A stretch of DNA of 43,001 bases, taken from NCBI GenBank assembly GCA_013178015.1, contig JABLXR010000036.1:1-43001 (forward strand), read 5' to 3'. The stretch's first letter is position 1. Each line of letters opens with the position of its first letter. Source of the stretch: Anaerolineae bacterium (GTDB lineage Bacteria > Chloroflexota > Anaerolineae > DRVO01). This document shows, piece after piece, positions 1 to 43,001 of this stretch. The notes under the pieces were generated by a model that did not search any database, was not told the DNA's origin, and saw nothing but the letters and a program-made list of their open reading frames with translations. The translations under genes were made by a program, and so were the position numbers.

Positions 1-1
1 G

Positions 2-132
2 GGACAGCGCGCGTGGGCGCGCGCACTCCTCCAAGGAAGGTGTACCTGCGGTGCAGTCGGGGCTGGCTCGCCTAATCCGAGCGCAGCGACGGCGCTGGTC
101 GGCATGTGTCCCCCCGATCCTGAGCTGTTACA
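2..132. repeat. Intergenic repeat, copy A
   Basis: Non-coding block downstream of the malic enzyme gene. It matches a second block at 8686-8830 in the same orientation. Over 9-61 against 8695-8747 the two align without gaps and agree at 43 of 53 positions, sharing gcgcgtgggcgc, aaggaagg and tgcagtcggg at identical spacing. Weaker similarity continues to about 132, with a gap of roughly ten bases. The rest of the gap up to 255 holds a G/C-rich inverted repeat (216-238) without a T-run. Nothing shows what the block does; its left end may lie outside the window. Confidence 0.55.
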
Positions 133-255
133 GCCCGACCTGCGTCGGTCGGGGCGGGGAAATCGAGGGCTCACTGGGCAGGCGAGGCGGTGTCCTGGCA
201 GGCGGGACCGAGGGCGGGGTGCCGGGACCCCGGCCCCCGGTATGGCATGCCGGCC

Positions 256-1611
256 CTAGAGCTCCTGGGGAGGAGTGGGTATCACGCCCGAGTCCATGAG
301 CACCTGCGTCATTCGCTGGGCGTCGCCGATGGCCCGGTTTGCCGCTTGCCAGAGGTCATCGCGGGAGAGGGAGAGCCGGGCTATGCCCTCCTCTTGGGCT
401 CGCATTCCGACGGCCACCGCTTCGTGGAGGAACACTTCGCCTTCGGTCATGGAGGGGACGATGCGATCGTCGGCGAGACCGGCTTCGGTGGCGTAGTCGG
501 CGATGGCCTGGGCGGCAGCCAGGCACATGCCGTCGCTGATAGTCCTGGCCCGCACGTCCAAGGCGCCCCGGAATATGGCGGGAAAGCCGAGGGAGTTGTT
601 GAGCTGGTTGGGGAAGTCCGACCTGCCCGTGCCCACCACGCGGGCGCCCGCGTCCTTGGCCTCCCAGGGCCAGATCTCTGGGACGGGGTTGGCGCAGGGG
701 AAGACGATGGGATCAGGCGCCATTCGGCGGATCCATTCCGGCTTGATCACCCCGGGGCCGGGACGGGAGAAGCCAATGCAGACATCCGCGCCTTCGAGCG
801 CCTCCGCGGCCCCCCCTCGGACACCGGCGCGATTGCTCTCCAGCGCCACCCGCCACTTGTCCCGAAATTCATGCTTCTGGGCCTCGAGATCGGATCGCCC
901 GGAGTGGATGACGCCGCGGCTGTCCACCGCCACCAGGTTGCCGATGTCGAAGCCGCTGGCCTCCATGAGTCGAAGGGTGGCCACGTTGGCGGCGCCGAAT
1001 CCGATCATAGTCACTCGAATGTCGCCCATCGTCTTGCCCACCAGCCGCAGGGCATTGATGAGCCCGGCGAGGAGGACCGTTGCCGTCCCCTGCTGATCAT
1101 CGTGCCAGACGGGGATAGTCACCTCGGGGTCGGCGCGGAGCTCATCCAGAATGCGGAAACACTTGGGCTGGGCGAAGTCCTCCAGGTTGACGCCGCCGAA
1201 GGCAGGTTGCAGTAGCTTGACAGTACGGATGATCTCATCCGGATCCTTGGTCTGGAGACAGATGGGCACGGCGTCCACGCCGCCCAGGTACTTGAACAAG
1301 AGGGCCTTGCCCTCCATCACCGGTAGGCCGGCCTCGGGCCCTATGTCGCCCAGGCCGAGCACGCGAGTGCCGTCGCTGATCACGGCGACGCGGTTGGCCT
1401 TGTTGGTGAACTCGAATACCAGTTCCGGGTCCTTCTCGATGGCACGGCAGGGCGCAGCCACGCCGGGCGTGTACCATATACTGAAGTCGTCCAGATCCCG
1501 TACCACACACTTGGGTGCCGTCTGAGTCTTGCCCCGGTAGAAGGGGTGAAGGCGCATGGCGTCTTCGCTGGGCTTCTGAGCCTTGCTCAGGAGTTCTTGT
1601 ACGTCATTCAT
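256..1611 (-). CDS. Malic enzyme (oxidative decarboxylation of malate)
   Basis: Short-form malic enzyme, 451 residues, converting malate to pyruvate and CO2 with NAD(P) reduction in the cytoplasm. Family signatures in order: YTPGVAAP with the catalytic tyrosine near residue 48, EGKALLFKYL with the catalytic lysine, the metal site around EDFAQPKCF, VWHDDQQGTA, and a Rossmann loop GFGAANVAT. The ANPVPEIWP segment is typical of the C-terminal part. The ATG is preceded by a strong GGAGGTGA ribosome site. It starts 38 bp after the PEP carboxykinase gene on the same strand, so the two are probably co-transcribed; together they link C4 acids to pyruvate and PEP. NAD versus NADP preference cannot be read from the sequence with confidence. 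Confidence 0.93.
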   Translation of the reverse strand: MNDVQELLSKAQKPSEDAMRLHPFYRGKTQTAPKCVVRDLDDFSIWYTPGVAAPCRAIEKDPELVFEFTNKANRVAVISDGTRVLGLGDIGPEAGLPVMEGKALLFKYLGGVDAVPICLQTKDPDEIIRTVKLLQPAFGGVNLEDFAQPKCFRILDELRADPEVTIPVWHDDQQGTATVLLAGLINALRLVGKTMGDIRVTMIGFGAANVATLRLMEASGFDIGNLVAVDSRGVIHSGRSDLEAQKHEFRDKWRVALESNRAGVRGGAAEALEGADVCIGFSRPGPGVIKPEWIRRMAPDPIVFPCANPVPEIWPWEAKDAGARVVGTGRSDFPNQLNNSLGFPAIFRGALDVRARTISDGMCLAAAQAIADYATEAGLADDRIVPSMTEGEVFLHEAVAVGMRAQEEGIARLSLSRDDLWQAANRAIGDAQRMTQVLMDSGVIPTPPQEL

Positions 1612-1649
1612 GTTGTGTCACCTCCGGCGGCTAGCTCTCGGCCACGGGG

Positions 1650-3533
1650 TTAGCTGCACGCCATCTCATAGGGCCGGATCTGGTCACCCAATGCGGCGCA
1701 CGCCTCCTCAAGCCGGCGCCTCTGCTCCTCAAGGACTTCCAGAAGCACGGGCGGGGTCTCGCGCACCTGCTGGCGGTAGATGGCCGAGATGCGCTCTATC
1801 TTGGCCAGGTTCTGGGGCACCCGCAAGGTGAACTGCCTGTCGTATTCCTCGCGGGCATAGTCCCGACCCAGCACCTCCTGGAACAGGCGAACCAGGTCCT
1901 CATAGAGCGGGATGAAGCCGGTGGGAGTGCGGATGGCTTCGACTTCGTCGTGGACCCTCAGTTCCATCCACTTCAGCCACACTCGCTTGTCCAGCTTGCT
2001 GTTGAGCCAGCGGCCTTCCTCGTCCTGAAGGAAGTAGTTGACCGAGAAGATGCGCGGAGGCCGGGCCAGGCTCTGCCCCAGGCGCAGGTTGTCGGCGACG
2101 TAGCGGCCGATCGGGATAGAGAGGAAGTCCAGGTTCGACATGGGGTTGAACTCCCTCACGCCCTCGGCCCCCAGCGTGGCGGCCGTGGTCTGGGACTCGA
2201 GCGCTGCTCCCTTGGTCACGATGCCGTGGACCCAGTCGAAGGCTTCCTCGACTGGGACCCAGGTGTCATAGTCGCGGCCGCCGTAGATGATGCCTGCCAC
2301 CTCGACCCCCTGCGGGTCGTCGAGCGCCGGGTCGGTGTTCTCGAGCAGCTGCAGGGAGAGGGTAAAGCGGGCGTTCGGGTGCGAAGGAGGAATCTCCTTG
2401 CCGCCTTTGTCCAGCTTGCCCGGGAACCAGGGCCCCGTGTGGTTGATCCCTCGATCGGGCACAGGCGTCCCCTTGTCCAGCCAGTAGGGGTAACCATCCT
2501 CGGTGACGAGGACGTTGGAGAAGATCACCTCTCCGGGGGAGTGAAGCGCCTTCCAGAGGATGGGGTCGTCTTGCTCGTTGACTCCCTGAATGATGCCGAA
2601 GATGCCCTTCTCCACGTTGACGGCCCGGAGCACGCCATCCACGTTGCGTAGGTAGGCGATGTCGTCTCCCACTATGGTCTCGCCGGCCAGCATAGAGGTC
2701 GAGGTCTTGCCGCACAGAGAGGGGTAGGCGCCGGTAAAGTAGCTTACTCGCCCCCCCGGGCCGCGCACACCCATCACGAACATGTGCTCGCAGAGCCAGC
2801 CCTCTGCGGAGGCCTTCTTAATGGCCAGGCGCATGGCCAGTTTCTTCAGGCCGATAGTGTTGCCGCCATACTGGGTGTTGGCGCTGTAGACGGTATTGTC
2901 CTCGATGTCGATGAACACCCGCCGCTGTTCTATGTTCCTGCTGACGTTGTTCTCCAGCTCGCCGGCCGAATGCACGAAGCGGAAGAAGGTCGCATCCTTG
3001 CCCAGGCGGACGAACTCGTTGTAGGCCTGGCGGTACAGAAGGTCTTCGTTGTGTGCTACGTAGGCGGAGTCGGTCAGTTGCACGGCCAGGATGCTGAAAG
3101 GCGACCGCACCGGTCCCAAGGAAAAGAAGCGAACGTAGAGCGTGTGTCCACGCATGATCCCGGCCAAGCGTTCCATGATGTCGGCCAGGCCTTCGTCCCG
3201 ATCCAGTGTCTCGAACTGAGGTCCCAGTTCTAGGCCTCGGGGCAGCAGAAGCCGGGTGTTCTTGCGATCGCGGGCCTGGTCCAGAGGGCTGTCGAAGTGG
3301 TAGGTATGGCCGGGGGTGGCCAGGGGGGCCTCCTCACCGTCGCGCAGCGCAGCTTGACGAATGTACTCGATATCCGCCGGGTCGTCGGTGGCGACGAAGA
3401 CGGTGTCGGGGCGGCACAGCTCGACGAAGCGAGCCACGAAGTGGTTGACTTCGTCGTTGCCGATGCGCTGCAGCTTGGCGAACTGCTCTGGATCCAGGTT
3501 GGATCGGAGGAACTCGGTCATATCACCGGCCAT
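1650..3533 (-). CDS. pckG: Phosphoenolpyruvate carboxykinase (GTP)
   Basis: GTP-type PEP carboxykinase, 627 residues, interconverting oxaloacetate plus GTP with PEP, CO2 and GDP; the entry step of gluconeogenesis or an anaplerotic step. The phosphate-binding loop with the reactive cysteine is visible as AYPSLCGKTSTSM, near residue 270; most bacterial GTP enzymes have SACGKTN here, so this is closer to the archaeal-type subgroup. Other GTP-PEPCK stretches are present, such as the segment around FFSLGPVRSPFS and EFNPMSNLDFLSIP near the C-terminal third. The ATG at 3533 has GGAG about 10 bases upstream; an in-frame ATG four codons later is an alternative. It lies between the LarA-family gene (34 bp gap) and the malic enzyme gene (38 bp gap). 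Confidence 0.93.
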   Translation of the reverse strand: MAGDMTEFLRSNLDPEQFAKLQRIGNDEVNHFVARFVELCRPDTVFVATDDPADIEYIRQAALRDGEEAPLATPGHTYHFDSPLDQARDRKNTRLLLPRGLELGPQFETLDRDEGLADIMERLAGIMRGHTLYVRFFSLGPVRSPFSILAVQLTDSAYVAHNEDLLYRQAYNEFVRLGKDATFFRFVHSAGELENNVSRNIEQRRVFIDIEDNTVYSANTQYGGNTIGLKKLAMRLAIKKASAEGWLCEHMFVMGVRGPGGRVSYFTGAYPSLCGKTSTSMLAGETIVGDDIAYLRNVDGVLRAVNVEKGIFGIIQGVNEQDDPILWKALHSPGEVIFSNVLVTEDGYPYWLDKGTPVPDRGINHTGPWFPGKLDKGGKEIPPSHPNARFTLSLQLLENTDPALDDPQGVEVAGIIYGGRDYDTWVPVEEAFDWVHGIVTKGAALESQTTAATLGAEGVREFNPMSNLDFLSIPIGRYVADNLRLGQSLARPPRIFSVNYFLQDEEGRWLNSKLDKRVWLKWMELRVHDEVEAIRTPTGFIPLYEDLVRLFQEVLGRDYAREEYDRQFTLRVPQNLAKIERISAIYRQQVRETPPVLLEVLEEQRRRLEEACAALGDQIRPYEMACS

Positions 3534-3567
3534 CTGAACTCGACTCCTGCAGGTCTTGCTCCCGCGC

Positions 3568-4863
3568 TCAAGGGCCGTCGGGGCCTCGCAGCACGGTCAG
3601 AAGAGAGTGCGGAGCTACCAGCACGTCAGCGTCCGGTCGCGTCCACTGCCGGGCGAGGTGGAAGGCCTCTTCCATCGAGGGTGCCGCCGTCATGTGGCAC
3701 GCCTCAACCTCCTCACCCGCCTCGGTACCCACGAATATCACTCTGCACCCCTGTAAGGCTCTAGCCAGCAGGTAGGAGCGCTGCTCCCCTGCCAGGGTGA
3801 CTCGGTGGCGGAGCGCGCTCACGACCTGGTCGGGGCCGGGGTGTGCGCGCATGGCGGCAGCGAACCGCTGTTCGCCGACGCCCTGACCGACCCCCTCGGC
3901 ACAGGGGGCGGGAATGATGATGACGCCCCCGGGGGCCAGGACCGGGCTAGGGGCGAAGTAGGTGTAGGTGACGGCGCGCGACGCCTGGTAGATGTTGGCA
4001 TCCTTGGGGTGACCCACGCCGGCCACAACGATGTCGTAACGCCGGTCGAGCTGGACCTCGTATAGCTGGCGCGCCCGGGCCGCCAGGTGCTCCAAGGTCG
4101 CCTGAGGCTCACCGGCGGCTACCTCAACTACATTGCCGGCGCCATCCCTGACTACGTTGATCACGAACCGAAGCCCAGCTCTTCGAGCGGATTCGACGAG
4201 CGCTAGGTGGAAGGGGTTGTCCGCCAGGTTCCCTAACCTGACACCGTCGCGCTCGATCATCGAGGGCGAGTGGGTGGCGGCTATGGTGGGCTCGCCCCCA
4301 GCGCCGATGGCCACCGTCTTACGCCCGCCCGAGAAGCCGGCGTACTGATGCGGCTCCACGATGCCCGTGGCTAGAAGCAAGTCAGCCTCAGCGGCAGGCC
4401 GGCTAACCCACAGGGGGATGCCGTCGTGGTCGCCCAGATGGACCAGGTCGCTCACCGACCGAGGCTCCGAGTCGAGGATACGGTAAGACGACGCGACGTC
4501 GGCGCCGAGCTTAGCAGCCTTCTCCTCCGGTGTGCTCGGGCGATGCATGCCGACGCCGCAGAGGAGAACCACGTCCTGGCGCCGTATGCCGGCTTCATGA
4601 AGCTGCGCCAGCAGCGCCGAGACCAGAATCTGGTCGGGAACGTCCCGGGTGGCGTCAGTGAAGACGATGCAGACCCGCTGCCCGGGACGGGCGAGCTCCG
4701 CCAGCGAGGGGCCTGACACCGGCTGCATAAGGGCAGCCTGGGCCGCACTGGGCAAGTCCACCGCGTTCCCCAGCCTGGGCCGAACCACGTCGGCTCTCAT
4801 CCCGGGGGGGAGAGTGAACTCCATCTTGCCGGTGCCACAAGCCACCGCGAATCGTTCCTGCAT
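3568..4863 (-). CDS. larA: LarA-family nickel-pincer racemase/epimerase
   Basis: Member of the lactate racemase LarA family (DUF2088), 431 residues from the ATG at 4863. That start has GAGGT upstream and leaves a normal family length; the frame stays open 49 codons further upstream but crosses the promoter and leader hairpin. From this start, His107, His172 (VEPH), Lys182 (SGGRK) and His198 (THSP) fall almost exactly where L. plantarum LarA has His108, His174, Lys184 and His200, the residues that act in catalysis and hold the nickel-pincer nucleotide. So a working cofactor site is likely. The true substrate may be another 2-hydroxy acid. The cofactor genes larB, larC and larE are not in this window. 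First gene of a run with PEPCK and malic enzyme, which suggests hydroxy-acid or C4-acid metabolism. Confidence 0.85.
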   Translation of the reverse strand: MQERFAVACGTGKMEFTLPPGMRADVVRPRLGNAVDLPSAAQAALMQPVSGPSLAELARPGQRVCIVFTDATRDVPDQILVSALLAQLHEAGIRRQDVVLLCGVGMHRPSTPEEKAAKLGADVASSYRILDSEPRSVSDLVHLGDHDGIPLWVSRPAAEADLLLATGIVEPHQYAGFSGGRKTVAIGAGGEPTIAATHSPSMIERDGVRLGNLADNPFHLALVESARRAGLRFVINVVRDGAGNVVEVAAGEPQATLEHLAARARQLYEVQLDRRYDIVVAGVGHPKDANIYQASRAVTYTYFAPSPVLAPGGVIIIPAPCAEGVGQGVGEQRFAAAMRAHPGPDQVVSALRHRVTLAGEQRSYLLARALQGCRVIFVGTEAGEEVEACHMTAAPSMEEAFHLARQWTRPDADVLVAPHSLLTVLRGPDGP

Positions 4864-4912
4864 CAGGGGACCTCGCGCGCTGAGTACAGGTGCCTGCTGC
4901 CCATTAAGAAGT

Positions 4913-4941
4913 GAGGGGAGCGGGCTCAAGCCGCTCCCCTC
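4913..4941 (-). other. Leader hairpin upstream of larA
   Basis: Perfect 11-bp inverted repeat: GAGGGGAGCGG at 4913-4923 and CCGCTCCCCTC at 4931-4941, with a 7-base loop. It sits between the predicted larA promoter and its ribosome site, so it would form in the mRNA leader. On the minus strand it is followed by ACTTCTTAATGG, too few T residues for a strong terminator, so attenuation, mRNA protection or a protein-binding site are all possible. Confidence 0.6.
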
Positions 4942-4968
4942 GTCGGGAACTCTGCCGTAACAGGGCCC

Positions 4969-4997
4969 ATTATAGATAGACTCGAGACTCTGAGCAA
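4969..4997 (-). promoter_or_regulatory. Predicted promoter of the larA-pckG-malic enzyme run
   Basis: On the minus strand a perfect TATAAT (4974-4969) lies 17 bases after TTGCTC (4997-4992), which keeps only the TTG of the -35 consensus. Transcription would begin near 4962 and give a leader of about 100 bases containing the hairpin at 4913-4941. Confidence 0.6.
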
Positions 4998-5023
4998 AGG
5001 CGCCCGCCACACCGGCGGCGCCT
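4995..5023 (-). terminator. Probable terminator of the degV gene
   Basis: Just past the DegV stop, AGGCGCCCGCC (4998-5008) pairs with GGCGGCGCCT (5014-5023) leaving one bulged C. On the minus strand the stem is followed by TTTGCTC, a short T-run. It partly overlaps the -35 region of the larA promoter. Confidence 0.5.
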
Positions 5024-5037
5024 CTGCCTGCCGCTGC

Positions 5038-5886
5038 CTATAGCCAGTCCCGGTGGTAGTAGCCCAGGCCGATAGCTCCTGGCCCCACATGAGTACCGAT
5101 CACCGGGCTAATCTGCATCAGCTCCGGCCGGGGGCACTGGAGCTGCCGAGTGACATCGTCAGCCATCTCTGCTGCCACGTCCGGCGCCGAGGCGTGAACG
5201 ACGGCGACTCTGAGCCCCTCGCCCGTACCTCCGCGTTCGCGTGCTGTTTCCATCATGACCTGAAGCGCTCTGCGCTTACCGCGGACTTTGCCCCAGACAT
5301 CCACCACCCCTTGGTTGAGGGTGAGGATGGGCTGGATGCGGAGAACGGAGGCCGCCAGGGCGCTGGCGTTCCCGATCCGGCCTCCCTTCTGCAAGTACCT
5401 GAACGTTTCTATGGTGAAGAGTATCTGCGAACGAGCTTTCAGGACCTCGAGGTCCTGGACCACCTCCTGCATGGTCGCTCCCTGCGCGGCCTTCTCGGCG
5501 GCGTGCTCTACCATGAAAGCCTGTAGGGCCGAGGTAGTCCAGGAGTCGAAGACGGTAACGGGCAAGTCAGGCAGGGCTCGCTGGGCAGCCGTCGCCGAGG
5601 CCACTGTGCCGCTAAGCTTGCTGGAGATGAGGATGGCGATCACCTGGCTACCATCCTGGCTCAGGCGGCGAAAGGCATCCTCGAACTCGCTGGCGGGTGG
5701 CTGAGAGGTGGTGGGGAGGGTCTCGCAGTGTGGAAGCAGCCGGTAGAACTCCTCCGCGGTGATGTCCACCTGATCCCGGTAGGTGATGTCGGGGAAGATG
5801 ACGCGAAGCGGCACGACCTCGATGCCGTAGCGCTCCACTACGGCGGTAGGGACGTTCGCGGTGCTGTCTGTCACTATCCGAATCAC
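5038..5886 (-). CDS. degV: DegV family (FakB-type) fatty-acid-binding protein
   Basis: DegV-family protein of 282 residues, the usual family size. These cytoplasmic proteins bind a fatty acid; FakB members present it to the kinase FakA for phosphorylation and entry into phospholipid synthesis. Family marks: DSTANVP at residues 7-13, TSQPPASEF near residue 60, the LSGT serine/threonine loop, and GTHVGPGAIG near the C-terminus. The start is the GTG at 5886 (VIRIVTDST), with a G-run ribosome site; the frame is open 37 codons further upstream but those residues look untranslated and lie beyond the family start. It diverges from fabF, another lipid gene. No FakA/DhaK-like partner is in the window, so the FakB role is inferred from family membership. 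Confidence 0.88.
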   Translation of the reverse strand: MIRIVTDSTANVPTAVVERYGIEVVPLRVIFPDITYRDQVDITAEEFYRLLPHCETLPTTSQPPASEFEDAFRRLSQDGSQVIAILISSKLSGTVASATAAQRALPDLPVTVFDSWTTSALQAFMVEHAAEKAAQGATMQEVVQDLEVLKARSQILFTIETFRYLQKGGRIGNASALAASVLRIQPILTLNQGVVDVWGKVRGKRRALQVMMETARERGGTGEGLRVAVVHASAPDVAAEMADDVTRQLQCPRPELMQISPVIGTHVGPGAIGLGYYHRDWL

Positions 5887-6017
5887 TGTATCCCCCCAAT
5901 GTGCTCCGAGCAGCGCTCTGGCACCGTCTGCGGCCCCTCCCGGCGGAAAGCCGCGGCCCGGACCGGCGTATAGTGCCCGGCGGACTGACCCAAGCATCGC
6001 GCCAAGGAGAATACACC

Positions 6018-6047
6018 ATCCTAGCCCGGCAGGCGCACCTTTGTCAA
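6018..6047 (-). promoter_or_regulatory. Predicted degV promoter
   Basis: Minus-strand TTGACA (6047-6042, perfect -35) with TAGGAT (6023-6018, four of six) after an 18-base spacer. The predicted leader to the GTG start is about 125 bases. The -35 lies on top of the plus-strand -35 of fabF. Confidence 0.55.
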
Positions 6048-6070
6048 CGGAGTTGAGCCCATGATAGACT
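6041..6070 (+). promoter_or_regulatory. Predicted fabF promoter
   Basis: TTGTCA (6041-6046, five of six) and TAGACT (6065-6070, four of six) with an 18-base spacer, about 55 bases before the fabF start. It shares its -35 bases with the divergent degV promoter. Confidence 0.45.
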
Positions 6071-6129
6071 AGCGGCGCTCCGAGGCGGCTCGACTGGCCG
6101 GCTCAATTCTGTTGGAGTACGCCTTGCAT

Positions 6130-7386
6130 ATGCCTTCCCCTCGCAACGAGAGGCACCGGGTCGTGGTCACGGGCATGGGCGTAGTGTCGCCCCTGGGCAA
6201 TGCCGTGGGGGAGCTGTGGCGCCGCCTACTGGCCGGCGAGTGTGGCATACAGCCTATCCGCGACTGGGATACGGACGGTTACCCCGCCCGGGTAGCCGGG
6301 ATAGTGGAGGGGTTCGACGCAACGCGCTACATGGACCGCCAGCAGTCGCGGCGGATGGAGCGCTTCGCTCAGTTTGCGCTGGCCGCCTCAACTGACGCGG
6401 TGAGCGATGCTGGCCTGGACCTGGAGGACGTGGACCGGGACCGCATGGGGATCATCATCGGATCCGCCATCGCCGGCGTGCCTGTGATTGAGCGCGAGTC
6501 CCAGACGCTGGCAGCGTCGGGCCCGCGCAAGGTCAGCCCTATGCTGATCCCTTCGGTGATCGGCAACATGGCAGGGTGCCTGGTCTCGATAGCCCTGGGG
6601 GTGCAGGGACCGGTTCTCTGTCCCGTGGGTGCGTGCGCCACTGGGTGTATCGCGGTGGGGGATGCCTTTGACAGGATCTCGGCCGGGGCTCTCGATCTGG
6701 CGCTAGCGGGTGGCTCCGAGTCGGTCACCACTCCTCTCGCGGTGGCGTCGTTCGGGCGGCTTGGTGCTCTCTCTCGGCGCTACGATGACATGAGCCTGAC
6801 CTGTCGGCCGTTCGATGTGGACCGGGATGGGACGGTGCTGGCGGAGGGGGCGGCAGTATTGCTGCTGGAGAGCGAGGAGCATGCTCGGGCCCGAGGGGCC
6901 CGCATCCTGGCGGAGCTGCTGGGCTATGGTGTCACTGCGGATGCCTACCACGTGGCAGCGCCAGACCCGGACGGGACAGGGGCGGCCAAAGCCATGCGAG
7001 CGGCGCTAGCACGTGGTGAGGTCTCGCCGGAGGCCGTCTCTTACGTGTGCGCTCACGGAACCGGCACGCCGCTCAATGACATCTCGGAGAGCCGAGCCAT
7101 CGCCGCTGTATTCGGGGAGGCGGCCCCGAACGTGCCTGTGTCTTCGAACAAGCACGCGCTTGGTCACACGCTGGGGGCGGCAGGCGCCATCTCCTCTGTG
7201 GTGGCCGTGCAGGCTCTTCGGGAGGGGATCATCCCCGGTACGTTGAATCTGCGCCAGAAGGACCCTGAGTGTATCGTCAACGCGGTGCACGAGAACGTGA
7301 AGACTGAGGTCAAGACGGTGCTGGTGAACGCGTTTGGCTTTGGAGGGCAGAACGCCTCGCTCGTCTACCGCCGCTGGCGCGACTGA
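6130..7386 (+). CDS. fabF: 3-oxoacyl-ACP synthase II (FabF)
   Basis: Condensing enzyme of type II fatty acid synthesis: joins malonyl-ACP to a growing acyl-ACP, releasing CO2. From the ATG at 6130 it has 418 residues. The catalytic triad is complete: Cys169 in GACATG, His309 in CAHGTGTPLND and His346 in KHALGHTLGAAG, matching E. coli FabF Cys163/His303/His340 with a constant offset; the C-terminal NAFGFGGQNAS is also typical. A TTG at 6112 in the same frame is an alternative start; the only ribosome-site-like GGAG (6114-6117) is 12 bases before the ATG, so the start is uncertain by six codons. It stands apart from any fab cluster, divergent from degV. The active-site loop CAHGTGTPLND has G where most enzymes have S. 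Confidence 0.93.
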   Translation: MPSPRNERHRVVVTGMGVVSPLGNAVGELWRRLLAGECGIQPIRDWDTDGYPARVAGIVEGFDATRYMDRQQSRRMERFAQFALAASTDAVSDAGLDLEDVDRDRMGIIIGSAIAGVPVIERESQTLAASGPRKVSPMLIPSVIGNMAGCLVSIALGVQGPVLCPVGACATGCIAVGDAFDRISAGALDLALAGGSESVTTPLAVASFGRLGALSRRYDDMSLTCRPFDVDRDGTVLAEGAAVLLLESEEHARARGARILAELLGYGVTADAYHVAAPDPDGTGAAKAMRAALARGEVSPEAVSYVCAHGTGTPLNDISESRAIAAVFGEAAPNVPVSSNKHALGHTLGAAGAISSVVAVQALREGIIPGTLNLRQKDPECIVNAVHENVKTEVKTVLVNAFGFGGQNASLVYRRWRD

Positions 7387-7422
7387 AGTGGGGCCAGTCG
7401 GAGTCTCGCTGGGGGTAGTCCG

Positions 7423-8244
7423 GTGCGGATGAAGGCCAGTTGGGGCCGGGTGGTCTTCTGCCTGGCCTGGATGATAGTGTGCCTACTTCTCTGGCCCTTG
7501 GGGGCGCTGGCGCAGGAGTCGGTAGCCGACATCAGCTCACCGCAGCCGGGCGCCACCGTGCGGGAGATCGTGGTGGTCACGGGCACGGCACTGCATCCCC
7601 GCTTCAGCTTCTATAAGGTGGAATACGCTGTAGAGCCCGGGTCCAACTGGGTGGTCATCGGCGATACCCGACCCACCCAGGTGCGGGACGGGGTGCTGGT
7701 GGAATGGAACACCCGCGCGGTTCCGGATGGAAGCTACAGCTTGCGGCTCGTGGTGGTGGACGAGACCGGCAACTACATCGAGGACGTGGTGCGCCAGGTG
7801 GTGGTAGCCAACACCGCACCGGCCGAGACTGAGACCCCGACGGTTACCGGGACGCCGCCGGAGGTGCTGACGGCTACGGCGGAGGCAGGGCCCACGCTCA
7901 CCCCCACGCCAGTGCCGCCCACGCCGACGGTGGTCATCGAGCTGCCTTCAGTGGGCAGTCCTACCGTCGCCGCCACCAGCACCAGCTCTCTCACTGCTGG
8001 GCCCACCGCATTGCCAACAACGGCTGACCCGCGGCAGGGCACTGGCGACGCGGTGGTGGAACTGGTGACGGGCGCGATCTCAGAGGTGGTGGAAGCCACG
8101 GGGATCTCCAGTGCCTTCCGCGGAGTGGGATCGGCAGTGGTCAACGGGGCGCTCGTGGCGGTAGGTGCCTTCGCGGTGGTCGGGGTGCTGGCCCTGGTTC
8201 GGCAATTGGCGTTGACTCTGTACCACATGATGGTGCGCCGTTGA
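7423..8244 (+). CDS. Exported Ig-like protein with Thr/Pro linker and C-terminal membrane anchor
   Basis: Unrecognised envelope protein of about 273 residues. Visible parts in order: a signal peptide (hydrophobic stretch near residues 10-28, cleavage after GALAQ), a beta-rich Ig-like or Big-type domain near residues 35-130 with patterns such as SPQPGATV and PDGSYSLRLVV, a linker rich in Thr, Pro, Ala and Val near 135-210, and a hydrophobic segment near 240-265 followed by basic residues, which would hold the C-terminus in the membrane. The GTG at 7423 and the ATG two codons later are both possible starts. The gene follows fabF by 36 bp but has no clear functional tie to it. Such linkers are frequent in Chloroflexota surface proteins. 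Confidence 0.7.
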   Translation: MRMKASWGRVVFCLAWMIVCLLLWPLGALAQESVADISSPQPGATVREIVVVTGTALHPRFSFYKVEYAVEPGSNWVVIGDTRPTQVRDGVLVEWNTRAVPDGSYSLRLVVVDETGNYIEDVVRQVVVANTAPAETETPTVTGTPPEVLTATAEAGPTLTPTPVPPTPTVVIELPSVGSPTVAATSTSSLTAGPTALPTTADPRQGTGDAVVELVTGAISEVVEATGISSAFRGVGSAVVNGALVAVGAFAVVGVLALVRQLALTLYHMMVRR

Positions 8245-8685
8245 CGGGAGGCGGCTCACAATCGAGAGGGGCTTAGCCCCCACGGCCGCCCGCTCTGCCG
8301 TGACTAGCCAGTCTGCAGCAGGCCAATTCCGCCTAGGCTCGCCGCAAAGGTCTCCCGGCGAGGACCCAGCCCTCTAGGCGCCAAGCGAGCTGCCACAGCC
8401 AGCTCCTACGTCCTACTGCCCGTGGGTTCGGCAAGCCCAGAGCAGTCTGGACGGCCAGCCGCCACAGAGCCATGGCGGGAGACACTCCGTGCCGTTGCTG
8501 CTCTGCCTGAAGCTCCGCCCGAGGCCGCGTTCCTGCGACGCTCAGCTGCGGCGCCGTCATGGGTACGAGCTCGGGATTGGGAGGACGAGCGGATTCGGGC
8601 AACGCTCGCACGGGGCCGACCCACATGCTGAGGATGCCCGATCCCCCTTGAGGAGCGAGCGCCACCAGGCGTGGTGGGCACTTGA

Positions 8686-8830
8686 GGACAGGGAGCGCGT
8701 GGGCGCACGCACTGCTCGAAGGAAGGCGGGCGTAGGATGCAGTCGGGCCTTGCTTTCGTGATCTGAGGGCACGAAGGGCCTGAGCGGCAGTGCCGGGGGA
8801 ATTCCGTGCTCCCGACTCTGACCTGCTACA
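8686..8830. repeat. Intergenic repeat, copy B
   Basis: Second copy of the block at 2-132, same orientation, 43 of 53 identical over the best ungapped part (8695-8747). Both copies carry aaggaagg followed about 11 bases later by an (a/g)tgcagtcggg motif that resembles a ribosome site and start codon, but in this copy the frame closes after nine codons (MQSGLAFVI). Confidence 0.55.
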
Positions 8831-8866
8831 CTGTCAGGCTGACGGGCCAATAATCCTGGGCGATGG

Positions 8867-8872
8867 TATACT
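8867..8872 (+). promoter_or_regulatory. Possible -10 box of the pth-mfd run
   Basis: TATACT, five of six to consensus. No good -35 lies at 16-18 bases; CTGACG at 8839-8844 is 22 bases away. If used, transcription begins near 8879, inside the left arm of the following stem-loop. Confidence 0.35.
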
Positions 8873-8874
8873 TG

Positions 8875-8910
8875 CTAGAGGGGCCGGATCGAGACGACCG
8901 GCCCCTCTAG
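8875..8910 (+). other. Long stem-loop before pth
   Basis: CTAGAGGGGCCGG (8875-8887) pairs perfectly with CCGGCCCCTCTAG (8898-8910); inside, TCG pairs with CGA around an AGA loop with one bulged A, giving 16 base pairs. GTGTTTGAGG follows, so only a short T-run. It could be a terminator for unseen upstream transcription or a 5' structure of the pth transcript. Confidence 0.55.
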
Positions 8911-8939
8911 GTGTTTGAGGGCGTGCAAGGACCGAGCCG

Positions 8940-9563
8940 ATGCGCGAAGTGCTGCAGCGAGTGAGGCGAGTGCAGGGGATGGCAGGCTCACCCGAGCCCG
9001 TTACTGCGCTGGTGGTGGGGCTGGGGAACCCGGGCCCGGAGTATCGCTGCACTCGACATAACGTGGGATTCATGGTGGTAGAGAGGCTAGCGGCGCGGTG
9101 GCGGCTCCAGTGGAATCGCCCGCGCGATCAGTCGCGCCGCGCCGTTGGTCGGGTGGCCGAGCGGCGAATTGAGCTGATGGAGCCGCTGACCTACATGAAC
9201 CTCAGCGGCAGGCCGGTGGCTCGGGCTCTGGCACGGCATGGGCTCAGTCCAAGCGATCTGCTTCTGGTGCATGACGATGTTGACCTGCCCTTCGGGCGGC
9301 TGCGACTACGGCCATCGGGGAGCGCCGCCGGCCACCGGGGGGTGCAATCGGTGATAGATGCTCTGGGCACCAATGAGTTCCCCCGCCTGAGGGTGGGCAT
9401 CGGGCGGCCGAATGACGAAGGCGTGCGCGACTTTGTGCTCAGCACCTTCGGCCCCGACGAGCGAGCGCAGTTGGAGGCGCTGCTGGACCGGGCGGTGGCG
9501 GCCGTGGAGACGGCGCTGGGGCGAGGTCTGGAAGCAGCCATGAATGAGTTCAACAGGTTCTAG
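8940..9563 (+). CDS. pth: Peptidyl-tRNA hydrolase
   Basis: Releases tRNA from peptidyl-tRNAs that drop off the ribosome. The 207-residue protein shows the family signatures: VVGLGNPGPEY near the N-terminus, the catalytic histidine in TRHNVGF (residue 40 from the ATG at 8940), YMNLSG, and HDDVDLPFGRLRLRPSG followed by GHRG. AAGGA eight bases before 8940 supports this start; an ATG at 8979 would give an N-terminus nearer to the usual family length. Its last 20 bases overlap the mfd start, so translation of the two is probably coupled; pth next to mfd is a common bacterial arrangement. Confidence 0.95.
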   Translation: MREVLQRVRRVQGMAGSPEPVTALVVGLGNPGPEYRCTRHNVGFMVVERLAARWRLQWNRPRDQSRRAVGRVAERRIELMEPLTYMNLSGRPVARALARHGLSPSDLLLVHDDVDLPFGRLRLRPSGSAAGHRGVQSVIDALGTNEFPRLRVGIGRPNDEGVRDFVLSTFGPDERAQLEALLDRAVAAVETALGRGLEAAMNEFNRF

Positions 9564-12500
9564 GGTAATGCACAACTTCGGAGCGTTGGCGCGGCTGCTG
9601 CGGCAAGTGCCGGAGTACCGTGAGTTGGTGGCCGAGTTGGCTAGGGGCCAGAGCGGCGGATCAACGGGCACGATACAGCCCGCCAGGGCGTTGGTGGTCT
9701 CGGCTCTGGCGGAAGACCTGGACCGTCCGCTGCTGGTGCTCACGGACTCGGTAGAGAGAGCTCGTCAGTTAGCGGAGGAGATCGGCTGCTGGCTGCCCGA
9801 GAGGACGGCGCTATTCCCCGCCCCGGAGGCCCTGCCCTTTGAGAAGGTCCCTTGGAGCCCGGCCACCGTAGGAGGGCGCCTGCGAGTGCTGGTCTCCCTG
9901 CTTGGGGCCACCCGCGAGCGTGTGGTGGTGGTATCATCGGTGCAGGCTCTGCTCACGCCGCTTCCTCACCCTTCGGCTCTGCGGGACCGAATGCGGACGC
10001 TGCGCCCGGGCTCTCCGCAGTCCCTGACCGACCTAGCTGCCTATTTGGGTTCGGGCGGATATCGCCAGGAGGCGGTGGCCGAAGTGCCCGGCACCTTCAG
10101 CCGCCGAGGCGGCATCCTTGACGTGTACCCCGTCACCGAGCCGAGGCCGCTCAGGCTGGACTTCTTTGGTGACATGGTGGACACCATCCGCTGGTTCGAC
10201 CCCGAGACCCAGCGCACCGTGGAAGCCTGCGAGCGAGTGGTGCTGACCCCAGCCGGCGAAGCTCAAGCGGAACTAGACATGGCAGGGGTGGCTGCGCTGG
10301 AGGCGATTCGGTGCGACGGTTGTCACGCGGCGGCGGTGGCCGATTGGGAGCGTGACCTGGAGCATCTGCGGATGGGCCAGCTGCCGCGGGCCTTCGGCCT
10401 CTACCTGGGCTATCTGTACCGCGAGAGGCATTCGCTGCTGGACTACCTGCCCGACGAGACGCTAGTAGTGGTGGAGGAGCTCGCCTTCGCCGACGACGCG
10501 GCAGAGGAGTTCCTGGCTGAGGCGGAGCAGGCCCGAGAGAGAGGCGAGAGCGTGGGCGACATCCCTCGGGGGCTGGTGCCGCCGGTCCTCAGCTGGACGG
10601 ACCTGAAGGAGCGACTGGAGGCGCGTCTGCAATTGGAGCTGGGTGCCGGAGGCGGCCCTGAGGGCGTCAGCCTGCGCGACGTGTTCTCTCCGGTGCCTCG
10701 GATGGCGGGGCAAGTGCGGTTGGCGGTGGACACGCTGACGCAAACCGCCGCCCGTGGGGCCGCGATAGTGGTGACCCGACAGGCGAGCCGGCTGGCCGAG
10801 CTGGCCGGCGAGCGGGGCCATGCTGTCGTGGCCACAGATCAGATCGTGGAGCCCGTCCGTGGCCTGCAATTGGTCCAGGGCTCATACCCCGAAGGATGGG
10901 CCATGCGAGTGCCGGGTGCCGGGCAGATCTCGCTCTTCACCGATACGGAGGTCTTCGGCTGGAGCCGGCCTGCTCGTAGCCGGCCACGGCGTCGGGCGGC
11001 GGACAAGTTCACCATTGATGTGGAGCCGGGTGACTACGTGGTCCACGTGGAGCACGGCGTGGGGCGGTACACTGGCCTTCGCCGGCTCAGCCTGGACGGG
11101 GTGGAGCGGGAGTACCTGGAGATCGAGTATGCCGGGGGCGACCGCCTGTACGTGCCCACGTACCAGGTTGACCGTGTCAGCCGCTATGTGGGTGCATCCG
11201 ACGCCGAGCCTCCGCTCAGCGGGCTGGGCGGGGCGGATTGGCAGGAGGCCAAGGCACGCGCGCGCCGGGCGGTCGAGCAGATCGCCGACGAGCTACTGGA
11301 GCTGTACGCGGCCAGGAGCGTGGCGGAGGGGTACGCCTTTGGGCCCGATGATGCATGGCAGAGGGAACTGGAGGCGGCTTTTCCTTACGAGGAGACTGAG
11401 GACCAGCTTCGAGCTCTGGCACAGGTGAAGGCCGACATGCAGGCGAAGCAGCCTATGGACCGGCTCATCTTCGGGGACGTCGGCTATGGCAAGACCGAGG
11501 TGGCCCTCCGGGCCACTTTCAAGGCGGTCACCAACGGCAAGCAGGTCGCGGTACTGGTGCCTACCACGGTCCTGGCTCAGCAGCACTACGAGACGTTTCG
11601 GCGGCGCCTGGCTACCTTCCCGGTGACGGTGGAGGTGCTATCACGGCTCCGTTCCGACCGAGAGCAGGCGCGAGTGCTCGAGGGCCTGAAGCGCGGAGAC
11701 GTGGACGTGGTGATCGGCACCCATCGCCTGATTCAAAGGGATGTGCAGTTCAGAGACTTGGGCCTGGTCGTCATAGACGAGGAGCAGCGGTTCGGCGTAC
11801 GGCACAAGGAGCACCTCAAGCGACTGAGGAAGGAGGTGGACGTTCTGACTATGACGGCTACCCCCATCCCGAGGACACTGAACATGGCCCTCAGCAGTCT
11901 CCGGGATATGAGCACCATTGACACCCCGCCGGAGGACCGGCTGGCGGTGTGGACTCAGGCCTCTCCCTGGGACGATGGGCTGGTAGAGCGGGCCATCCGG
12001 CGAGAGCTGGCCAGGGGCGGGCAGGTCTTCGTGGTGCACGATCGCGTGATGGGAATCGCAGGTGTCGCCGCCCGAGTGCGTCGGCTGGTGCCGGAGGCGA
12101 GGGTGGCGGTGGCGCATGGGCAGCTTCCCGAGAATGAGTTGGCCAGGGTGATGGAGAGCTTCCTCGCCGGCGATGTAGACGTTCTGGTATGCACCACCAT
12201 CATCGAGAGCGGTCTAGACATACCGAACGCCAACACCATCATCATCAACCATGCCGACCGGTTTGGCCTGGCTCAGCTGTATCAGTTGCGGGGCCGGGTG
12301 GGCCGAGGGGCGGTGCGCGCCTATGCCTATCTGCTATTCTCGCCCGGCCAGGGCCTGACCGATGTGGCCCGGCAGCGCCTGCGGGCTATCACCGAGGCAT
12401 CGGAACTGGGGTCGGGGCTGCAGATCGCCATGAGGGACCTCGAGATCCGAGGCGCAGGGGATATCCTGGGACGTCGGCAGTCGGGGCACATCTCGGCCAT

Positions 12501-13128
12501 CGGGTTTGACCTGTACACCCGGCTGCTGGCCCAGGCAGTGGCCGAGCGGCGGGTGGCTATGGGCGACACGGGGGTACTAGGCGACCGCACCCTGGAGGCG
12601 TTCCTGCGGCCGCTGCAGCCGAGCCTGCAGCTCAGCCTGCCGCTGAAGGCCGAGCTACCGGAGAGCTACGTGGCGGATGCCGGGCTTCGCCTGGCTCTCT
12701 ATCGCCAGCTGGGTTCACTGGCCACCGAGGAAGAAGTAGATGCCTTCGAGGCCGAGCTCCATGATCGGTTCGGGCCGGTGCCACCCGACGCGGAGCGATT
12801 GCTCTACCAGGCGCGGGTCAAAGTGCTGGCCCAGGAGCTAGGGGCGACGGCCATTGGCCGGGAGGACGATCAGTTCTACATCCGGATGGACGTGTCGCCC
12901 CTGCAGGCGAGGGACCTGCAGCAGGCGTTGCCGGGAGTGGCGCGACTGGGCCGAGGGCAGCTGTGGCTGGACGCGTCTCGCACTCACGACTGGCAGGGCC
13001 TGCTGCTTTGGGCGCTGCGATCGGTTGCGGCTATCATGCGGGATAGGGATGCTACTCGCACTCGGCTGCCGCGGCTGGCAGCGCTGAGGCTGGCGGAGAA
13101 GGGTCTGGTGGCAGAGGCGGAGGGGTAG
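9544..13128 (+). CDS. mfd: Transcription-repair coupling factor Mfd
   Basis: Displaces RNA polymerase stalled at DNA damage and recruits UvrA. The protein is 1194 residues, close to the usual size. Domains in order: UvrB-like N-terminal module with the typical GTFSRRGGILDVYP stretch near residue 185; RNA-polymerase-interacting CarD-like domain near 490-560 (DYVVHVEHGVGRYTGL); superfamily-2 helicase/translocase core with Walker A GDVGYGKTEVA near 645, DEEQ near 743 and TATPIPRTLNMAL near 778; helicase C lobe with the IESGLDIPNANT and QLRGRVGRG motifs; and the C-terminal UvrA-masking domain. DEEQ in place of DEEH is common in Mfd. The start overlaps pth by 20 bp; an ATG eight codons later is an alternative. 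The sufC-like gene begins two bases after the stop. Confidence 0.97.
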   Translation: MSSTGSRVMHNFGALARLLRQVPEYRELVAELARGQSGGSTGTIQPARALVVSALAEDLDRPLLVLTDSVERARQLAEEIGCWLPERTALFPAPEALPFEKVPWSPATVGGRLRVLVSLLGATRERVVVVSSVQALLTPLPHPSALRDRMRTLRPGSPQSLTDLAAYLGSGGYRQEAVAEVPGTFSRRGGILDVYPVTEPRPLRLDFFGDMVDTIRWFDPETQRTVEACERVVLTPAGEAQAELDMAGVAALEAIRCDGCHAAAVADWERDLEHLRMGQLPRAFGLYLGYLYRERHSLLDYLPDETLVVVEELAFADDAAEEFLAEAEQARERGESVGDIPRGLVPPVLSWTDLKERLEARLQLELGAGGGPEGVSLRDVFSPVPRMAGQVRLAVDTLTQTAARGAAIVVTRQASRLAELAGERGHAVVATDQIVEPVRGLQLVQGSYPEGWAMRVPGAGQISLFTDTEVFGWSRPARSRPRRRAADKFTIDVEPGDYVVHVEHGVGRYTGLRRLSLDGVEREYLEIEYAGGDRLYVPTYQVDRVSRYVGASDAEPPLSGLGGADWQEAKARARRAVEQIADELLELYAARSVAEGYAFGPDDAWQRELEAAFPYEETEDQLRALAQVKADMQAKQPMDRLIFGDVGYGKTEVALRATFKAVTNGKQVAVLVPTTVLAQQHYETFRRRLATFPVTVEVLSRLRSDREQARVLEGLKRGDVDVVIGTHRLIQRDVQFRDLGLVVIDEEQRFGVRHKEHLKRLRKEVDVLTMTATPIPRTLNMALSSLRDMSTIDTPPEDRLAVWTQASPWDDGLVERAIRRELARGGQVFVVHDRVMGIAGVAARVRRLVPEARVAVAHGQLPENELARVMESFLAGDVDVLVCTTIIESGLDIPNANTIIINHADRFGLAQLYQLRGRVGRGAVRAYAYLLFSPGQGLTDVARQRLRAITEASELGSGLQIAMRDLEIRGAGDILGRRQSGHISAIGFDLYTRLLAQAVAERRVAMGDTGVLGDRTLEAFLRPLQPSLQLSLPLKAELPESYVADAGLRLALYRQLGSLATEEEVDAFEAELHDRFGPVPPDAERLLYQARVKVLAQELGATAIGREDDQFYIRMDVSPLQARDLQQALPGVARLGRGQLWLDASRTHDWQGLLLWALRSVAAIMRDRDATRTRLPRLAALRLAEKGLVAEAEG

Positions 13129-13130
13129 AC

Positions 13131-13883
13131 ATGGAAGTGGGAGCGCTGCTTCGGGTGGAGGACGTACACCTGGAGCGGGAGGGAGTGGAGATTCTCCATG
13201 GAGTCAACCTGGAGGTTGCCGAGGCCGAGATCCACTGCCTGCTCGGGCGCAACGGCTCCGGGAAGTCTACCATGGCCTACATGCTCATGGGCAGCGCCGG
13301 GTACCATCCGAGTACGGGACGGGTTCTGTTCGGTGGTCAGGAGATAACGGGCCTTTCCATGACGGAGCGGGCTCGGCTGGGTATGACCCTGGCTTGGCAG
13401 GAGCCGGCGCGGTTCGAAGGGCTCTCCGTGCGGGACTACCTGCGGCTGGGGATGCGTGATCCCTCCGAGCAACTCTTGCGAGAAGCCCTGGAGTACGTTG
13501 CCCTGGATCCCTCGTCTTACCTGAGCCGGAGTGTGGACGCCAGCCTCTCAGGAGGAGAACGAAAGCGTATCGAGCTGGCGGCGGTCTACGCCATGCAACC
13601 CAGGCTGGCCATTCTGGACGAACCCGACTCGGGAGTGGACGTGCTCTCCATAAGCGACATTCGCCGTCTGTTCACCGTGATGAGGGACCGAGGCATAGCT
13701 CTCCTGCTCATTACCCATCGGGAGGAGATGGTGGAGATCGCCGACCGGGCCTCTCTCATCTGCGCCGGAGAGATAGTCATCACGGGCGAGCCTGAGCACG
13801 TGCAGAGACACTACCGCGATCGCTGTGGGATCTGCGACGTCGCTCAGGAAGTCGAGGAGCCTGCCGACTATGAACGCGTCTAG
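13131..13883 (+). CDS. sufC: SufC-like ABC ATPase of a minimal SUF-type Fe-S system
   Basis: Cytoplasmic ABC ATPase, 250 residues, of the SufC family that drives conformational changes in the SufB/SufD scaffold during Fe-S cluster assembly. Seen: Walker A GRNGSGKST near residues 39-47, a Q-loop in LAWQEPARFEG, the ABC signature SLSGGERKR, Walker B LAILDEPDSGVD with the SufC-type DSGVD, and the switch histidine in LLITHREEM. The order and the DEPDSGVD motif separate it from transport ATPases, which also fits the lack of a permease. The C-terminal tail carries two cysteines in RCGICD, unusual for SufC. It starts two bases after mfd and overlaps the next gene by 14 bp. With only one SufB/D-like partner this resembles the SmsC-SmsB (SUF-like minimal) arrangement. 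Confidence 0.88.
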   Translation: MEVGALLRVEDVHLEREGVEILHGVNLEVAEAEIHCLLGRNGSGKSTMAYMLMGSAGYHPSTGRVLFGGQEITGLSMTERARLGMTLAWQEPARFEGLSVRDYLRLGMRDPSEQLLREALEYVALDPSSYLSRSVDASLSGGERKRIELAAVYAMQPRLAILDEPDSGVDVLSISDIRRLFTVMRDRGIALLLITHREEMVEIADRASLICAGEIVITGEPEHVQRHYRDRCGICDVAQEVEEPADYERV

Positions 13884-14847
13884 AGCGGGGCGGCGACCAT
13901 TCACGGTAGCCGATGAGTTCGAGGCCATCGTCCGGAGTTACGAGCGGGCCGGTGGGAGTGGGGAGCACCTTCTGTCGCCGAGATTCGCCAGCATGGTGGT
14001 CTCGGGGAATACGGTGTTGAGCACTCATGAGCTGCCAGGTGTGGAGATGCGGGCCGACCAGCTGGAAGACGGGGTGTCGGCACGGGTGAGGGTGGCGCCG
14101 GGCACGAGAGTCGAGTTGCCGGTCCATCTGTGCTTTGGCGTTCTGCCGGAGCGAGGAGTGCAGCGCATCCTGCCCGTCTTCGAGATTGGGGAGGGGGCCA
14201 GCGTGGAGTTCCTGGCACACTGCACCTTCCCGAACTCGGTGGAAGTGCTCCATCTGATGGAGGCCGAGGTTCTAGTGGGCAGCGGGGCTCGCATGCGCTA
14301 CAGCGAGACGCACTTCCATGGGGAGCGGAGCGGTGCCCGGGTGGTTCCGCACGGGAAGATTGTGGTGCAGGAGGCAGGCGCGTACCTCTCGGAGTTCACC
14401 CTCACCGAGGGGCGCATCGGTTCTCTGGAGTTTGACTACACGGTCGAGGTGGGTGCAAAGGGCCGAGCGGAACTGATGGTGCGGGCGCACGGATACGGCG
14501 ATGACCGGTTACGGATTGTGGAGACCATCAAACTCAACGGCCGCGGGGCCCGCGGTCTGGCCAAGTCTCGCATCGCGGTGCGAGAGGATGCCACCAGCGA
14601 GGTACTGGCTACCACCGAAGGCAATGCGCCTGAATCGCGGGGACACGTGGATTGCGTCGAGATAGTGCGAGATCGGGCGATGGCCGGGGCAACGCCGGTA
14701 GTGAGAGTGCGGAATGACTCGGCGTATGTCACGCACGAGGCTGCCATAGGCACGGTCAATAAGAAGGAACTGGAGACGCTCATGGCCCGGGGCTTGGACG
14801 AAGAGGCCGCGGTAGATGTGATCGTGGGAGCCATGCTACGGGGGTGA
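13870..14847 (+). CDS. sufB: SufB/SufD-like Fe-S scaffold protein (SmsB-type)
   Basis: Fe-S assembly scaffold of the SufBD fold, 325 residues from the ATG at 13870, which has GAGGAG upstream. A longer open frame from 13825 would overlap sufC by 59 bp and is less likely. The C-terminal half shows the family core: repeated beta-helix strands, then ESRGHVDCVEIV with a cysteine, VTHEAAIG with the conserved His-Glu pair, and LMARGLDEEAAVDVIVGA. It is shorter than typical SufB (about 470) because the N-terminal region is reduced. Overlap with sufC points to a translationally coupled complex of the two. No SufS, SufU, SufE or SufD is nearby, so the sulphur donor is not evident. Confidence 0.85.
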   Translation: MNASRAGRRPFTVADEFEAIVRSYERAGGSGEHLLSPRFASMVVSGNTVLSTHELPGVEMRADQLEDGVSARVRVAPGTRVELPVHLCFGVLPERGVQRILPVFEIGEGASVEFLAHCTFPNSVEVLHLMEAEVLVGSGARMRYSETHFHGERSGARVVPHGKIVVQEAGAYLSEFTLTEGRIGSLEFDYTVEVGAKGRAELMVRAHGYGDDRLRIVETIKLNGRGARGLAKSRIAVREDATSEVLATTEGNAPESRGHVDCVEIVRDRAMAGATPVVRVRNDSAYVTHEAAIGTVNKKELETLMARGLDEEAAVDVIVGAMLRG

Positions 14848-14929
14848 AGTTGGAACGTCGGAAGAGCCGGGCCAGGGACGGCGGGAAGGGTCCGTTTTGG
14901 TGTCGCTCACGGGACGAGGAGGCAGGTGG

Positions 14930-16129
14930 ATGAGGCGCAGATGGGCGATGGCCTGCATGGCGATGGTTGTCGTCGCCACTGGCTTCCTTGCTGGCTTCAG
15001 CGTCTCGTGGCTGCGGCAGCCGGAGGTCAGGGCCGACACTGGCATACCTTTGGTGTGGGAGGTCTGGGGCTACGTAGAGCGGTACTTCTACGGGCAAGTC
15101 CCGGACGACAGAGAGCTGGTCTACGGAGCCATTGACGGAGCTCTGGAGACCTTGAAGGACCCCTACACCCGGCTGGTGCGCCCAGTGGCACACACCATCG
15201 AGCGCGACCGCCTGCGCGGGGCTTTCGGCGGCGTGGGCGCCTGGGTCTACGAGATGGAGGGGCTGCTCTACCTGCGGCCACTGCCTGACACACCGGCCGA
15301 CCGCGCCGGCGTCAAGGACGGGGATCGGCTGCTGGCGGTGGATGGGGTGGAGCTCCCGGAGGGAGCGACCGTGGACCTGGCGGTCTCCTGGATACGGGGC
15401 CCTGTAGGGACCAGCGTGACCCTGAGCGTGTACCGGCCCGAGACGGGCACTACCCTGGAGTTCACGGTGGAGCGCGCCGAGATTCCGCAACCCAGCGTGG
15501 AGTACATGCTACTGGAGGACACCGAGCCTCCCGTCGGCTACGTGAAGATTGTGCTTTTCAGCGAGCGCACACCGGCCGAGGTCCAGCGCGCCTTGGCCAG
15601 CGTCCGGCATGACGGTGCCGCTATGCTGGTGTTGGACCTGCGGGGAAACCCGGGAGGACTGCTGGAATCGGCCGTGGAGGTGTCCAGTCGGTTTCTCAGG
15701 AGCGGAGCGGTCGTGTACGAAGTGGATGCTGCCGGCAACGAGCGCCGCTTTAGTGTCCGCCCGCGGGTGACGGTAAGCGAACCGCTGGTGGTCTTGGTGG
15801 ACGAGGGCACGGCCAGCGCTGCCGAGATCCTGGCGGGTGCTCTTCAGGACCAAGGCCGGGCCTTGCTGGTGGGCCGGACTACCAGAGGGAAGGGCTCGGT
15901 CCAGCTGGCCTACGAGTTGAGCGACGGCAGCAGCTTGCACGTGACGGCATCGGTGTGGCTGACGCCGGATCGGAGGAAGATAGACGGAGTAGGGCTAGAG
16001 CCGGACGTGGTGGTGGAGGGGATGGCCAGCGATGAGGATGCCATTCTGAACGAGGGGCTCGAGCTCCTGGGGGCAAAGAGGGTGCCTGATGCTCAGGAAC
16101 GGCCCATGGCCCGTAGGGGGGCTCCGTGA
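14930..16129 (+). CDS. S41-family C-terminal processing protease, membrane-anchored (first of a pair)
   Basis: Carboxy-terminal processing peptidase with a PDZ domain, acting outside the membrane. The ATG at 14930 follows GAGGAGG and gives 399 residues; upstream frame residues are probably not translated. Residues 6-30 are a signal-anchor. A PDZ domain near 95-180 (TPADRAGVKDGDRLLAVDG) is followed by the S41 core. The Ser-Lys dyad is intact: Ser296 in GTASAAEI and Lys321 in RGKGSVQ, 25 residues apart as in CtpA/Prc. LDLRGNPGG precedes it. The usual SASASE is TASAAE here. Its stop overlaps the GTG of the next gene (GTGA), so both proteases are made together. Confidence 0.88.
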   Translation: MRRRWAMACMAMVVVATGFLAGFSVSWLRQPEVRADTGIPLVWEVWGYVERYFYGQVPDDRELVYGAIDGALETLKDPYTRLVRPVAHTIERDRLRGAFGGVGAWVYEMEGLLYLRPLPDTPADRAGVKDGDRLLAVDGVELPEGATVDLAVSWIRGPVGTSVTLSVYRPETGTTLEFTVERAEIPQPSVEYMLLEDTEPPVGYVKIVLFSERTPAEVQRALASVRHDGAAMLVLDLRGNPGGLLESAVEVSSRFLRSGAVVYEVDAAGNERRFSVRPRVTVSEPLVVLVDEGTASAAEILAGALQDQGRALLVGRTTRGKGSVQLAYELSDGSSLHVTASVWLTPDRRKIDGVGLEPDVVVEGMASDEDAILNEGLELLGAKRVPDAQERPMARRGAP

Positions 16130-17313
16130 GCGGACTGCTGCGGCGCGTGGGCGTGTTCCTCGCTGGAGCCGGGGCTGCCTTCGTCCTCTCGTGCACCGGG
16201 TTCGCGGCCGGCGGGATCGCGGCAGGCAGCATCGCCCGCACCCCCACGCCCTCCCGGCCTATTGAGGGTTTCGGCCTATTCTGGGAAGCTTGGACCATCG
16301 TAGAACGGGACTTCGTGGGTGACGTGCCACCGGAGGAGGAAGTGCACCGAGGGGCCGCGCGCGGGCTGCTACGGGCGCTGGGAGACCCGGCTACTGGCCT
16401 GATCGCGCCCGAATTCGCCCGGCTGGACAGGGAAGACTCATCCGGCTACTACCGTGGGATTGGCGCTTCGGTCCGCTACGGCGCCCACGGATACGTGGAG
16501 ATCGCGGTCGTCTTCGCGGGCAGTCCCGCGGATGAGGCTGGCCTCCGGCCTGGCGACGTGATCCTCAGCGTGGATGGCGAGGACATGGCGGGGGTGGGGC
16601 TATACGAGGTGGTGTCGCGCATCAGGGGGCCAGAGGGCACTCACGTCGAGATCGAGTTCCGCCGTCCGGGCGTGGAAAGCACCTTCACCCGGCTCCTGGA
16701 ACGCCGGGAGATTGAGATACCTACGGTCACGCTCGAGGTGCTCGAGGGCGGGATCGGGCACTTGGCCCTTTCGGACTTTAACGGCCGGGCGACGGCACAG
16801 CTGCGGGATCAGCTTCGGCAGGCTAGGCGGGCTGGCGTCACGGCACTGATCCTTGATCTACGGGGGAACCCGGGCGGATACCTTGACCAGGCCGTGTCGG
16901 TGGCCGACGAGTTCCTGGACCGAGGCACGGTGGTGGTGGAGAGAGGCCGCGAGGTGCCGGAGAAAGCCTATGGCAGCCACGAAGGCGGGCTGGCGACTGA
17001 CATGGAGCTAGTAGTGTTAGTGAACGAAGGCAGTGCCTCTGCTTCCGAGATCGTGGCCGGAGCAGTCCAGGCTCTGGGCCGGGGCACGGTGATCGGCACG
17101 AGGACCTTCGGCAAGGGATCGGTCCAGTACGCTTTCGACCTCAGCGACGGCTCCCAGATTCGGGTGACGACCGCCCTGTGGTATACACCGGATGACCGCC
17201 TGATCCAAGGGGAAGGGCTGGAGCCGGACATCACGGTAGCGGATGACCCGGAGACCGAGGTGGACGAGCCGCTGGAGGCGGCAGTGCTCTATCTGAAGGA
17301 GAGGGCAGACTGA
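16126..17313 (+). CDS. S41-family C-terminal processing protease (second of a pair)
   Basis: Second CtpA-like peptidase, 395 residues, starting at a GTG that overlaps the stop of its neighbour and is preceded by a G-run ribosome site. N-terminal residues 8-32 form a hydrophobic export or anchor segment containing one cysteine (VLSCTGFA) that is a weak lipobox candidate. A PDZ domain (SPADEAGLRPGDVILSVDG) lies near residues 120-190. The catalytic dyad is Ser305 in GSASASE and Lys330 in TFGKGSVQ, again 25 apart. The two proteases share layout but differ clearly in sequence, indicating an old duplication. The substrates are unknown; the next genes are smpB and a peptidoglycan-precursor fusion. 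Confidence 0.9.
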   Translation: MSGLLRRVGVFLAGAGAAFVLSCTGFAAGGIAAGSIARTPTPSRPIEGFGLFWEAWTIVERDFVGDVPPEEEVHRGAARGLLRALGDPATGLIAPEFARLDREDSSGYYRGIGASVRYGAHGYVEIAVVFAGSPADEAGLRPGDVILSVDGEDMAGVGLYEVVSRIRGPEGTHVEIEFRRPGVESTFTRLLERREIEIPTVTLEVLEGGIGHLALSDFNGRATAQLRDQLRQARRAGVTALILDLRGNPGGYLDQAVSVADEFLDRGTVVVERGREVPEKAYGSHEGGLATDMELVVLVNEGSASASEIVAGAVQALGRGTVIGTRTFGKGSVQYAFDLSDGSQIRVTTALWYTPDDRLIQGEGLEPDITVADDPETEVDEPLEAAVLYLKERAD

Positions 17314-17327
17314 ACGAGGGCATCAAG

Positions 17328-17768
17328 GTGGTGGCCGAGAACAGGCGGGCCCGGCACGACTACGCCCTGGAGGATACGTACGAGGCCGGCCTTTCCCTGA
17401 AGGGAAGCGAGATCAAGTCCATTCGGGAGGGGAAGGTGAACCTGCGTCAGGCGTACGTCCAGATCAAGGAGGGAGAAGCCTGGGTGTACGACATGCACAT
17501 CGCTCCCTACACCCGGGGGGGATACGCCAACCATGACCCCACGCGGCCACGGCGGCTCCTGCTGCACCGCGATGAGATCGGCCGCCTGGGGGGACAGGTG
17601 GCGCAGCGAGGCTACACCATCGTGCCCACCCGTCTGTATCTTAAGCGGGGCAGGGCCAAGCTGGAGATAGCGCTGGCCAAGGGCCGCCGGGCCTACGACA
17701 AGCGGCAGGCGATCGCCGAACGTGAGGCCCAGCGGGAGATCGAGCGAGGACTGCGGGAGAAGTGGTAG
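17328..17768 (+). CDS. smpB: SsrA-binding protein SmpB
   Basis: Binds tmRNA and brings it to stalled ribosomes for trans-translation. At 146 residues from the GTG at 17328 it has the family core: VAENRRARHDY, GLSLKGSEIKSIR, MHIAPYTRGG, DPTRPRRLLLH, GYTIVPTRLY and the basic AKGRRAYDKRQ tail. The start is open: in frame at 17310 a CTG overlaps the upstream stop (CTGA), has AAGGAGAG six bases before it, and would add LNEGIK, matching the IKVVAxNR start seen in many SmpB proteins. No ATG, GTG or TTG lies between. No ssrA gene is visible in the 147-bp gap after it. Confidence 0.94.
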   Translation: MVAENRRARHDYALEDTYEAGLSLKGSEIKSIREGKVNLRQAYVQIKEGEAWVYDMHIAPYTRGGYANHDPTRPRRLLLHRDEIGRLGGQVAQRGYTIVPTRLYLKRGRAKLEIALAKGRRAYDKRQAIAEREAQREIERGLREKW

Positions 17769-17915
17769 CAGTGCTGTCGCGTAACACCCCCAGGTGCCCA
17801 ATCGGCGCCGTCTGCCAATGGGGCTGGCCATGGCCATCGGGAGGATGGCAACCACGGAGGCGTGGAACGGCCCCATGCGAAAGGTGACTGAGGCGCCCAC
17901 CGAGGGTCGGGACCG

Positions 17916-20411
17916 ATGATCAGCCTCGGGGAGCTGCTGGAGGCCACCGGAGTGCGGCCTTCGCCTCACTGGCCAACGGAGGCGAGCTACACCGGCTTCG
18001 CATACGACTCGCGCGGCCCCTGCCAGGGCCGCGTTTTCGTGGCGGTGCGCACGGCAACCGGCGACGGCCACGAACACATCGCCCATGCTCTGAGCCGAGG
18101 TGCTGCTGCCGTTCTCTGCGAAGCAGTGCCAGTGGGCGTTGCTCCGGGTGTCCCCGTTCTGGAAGTCGGCGACGTATTGGCGGCCCTGGCTGACTGGGCA
18201 CGGCTGGTGACGGGGCGATGGCGACCGAAGACGATAGCTGTTGGGGGCAGCCTAGGCAAGACGACCACCAAGGAGCTCCTGGCTGCTGCTCTGTCGCGCA
18301 GATTTCGCGTAACGCGCTCTCCGGGCAGCTACAGCGGCCGACTGGGGCTGCCGGTGGCCCTGGGAGAGATGAGGCGCGACGCCGACGTGGCGGTGATGGA
18401 GTTCGGGACGGATGGGTTCGGGGAGATGCAGGCCCTGTGCAGCATGGCTCCGCCGGAGATGGCCGTAATCACCAACGTGTGCGAACGCCACCTGGACGTC
18501 TTCGGTTCTCTCGACAACGCGGCGGCGGAGATGGGAGCCGTGCTGGACTGTTCTTCGATGGCGGTCGTCAACTGCGATGATGAGCGCTCATGGCGCTTGC
18601 GTGAGCGAGCGCGCGGCGCGCTCGGGTTCGGCCTGCACCGCGGCGAGTTGCGTGCTCACCAGGTGCGAGTGGAGGAGGACGGCCTCTGCCTGCGAGTGGC
18701 GTACGGCAGCGATGAGGCGGAGTGTCGGGTGACGTTGTTCGCACCTGCCCTGGTCTATGACTGCCTGGCGGCGCTTGGTGCAGCGTTGCTTCTGGGGTTG
18801 TCTCTGGAGGAGGCGGTAGCGGGCCTGGGGGAGTACCGGCCGCTGCCGGGCCGGATGAACCCTTTGGCGGGCCAGGGTGGAGTGACGGTGCTGGATGACA
18901 CGTTTGGCGGCTCCCCCACTTCGGCCCTGGCGGCCCTCGGAGGGTTGGGCCAGCCGTGGGTCCGAGGCGAGCGCCACGCTGTAGTGGGTGGCCTGGAGGA
19001 CTGGGAGGACAGCTGGGCCGGCCCGTTGGCTACCGAGGTGGACCGGGTTGCAGACGTGTTCTGGGGCCTGGGCGACCAGGGAGCCGCCATCGCCCGCGAG
19101 TTGGCACGAGCTAAGGGGCACGTCCTCTATTCCTACACGGACGTAATCGAGGGGCTTAAGGAATCGCTGCAGGCGGGGGACGTGGTGCTGGTCAAGGGCG
19201 GGCGGGCAGCTCGCCTGGAGAGGATAGTCGCCTCGCTGGTCGGCCCGAGCGCCCGGGATCGGCTGGTGCGTCAGGAGCCAATGTGGGACTCGGTGCGGAT
19301 GGTCCGTCCCGAGCGCCCCACCTGGGTGGAGCTGGACGTGGAAGCGCTGGGCTCGAACACGCGGCTGTTACGCCAGGCGTGCGGAGTGCCGCTGATGGCG
19401 GTGCTCAAGGCGGATGCGTACGGGCATGGGGCCGCCCGCACGGCGCGGGTGGTCTTGAGGCATGGGGCCGAGTCTTTGGGTGTGGCCTGTCTGGGGGAGG
19501 CGAGCGCTCTCCGCCGGGCCGGCATCGAGGCCGAGATTCTGGTGCTGGGCTACACACCCGCCTGGCAGGCACGACAGGCTGTGCGCGAAGGCGTGTCCTG
19601 CGCCGTGTTTGGCTGGGAGGAGGCGGAGGCGCTGGCTCGCGCAGGGGCGGACCTGGGGACCCGGGCGGTGGTGCAGGTGAAGGTGGACACGGGTATGGCG
19701 CGGCTGGGCCTGACACCTGAGGCAGTACCTGCCTTCCTGGCTCGGTTGGCCAGGCTGAGCACTCTCGAGGTCAGGGGTATCTTCACCCATTTTGGCAGCG
19801 CCGATTCCGCTGATCTGTCCTACACCCGAAGGCAGCTGGACCGCTTCCAGGACCTGCTTGATCGGCTGGAGGTGGAAGGGCTGCGACCGCCGGTGGCACA
19901 CGCCGCCAACACCGCTGCTGCCCTCAGGCTGCCCGAGTCCAGGCTGGACCTGGTGCGCGTCGGAATCGGCCTATACGGGCTGGACCCATCGAGCGAGGCG
20001 CCGCTGCCGGAAGGCTTTCGGCCGGTGCTTTCGTTGAAGACCACGGTAGCGCAGGTGAAGGTAGTGCCACCGGGGACTTACGTCGGCTACGGGAGGGCCC
20101 ATCTGACCGATCGGGAGACCACGGTGGCAGTGATTCCAGTGGGCTACGCCGATGGTTTCCGTCGGGGGCCCCGCAACTGGGGCTCGGTGCTGGTGCGAGG
20201 GCGACACTGTCCCATTCTGGGCAACGTGTGCATGGATCAGGCTATGGTGGACGTGAGCGGGGTCCCAGGAGTGCGGAAGGGGGACGAGGTGGTGTTGATC
20301 GGCCGGCAGGGCGACGCTACCATAGGGGCAGCCGACGTGGCGGCCAGGCTGGGCACCATCGCCTACGAGGTGGTTTCTGAGATTCTCGCTCGTGTGCCCA
20401 GGATGACGTAG
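17916..20411 (+). CDS. Mur ligase (MurF-like) fused to alanine racemase
   Basis: Two-domain protein of 831 residues. Residues 1-455 resemble MurF, the ligase that adds D-Ala-D-Ala to UDP-MurNAc-tripeptide: P-loop GGSLGKTTTKE (110-120), a central domain with ITNVCERHLDVFGS, and a C-terminal domain with LDDTFGGSP. Residues 467-831 are alanine racemase, which makes D-alanine: PLP lysine Lys498 in AVLKADAYGHG, catalytic Tyr725 in VGYGR with VGYADGFRR 19 residues later, and GNVCMDQAMVDVS. MurF-Alr fusions are known in Bacteroidetes. The ligase half is atypical: RSPGSYSGRLGLP replaces the usual TPGN-N pattern and MEFGTDGFGE the usual EMGANxPGE, so its amino-acid substrate may differ. The ATG at 17916 overlaps the stop of a 33-codon open frame. 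Confidence 0.85.
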   Translation: MISLGELLEATGVRPSPHWPTEASYTGFAYDSRGPCQGRVFVAVRTATGDGHEHIAHALSRGAAAVLCEAVPVGVAPGVPVLEVGDVLAALADWARLVTGRWRPKTIAVGGSLGKTTTKELLAAALSRRFRVTRSPGSYSGRLGLPVALGEMRRDADVAVMEFGTDGFGEMQALCSMAPPEMAVITNVCERHLDVFGSLDNAAAEMGAVLDCSSMAVVNCDDERSWRLRERARGALGFGLHRGELRAHQVRVEEDGLCLRVAYGSDEAECRVTLFAPALVYDCLAALGAALLLGLSLEEAVAGLGEYRPLPGRMNPLAGQGGVTVLDDTFGGSPTSALAALGGLGQPWVRGERHAVVGGLEDWEDSWAGPLATEVDRVADVFWGLGDQGAAIARELARAKGHVLYSYTDVIEGLKESLQAGDVVLVKGGRAARLERIVASLVGPSARDRLVRQEPMWDSVRMVRPERPTWVELDVEALGSNTRLLRQACGVPLMAVLKADAYGHGAARTARVVLRHGAESLGVACLGEASALRRAGIEAEILVLGYTPAWQARQAVREGVSCAVFGWEEAEALARAGADLGTRAVVQVKVDTGMARLGLTPEAVPAFLARLARLSTLEVRGIFTHFGSADSADLSYTRRQLDRFQDLLDRLEVEGLRPPVAHAANTAAALRLPESRLDLVRVGIGLYGLDPSSEAPLPEGFRPVLSLKTTVAQVKVVPPGTYVGYGRAHLTDRETTVAVIPVGYADGFRRGPRNWGSVLVRGRHCPILGNVCMDQAMVDVSGVPGVRKGDEVVLIGRQGDATIGAADVAARLGTIAYEVVSEILARVPRMT

Positions 20412-20425
20412 CTGGGGGAAGCAGG

Positions 20426-21451
20426 ATGACTCGCAGAGAAAGGGTAGTACGGGCGGTGGCCCACCAGCCAGCCGACAGGGTGCCTTGGCACATCGGCCTC
20501 ACCATACCGACGGCGGAGAAGCTGGCCGCGACGGTAGGTGTGTCCACGGGAGAGCTGGATGAGTGGATGCAGAATCACCTGCACTACGTGGAGCCTCTGG
20601 CGGATGATGCCTGGACCGAGGTGCGACGAGGGCACTGGCGCGATGAATTCGGCGTGGTGTGGAATCGCACCATAGACCCGGACATCGGTGTCATCGAGGA
20701 GTATCAGCTCAAGGACCGGTCGCTGACAGAGTGCCGCCTTCCCGACCCGCGCGACCCCCGTCGCTGGGAGGCATTTGAGCAGCACCTGGAGGAGCGCCAG
20801 GATCGCTACGCAGTGTGTGCCATCGGCTTCTCCCTCTTCGAGCGAGCCTGGACCTTGCGGGGGATGACCAATCTGTTCATGGACATGGTGGAGGCGCCCC
20901 AGTTCGTAGATGCTCTGCTGGACATGATCTGCGACTACAACCTGGCGCTGGTGGAACAGGCGGTCCGTTTCGATATTGACGGGGTATACTTCGGCGACGA
21001 CTGGGGGCAGCAGCGGGGACTGCTCATGGGGCCAGCCTACTGGCACAGGTACATAGGGCCGCGGATCGCCCGCATGTACGGGGCGGTCAAAGCTGCCGGC
21101 AGGAGCGTCTTCATCCATTCGTGCGGTGACGTGGACGAGCTCTTCCCGGACCTGATCGAAGCTGGCCTCGACGTGTTCAATCCCTTTCAGCCGGAGGTCA
21201 TGGACATATACGCCATCAAGCGGGAGTATGGGGACCGGCTGGCTTTCCTGGGTGGCATGAGCATCCAGCGAGTCATGCCATTCAGCAGCGCGGACGAGGT
21301 CAGGGAGGAAGCTCATCGCCTCATGGACCGCATAGGAGTCGGGGGCGGCTACATCCTGGCCCCCTCCCATGCCATACCGCGGGACGTGCCAGTGGAGAAC
21401 GTGATCGCTCTGGTGGAGGCGGCGCGCGATGAGCAGAACTCCTCTTGCTGA
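20426..21451 (+). CDS. URO-D-fold protein, methyltransferase-like
   Basis: Uroporphyrinogen decarboxylase-superfamily protein, 341 residues, starting at an ATG with GGGGGAAG upstream, 14 bp after the Mur-Alr fusion. It has the family start MTRRERVVRAVAHQPADRVPW and, in the second half, HSCGDVDELFPDLIEAG. The His-x-Cys pair is the zinc site of MtaA/MtbA-type methylcobamide:thiol methyltransferases rather than a decarboxylase feature, so methyl transfer is the more likely role. No corrinoid protein or haem pathway gene is nearby, so the substrate cannot be named. A second URO-D-fold gene lies 1.2 kb downstream. Confidence 0.75.
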   Translation: MTRRERVVRAVAHQPADRVPWHIGLTIPTAEKLAATVGVSTGELDEWMQNHLHYVEPLADDAWTEVRRGHWRDEFGVVWNRTIDPDIGVIEEYQLKDRSLTECRLPDPRDPRRWEAFEQHLEERQDRYAVCAIGFSLFERAWTLRGMTNLFMDMVEAPQFVDALLDMICDYNLALVEQAVRFDIDGVYFGDDWGQQRGLLMGPAYWHRYIGPRIARMYGAVKAAGRSVFIHSCGDVDELFPDLIEAGLDVFNPFQPEVMDIYAIKREYGDRLAFLGGMSIQRVMPFSSADEVREEAHRLMDRIGVGGGYILAPSHAIPRDVPVENVIALVEAARDEQNSSC

Positions 21452-21523
21452 CCGGCTTCGGTCGAGGTTGCTGCACCCGGGCGCCTGCATCGGGCTCGCA
21501 GGCCAGCCGAGGAGGTCGAGGCG

Positions 21524-22624
21524 GTGTTCCGCTTCCGGCTGAGGTCAAAGGCCGGGCCGGTAGTGCCCACGACCATTCGAGTGCTGATGCCGGACGCGTC
21601 GGTCGAGGTGATGCTGCTGGAAGAGTACCTGAAGGGAGTGGTGCCGGTGGAGATCGGGCGTAGCCGCCACATGGAGGCGCTCAAGGCCCAGGCAGTAGCG
21701 GCACGCTCCTACGCTGCCACCTCGAGGGCTCACGCCAGCCAGGGTGCCGACATCTGCACTACCCAGCACTGTCAGGTATGGCGGAACGTGCACTATGCTA
21801 CCACAGACCTGGCGGTGGACGAGACCAGGGGCCAAGTGGCGGTCTACGGTGGCGAGATCGCCCGCACCTACTACTTTGCTCACTGCGACGGGCACACGCG
21901 GAGCATCTCAGACGTCTGGGGCGGCAGCCTTCCCTATTGCCGAGCCGTGCCCTGCATATGCGGTTTCACGTCCATGTACGGTCACGGCGTGGGCATGTGC
22001 CAGGAGGGCGCCAGCGCCATGGCCAACCAGGGATTCAGCTACAGGGAGATTATCAAGCACTACTATACTGGCGTGGAGATCCTGGGTGAGCAGCGGCGGG
22101 ACGACTCCGCCTGGAGACAGGCGGCGGTGGCCAAGTACTTGGTGTCGCACCCGGACGTGGCACGGTTCCTGGGGGCGTCGGTGCCCGGGGCATTCCTGGC
22201 TGCAGACGGAAACTGGATCGAGTTCTTCGAGGCTGGAGCGCTAGCGGTCCACCAGGATGAGACGGTCAGTATGGAGCCGGTGGGAGCTTGGACGGCAGCT
22301 GAGTACCAGGAGAGAGGTTCGCGCCCCTTCGTGGACGCGCTGCCCCGGCCGGGAGTGGACGGACGCTACGTGGACCGGACCCGGCACAACATCTGTCGCT
22401 TCTTCCTGCGGCACTGGCAGCCGCGGTGGGGAGACCCCGTGTCGGAGGAGTTCTACATCGTGGTGCAGGGGGAGCCCGTCACGCATCAGATGTTCGAGTA
22501 TGCCCTGATCAGCCACGACGTCTACAGCAACGAGCCGCTGCGGAGCATGCGGCTGAGCGAAGTCTTCCTCAGCATCTTCGACGGAGGGCCGGGACTCAAC
22601 CTACTAGGTGAGTTCGTGGCCTGA
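21524..22624 (+). CDS. SpoIID-domain protein with a C-terminal repeat region
   Basis: SpoIID/LytB-domain protein, 366 residues. SpoIID is a lytic transglycosylase acting on denuded peptidoglycan. Residues 25-185 carry the family marks: LEEYLKGVVPVEIG with the catalytic glutamate, EALKAQAVAARSYA, a CTTQHCQVW cysteine pair of the zinc site, and GHGVGMCQEGA. The GTG at 21524 follows GAGGAGGTCGAGG. No signal peptide is visible, which is odd for a cell-wall enzyme. Residues 200-366 look like two degenerate repeats built around a W-x-E-F-F-E-A-G and a FLRHWQPRWGDPVSEEF pattern, reminiscent of cell-surface repeats in this type of organism. It sits between two URO-D-fold genes, not in a sporulation context. 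Confidence 0.72.
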   Translation: MFRFRLRSKAGPVVPTTIRVLMPDASVEVMLLEEYLKGVVPVEIGRSRHMEALKAQAVAARSYAATSRAHASQGADICTTQHCQVWRNVHYATTDLAVDETRGQVAVYGGEIARTYYFAHCDGHTRSISDVWGGSLPYCRAVPCICGFTSMYGHGVGMCQEGASAMANQGFSYREIIKHYYTGVEILGEQRRDDSAWRQAAVAKYLVSHPDVARFLGASVPGAFLAADGNWIEFFEAGALAVHQDETVSMEPVGAWTAAEYQERGSRPFVDALPRPGVDGRYVDRTRHNICRFFLRHWQPRWGDPVSEEFYIVVQGEPVTHQMFEYALISHDVYSNEPLRSMRLSEVFLSIFDGGPGLNLLGEFVA

Positions 22625-22681
22625 CTGACCGCGCCGGCGCCGACGCCGGGCGCCGTGCATCAAGCCCATGGGAGCCTGCCG

Positions 22682-23812
22682 ATGACCGGACGCGAGCGAA
22701 TCCTTGCTGCCCTGCGCTTCCAAGAAGTGGACCACGTGCCCTGGGCTCCCCGGTGGGACCTCTGGTACAACGCCGCTCGCCTGGACGGGCGCCTGCCGGA
22801 GCGCTATCGGGGCTGGTCCATGTATGACGTGGCGCGCGACCTGGGCATGAGTATCAAGGGCTACGGCCTGAGGCCTTTCTGGGAAGAGGTTCGCGGGATG
22901 GACCTGCACACCTCCACCCGGGGAGACGAGGTGCTCCGAGAGTACCGGACTCCACATGGGGAACTGACCCAGGTGGAGCGGCGGACCCCAGAGCTGGCAG
23001 CGGCAGGGGTGCGCGGCCGGGTGGTCAAGGAATGGATCACCGGGCGCGAGGACTATGATGCCGCCCTGTATCTCGTGGAGCACACCCACATCGTGCCGCA
23101 GCACGAGGAGGTGGCGGCAGAGCTGCGGGCTATCGGGGAGGACGGCGTATTGCTGGCGTTCGTGCGGCACGCCCCCGCCCACCTGGTCATGCGCGAGTTC
23201 ACCGGCTATGAGGGCTTCTACTACCAGATGCAGGACAACCCCGATCGGCTCGAACTGCTGATCGCCGCGCTCGACGAGCAGCAGAAGCAGGTGGAGAAGG
23301 TGGCGATTGACTCGCCTGCCCAAGTGATCGAGTATGACGGCAACTACGACGGCGGCCTTACCCCGCCACCCATCTACCGCCGTTACTTCCTGCCAGCTCA
23401 CTGCAGGCTGACCGAAGCGGCTCATCAGGCCGGGAAGCTGGTGGCCACTCACGTCGATGGCCGCAACGATGGCCTGCTAGAGCTGATTCTGCAGTCGGGC
23501 TTCGACATCGGCGAAGCCTTCACCCCGCCGCCCATGACCAACCTGGGCATCGCCGATTCCCGACGGGTGTGGGGGAATCGGGTGGCCATCTGGGGTGGCC
23601 TGGCGGCAATCGCGTTCTCCCCTCAGTTCAGCGAAGAGGAGTTCGAGCACCACGTGCGACGGGCACTGGACGAGGGCGGCCGAGGACTGGTTCTGGGTAC
23701 GGGAGACAACGTACCCACCGACGGTCTGCTGGAGCGGGTGCGGCGGGTGCCCCACATCATCGCCGAGTGGGAGGCAGAGCACGCCTCCGGCGGCAGAGGA
23801 GCGACTGCATGA
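22682..23812 (+). CDS. URO-D-fold protein without the His-Cys zinc motif
   Basis: Second uroporphyrinogen decarboxylase-superfamily member, 376 residues from the ATG at 22682 (MTGRERILAAL, the usual family start, with GGGAG eight bases upstream); the frame is open nine codons more. At the position of HSCGDV in its neighbour it has THVDGRND, so the cysteine ligand is missing and its chemistry is probably different. The 3' end overlaps the flavin-reductase gene by ATGA, implying coupled translation. I can say only that it is a URO-D-like TIM barrel; it is not a clear HemE, because the HemE N-terminal arginine pattern is not evident. Confidence 0.7.
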   Translation: MTGRERILAALRFQEVDHVPWAPRWDLWYNAARLDGRLPERYRGWSMYDVARDLGMSIKGYGLRPFWEEVRGMDLHTSTRGDEVLREYRTPHGELTQVERRTPELAAAGVRGRVVKEWITGREDYDAALYLVEHTHIVPQHEEVAAELRAIGEDGVLLAFVRHAPAHLVMREFTGYEGFYYQMQDNPDRLELLIAALDEQQKQVEKVAIDSPAQVIEYDGNYDGGLTPPPIYRRYFLPAHCRLTEAAHQAGKLVATHVDGRNDGLLELILQSGFDIGEAFTPPPMTNLGIADSRRVWGNRVAIWGGLAAIAFSPQFSEEEFEHHVRRALDEGGRGLVLGTGDNVPTDGLLERVRRVPHIIAEWEAEHASGGRGATA

Positions 23813-24348
23813 GTCAGGAAGAGCGACGCCAGGTGGATTACCGGCAGTACCTGGATGCTACACTGGCCAGGCTGGCCCGTCCCGGGCTGCTGCTGGCGGC
23901 CCGGGGCCCGGACGGCCGGCCCCCCAATGCCATGACCATTGGCTGGGCCGCCTTCGGCATCATCTGGGGACGGCCCATGTGTGTGGTGCTGGTGCGTCCT
24001 TCGCGCTACACGTACGGGCTGATCGAGGAGTGCCGCGACTATACGGTCAACGTGCCGGCCGACGCAATGGATGACGCAGTGGCGTTCCTGGGCAGTGCCT
24101 CTGGACGGGACGTGGACAAGTTGGCTCGGGTGGGCCTTACCGCGATCCCCAGCCGGAGCGTGTCATCGCCGACGCTAGCAGAGTGCCCCGTCGCCTATGA
24201 GTGCCGCGTAGTGCACTACAACGACGTGATCCCACCCAACCTGGCCTCTGAGGTCCAGCGAGGCTCGTACCCCCGGGGAGACTACCACCGGGTGTACTTC
24301 GGCGAGATCGTGGCTGTCACCGTCTCGGCGGGCGCCGAGCGGATCTAG
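23809..24348 (+). CDS. Flavin reductase-like FMN-binding protein
   Basis: Protein of 179 residues with the flavin-reductase-like (split-barrel) fold. Seen: an N-terminal helix, then RPGLLLAARG, NAMTIGWAAFGIIWGRPM and VVLVRPSRYTY, which is the usual start of these domains where FMN sits, and YTVNVPAD in the middle. It starts at an ATG whose TGA-overlap (ATGA) with the URO-D gene suggests the two products work together. The gene ends on CTAG at 24345-24348, where its TAG and the TAG of the opposite-strand PRC-barrel gene share bases. Substrate and partner are unknown. Confidence 0.82.
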   Translation: MSQEERRQVDYRQYLDATLARLARPGLLLAARGPDGRPPNAMTIGWAAFGIIWGRPMCVVLVRPSRYTYGLIEECRDYTVNVPADAMDDAVAFLGSASGRDVDKLARVGLTAIPSRSVSSPTLAECPVAYECRVVHYNDVIPPNLASEVQRGSYPRGDYHRVYFGEIVAVTVSAGAERI

Positions 24349-25034
24349 GGTCGCCAGTCGCTCTCATCGAAGGGTGGCTCCTCCCGATCTTCGCGGTCTA
24401 CGTCGCGGTCATCGAGGGGTGGCATGGTGCAGGGCTCCTGTGCCTCCGGCTCGGCCTCGCCGAGGGGAAGGGACAGCGGGCCTTCCTCTTCCTCCGCGAG
24501 CTGCTCGGCGGTCTGTTCCTCGGGCGCAGGAGGAGGCTCTTCGGCGGCGGCCTCGCCGGCCTCCACCAGAATGGCGTCATCGCCCACGGCGAAGAGGGCA
24601 GAGACGGGGATGAACGTCTTGCCTCGGAAAGCGTCGCGAATGAGGTTATGCGAAAGCCGGTAGCCGAGGATCTTCCCGCTGGCATCGAGAGCGATGTCGC
24701 TGATCTCGCCCAGCTTTCGACCTTCGGTGGTGATCACCTGGGTACGGATCACGTCGGTGCCGGCCTTGACTGAGGATCGGGTGGCGGGGTCCTCCGACAG
24801 TGTGCTGATGGCCTCGTCCGAGTCAATGAGGGTGACGTGTACCCCGAACAGGCGGATGTGGTCCGCCGTCACCGCTTTGGCCGAGCCGGCCACTGGTGGC
24901 TTGCTCAAGATGATGGCGGTGACCCGGTTCTCGTCGGCATCGTAGAGGATCTCTTGGATGCTGCCCACCCGTCGCCCGGAGCTAAGGGTGATGACCGGCT
25001 GGCCGAGCAGGCTCTTGATAGTGTGGTTTGGCAT
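24345..25034 (-). CDS. PRC-barrel protein with acidic Pro/Glu tail
   Basis: 230 residues from the ATG at 25034 (AGAGG upstream); the frame is open 33 codons further but runs into its promoter. Two PRC-barrel-like modules are visible: residues 5-75, containing GRRVGSIQEILYD, and 93-165, containing GRKLGEISDIALD. The C-terminal 60 residues are rich in Glu, Pro and Asp, with two short hydrophobic breaks, likely disordered. PRC-barrels occur in RNA-processing proteins and photosynthetic reaction-centre subunits, so the role is open. It is convergent with, and shares stop bases with, the flavin-reductase gene; no terminator fits between them. Confidence 0.75.
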   Translation of the reverse strand: MPNHTIKSLLGQPVITLSSGRRVGSIQEILYDADENRVTAIILSKPPVAGSAKAVTADHIRLFGVHVTLIDSDEAISTLSEDPATRSSVKAGTDVIRTQVITTEGRKLGEISDIALDASGKILGYRLSHNLIRDAFRGKTFIPVSALFAVGDDAILVEAGEAAAEEPPPAPEEQTAEQLAEEEEGPLSLPLGEAEPEAQEPCTMPPLDDRDVDREDREEPPFDESDWRP

Positions 25035-25064
25035 GGCAAGTCCTCTCAGAGTGCTCTGGGAGAA

Positions 25065-25094
25065 ATGATAGAGCGCCCGGGCCAGCCGTGTAAA
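25065..25094 (-). promoter_or_regulatory. Predicted promoter of the PRC-barrel gene
   Basis: Minus-strand TTTACA (25094-25089, five of six) and TATCAT (25070-25065, five of six) with an 18-base spacer, 31 bases before the ATG at 25034. Confidence 0.6.
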
Positions 25095-25151
25095 GACGAT
25101 ACCGCAGAACTCCCTCGCGAACCGCCGACCCACGTAACCTGAGGAGGAAGC

Positions 25152-26060
25152 ATGCCAATCCCGGTCTGGCTTGACACTGACATCGGCACCGATGTAGACG
25201 ACGCCGTAGCTCTGGCGCTGGCCCTACGTTCGCCCGAGATCGAACTGGTGGGCGTCAGCACTGTCTACGGCGACGTGGACCTCCGCAGCCGCATGGTTCT
25301 TAAGCTGCTGCAGCTCGCCGGCAGGGGAGACATACCGGTGTACTCAGGTGCTTCGCAACCCCTGATGCGAGAGCGGGCGGTCTACTGGGGCGGCTGGGAA
25401 GGGGAGGGCCTGCTGGGGGAGGAGGATCGGTCGTTGGCGCCTCGGCAGGAGCACGCCGTCCTGGCGCTGACGCGGGCGGCCAATGACCGTCCTGGCGAGA
25501 TCAGCCTGGCCACCATCGGCCCCATGACCAACGTCAGCCTGGCCTTCGCTCTAGATCCCGAACTGGCGGGTAAGCTACGGCGCCTGGTGGTGATGGGTGG
25601 GGTAGCACGAACCGGCCCGCAAGGGCTAGGCCTGCCAATTGCCGAGCACAACCTGGCCTGTGACCCGGAGGCCGCTTCTCTGTGCTTCCGCTCCGGAGCG
25701 GAGATGGCGATGGTGGGGCTGGACGTGACCACCCAGGTCTGGGTGGACCGGACCGGGATGGAGCGAATCCGGAGGTCGGGCGGTCCCCTAGGTCAGGCCG
25801 TGGCGGGACAGCTGGAGCGGTACCTCGCCATCCGGAAACGCGAGCGCACGATGATGCATGATCCTCTGGCCCTGTCCTACCTGATCCGACCGGAGTTCCT
25901 GGAGCTGGTGCCGGCCGAGGTGCAGATCGAGACGCGAAGCGAGTTGGCGTCAGGGGCCACCTGGGTGCGCCGGACCGACGAGTCGCGCACCCGGGTGGCA
26001 GTGGGCGTAGACGCCCGAGGGTTTGAGGCGTTCCTGCTGGAGCGCCTGTCTAGGGAGTGA
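25152..26060 (+). CDS. Nucleoside hydrolase (IU-NH family)
   Basis: Cleaves the N-glycosidic bond of ribonucleosides to give base and ribose; 302 residues. The calcium-binding signature DTDIGTDVDD is at residues 7-16, followed by GPMTNVSLA, a VVMGGVA loop, EHNLACDPEAA and HDPLALSYL, all in family order. The ATG has GAGGAGG upstream. Its end overlaps the end of the convergent Gfo/Idh/MocA gene by 11 bp. Which nucleoside is used cannot be inferred. Neighbouring sugar genes make ribose salvage plausible but unproven. Confidence 0.9.
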   Translation: MPIPVWLDTDIGTDVDDAVALALALRSPEIELVGVSTVYGDVDLRSRMVLKLLQLAGRGDIPVYSGASQPLMRERAVYWGGWEGEGLLGEEDRSLAPRQEHAVLALTRAANDRPGEISLATIGPMTNVSLAFALDPELAGKLRRLVVMGGVARTGPQGLGLPIAEHNLACDPEAASLCFRSGAEMAMVGLDVTTQVWVDRTGMERIRRSGGPLGQAVAGQLERYLAIRKRERTMMHDPLALSYLIRPEFLELVPAEVQIETRSELASGATWVRRTDESRTRVAVGVDARGFEAFLLERLSRE

Positions 26061-27081
26061 CGGCCTCGCCGCTCTCCGCGGATCGTCTTTCGGCTTCGAT
26101 AAGCTCGATGGACTGCTGGGCGCTCTCGGGCGCGACCATCGTGGCCGGGCTGCGCCCTTCGGCCAGGCAGTTGACGAAGAACTCCAGCTCCAGGTAGTAG
26201 GCGTCCCCTTCGAGGGCCAGGCTCTCAGGGTCCTGGCCTGCCCGGTGTACCTGTAGCGATGGACTCCGGGTGCTGTCGAAGTGGAGCAGACCATCCTCGA
26301 AGACCGCCAGGTAAGCAGCCCGGAAGTCGAAGGTGACCGTCTGGTACCAGGCCGCGTCTACCAGCACCTCGGGCCCGCCCTCGTAGGTGTACAGAGCACT
26401 GACCAGGTCGTAGCCGCCGGTGGCGGGCGTCTTGATGGCGCGAGCGTACAGCCGGTTGGGCTTTCCCAGGAGGTAGTTGACAAAGTCCACATCGTGGACG
26501 TGCAGGTCGAGCATGGCGCCCCCGCTGCGGGCGGCGTCTGTCATCCAGCCCTCCCAAGTCCAGACCGGCTTGGCCGAGCGGCGGATGAACTCGGCTTTGA
26601 TCAGCCGGCCGAGCCGACCGGAATCGAGCGTCTCCTTGAGATAGACGTACTCGGGCCAGAAGCGGAGGCACTGAGCCACCATGAGCTCCACCCCGTTCCG
26701 GTGGGCGGCCTCGATCATACGGGTGGTCTCCTCAGAGGTGAGGGCCATCGGCTTCTCCACCACCACGTGCCTGCCGGCCTCCGCTGCCAGCTGAGCGAAC
26801 TCGGCATGGAGGTAGGTGGGAAGGCAGATGTCCACGAGATCCACGTCGGCGTCGCGAATGAGATCGCGTCCGTCGGCGTAGACCTGGTAGCTGGCAACGT
26901 CGAGGCGGGGCAGAGGCACCTCGATGTTGCCCACGACGTTGGCGCGTCCCTGCCGACGGTCGGGGTCGGCGTCGGCGACGGCCACGATGCGGGCGTTGGG
27001 CAGCTTCTCGTAGTTGGCGGTGTGAGCCCGGCCCATGAACCCCAGGCCTATCACCCCAACGCGGATCTCTTGCTTGCTCAT
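26050..27081 (-). CDS. Gfo/Idh/MocA-family NAD(P)-dependent sugar dehydrogenase
   Basis: 343 residues. Oxidoreductase with the Rossmann start RVGVIGLGFMGRAHTANY, the conserved EKPMAL loop near residue 110 (catalytic lysine), and the catalytic-histidine segment MLDLHVHDVDF near residue 190. These enzymes oxidise or reduce sugars and cyclitols such as inositol. The ATG at 27081 (GGAGG upstream) overlaps the stop of the isomerase gene (ATGA), so both are in one operon with the MFS gene. Family members differ widely in substrate; none is fixed by the sequence. Confidence 0.9.
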   Translation of the reverse strand: MSKQEIRVGVIGLGFMGRAHTANYEKLPNARIVAVADADPDRRQGRANVVGNIEVPLPRLDVASYQVYADGRDLIRDADVDLVDICLPTYLHAEFAQLAAEAGRHVVVEKPMALTSEETTRMIEAAHRNGVELMVAQCLRFWPEYVYLKETLDSGRLGRLIKAEFIRRSAKPVWTWEGWMTDAARSGGAMLDLHVHDVDFVNYLLGKPNRLYARAIKTPATGGYDLVSALYTYEGGPEVLVDAAWYQTVTFDFRAAYLAVFEDGLLHFDSTRSPSLQVHRAGQDPESLALEGDAYYLELEFFVNCLAEGRSPATMVAPESAQQSIELIEAERRSAESGEAVTP

Positions 27082-27923
27082 CTGGTTTCGCCTCCGAATA
27101 TGACGTCCACGGCGCGTGAGGCACGGTAGATCATATCGTCAGGGAACTGGTTGGGGGGAAACTGCTCCACGACCGCCCAACCGTTGTAGCCCACGGCTTG
27201 CAGGGCGCGCACGACCGCCGGGTAATCCACATCGCCCTGCAGGAGCTCCACGAAGCCCTCCAAGGTGCCCACATTGCAGCGGAAATCCTTGAAGTGGACG
27301 GCCCGCACCCGCGAGCCCAGGATCTTGATCCAGTGCTCCGGGTATCCCGTGCGCATCACGTTGCCCACGTCGAAGTACACGCCCACGAAGGGGCTGCCAA
27401 CTGCGTCCACGAAGTCGCGCATCTCGAAGGGAGCGGTGAGGAAGCGGTTCCAGACGTTCTCGATCCCTATGTTCACCTGCCACCGCTCGGCGTCGGACGC
27501 CAGCTCGCGGAAGTCTGCCAACGCGCGGTCGTGGGCCTCCTGGTAATCGGCTACCACGGGGGCGCCCGAGAGGAAGGGGCCCACGAAGCCGGGCACCACC
27601 AAGATGGTGCTGGCACCGATGGTGGCAGCGATGCGGAGCATGTGCCGCACATGTTCCTTGGCTTCTTCGCGCTCGGCAGCCTCGGGCGAAAGGATGTTCT
27701 TGCTCCAGAAGATGCCGCTGGCCAGGGTGGGAAGTGCCAGGCCCATGGATTCGGCCAGAGAGCGGATGCCTTGCAGGTCGGGGTCGGAAGTGGCGGGTGA
27801 TACGGGCCCCTGGGCGTCATAAGCCAGCTCGACGCCCTCGAAGCCGGCATCGCGAGCCAGCCTGAAGCAGTCGGCCAGGCTCTTGTCGGGGGTGAAGGCC
27901 CACATGTTGATGGCTTTACGCAC
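27078..27923 (-). CDS. Sugar-phosphate isomerase/epimerase (xylose isomerase-like TIM barrel)
   Basis: 281 residues from the GTG at 27923, placed by GGGAGGT seven bases before it; the frame opens 33 codons upstream but overlaps the transporter gene. AP-endonuclease-2/xylose isomerase-like TIM barrel: RDAGFEGVELAYD near the N-terminus, IGIENVWN with a metal-binding Glu, GVYFDVGNV with a metal-binding Asp, and VRAVHFKDFR with a histidine. This is the layout of sugar-acid or inositol catabolic isomerases such as IolE/IolI. It overlaps the Gfo/Idh/MocA gene and by 8 bp the MFS gene, so the three form a compact uptake-and-conversion operon. Confidence 0.87.
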   Translation of the reverse strand: MRKAINMWAFTPDKSLADCFRLARDAGFEGVELAYDAQGPVSPATSDPDLQGIRSLAESMGLALPTLASGIFWSKNILSPEAAEREEAKEHVRHMLRIAATIGASTILVVPGFVGPFLSGAPVVADYQEAHDRALADFRELASDAERWQVNIGIENVWNRFLTAPFEMRDFVDAVGSPFVGVYFDVGNVMRTGYPEHWIKILGSRVRAVHFKDFRCNVGTLEGFVELLQGDVDYPAVVRALQAVGYNGWAVVEQFPPNQFPDDMIYRASRAVDVIFGGETR

Positions 27924-29322
27924 GGCGCATACCTCCCGGTTCGTCGTGTGATCCCTCGCCGGTGACGAGGGCTGGGCGGACGGACAGACGTGGTTCCTCC
28001 ATCGGCTGGGAGCGCGGGTCACGCACGAAGCGATCCCAAGCCAGGGCGGAGGCCAGGCCGAGTATAGCAGAAGCCCAGAACACCGACACGTACCCCGCTG
28101 CTCCGGCCAGGGCTCCTCCGAGCACGGGCGCGACGACCAGGGGCGGGGCAGTGAGGGTGTTGGCGAGGCCGATGTAGGTGGGCCGATCTTCGTCGCGGCA
28201 GAACTGGAAGACTATCGGCATTCCCGAAGTCATGAAGGCTGCATCCACCGCCGCTCTGAAGGCGAAGGCCAGGAGGAACAGACTGACGTTCGGGGCCAGG
28301 GCCGCCGCTACCATGCCCAGGGCCTGCATCCAATACGAGGCTCCCACCACCAGTCTGTGTCCCTTGCGGTCTCCCAGTCGCCCCAGGACGGGGTTGAGGA
28401 TAGCCTGGGAGACGAGCATGGTGGCAGTGAAGAGGGCGGCGGCTTCGTCGCCCAAGTTGAAGCGACTGGCGGCGTGTACGGCGAGGAAGGCGTTACCCAT
28501 CCCGGAGAAAGTGCCGAAGGAGCGGACGAGGATGAAGTTGCGGAAGTTGCGATCGCTCTGCACCAGGGCCGGAAGCCGAGAGAGATAGGTGGAAAGGGGG
28601 ATGGCAGGCTTGGACGGTTGTCTGGCGGGCTCCACCGTGAAAGTAAGGGCCAGCCACGACACCATGAAGAAGGCGCTTCCGGCCAGATAGCTGTACGCGA
28701 AGCTGTACGGGTAGTGGAAGGCAGTGAGCAGATAGCGGGAGAGGGCGGCGCCCCCGATTCCCAGCACGGCGCCGATGGCGTTGCCTACCCCAAAGAAGAG
28801 CCCCCAGTGGCTGGGCAGGATGATCTTGGCCACCATGTCCTGCCACGCGTTGGCGACGAAGCCGCCGCCGAGGGCCTGCCAACAGAGCAGAACGAACACC
28901 ACCGTCAGAGTCAGAGTGCTGTCTGCCGAGCGCCACAGCAGGATGAACAGGCCCAGCAGGATGAAAGGAATGCGCTCGTTGAGACTGACCAGTAGAACGA
29001 AGGGAAGCTTGCGGGGTAGGCGTTCCACCAGGTTACCGGTGAATAGCTGGGGAAGACGCCAGCCCAGGAACTGCACCGACGGGATCAGACCGATGAGGAC
29101 CGGGTTGTCGGTTAGGTGAGCGATGTAGAGCGGAAGCACGGTGGCGGTCGAGACGCACGCGCTGCCCAGAGACCACAGTGCCAGGTCGGCCACGTTGACG
29201 GTGAAGTTGCGGCGGAAATGCCGCCGGATGGTGTGTTCGTAAGCGGACAACGGGCTCGGCTCCAACAGAAGTAGGCCCACGGGCAGATCGCTTCGCCGGC
29301 TGCCGTGGGCTGAGGGCAACAT
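27916..29322 (-). CDS. MFS transporter
   Basis: Major facilitator superfamily permease of about 445-468 residues with some 12 hydrophobic segments; RLGDRKGHRLVVG resembles the conserved loop between helices 2-3 or 8-9. The mapped start is uncertain. An ATG at 29322 gives the longest form but lies in the predicted -10 box; a GTG at 29280 and a TTG at 29250 (GGAG eight bases upstream, start SAYEHTIRRHFRR) are likelier if that promoter is right. The family is diverse; with the downstream isomerase and dehydrogenase a sugar or cyclitol is the best guess. Confidence 0.85.
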   Translation of the reverse strand: MLPSAHGSRRSDLPVGLLLLEPSPLSAYEHTIRRHFRRNFTVNVADLALWSLGSACVSTATVLPLYIAHLTDNPVLIGLIPSVQFLGWRLPQLFTGNLVERLPRKLPFVLLVSLNERIPFILLGLFILLWRSADSTLTLTVVFVLLCWQALGGGFVANAWQDMVAKIILPSHWGLFFGVGNAIGAVLGIGGAALSRYLLTAFHYPYSFAYSYLAGSAFFMVSWLALTFTVEPARQPSKPAIPLSTYLSRLPALVQSDRNFRNFILVRSFGTFSGMGNAFLAVHAASRFNLGDEAAALFTATMLVSQAILNPVLGRLGDRKGHRLVVGASYWMQALGMVAAALAPNVSLFLLAFAFRAAVDAAFMTSGMPIVFQFCRDEDRPTYIGLANTLTAPPLVVAPVLGGALAGAAGYVSVFWASAILGLASALAWDRFVRDPRSQPMEEPRLSVRPALVTGEGSHDEPGGMRRA

Positions 29323-29347
29323 ACATCAGCGCAGGCAGGGAGGTCAA
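29318..29347 (-). promoter_or_regulatory. Predicted promoter of the MFS-isomerase-dehydrogenase operon
   Basis: Minus-strand TTGACC (29347-29342, five of six) and TATGTT (29323-29318, four of six), spacer 18. It would put transcription start near 29311, below the longest ORF start at 29322. Confidence 0.45.
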
Positions 29348-29529
29348 CACTGGCCTGGGCGCACGGCTAACCGCCATCACGCTGCTGACCGCGGGCGGCG
29401 CCCGGTTTGTGCCACTTAGCCCCAAGCCGTGCTGGGCCGCGCACGAGTTGAGCTAGACTAAGAACCGGGACGGGCCCCATCTTGAGCTCTGCGGGTCGGG
29501 GCCATTTCGTTGGCAGCCCGTGGGTGCGG

Positions 29530-29535
29530 TATAAT
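29530..29535 (+). promoter_or_regulatory. -10 box of the sensor kinase gene
   Basis: Perfect TATAAT about 29 bases before the ATG at 29564. TTGGCA (29510-29515) is 14 bases upstream, shorter than ideal. The rest of the 241-bp divergent gap shows nothing else I can name. Confidence 0.5.
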
Positions 29536-29563
29536 GGCCGGGTTAGGGAAGAGACTGGCGACC

Positions 29564-31069
29564 ATGAACAAGGCGATCCATGCAACTGGGCTGCAGGCGA
29601 GCGACAAGGAGTTCCTGGCGCGCATCGAGCGCAATCTGGGCATCATTGCGGACCTGAGCCGGGCAGACATTCTGATGTACGTCGCCTCGGGCAGGGACTT
29701 CGCCATCATCTCCCAGGCTCGGCCGCACTCGATGGCTCCCATCCATCGCCAGAACCTGGCTGGCAGCAGCGTTCAGCTGGCCGAGGCTGGGCTGATCGGT
29801 CGCGTCTTCTCCTCGGGGAGGCAGGCCACCGAGGAGGTGGAGCGGTGGGGCGACACTGCGCCGATGGTGCGACAATTGCATCCGGTACGAGGACCGGGGG
29901 GAAACGTGGTCGCTGTCGTCACGGTGGAGACCAATCTCATCGAGCACGAGCGACACCGACGTCGGCACGTACACTTCAGGCGAGCCCTGACCGCCCTCCA
30001 GCGAGCCGGGCTGCGGGCGGAAATCCCGGGGGTGGACCAGTTGATCCCCTTTGGGGAGCAGGATGGCATAGTGTTCGTGGATGAGCAGCGGCGCATCCGG
30101 TATCTCTCCGGCATCGCGACCAACTTCTACCGCCGCCTGGGCTACATGGAACCGTTGGTGGGCCAGCACCTGGACTTCCTGGAGACCGGGGATGACGAGT
30201 TGGTGGGGCGGACGCTGGCCCAAGGGCGCTGCTTCCGAGGAGAGGCCGCCGCCCAGGAGCGCGAGTGGGTGAGACAGGCGATCCCGGTGTACGCGCCGCC
30301 GCGTCCTCTGGACCGAGTCGTGCGAGGAATGGGGCGCGGCGCCGAGGCTGACCGGGTTATCGGTGCCTTCCTGCTGGTGCACGACGAGACGGAGAAGCGG
30401 CGGCGCCAGCGCGAGCTGCAGGTGAAGTCGGCCATAATCCAGGAGACACACCACCGGGTGAAGAACAACCTGCAGACCATCGCTGCCCTGCTACGGATGG
30501 AGGCGCGGAGGAGCACCTCGGCTGAAGCACAGCGGGTGCTCGAGGAGAGCATGAACCGCATTCTCTCCATCTCGGTAGTGCACGAGTTCATGGCCAACCA
30601 GGGCGACAGCCCCATCAACCTCCGTGAGGTGGGTCAGAGGTTGGTGGCTCACCTGCGTCAGATGCTAGCGTATCCGGACCGGCACATCGCGGTGAGCATG
30701 AGTGGGCCGGACATATACCTGCCGGCCCAGCAGGCCACTGTCTGCTCGCTGGTGATCAACGAGCTTCTCCAGAACGCGGCCGAGCACGGGTTCGCGGGGC
30801 AGGCCAGGGGCTCCGTGCACTTACGGCTGGCCGAGACGGCAGACCGGGTGTTGATCGAGGTCGAGGATGATGGGGTGGGGCTGCTGCCGGATTTCGATCT
30901 CAACCGGAACGGAAGCGTAGGCCTGAACATCGTACAGGTGCTGGTGCGGGACGACCTGAAGGGGGACGTCAGGCTGACCAGCAACGGCGGAGTGACGGCG
31001 ACGGTGACTTTCCCCAAGACCACGCAAGAGGTGAAGCCAATTGGAGCGTACGAGAGTTATCATAGCTGA
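29564..31069 (+). CDS. PdtaS-like sensor histidine kinase
   Basis: Soluble kinase, 501 residues from the ATG at 29564; an upstream open frame (from 29510) includes the TATAAT box and is unlikely to be translated. N-terminal residues about 10-150 resemble the GAF-like sensor domain of PdtaS, then a PAS-like domain near 165-280. The dimerisation/phosphoacceptor helix is of the HisKA_2 type, with His297 in THHRVKNNLQ. The catalytic domain has NELLQNAAEHGF (N box), EVEDDGVGLL (G1) and GSVGLNIVQ (G2). No membrane segment. Its 3' end overlaps the response regulator by 29 bp, as expected for a PdtaS-PdtaR pair. Confidence 0.88.
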   Translation: MNKAIHATGLQASDKEFLARIERNLGIIADLSRADILMYVASGRDFAIISQARPHSMAPIHRQNLAGSSVQLAEAGLIGRVFSSGRQATEEVERWGDTAPMVRQLHPVRGPGGNVVAVVTVETNLIEHERHRRRHVHFRRALTALQRAGLRAEIPGVDQLIPFGEQDGIVFVDEQRRIRYLSGIATNFYRRLGYMEPLVGQHLDFLETGDDELVGRTLAQGRCFRGEAAAQEREWVRQAIPVYAPPRPLDRVVRGMGRGAEADRVIGAFLLVHDETEKRRRQRELQVKSAIIQETHHRVKNNLQTIAALLRMEARRSTSAEAQRVLEESMNRILSISVVHEFMANQGDSPINLREVGQRLVAHLRQMLAYPDRHIAVSMSGPDIYLPAQQATVCSLVINELLQNAAEHGFAGQARGSVHLRLAETADRVLIEVEDDGVGLLPDFDLNRNGSVGLNIVQVLVRDDLKGDVRLTSNGGVTATVTFPKTTQEVKPIGAYESYHS

Positions 31070-31634
31070 CGACGAAGCGATCATCCGGATGGACCTGCGC
31101 GAGATGCTCACCAACCTGGGATACCTGGTGGTGGGCGAGGTGGCCGACGGGACCAGCGCTGTCAACCTGGCCCGGGAGCTGAGACCCGACATCGTGATCA
31201 TGGACATCAAGATGCCCGACCTGGACGGCATAGATGCTGCGCGCCTGCTGACGCAGGAGCGTATCGCTCCGGTGGTGCTCCTCACCGCCTACAGCCAGAG
31301 CGAGTTGATAGAGCGAGCCAAGGAAGCAGGGGTGGTGGGCTACATCGTCAAGCCCATCCGCGAGTCGGACCTGGCACCGGCGATCGAGGTAGCGCTGGCC
31401 CGATTCGGTGAACTGCGGGCACTCGAGCGAGAGGTGGGGGACCTCAAAGATGCCCTCGAGACGCGCAAGCTGGTGGACCGGGCCAAGGGCATCCTGATGG
31501 ATAGCCAGGGCCTGAGCGAGGCCCAGGCATTCCGTCGCATCCAGACGATGAGCATGAATACACGCAAGTCCATGAAGCAAGTGGCCGAAGCCATTGTGCT
31601 GGCCCACGAGGCCGCAAGAGGCGGGGGGGACTAG
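31041..31634 (+). CDS. PdtaR-like response regulator with ANTAR RNA-binding domain
   Basis: Response regulator, 197 residues, starting at a TTG with AGAGGTGA six bases upstream, inside the kinase gene. The receiver domain has the acidic pair Asp10-Asp11, phospho-Asp55 in IVIMDIKMPD, Thr82 and Lys104. The C-terminal 60 residues form an ANTAR helix bundle (KLVDRAKGILMDSQGLSEA then the basic RKSMKQVAEAI). ANTAR proteins bind twin hexaloop hairpins in nascent RNA to prevent termination. No such RNA site was found in the window, so targets lie elsewhere. The overlap with the kinase gene implies translational coupling. Confidence 0.92.
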   Translation: MERTRVIIADDEAIIRMDLREMLTNLGYLVVGEVADGTSAVNLARELRPDIVIMDIKMPDLDGIDAARLLTQERIAPVVLLTAYSQSELIERAKEAGVVGYIVKPIRESDLAPAIEVALARFGELRALEREVGDLKDALETRKLVDRAKGILMDSQGLSEAQAFRRIQTMSMNTRKSMKQVAEAIVLAHEAARGGGD

Positions 31635-31684
31635 GGGATTCCGGGGTCCCCGGCATGGCCTCGGCCTCCCACACGGAGAAGCGA

Positions 31685-32377
31685 ATGAAGCTCTCGGTGC
31701 TGGTCCCAGTCTACAACGAGTGTGCCACCATCGAGCAGGTGGTTGCGCAGGTGTTGTCGGTAGATCTGGGCGATCTGGAGCGCGAGGTGATCCTGGTGGA
31801 CGACGGTTCCACCGACGGGTCGCGGGAAGTACTGACACGTCTGGAAGACCGACCCTATGTCCGCGTGTACTACCACGACGTCAACCAGGGCAAGGGCGCT
31901 GCGGTGCGGACGGGCATGTTCCGGGCCACGGGCGACATCATGCTGGTGCAGGACGCGGACCTCGAGTATGACCCGCGCGACTATAGCATAGTGCTGCGCC
32001 CCATCCTAGAGGGCCGGGCCGAAGTGGTGTACGGATCGCGCTTCCTGGGGGGGCCGAGGAAGGCCATGCTCTTCTGGCACATGGTAGGGAACCGGAGCCT
32101 CACCCTCCTGACCAACATCCTCTACGATAGCATCCTGACGGACATGGAGACATGCTACAAGGCCTTTCGGGCGGACGTGATCCGCGGCCTCGTCCTCCGA
32201 GCCAGGAAGTTCGAGCTAGAGCCGGAGCTCACGGCCAAGATCCTCAAACAGGGCTATCGCATCTACGAGGTTCCGATCTCCTACAACGGCCGCGAGTATG
32301 CGGAGGGCAAGAAGATCACCTGGCGGGACGGACCCCAGGCCGCCTGGACTTTGCTGCGCTGTCGGTTCAGAGACTGA
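31685..32377 (+). CDS. GT2 glycosyltransferase, DPM1/polyprenyl-phosphate type
   Basis: Soluble family-2 glycosyltransferase, 230 residues from the ATG at 31685 with GGAGAAG upstream (an in-frame ATG at 31655 lacks one). The GT-A fold is clear: LVPVYNECATIEQV, VDDGSTDGS, the DAD motif in MLVQDADLEYD, and VVYGSRFLGG. Members without C-terminal helices put a sugar on polyprenyl phosphate at the cytoplasmic face. The next two genes encode integral membrane proteins of the type that use such lipid-linked sugars, so this gene probably supplies their donor. The donor sugar is unknown. Confidence 0.9.
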   Translation: MKLSVLVPVYNECATIEQVVAQVLSVDLGDLEREVILVDDGSTDGSREVLTRLEDRPYVRVYYHDVNQGKGAAVRTGMFRATGDIMLVQDADLEYDPRDYSIVLRPILEGRAEVVYGSRFLGGPRKAMLFWHMVGNRSLTLLTNILYDSILTDMETCYKAFRADVIRGLVLRARKFELEPELTAKILKQGYRIYEVPISYNGREYAEGKKITWRDGPQAAWTLLRCRFRD

Positions 32378-33872
32378 GGACCCTCTGAGGCGAGGCCTGT
32401 CGCTGCCCACCTGGGGCCGGCGCTGGGCGGCTATCGGGCAGAGGGGGCAGCTGCTGGCCGGGCCCGAAGTCTTGGCTTGGGTGACCATTGCCATTGGGCT
32501 GGCGCTGCGCTTGGCGCCCATCGCCGAGGATCCTCTCCATCCCGACGAGTGTCTCTACGCCTCCTGGGCCCTGGCCGTGCGCGAAGGCGACCTCTGGCTG
32601 CGCGGGCCGGTCATAGACAAGCCCCCCGGCTTCCCCTACCTCCTGGCTCTCTGGTCCACTGTCATCGGGCCCGGTCCGACGGCGCTCCGCCTGCTCGGGG
32701 CACTGGCCTCGCTGGTCGCGATGGTGCTTTTCTTTCGCGTAGCGCGCCGCAGCTGGGGTGAATGGCCTGCTTGGGCCGGACTGACGCTAGTGGCCTTGTC
32801 GCCTGCAGCGGTGGCGCTGGATGGCGCGGCGCTAACTGATCCCCCGGCCGTGGCTCTGGCGATGGGAGGGATAGCCGCAGCCCTAAGCGGAGCGCCCATC
32901 CAGGCTGGGCTGTGGCTCGGCCTGGCGGGCGCGACCAAGCCCCAGCTCCTGGCCTATGCGCCCGCTGTGCTTGGCGTGTTGCCAGGGCGCAGTGGCAGGG
33001 CCGTGGCCAAGGCATGTGTGGGGTTGGCGGCGGTCGTCGCGGTCGTGGTGCTATGGGAGTGGGTGCGGGCGCCGCGGATGGGGTGGGCGTCAGCGGCGTA
33101 CCTCAACTACGGGTTAAGTGGTGCCACAGGGCGGGCCGACGCAGGCGAATGGGCGGCGCTGCTGGGGTGGATCTGGGGCACGCGCCCGGCCCAGGCGGTG
33201 TGGATCCTGGCCGTGGTAGGCGCGCTGGTGGCCACCGTGGGTGGGCTGTCGAAGGCCACCCGACCGGGGCCGGCGCTCGGGATCGCTGCGTCGGCTTTCG
33301 CGTATCTCGCCGTGCATCTGGCGGTGGGCGCGCCCCCCTGGGACCGGTACTTGCTGGCTCTCATCCCGCTCGCGGGCCTGGCCTTCGCCTGGGCGGTCTC
33401 GCGGCTGGGCGCTGGCCTCACCGGCCCCGCCCGGGCCTTAGTGGGGCCTCTCTTCGGGGCAGCGCTGGCGGCCGCGCTAGTGACGCCGGCGCTCGAAGCG
33501 AGTAGGAGCATGTTGCCTTTGGGCGACACGTCGCGCTGGCAGGGCATCGAGGGTCTGGCCGACTACGTGAGAGGGCAGGTTCCAGGGCGGGCCACCATCC
33601 TGCACCGGGATCTCGGCTGGCAGGTGAGTTACTATCTGGCCGGATATCCTCAGGACTTCCGTTGGTATCGCGACAGAGAGCAGCTGGTGGACGAGTGTGC
33701 GCGCGCCAACCCAGCATATGTGTTGGTGGTGGCGGACGAGCCGGGGCTGGGAGACCTGGAACACCTGGCGTCGGAGGGGTTCCGCCTGGGCCTGCGGCAC
33801 GCCACTTACCGTCGGGACGGCCATCCGGCCCTGCTACTTTACCTGGTGGAGGGGAAGAGCGATGGCCGGTAA
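32298..33872 (+). CDS. GT39-like (GT-C) membrane glycosyltransferase
   Basis: Integral membrane protein with about ten hydrophobic segments. The first periplasmic loop has LHPDECLYASW with the Asp-Glu of GT-C enzymes, followed by the DKPPGFPYL pattern of the GT39/ArnT class. These transfer a sugar from polyprenyl phosphate to a lipid or protein outside. Start unclear: the ATG at 32298 overlaps the GT2 gene by 80 bp, while a CTG at 32385 with GAGGA four bases before it gives 495 residues and would begin soon after the GT2 stop (32377). TTG 32472 and GTG 32478 are internal alternatives. Its last bases overlap the YfhO-like start by 11 bp. Confidence 0.8.
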   Translation: MRRARRSPGGTDPRPPGLCCAVGSETEDPLRRGLSLPTWGRRWAAIGQRGQLLAGPEVLAWVTIAIGLALRLAPIAEDPLHPDECLYASWALAVREGDLWLRGPVIDKPPGFPYLLALWSTVIGPGPTALRLLGALASLVAMVLFFRVARRSWGEWPAWAGLTLVALSPAAVALDGAALTDPPAVALAMGGIAAALSGAPIQAGLWLGLAGATKPQLLAYAPAVLGVLPGRSGRAVAKACVGLAAVVAVVVLWEWVRAPRMGWASAAYLNYGLSGATGRADAGEWAALLGWIWGTRPAQAVWILAVVGALVATVGGLSKATRPGPALGIAASAFAYLAVHLAVGAPPWDRYLLALIPLAGLAFAWAVSRLGAGLTGPARALVGPLFGAALAAALVTPALEASRSMLPLGDTSRWQGIEGLADYVRGQVPGRATILHRDLGWQVSYYLAGYPQDFRWYRDREQLVDECARANPAYVLVVADEPGLGDLEHLASEGFRLGLRHATYRRDGHPALLLYLVEGKSDGR

Positions 33873-36684
33873 CGGCGGCCGCCTGGGCAGGGCAGATGTC
33901 GCGGCTTTGGGGCTGATCGGGCTGCTGCCCATTGGATTCCTGTATCGGCTGTGCCTCGCTGGGCAGATCCTTTATGGTCCGGACGCCCTAGCGTACTTCT
34001 ACCCCATGTACGAGTACGCCACGGGCCGGCTGCTGTCCGGCGAGCTTCCTCTGTGGAACCCTCACCTGTTCCTGGGAGCGCCCTTTCTGGCCAATCCCCA
34101 GGCAGGCGTCCTGTACCCGGTGCACCTGGCGTTGGCCTGGCTATCCGCTCCATCGCTGGCTACTGCCTCCCTGGCCATCCACTACGGGCTAGCAGGCGCG
34201 TCCACTTACCTCTTGGCGCGAGCGGGCCTCGGATATGGGAGGTGGCCTGCCCTGGGGGCCGCGGCAACGTTCGCCCTCAGCGGGCTACTGGGGGCCCAGG
34301 CAGAGCACTTCAACCAGGTGGAGGCGCTGGCCTGGTTGCCCCTGCAGGTGCTGGCCGTAGAGTTGGGAGCCATCCGGCGCCTCACCTCTGCCGCCGGACG
34401 GCGTCTCTGGCTGCTGGTCGCGATGACGCTTAGTGCGGTCCAGCTCCTCACCGGGCATTCCCAGGCAGGCTACATTGCGCATATCACCCTGGTGGCATAC
34501 GCAGCAGTTCGCCTGATGGCGGAGACGACTGGCTGGCCGAAGATAGCAGGTCGGTGGGGCAGAGCGCTTCTCTTCATCGGTGCCGGTGCTGCGGGGGGCA
34601 TGGCGCTGTCGGCGGTGCAGGTATTGCCCACACTGGAGCTGGCAGAGCTGTCGGTACGTGCCGGGGGGCTGTCCTACCGGCAGGCAGTCTCCTTCTCCTT
34701 CGGTCCTCGGTCGTGGTTGCTGGGCCTCTTGCCCCACTACGGGGCGGAGGCCCCCTACAGCGAATACGTCGCCTACGCGGGCGTGGTGGGGACCGGGCTG
34801 GCCGTTCTTGGAGTCTGCCGGGGGACGTCGAGCCGCCCCAGGTGGGCGGTGGCCTTGGTGGCTCTGGGTGCCTTCCTGGCCTTGGGTGGCTACAACCCCT
34901 TCTACTACCTGCTCTATCGGCTGGTGCCGGGGATAGGGCTGTTCCGCGCCCCGGCGCGCTGGCTGGTGATGTCGCTTCTGGGGGCAAGCGTTCTGGTAGC
35001 AGAGGGGATAGCGGCCGCCGAGAGCGGAAGGCAATGGGCTCTCCCTCGGCGATGGTGGGGGCTGGGCTTTGCCTTGACAGCGGCGGTCACTGCCCTCCTG
35101 TGGCTGCTGGCCGACCCAAGGCCACAGCCGGTTACAGTGGCAGGCTGGCTGGCGGCGGGCGTGGCGCTCCTCCTGACGGTGCGGCTGGCTCCGCGCAGAA
35201 GGATGGGCACGGCCTTGATGGTTCTCGTGCTGGTCGAGCTCTTCGCTGCTTCTCAGCGCCTGCCGTACAACCAGACCACTGCGTCCTACGTGTACGAGGC
35301 CCAGCGTCGGTCGGTTCAGGTGCTGCTCCAGGAGGCGGGCCTGAGCCGCTTCCTCAGCCTGTCGGATCCGCAGTTCGACTCCGGCGACATGGGCGATCTG
35401 CTAGCGTCCCTGGGTGAAGGGCTGAATGCCGAGGGGCGCTACGGCCTGCTGGTGGGGGCCAAGTCTCAGGAGGTGCTGTCGAGGAACCTGGCTCTCAAGT
35501 GGGGGCTCTACGCCGTAGATGGGTACGACGGCGGAGTGCTGCCCACGGCAGACCACCTGGCTTTCCAGTCTCTGTACTTGCCGGCGGAAGAGGTGGCGGC
35601 TGACGGCAGGATGAGCGAGGCCCTGAGGAGCGTGCCTCCGGAGAGGCTGCTGGCCCTGGCTAGCGTCGGGTATCTGCTGCGGGACCGCCTAGATGATCTG
35701 TGGCTGGAGGGAGTCTACTACGACCTGGGGTTCTCCCTGCCGGGAGGCCTGGACGCTCCGGAGGCAACGCTAAGCCTGCCGCGCTTCCCGGCAACCGATC
35801 TGGGGCTGGTCTTGGGCCGGCCCACCAACGCAGACGCCGCCGAGGGCCTGGCGGCACGGATTAGCCTCGATGGGATGGTGGTGGGCGAAATACGGTGGGA
35901 CGGCGATGCATTCATTGCCTGGGGAAGCGATGGTGCCTCGGTGGAGGTGGCGCCGGTGCCTGGCCGACCTGACCTCAGACACGTGTCCCTGCGACTACTT
36001 TCGGCCCCAACATACGGCGACAGGCTGGAGGTTCAGTGGGTGAGCGATGCGCTTTCTGGCGCGTCCTGGGCTGAAGGGGAGCCCGTCCGCAATGGCGGTG
36101 CCTTCACTGTGGCGGCAGCATCGCTGATCAACCGCGCGGCCGGCGTGGGCGTGCCGGTGGCTCTCTCGCAGATCGATGGGATCGTGCCCATCCACCTGGG
36201 AGACGTGAAGGTGTCGTCCGTGGAGCGTTCGCTGCCTCGGGCCTACTTCAGTTCGTGTGTAGTCCGGGTGCCTGGCGAGGCAGAAGCCATGGAAATCCTG
36301 CGGGATTCGGGCTTCGATCCTCGGCGGCGCACAGTCTTGGTGGGCGGCGAGGGGATGGCCTGCGATGCGGAGGGATGGCTGGCAGCGGAGGTGGTATCCT
36401 ACGCCCCGGAGCGGGTGGTGGTGGAGGTGCTGGCATCGCGACCTGGGCACCTAGTCCTTACCGACTCGTTCTACCCCGGCTGGAGAGCGGAGGTGGACGG
36501 AGTTGAGGTGGAGGTGGAGCGCGCCAACTGGTTCTTCCGCTCGGTGGCGGTGGAGGGCGGCCACCACCGGGTGGAGTTCGTCTATCGCCCGGACAGCGTG
36601 CGCTGGGGAGCGGTGGCCAGCTGCCTGGCGGTGGTCCTGCTGCTGATTACGGGGGCGCTGTGGGCGCGACTGGGAGCGTCCTAA
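33862..36684 (+). CDS. YfhO-like large membrane protein
   Basis: 940 residues from the ATG at 33862, chosen for GGAGGGGAAG upstream and for the usual family N-terminus; the frame opens 55 codons earlier inside the GT-C gene. The N-terminal half has about 12 helices and the family stretches GPDALAYFYPMYEYATG and ELPLWNPHLFLGAPF. The C-terminal half is a large extracytoplasmic region ending with LTDSFYPGWRAEVDG and one final helix. YfhO proteins have been tied to glycosylation of lipoteichoic acid or other envelope polymers. It is the last of three overlapping genes and would act with the GT2 and GT-C proteins. Confidence 0.87.
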   Translation: MAGNGGRLGRADVAALGLIGLLPIGFLYRLCLAGQILYGPDALAYFYPMYEYATGRLLSGELPLWNPHLFLGAPFLANPQAGVLYPVHLALAWLSAPSLATASLAIHYGLAGASTYLLARAGLGYGRWPALGAAATFALSGLLGAQAEHFNQVEALAWLPLQVLAVELGAIRRLTSAAGRRLWLLVAMTLSAVQLLTGHSQAGYIAHITLVAYAAVRLMAETTGWPKIAGRWGRALLFIGAGAAGGMALSAVQVLPTLELAELSVRAGGLSYRQAVSFSFGPRSWLLGLLPHYGAEAPYSEYVAYAGVVGTGLAVLGVCRGTSSRPRWAVALVALGAFLALGGYNPFYYLLYRLVPGIGLFRAPARWLVMSLLGASVLVAEGIAAAESGRQWALPRRWWGLGFALTAAVTALLWLLADPRPQPVTVAGWLAAGVALLLTVRLAPRRRMGTALMVLVLVELFAASQRLPYNQTTASYVYEAQRRSVQVLLQEAGLSRFLSLSDPQFDSGDMGDLLASLGEGLNAEGRYGLLVGAKSQEVLSRNLALKWGLYAVDGYDGGVLPTADHLAFQSLYLPAEEVAADGRMSEALRSVPPERLLALASVGYLLRDRLDDLWLEGVYYDLGFSLPGGLDAPEATLSLPRFPATDLGLVLGRPTNADAAEGLAARISLDGMVVGEIRWDGDAFIAWGSDGASVEVAPVPGRPDLRHVSLRLLSAPTYGDRLEVQWVSDALSGASWAEGEPVRNGGAFTVAAASLINRAAGVGVPVALSQIDGIVPIHLGDVKVSSVERSLPRAYFSSCVVRVPGEAEAMEILRDSGFDPRRRTVLVGGEGMACDAEGWLAAEVVSYAPERVVVEVLASRPGHLVLTDSFYPGWRAEVDGVEVEVERANWFFRSVAVEGGHHRVEFVYRPDSVRWGAVASCLAVVLLLITGALWARLGAS

Positions 36685-36714
36685 GGCGGCGGGGAGACAA
36701 TGGGAGGAATGCGG

Positions 36715-36743
36715 TCGACCGAAGGGCGCGCGACGTGTATAAT
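36715..36743 (+). promoter_or_regulatory. Predicted promoter of the AmaP-like gene
   Basis: TCGACC (36715-36720, four of six) and a perfect TATAAT (36738-36743) at a 17-base spacing, downstream of the YfhO-like stop. AAGGAGGTGG at 36770-36779 then serves the GTG start. Confidence 0.65.
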
Positions 36744-36782
36744 CGGGTGAGGCTTGCAGTTAGGCATCGAAGGAGGTGGCCC

Positions 36783-37670
36783 GTGAGGACGTTCAACCAG
36801 GTAGTGACAGTCGTGGCCTTGCTCATTATGCTAGTACTCTTGCCCATCATCGCCACCATCCCGGACGCAGTGGTACAGGCGGTGCAGAACGCCACCTTCT
36901 CGGTCGAGCCCTGGGTGGCTACCTCGGCCGGCAGAGTAGTGGTCGGAGTGGTGGCGGCGGCGCTGTGGCTCCTCACCATCTGGCTTCTGTGGCGCGAGTT
37001 TCGGCGGGCGGGCGATGACGAGATACGGGTGACGGCGGTGGAGGGCGGCAGAGCTCGTGTTGCCTCTGCGTCAGTGGCCAAGTTGCTGGAAAGGCGCGTT
37101 TCATCAATTTCCTCGGTGCGGCAGGTGACGGCCCGAGTTCGGCAGACGCGCGAGGGAGTGGTGGCCGATCTGCAGATCGTCACGGCCGATGGGGTCATGA
37201 TCCCCGAGGTCACGCGGTCTGCCATCGCGGAGGCGCGACAGGCGTTGGAGCAGGAGATCGGGGCCAAGGTGGCCGATGTGGACGTGCGCGTGCGCGAAGT
37301 GGGTCTGGCGGAGGCGCGCCCCGCGGTAGCGCCGCCGCCCACGGCAGTGCGGCCGGAGGAAGAAGCTCCCCCCGCGCCCATCGCTGCACCTGGATTGGAG
37401 GCCGAGCCCCACGTGGAGCCTGAGACGGCGCCGGTGGCGGAGGTCGCCGAGGAGCCGGTGGCAGCAGCCGAGGAGGTACTGGCGGAGGAGTTCCATCCTG
37501 AGGAGCCAATTCAGGAGCGGGAAAGCTGGGAGACGCCAGCGCCGGAGCCCGAGGAGACGGAGGTGCTCTACCCCGACCTGAGGGAGCCGTACGAGGAGCC
37601 CCCTAGCGAAGAGGCCCCAGCCGCGGAGGAAGGACTGGAGGCGTGGCATCCGGAGGACGAAGACGAGTAG
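36783..37670 (+). CDS. AmaP/Asp23-like membrane protein with acidic tail
   Basis: 295 residues from the GTG at 36783, placed by an excellent AAGGAGGTGG site; the frame opens 41 codons earlier but runs through the promoter. Two membrane helices (residues 5-27 and about 48-70) are followed by an Asp23-like domain near 75-165 (ARVASASVAKLLERR, then VTARVRQ and ADLQIV) as in the alkaline-shock anchor AmaP. Residues 170-295 are very rich in Glu, Pro and Ala with short conserved-looking acidic ends, probably disordered. In Firmicutes AmaP holds Asp23 at the membrane; no separate asp23 gene is here, so the soluble domain may act alone. The tail is unusual for the family. Confidence 0.72.
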   Translation: MRTFNQVVTVVALLIMLVLLPIIATIPDAVVQAVQNATFSVEPWVATSAGRVVVGVVAAALWLLTIWLLWREFRRAGDDEIRVTAVEGGRARVASASVAKLLERRVSSISSVRQVTARVRQTREGVVADLQIVTADGVMIPEVTRSAIAEARQALEQEIGAKVADVDVRVREVGLAEARPAVAPPPTAVRPEEEAPPAPIAAPGLEAEPHVEPETAPVAEVAEEPVAAAEEVLAEEFHPEEPIQERESWETPAPEPEETEVLYPDLREPYEEPPSEEAPAAEEGLEAWHPEDEDE

Positions 37671-37690
37671 GCTCCCCAGTATCCTACTCG
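37664..37690. terminator. Two-way hairpin shared by convergent genes
   Basis: CGAGTAGG (37664-37671) pairs with CCTACTCG (37683-37690), with an 11-base loop. The TAG stop of the AmaP-like gene is in the left arm and the TAG of the opposite gene in the right arm. No T-run follows on either side, so strength as a terminator is uncertain. Confidence 0.45.
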
Positions 37691-38250
37691 CGGGACAGCG
37701 TCACTAGGGCGCCGCTAGGTTCGATGACCAGCGCTCGGAGGCGGAAACCCAGGTCGCCCGCAGCAAGGGTCTCGTTGAGCACCCTGGACCACAGGTGGCG
37801 GAGTGGCAGTGGGGACTCCAGCGGGCCCAGCTTGACGTAGCTCAGGGCTAGCTCGGGTGTCTCTTCACCGTGCTGATGCAACTCCAGGACGGCGAAGCAG
37901 TACGTCTGCAGGAAGAAGGCTACCTGGGCTCGGTTCGGATGTAGGCGCACTCCGACGCGTACTGCGCCCAGTCCCGCCTGAGGTAACGCCTGGGCATTGA
38001 GGAAGGACTCCAGCTGCCGCTCCCCGAAGTGGAAGGCCATGGTTGTGCCAGGCGGGGCGGCGATCACCCGGTTCACGTTGGCGGCCAAGCTCTCGTAGCT
38101 GACTAGGGGGCGCGGCTGGCTTTCGCTGCAGCTAGGGGAAGAGGGGTCGGACGAGGCTCTGAAGAGCACGCAGGGGGCGGCCAGTAGCGCCAGGAGAAAC
38201 AGCGACAAGATCAGGCGACGCGGATGGCTGAGGTGCAGAGCCACGTTCAA
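37684..38250 (-). CDS. Small secreted protein of unknown function
   Basis: 188 residues from the TTG at 38250. I do not recognise the family. The N-terminus (residues 10-32) is a signal peptide or anchor; a cysteine follows LLAAP, but with Pro at -1 it is a poor lipobox. The rest has a mixed alpha/beta pattern with ESFLNAQ and FFLQTYCFAVLEL stretches, as in periplasmic or membrane-surface domains. The start is doubtful: TTG 38250 and GTG 38244 both have weak ribosome sites, and both overlap the start of divergent scpB. Codon use is like the neighbours, so I judge it real. Confidence 0.6.
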   Translation of the reverse strand: MNVALHLSHPRRLILSLFLLALLAAPCVLFRASSDPSSPSCSESQPRPLVSYESLAANVNRVIAAPPGTTMAFHFGERQLESFLNAQALPQAGLGAVRVGVRLHPNRAQVAFFLQTYCFAVLELHQHGEETPELALSYVKLGPLESPLPLRHLWSRVLNETLAAGDLGFRLRALVIEPSGALVTLSRE

Positions 38251-38745
38251 TGCTCACTCGAAGCCAGGATCGAGGCTATCCTTTTCGTGGCCGGAGAGCC
38301 AGTGGAACTGAGAACCCTGGCCGAGACTCTGGACGCCGGACGGACCGACATAGAGTCGGCGCTGGACAGGCTGCGGCAGTCGCTCTCCGGCCGTGGGTTG
38401 GCGCTGCTGCGGGATGGCGAAGCAGTACAACTGACCACTTCTCCGGCAGCGTCTGACGACGTCCGGCGTTACCTCCGATCGGAAGAAGCAAGCACCCTGT
38501 CGGCGGCGGCACTGGAGACGCTGGCCATCATCGCCTATCGTCAACCGGTAACCCGGGCTGGCATCGAGGCAATACGCGGGGTAGGCAGCGAGAGCCCGCT
38601 GCGTACCCTTCTGCGGCTGGGCCTTGTCACAGAGATCGAGCGTCTGGATCAGCCCGGACGTCCCATCACCTATGGCACTACCTCGGGTTTCCTCCGCTTG
38701 CTGGGCCTGTCCTCGCTGGAGGAGCTGCCGCCCCTGCCTGACTGA
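38224..38745 (+). CDS. scpB: Segregation and condensation protein ScpB
   Basis: 173 residues. ScpB is the winged-helix (kite) subunit that with ScpA and SMC forms the bacterial condensin. It begins with LEARIEAILFVAGEPVELRTL, has SAAALETLAIIAYRQPVTRAGIEAIRG in the second winged-helix domain and ends with GRPITYGTTSGFLRLLGL. The ATG at 38224 has only a weak ribosome site; a GTG three codons on is an alternative. ScpA is usually adjacent but is absent here. It overlaps by 27 bp the start of the divergent small secreted gene, and ends 7 bp from the convergent kinase gene. Confidence 0.92.
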   Translation: MAEVQSHVQCSLEARIEAILFVAGEPVELRTLAETLDAGRTDIESALDRLRQSLSGRGLALLRDGEAVQLTTSPAASDDVRRYLRSEEASTLSAAALETLAIIAYRQPVTRAGIEAIRGVGSESPLRTLLRLGLVTEIERLDQPGRPITYGTTSGFLRLLGLSSLEELPPLPD

Positions 38746-38752
38746 CGGGCGG

Positions 38753-39790
38753 TTAGGCCACCACGCGGGCGCCGTTCAAGCTGCTCCAAGTACGCAGCCC
38801 GCCGAACTCGAAGTTGAACTCGATGATTTGCACCCCTGCCTGTTCCAGGGCGGTGCGGACGTCGCGTTCTCGGTCCGGATTGCTCAGGAACAGGACGCAG
38901 CCACCTCCGCCCGCGCCCAGGGCCTTGCCTCCCACTGCTCCGGCATCGAGGGCGGCATCGAACAGCGAGTCTATCTGAGCCGTGCTGATGGAGGGGTCGA
39001 GAAGCTTCTGGTTCTCCCAGTTCTCCTGCAGCAGGCGGCCGAAGTGGCCGATCTGGCCCTTGAGTAGGGCGCTCTTCATCTCCACCGCTACGTCGCGGAT
39101 GCGTAGCAGGGCGTTCACCGTCTGGCTGCGGCCGGCGCGATAGGCTTCCTGCACCGTGGTGATCAGGTTGCCAGAGAGCCGCGACTTGCCCGTATAGCAG
39201 AGCACCAAGTGCTTCTCCAGCTCCGTCACGACGCTGGGGTCCAGGTGGAGAGGGCTAACGTTGACCGCCGTCTCCTCGAACTCCATGAAGTTGAAACCCC
39301 CAATGGCGGCCGCATACTGGTCCTGCTTGCCTCCTGCGATGTGGAGCTCCTCGGTCTCCAGGAGGTTGGCCAGCCGTGCCACCTCATAGCAGGAGAGGCG
39401 GTTGTCCTGGAGGAGGTTGAGCAGTCCTATGAGGGCGACGCCGATAGAGGCCGAGGAGCCGGTCCCCGAGCCGGGCGGTGCGTCGCAGCGCACGAACAGG
39501 TTCATGCCCCGCTGGATGCCGAGGCGGGAGATGGCTGCCTTGATCAGGTCAAGGTTGCCGTCGTATTCCAGCTCCCGGAAGTTGCGGACGCTCAGGAACT
39601 GGTGGAAATCGGCCGAGGTAATCTCGATCTTCTCGTCGGGGCGAGGCGTGAGGGTGGCGTAGGTGTACCGATTGATAGTAGCGTTCACCACCGCTCCCCC
39701 GCGCTCGGCGGCGAAGAAGGGCACGTCGGTCCACCCGCCCGCCAGATCTACGCGGATGGGCGCCCGGCTACGATAGAGTGGCTCCTGCAT
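38753..39790 (-). CDS. GHMP-family sugar kinase (heptose-7-phosphate/fucose kinase-like)
   Basis: 345 residues. GHMP-fold kinase using ATP on a sugar or sugar phosphate. Seen: RAPIRVDLAGGWTDVP at residues 9-24, the phosphate loop PPGSGTGSSAS near 105-115, and the C-terminal KALGAGGGGCVLFL. This set is typical of the D-glycero-D-manno-heptose 7-phosphate kinase (HddA) and fucokinase-like branch rather than galactokinase or mevalonate kinase. GGAGGGGG is about nine bases before the ATG. Lies 85 bp downstream of phosphoglycerate kinase on the same strand. No nucleotidyltransferase or heptose isomerase is nearby to fix the sugar. Confidence 0.85.
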   Translation of the reverse strand: MQEPLYRSRAPIRVDLAGGWTDVPFFAAERGGAVVNATINRYTYATLTPRPDEKIEITSADFHQFLSVRNFRELEYDGNLDLIKAAISRLGIQRGMNLFVRCDAPPGSGTGSSASIGVALIGLLNLLQDNRLSCYEVARLANLLETEELHIAGGKQDQYAAAIGGFNFMEFEETAVNVSPLHLDPSVVTELEKHLVLCYTGKSRLSGNLITTVQEAYRAGRSQTVNALLRIRDVAVEMKSALLKGQIGHFGRLLQENWENQKLLDPSISTAQIDSLFDAALDAGAVGGKALGAGGGGCVLFLSNPDRERDVRTALEQAGVQIIEFNFEFGGLRTWSSLNGARVVA

Positions 39791-39874
39791 GCTGCTTTCC
39801 CCCTCCGAAAGATTAGGTGAAATGAGGCATAGCTGCGGTGGCCGACCTCGCCAGCGGCTGCGCGCGGAACCGCC

Positions 39875-41047
39875 TCACTTGTCTTCCAGGGCGGCTACCC
39901 CGGGGAGTTCTTTCCCCTCCAAGAACTCAAGGGAGGCGCCGCCTCCGGTCGAGATGTGGGTGATGCGGTCGGCCACGCCAGCCTGCTCCACAGCGGAGAC
40001 GGAGTCGCCTCCGCCGATGATGGTGGTGGCATCCAGGTCGGCCACGACTCGGGCGATGGCGATGGTTCCCTCGGCGAAGCGGGGGAACTCGAATACGCCC
40101 ATGGGGCCATTCCAGAAGACTGTCCGGGCAGGACGAAGCTCGGCCGTGAAGCGCTCGACGGTGCGTGGGCCGATGTCCAGGATGCGCCATCCCTCCGGCA
40201 CCGCGTTCGGGAGGACAACCTGGGAATCGGCCTTCGCGTCGAAGGCGGAGGCCACCACCACATCGGTGGGGAGTACCAGTGTGTCGCCCGCTCGCTCCAT
40301 CAAGGAGCGCGCTGTGTCCAGCACCTCGTCTTCTACCAGGGAGTCGGCCACGAAGAAGCCGCGGGCTTTGAGGAAAGTGTTGGCCATTCCCCCACCGATC
40401 AGGAGCCTGTCCACCCGGTGGAGGAGGCTGTTGATGACCCCGATCTTGTCTGAGATCTTGGCGCCACCGAGGATCGCGACGAACGGTCGCTCCGGGTCTG
40501 CCAGGGCGCGACCGAGGAATTCGAGCTCCTTCTCCATCAGGAAGCCAGCCACGGCCGGCAGGTGGTGAGCGACGCCCTCGGTGCTGGCGTGAGCGCGGTG
40601 CGCGGCGCCGAAAGCGTCGTTGACGTACGCGTCGGCCAAGCGAGCCAGTGAGGCAGCGTACTGGGGGTCGTTCTTCTCCTCGCCCGGGTGAAACCGCGTG
40701 TTTTCCAGTAGTAGCAGCTCCCCCGGCTGGAGAGAGGCCACCAGTTCCTCGACCTCGGGGCCCACCGAGTCGGGGGCCATGCGGACCGGCATCCCCATTC
40801 GGTCCGACATATAGCGAGCGATGGGTGCGAGCGAGTACCGCGGGTCTGCCTTGCCCTTGGGACGGCCCAGATGAGAAGCGAGGATCACGCGCGCACCGCG
40901 GTCGCGCAGGTAGGCAATGGTGGGGAGGGCGGCGCGGATGCGAGTGTCATCCGCTACTGCTCCATCGTCCAGGGGCACGTTGAAGTCCACCCGGACGAGC
41001 ACCTTCTTTCCCGATACATCTATGTCGCGCAGGGTTTTCTTCTGCAT
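39875..41047 (-). CDS. pgk: Phosphoglycerate kinase
   Basis: Transfers phosphate between 1,3-bisphosphoglycerate and ADP in glycolysis; 390 residues from the ATG at 41047, which has GGAGGAT upstream (five codons of open frame lie before it). Signatures: [11 protein letters not shown] at the start, [55 protein letters not shown] and [11 protein letters not shown], with the C-terminal GGGDSVSAV and [18 protein letters not shown]. Normally this gene sits next to gap or tpi; here neither is visible. GHMP kinase follows on the same strand. Confidence 0.97.
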
Positions 41048-41091
41048 GGCATCCTCCAGCAATGAGACGGGTGTGGGAGTTGTCCGGAGGC

Positions 41092-41120
41092 ATTATAGCG
41101 GCTCACTACCAACCGATCGA
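41092..41120 (-). promoter_or_regulatory. Predicted pgk promoter
   Basis: Minus-strand TATAAT (41097-41092, perfect) with TCGATC (41120-41115, three of six) at a 17-base spacing; start of transcription near 41085, leader about 38 bases. Confidence 0.5.
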
Positions 41121-41204
41121 GCCCGCCGCTGAGCCGGAGTGCCAGGGACAGTGCACCTCGCCCTGCTCGCTTCCAGACCCCCGTCACACCACTGGCTGCG
41201 GCAG

Positions 41205-41233
41205 TTGACACCGCGCATCAATGGTCTTAGTAT
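41205..41233 (+). promoter_or_regulatory. Predicted promoter of the multiheme cytochrome gene
   Basis: Perfect TTGACA (41205-41210) and TAGTAT (41228-41233, four of six) with a 17-base spacer. The leader contains a small hairpin CGACGC-CAG-GCGTCG (41250-41264) before the GGAGG ribosome site at 41284-41288. This is the best -35 in the window. Confidence 0.65.
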
Positions 41234-41297
41234 CGCCGAGTCGTGGCGGCGACGCCAGGCGTCGTCGTCGCGGACCGGACTGCGGAGGCGGTTGCCT

Positions 41298-43001
41298 GTG
41301 AGACGCGTATTCGTTGGCCTGGTGGCCCTGGTGGTCCTGTTCGCCCTCTTCGTCGGTGGTGTGGCCCTTCTGGACTACACCGAGTCCACTGAGTTCTGCA
41401 CTCTCTGCCACAGGACGATGGAACCCGAGGCCGTAACCCATCAGGTTACGGCTCACGCCGAGGTCGACTGCGGCACCTGTCATATCGGGGAAGGGGTTCT
41501 GTGGAGCATTTACTATCATGTGGCTAACGCCCGATATGCGGTGACGTATCCCTTTGGGCTCTACGAGCGGCCTCTAGAGACACCTCGCAGCACCCTGCGG
41601 CCGGCGGAGGCCGTGTGCGGCCAGTGCCACTGGGAGGAGGCGAACTACGGACCCAGGCTGGTTACGCTGAATAAGTACTCTGCCGACGAAGCCAACACTC
41701 TGGCTCAGGTCCAGTTGCTGGTCAAGACGGGCAGCGGTCAGGCCGACATGCCTGGCGTCGGCGCGGGAGCTCACTGGCACGTTGCCAACCCGGTGTCCTA
41801 CGTGGCCGCCGATGAGGAGGCGCAGGAGATACCTTGGGTGCGGGCCGTCGTAGATGGGGAGGTCAGGGAGTACTGGGCCAGTGGTGCCGGCCCTACGCCC
41901 GAGGCCGTTGCGGCCAGCGACATAGATGAACTGGACTGCATGGACTGCCACAGCCGGGCTCAGCACAGGATCCCTCCCACCGAGGAGGCGGTTGACCGGG
42001 CCATGGCGGAGGGCCTGCTACCGACCGACTTGCCCTACATCAAGAGCGTGGCCGTGGACGTGCTGGAACAGCGCTACGAGACCCGTGAAGCCGGGTACGC
42101 TGCCATGGACGCGGTCTCCGATCGGTATCAGAGCCAGTACCCAGACGTGTTCAGCAGCCGGCAAGAGGACGTCGAGCGCGCAGTCGAGGGTCTGCGGTTG
42201 CTCTTCAGCCGCACTCATTTCCCCTACATGAATCAGTACTGGGATACCTATCCCGACAACGTGGGGCACACGTACTTCCCTGGCTGCTTCCGCTGCCACG
42301 ACGGCGATCATATCGGTGAGGACGGCCAGGCGATCCGAGCCGAATGCAATCTGTGCCACAGCATCCCCCAGGTGGCGTCAGGGGGCGCTCTGCTTCCTGC
42401 CGTCAGCCTGGCGTTCGGTGATAGGCCAGAGTCTCACCTGAGCACCCTCTGGATTGCCGAGCATCGCTATCGCTTTGACACTAGCTGTGCCGAGTGCCAT
42501 TCGGTCGGGAACGCAGGCGGGGCCGACGACAGCAGCTTCTGCAGCAACAGCGCCTGTCACGGGCGCGAGTGGAAGTACCTGGCCTTGAACACTGAGCGAG
42601 TGCTGGCGCTGTCGGTACCCGAGAGAGAGCCAGCTGAAGTGGCTCGCCCGGTTCCGCACCTGGTCGCCGAGGACATGGTCTGTGAGCTCTGTCACGGGCT
42701 AGGGCAGGTCCTGGCGTATCCGGAGGATCACGCTTCCTACACTCGGGACCTTTGTGTAGCCTGTCATCCCGTGGCCGAGGCCAAGGAGGAGGTCACACCT
42801 GAGCCGACGCCGGTCGAGACTCCGGTTGAGGTGGCCACACCCACGCCGGAGCCCACAGCTACTGCGCCGGTGGAGGTTACCCCAGAGGCCACCATTACCG
42901 CCACGCCCGGGATCGCGGTCACCGAGACCCCTAGCGCGACCGAGACCGCTGCCCCCGAGGAGACGGAGACGCCCGAGGTCGGCGAGACTCCGACGGTGGA
43001 A
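41298..43001 (+). CDS. NapC/NirT-type multiheme c-type cytochrome with ten haem sites (3' end cut by window)
   Basis: Incomplete at the window end; 568 codons are visible, from a GTG with GGAGG nine bases upstream. Residues 4-25 form a membrane anchor. Haem attachment motifs: CTLCH at 34, CGTCH at 58, CGQCH at 107, CMDCH at 214, CFRCH at 330, CNLCH at 350, CAECH at 397, CSNSACH (four-residue gap) at 415, CELCH at 462 and CVACH at 486, nine normal and one wide. The first part resembles NapC/NirT quinol dehydrogenases, which pass electrons from the quinol pool to periplasmic or surface partners. Residues after 490 become a Thr/Pro/Glu linker (VETPVEVATPTPEP and similar) still open at the end. 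Downstream partners are not visible. Confidence 0.88.
   Translation, partial: MRRVFVGLVALVVLFALFVGGVALLDYTESTEFCTLCHRTMEPEAVTHQVTAHAEVDCGTCHIGEGVLWSIYYHVANARYAVTYPFGLYERPLETPRSTLRPAEAVCGQCHWEEANYGPRLVTLNKYSADEANTLAQVQLLVKTGSGQADMPGVGAGAHWHVANPVSYVAADEEAQEIPWVRAVVDGEVREYWASGAGPTPEAVAASDIDELDCMDCHSRAQHRIPPTEEAVDRAMAEGLLPTDLPYIKSVAVDVLEQRYETREAGYAAMDAVSDRYQSQYPDVFSSRQEDVERAVEGLRLLFSRTHFPYMNQYWDTYPDNVGHTYFPGCFRCHDGDHIGEDGQAIRAECNLCHSIPQVASGGALLPAVSLAFGDRPESHLSTLWIAEHRYRFDTSCAECHSVGNAGGADDSSFCSNSACHGREWKYLALNTERVLALSVPEREPAEVARPVPHLVAEDMVCELCHGLGQVLAYPEDHASYTRDLCVACHPVAEAKEEVTPEPTPVETPVEVATPTPEPTATAPVEVTPEATITATPGIAVTETPSATETAAPEETETPEVGETPTVE

Follow-up and report, generated by a model that had tools for sequence, protein, structure and literature searches.

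Homologues of ImcH have been described from 12 phyla and carry 6 to 10 haem motifs (PMC6295460, available text). In their usual form, three transmembrane (TM) helices precede the first haem; two published exceptions have one, and a one-TM homologue has been reported from Anaerolinea thermophila (PMC6295460, same sections). As far as the available text of PMC6295460 goes, ImcH homologues have so far been reported solely in quinol oxidation. A second described arrangement is Cgr1/Cgr2 of Eggerthella lenta, for which the accessible part of PMC5953540 gives a proposed route from the quinone pool through haems to a flavin. Multihaem genes of Anaerolineae are often taken as signs of mineral or electrode respiration. 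Here, we compare with these systems a cytochrome gene in which an ImcH/NrfH-like part is fused to a six-haem domain and is followed by the gene of an exported flavoprotein.

A cytochrome gene that continues on a second contig

The window (the whole stretch of DNA analysed, 43,001 nucleotides) is the entire contig C36 of a 4.57-Mb genome in 97 contigs that is 95% complete. The cytochrome frame is still open at position 43001, where the contig ends. The features of this region are as follows.

41205 to 41233, plus strand: promoter-like site TTGACA-17-TAGTAT (consensus scan, 10 of 12 matches)
41284 to 41288, plus strand: GGAGG, probable ribosome-binding site, 9 bases 5' of the GTG (read from the sequence)
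41298 to 43001, plus strand: multihaem cytochrome gene, the 5' 568 of 730 codons; the rest is on the minus strand of C91, with the stop at C91:7469
41301 to 41381, plus strand: N-terminal membrane anchor, residues 2 to 28 (predicted helix; hydrophobic segment)
41397 to 41951, plus strand: NrfH-like unit with haem sites 1 to 4 (CTLCH 41397, CGTCH 41469, CGQCH 41616, CMDCH 41937)
41517 to 41519, plus strand: His74, a Lys in 36 of the 37 aligned rows
42285 to 42359, plus strand: haem sites 5 and 6 (CFRCH, CNLCH), present in 37 of 37 aligned rows
42486 to 42767, plus strand: haem sites 7 to 10 (CAECH, CSNSACH, CELCH, CVACH), variable across the family
42768 to 43001, plus strand: Thr/Pro/Glu-rich linker, the window part of a 103-residue stretch between sites 10 and 11
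42780 to 43001, plus strand: 222 bases shared with the end of contig C91, apart from a single mismatch at 42875

The window part alone is a single open frame with nine CXXCH motifs and one CX4CH motif (CSNSACH, 42540); these, the N-terminal anchor and the open Thr/Pro/Glu tail were all as described in the initial annotation. That annotation had also credited the gene with a strong promoter and begun it at 41205. The consensus-like site is there, and 41205 marks that site, with the cytochrome most likely starting at the GTG at 41298. Although 0.0 such sites were expected in 50 shuffles of the scanned 351-base stretch, TTGACA-17-TAGTAT is a consensus match only, and we call it promoter-like.

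The last 222 bases of the window match the end of C91, and this overlap is found only at these two contig ends. Joining the contigs gives a cytochrome of 730 amino acids with 16 haem motifs, of which 14 are CXXCH, one is CX4CH, and one is CX3CH; over 5000 shuffles of the residues of the joined protein, the number of motifs averaged 0.20 and never exceeded 4. The tail, which the initial annotation could follow only to 43001, does not run directly to a stop: in C91 it is followed by six more haem sites and then the stop. At 42875 the window has G and C91 has T, which changes Glu to Asp within the linker and perhaps reflects strain variation in the assembly. This mismatch and the repetitive composition of the linker could be taken to mean that C91 is not the continuation of the window and that the 16-site chain is chimeric. 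We consider such an artefact very improbable, given that the overlap is confined to these ends and that a genome of the same genus (G001) holds the full arrangement on one 7607-base contig (C366; L044/L126). This contig encodes a 754-amino-acid, 16-motif homologue and keeps the gene order of the window genome, cytochrome and then flavoprotein. L044 (JAAYAV010000453.1, an Anaerolineae MAG) encodes the same protein as C366 of G001, and the two were taken as one contig.

Relationship of the N-terminal part to NapC/NirT, NrfH, and ImcH

The NapC/NirT assignment made in the initial annotation holds for the N-terminal part, which scores 27.1 bits with PF03264 (cut-off, 24.1) over profile positions 10 to 86 of 174; the joined chain, with 16 sites, is not a compact four- or five-haem protein of this group. 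No other PF03264 protein was found in the genome, where two Cytochrom_C_asm proteins (cytochrome c assembly) were found and ResB (haem maturation) was not. The sole PDB sequence matched by phmmer at E values up to 0.1 is NrfH (2j7a_C; E = 4.8e-8). The predicted core model (pLDDT, 79.4; pTM, 0.80) contains the four-haem fold of NrfH (2j7a, 2vr0), with a VIA-align Z of 7.4 over 141 of the 144 NrfH residues and 4.2 for the next unrelated row. Foldseek gave no PDB match to the core model at E = 0.001 or better, NrfH being the best at 2.7e-3. With NrfH as the nearest solved structure, the window protein might be thought to be the small subunit of a nitrite reductase. This is exceedingly improbable: TIGR03153 (NrfH) reaches 36.9 bits against a cut-off of 134.2, and NrfA (PF02335) had no match in the 95%-complete genome in a search that found the E. 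coli control. The window protein further differs from NrfH in an insert of ~95 residues between haem sites 3 and 4 and in twelve further haem sites.

To describe the family, we used an alignment of 37 rows selected among the fetched relatives of the window protein; six CXXCH-type haem sites and four histidines (His53, His161, His223, and His324) are invariant in all of these rows. The residue twelve positions past the second haem His is Lys in 36 rows, L044 among them, and in NrfH, and is His only in the window protein (His74). The corresponding Lys is presumably the quinol-site Lys82 of NrfH; the equal spacing was read from the printed sequences, and the HMMER alignment opens a gap of one residue at this point. 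At the first haem site, 33 of the 37 rows have CX3CH, and the window protein, L044, L006, and L021 have CX2CH. In the tree, the window protein pairs with L044 (100/100) and L006 joins next (98/98); the cores of the window protein and L044 are 69% identical.

As in ImcH, a NapC/NirT-like section lies at the TM helix and the first haems (definition from the available text of PMC6295460) and is followed by further haems, and the published range of 6 to 10 motifs covers the N-terminal ten. The initial annotation had regarded ten haems in one chain as an unusual expansion, a view that we do not share, because a count of ten on its own is not new given the motif numbers reported for ImcH homologues. 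The window protein differs from ImcH in having one TM helix before the first haem rather than three, CX2CH rather than CX3CH at the first site, an extra linker and six-haem domain that bring the chain to 16 motifs, and a flavoprotein neighbor. Because the three TM helices, the CX3CH site, and the 6 to 10 motifs of ImcH are not those of this chain, we describe it as ImcH-related and stop short of classing it as ImcH itself; it resembles Geobacter ImcH as compared by published description. Two further assignments were tried and set aside: the Cgr1 model (NF051471) was not listed for the window part at E values up to 1, and the family models for TorC, checked on the window protein, did not fit.

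Two other gene arrangements were seen among these relatives. In an Acidobacteriaceae locus (L066:3057-9083) and similar ones, a DmsE-family decahaem gene (252.7 bits against 192.2, scored in L066 only), the gene of an ~800-amino-acid protein, and monohaem genes are followed on the 3' side by an ImcH-like six-haem gene. The available sections of PMC6295460 report no mtrAB next to imcH, and a suspected MtrB/PioB identity of the ~800-amino-acid protein was not supported by any Pfam, NCBIfam, or PDB sequence match. In two genomes of the class (L131:1583-5329 and L133:1563-5294), nine-haem, cytochrome b, and NapC-type genes are preceded by the gene of a protein of ~1245 amino acids that carries 34 haem-type motifs.

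The six-haem domain and its flavoprotein neighbors

The C-terminal domain shares 58, 52, and 49% identity with its counterparts in G001 C366, in C26 of the window genome (G000), and in G001 C520. The copies in C26 and C520 are free-standing, each carrying a hydrophobic segment at its own N-terminus and a Thr/Pro linker, and lie beside genes for a Tat flavoprotein and a Gfo/Idh-like protein (L124:7403-10229 and L125:1426-4139). In the model of the L044 homologue, the linker has pLDDT under 50 and the C-terminal domain is of low confidence. A profile built from these four sequences and searched in 396 genomes of the class matched 30 listed places in 19 genomes. Twenty of these match over the first half only, which is a dihaem unit common to other multihaem proteins, and ten, in 8 genomes, match through the C-terminal end of the domain. 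The ten full-reach loci, among which the four query rows are counted, are G000 C91 and C26, G001 C366 and C520, G096, G245, G091, G388, G300, and G236.

All ten have a flavoprotein gene of one broad family nearby, adjacent in seven and with one gene between in three (L191, L194, and L195). PF00890 scores over its cut-off in nine of these flavoproteins; the one at C520, which had no Pfam scan of its own, is 79% identical to the one at C26. An RR motif is present in the N-terminal region of all ten. Where a gene intervenes (L191:7181-10667, L194:7141-10518, and L195:598-4538), the order is a Tat flavoprotein, a protein of 228 to 399 amino acids (those of L194 and L195, when scanned, matched no Pfam family), and a four- to six-haem protein with a Thr/Pro linker. 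As a control, none of 16 loci of the class with a NapC-type core and another C-terminus had such a flavoprotein (tblastn, four queries), a weak comparison because several of these loci are short contigs; nine of the 16 have a gene for a b-type cytochrome instead (alignments of at least 264 residues; the one in L128 identified). Among the 80 named loci, the flavoprotein is present only in L044. The fusion of the six-haem domain to a NapC-type part was found only in the two genomes of one genus, and this joining of an ImcH/NrfH-like part to the hexahaem domain of a flavoenzyme partner is the new element of the locus; we found no description of a NapC-type/hexahaem fusion in Chloroflexi in the open-licence literature.

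The flavoprotein encoded in C91 has 514 amino acids; its gene follows that of the cytochrome in the 3' direction on the same strand, after a gap of 345 nucleotides (L003:7127-7471, minus strand). The gap contains a 12-bp GC-rich hairpin without a T run (z of -2.8 for the whole gap) and, by consensus, no promoter or terminator. The protein matches PF00890 (161.7 bits against 20.4; E = 4.3e-47), has an RR motif of Tat type, and contains one Cys. Among solved structures, Shewanella flavocytochrome c3 and urocanate reductase are the nearest to it. In alignment to 1qo8, it has Asp and Ser at the positions of the catalytic Arg and active-site His of Fcc3, which we take to be R402 and H504. On account of these missing catalytic residues and the TIGR01813 score (162.1 bits against 285.45), we rejected it as a fumarate reductase.

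The flavoprotein at the same place in G001 is a different one (28% identity over 296 residues) and is closer to the C10 flavoprotein of the window genome; we read this as exchange of the flavoenzyme while the cytochrome stays. The window genome has six loci of such flavoenzymes, three of which (C91, C26, and C10) have an adjacent multihaem gene. The C10 pair (L153:7362-9921) consists of a 548-amino-acid Tat flavoprotein and a cytochrome that has seven motifs and strongly matches PF14537.

Proposed function and comparison with flavoenzyme-linked systems

With moderate confidence, we propose that the cytochrome joins a quinol dehydrogenase, through a flexible tether, to a domain that acts as the electron-transfer partner of an exported flavoenzyme. 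The N-terminal ten-site part, being ImcH/NrfH-like, would oxidize quinol; the Thr/Pro/Glu tether would let the C-terminal domain reach the flavoenzyme; and electrons would pass from the quinol pool along the haem chain to the Tat-exported FAD enzyme, which may reduce a small organic acceptor outside the cytoplasm. Counting against this proposal are the unlike flavoproteins of the two genomes, the strong hairpin in the gap, the fumarate reductase residues that the flavoprotein lacks, the low confidence of the modelled C-terminal domain, and the replacement of the family Lys by His74.

The His74 substitution would suit the opposite direction, in which electrons run from an exported flavoenzyme acting as a dehydrogenase, through the cytochrome, to the quinone pool. 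The best NCBIfam model of the C91 flavoprotein is that of a dehydrogenase, TcuA (206 bits, below the cut-off of 369), and the CymA and CbcL families are reported to work both ways (PMC6295460, available text). We treat this direction as a real rival because the C91 protein is without the fumarate reductase residues, and nevertheless judge it unlikely: ImcH homologues are so far known for quinol oxidation, and L044 retains the Lys.

The initial annotation had proposed that electrons run from the quinol pool to the outside, possibly as extracellular electron transfer. Exchange with the quinone pool is part of our proposal as well, whereas the likely partner is an exported enzyme and not a mineral or electrode, because the relatives of the six-haem domain all lie beside, or one gene away from, genes of exported FAD flavoproteins. 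Transfer to minerals, electrodes, or partner cells is improbable even so close to ImcH, a protein that Geobacter uses for extracellular electron transfer (PMC12307469, available text), and in a group where related loci hold many multihaem genes and the Anaerolineales are reported to be rich in multihaem cytochromes (PMC7399161, available text). Beyond the ten of ten loci with a flavoprotein gene, the OmcA/MtrC decahaem models, considered in the initial annotation, score far below their cut-offs (TIGR03507, 25.8 bits against 209.3; PF22113, 20.2 against 30), and the search for other cytochromes nearby gave no further multihaem gene in the window or C91. No homologue with these sites was found to be assigned to a known reductase.

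As no second PF03264 protein was found in the genome, the cytochrome may also work with flavoenzymes other than its neighbor. On that basis we suggest, as a possibility that we hold only tentatively, that the 16-haem chain is the only NapC/NirT-type exit from the quinone pool in this genome and a hub that serves several exported flavoenzymes whose substrates are exchangeable. Such a modular respiration of organic acceptors would have arisen around an ImcH-type quinol oxidase captured by fusion. A cytochrome kept between species, a swapped flavoenzyme, and a free-standing copy of the C-terminal domain beside another flavoenzyme fit this suggestion, under which an ImcH-type oxidase, known from mineral respiration, would have been turned to soluble substrates in Chloroflexota. 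If the tethered quinol dehydrogenase that we propose is correct, the multihaem genes of Anaerolineae may partly serve exported flavoenzymes whose substrates are small molecules. An otherwise anonymous hexahaem domain gains from the fusion a testable assignment and a named partner enzyme, and the fusion also warns that ImcH-like genes alone are no proof of extracellular electron transfer.

In Cgr1/Cgr2, as at this locus, the gene for a NapC/NirT-type cytochrome anchored in the membrane goes with that for an FAD reductase exported by the Tat route (PMC5953540, available text). Cgr1 is much shorter than the window protein, its NCBIfam model having 204 positions, and Cgr2 needs a [4Fe-4S] cluster (PMC5953540, available text), whereas the C91 flavoprotein has its single Cys. 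Our best reading is that the 16-haem chain would carry a Cgr1/Cgr2-like logic within one chain. In FccABC of Wolinella, a flavoprotein reductase has a separate multihaem donor, and the quinol-linked cytochrome (FccC) is separate as well. In Mrd/Mcc of Geobacter sulfurreducens AM-1, too, the flavoprotein reductase has a multihaem donor of its own, and the quinol-linked cytochrome is yet another protein (PMC4427408, available text), whereas here both haem parts form one chain.
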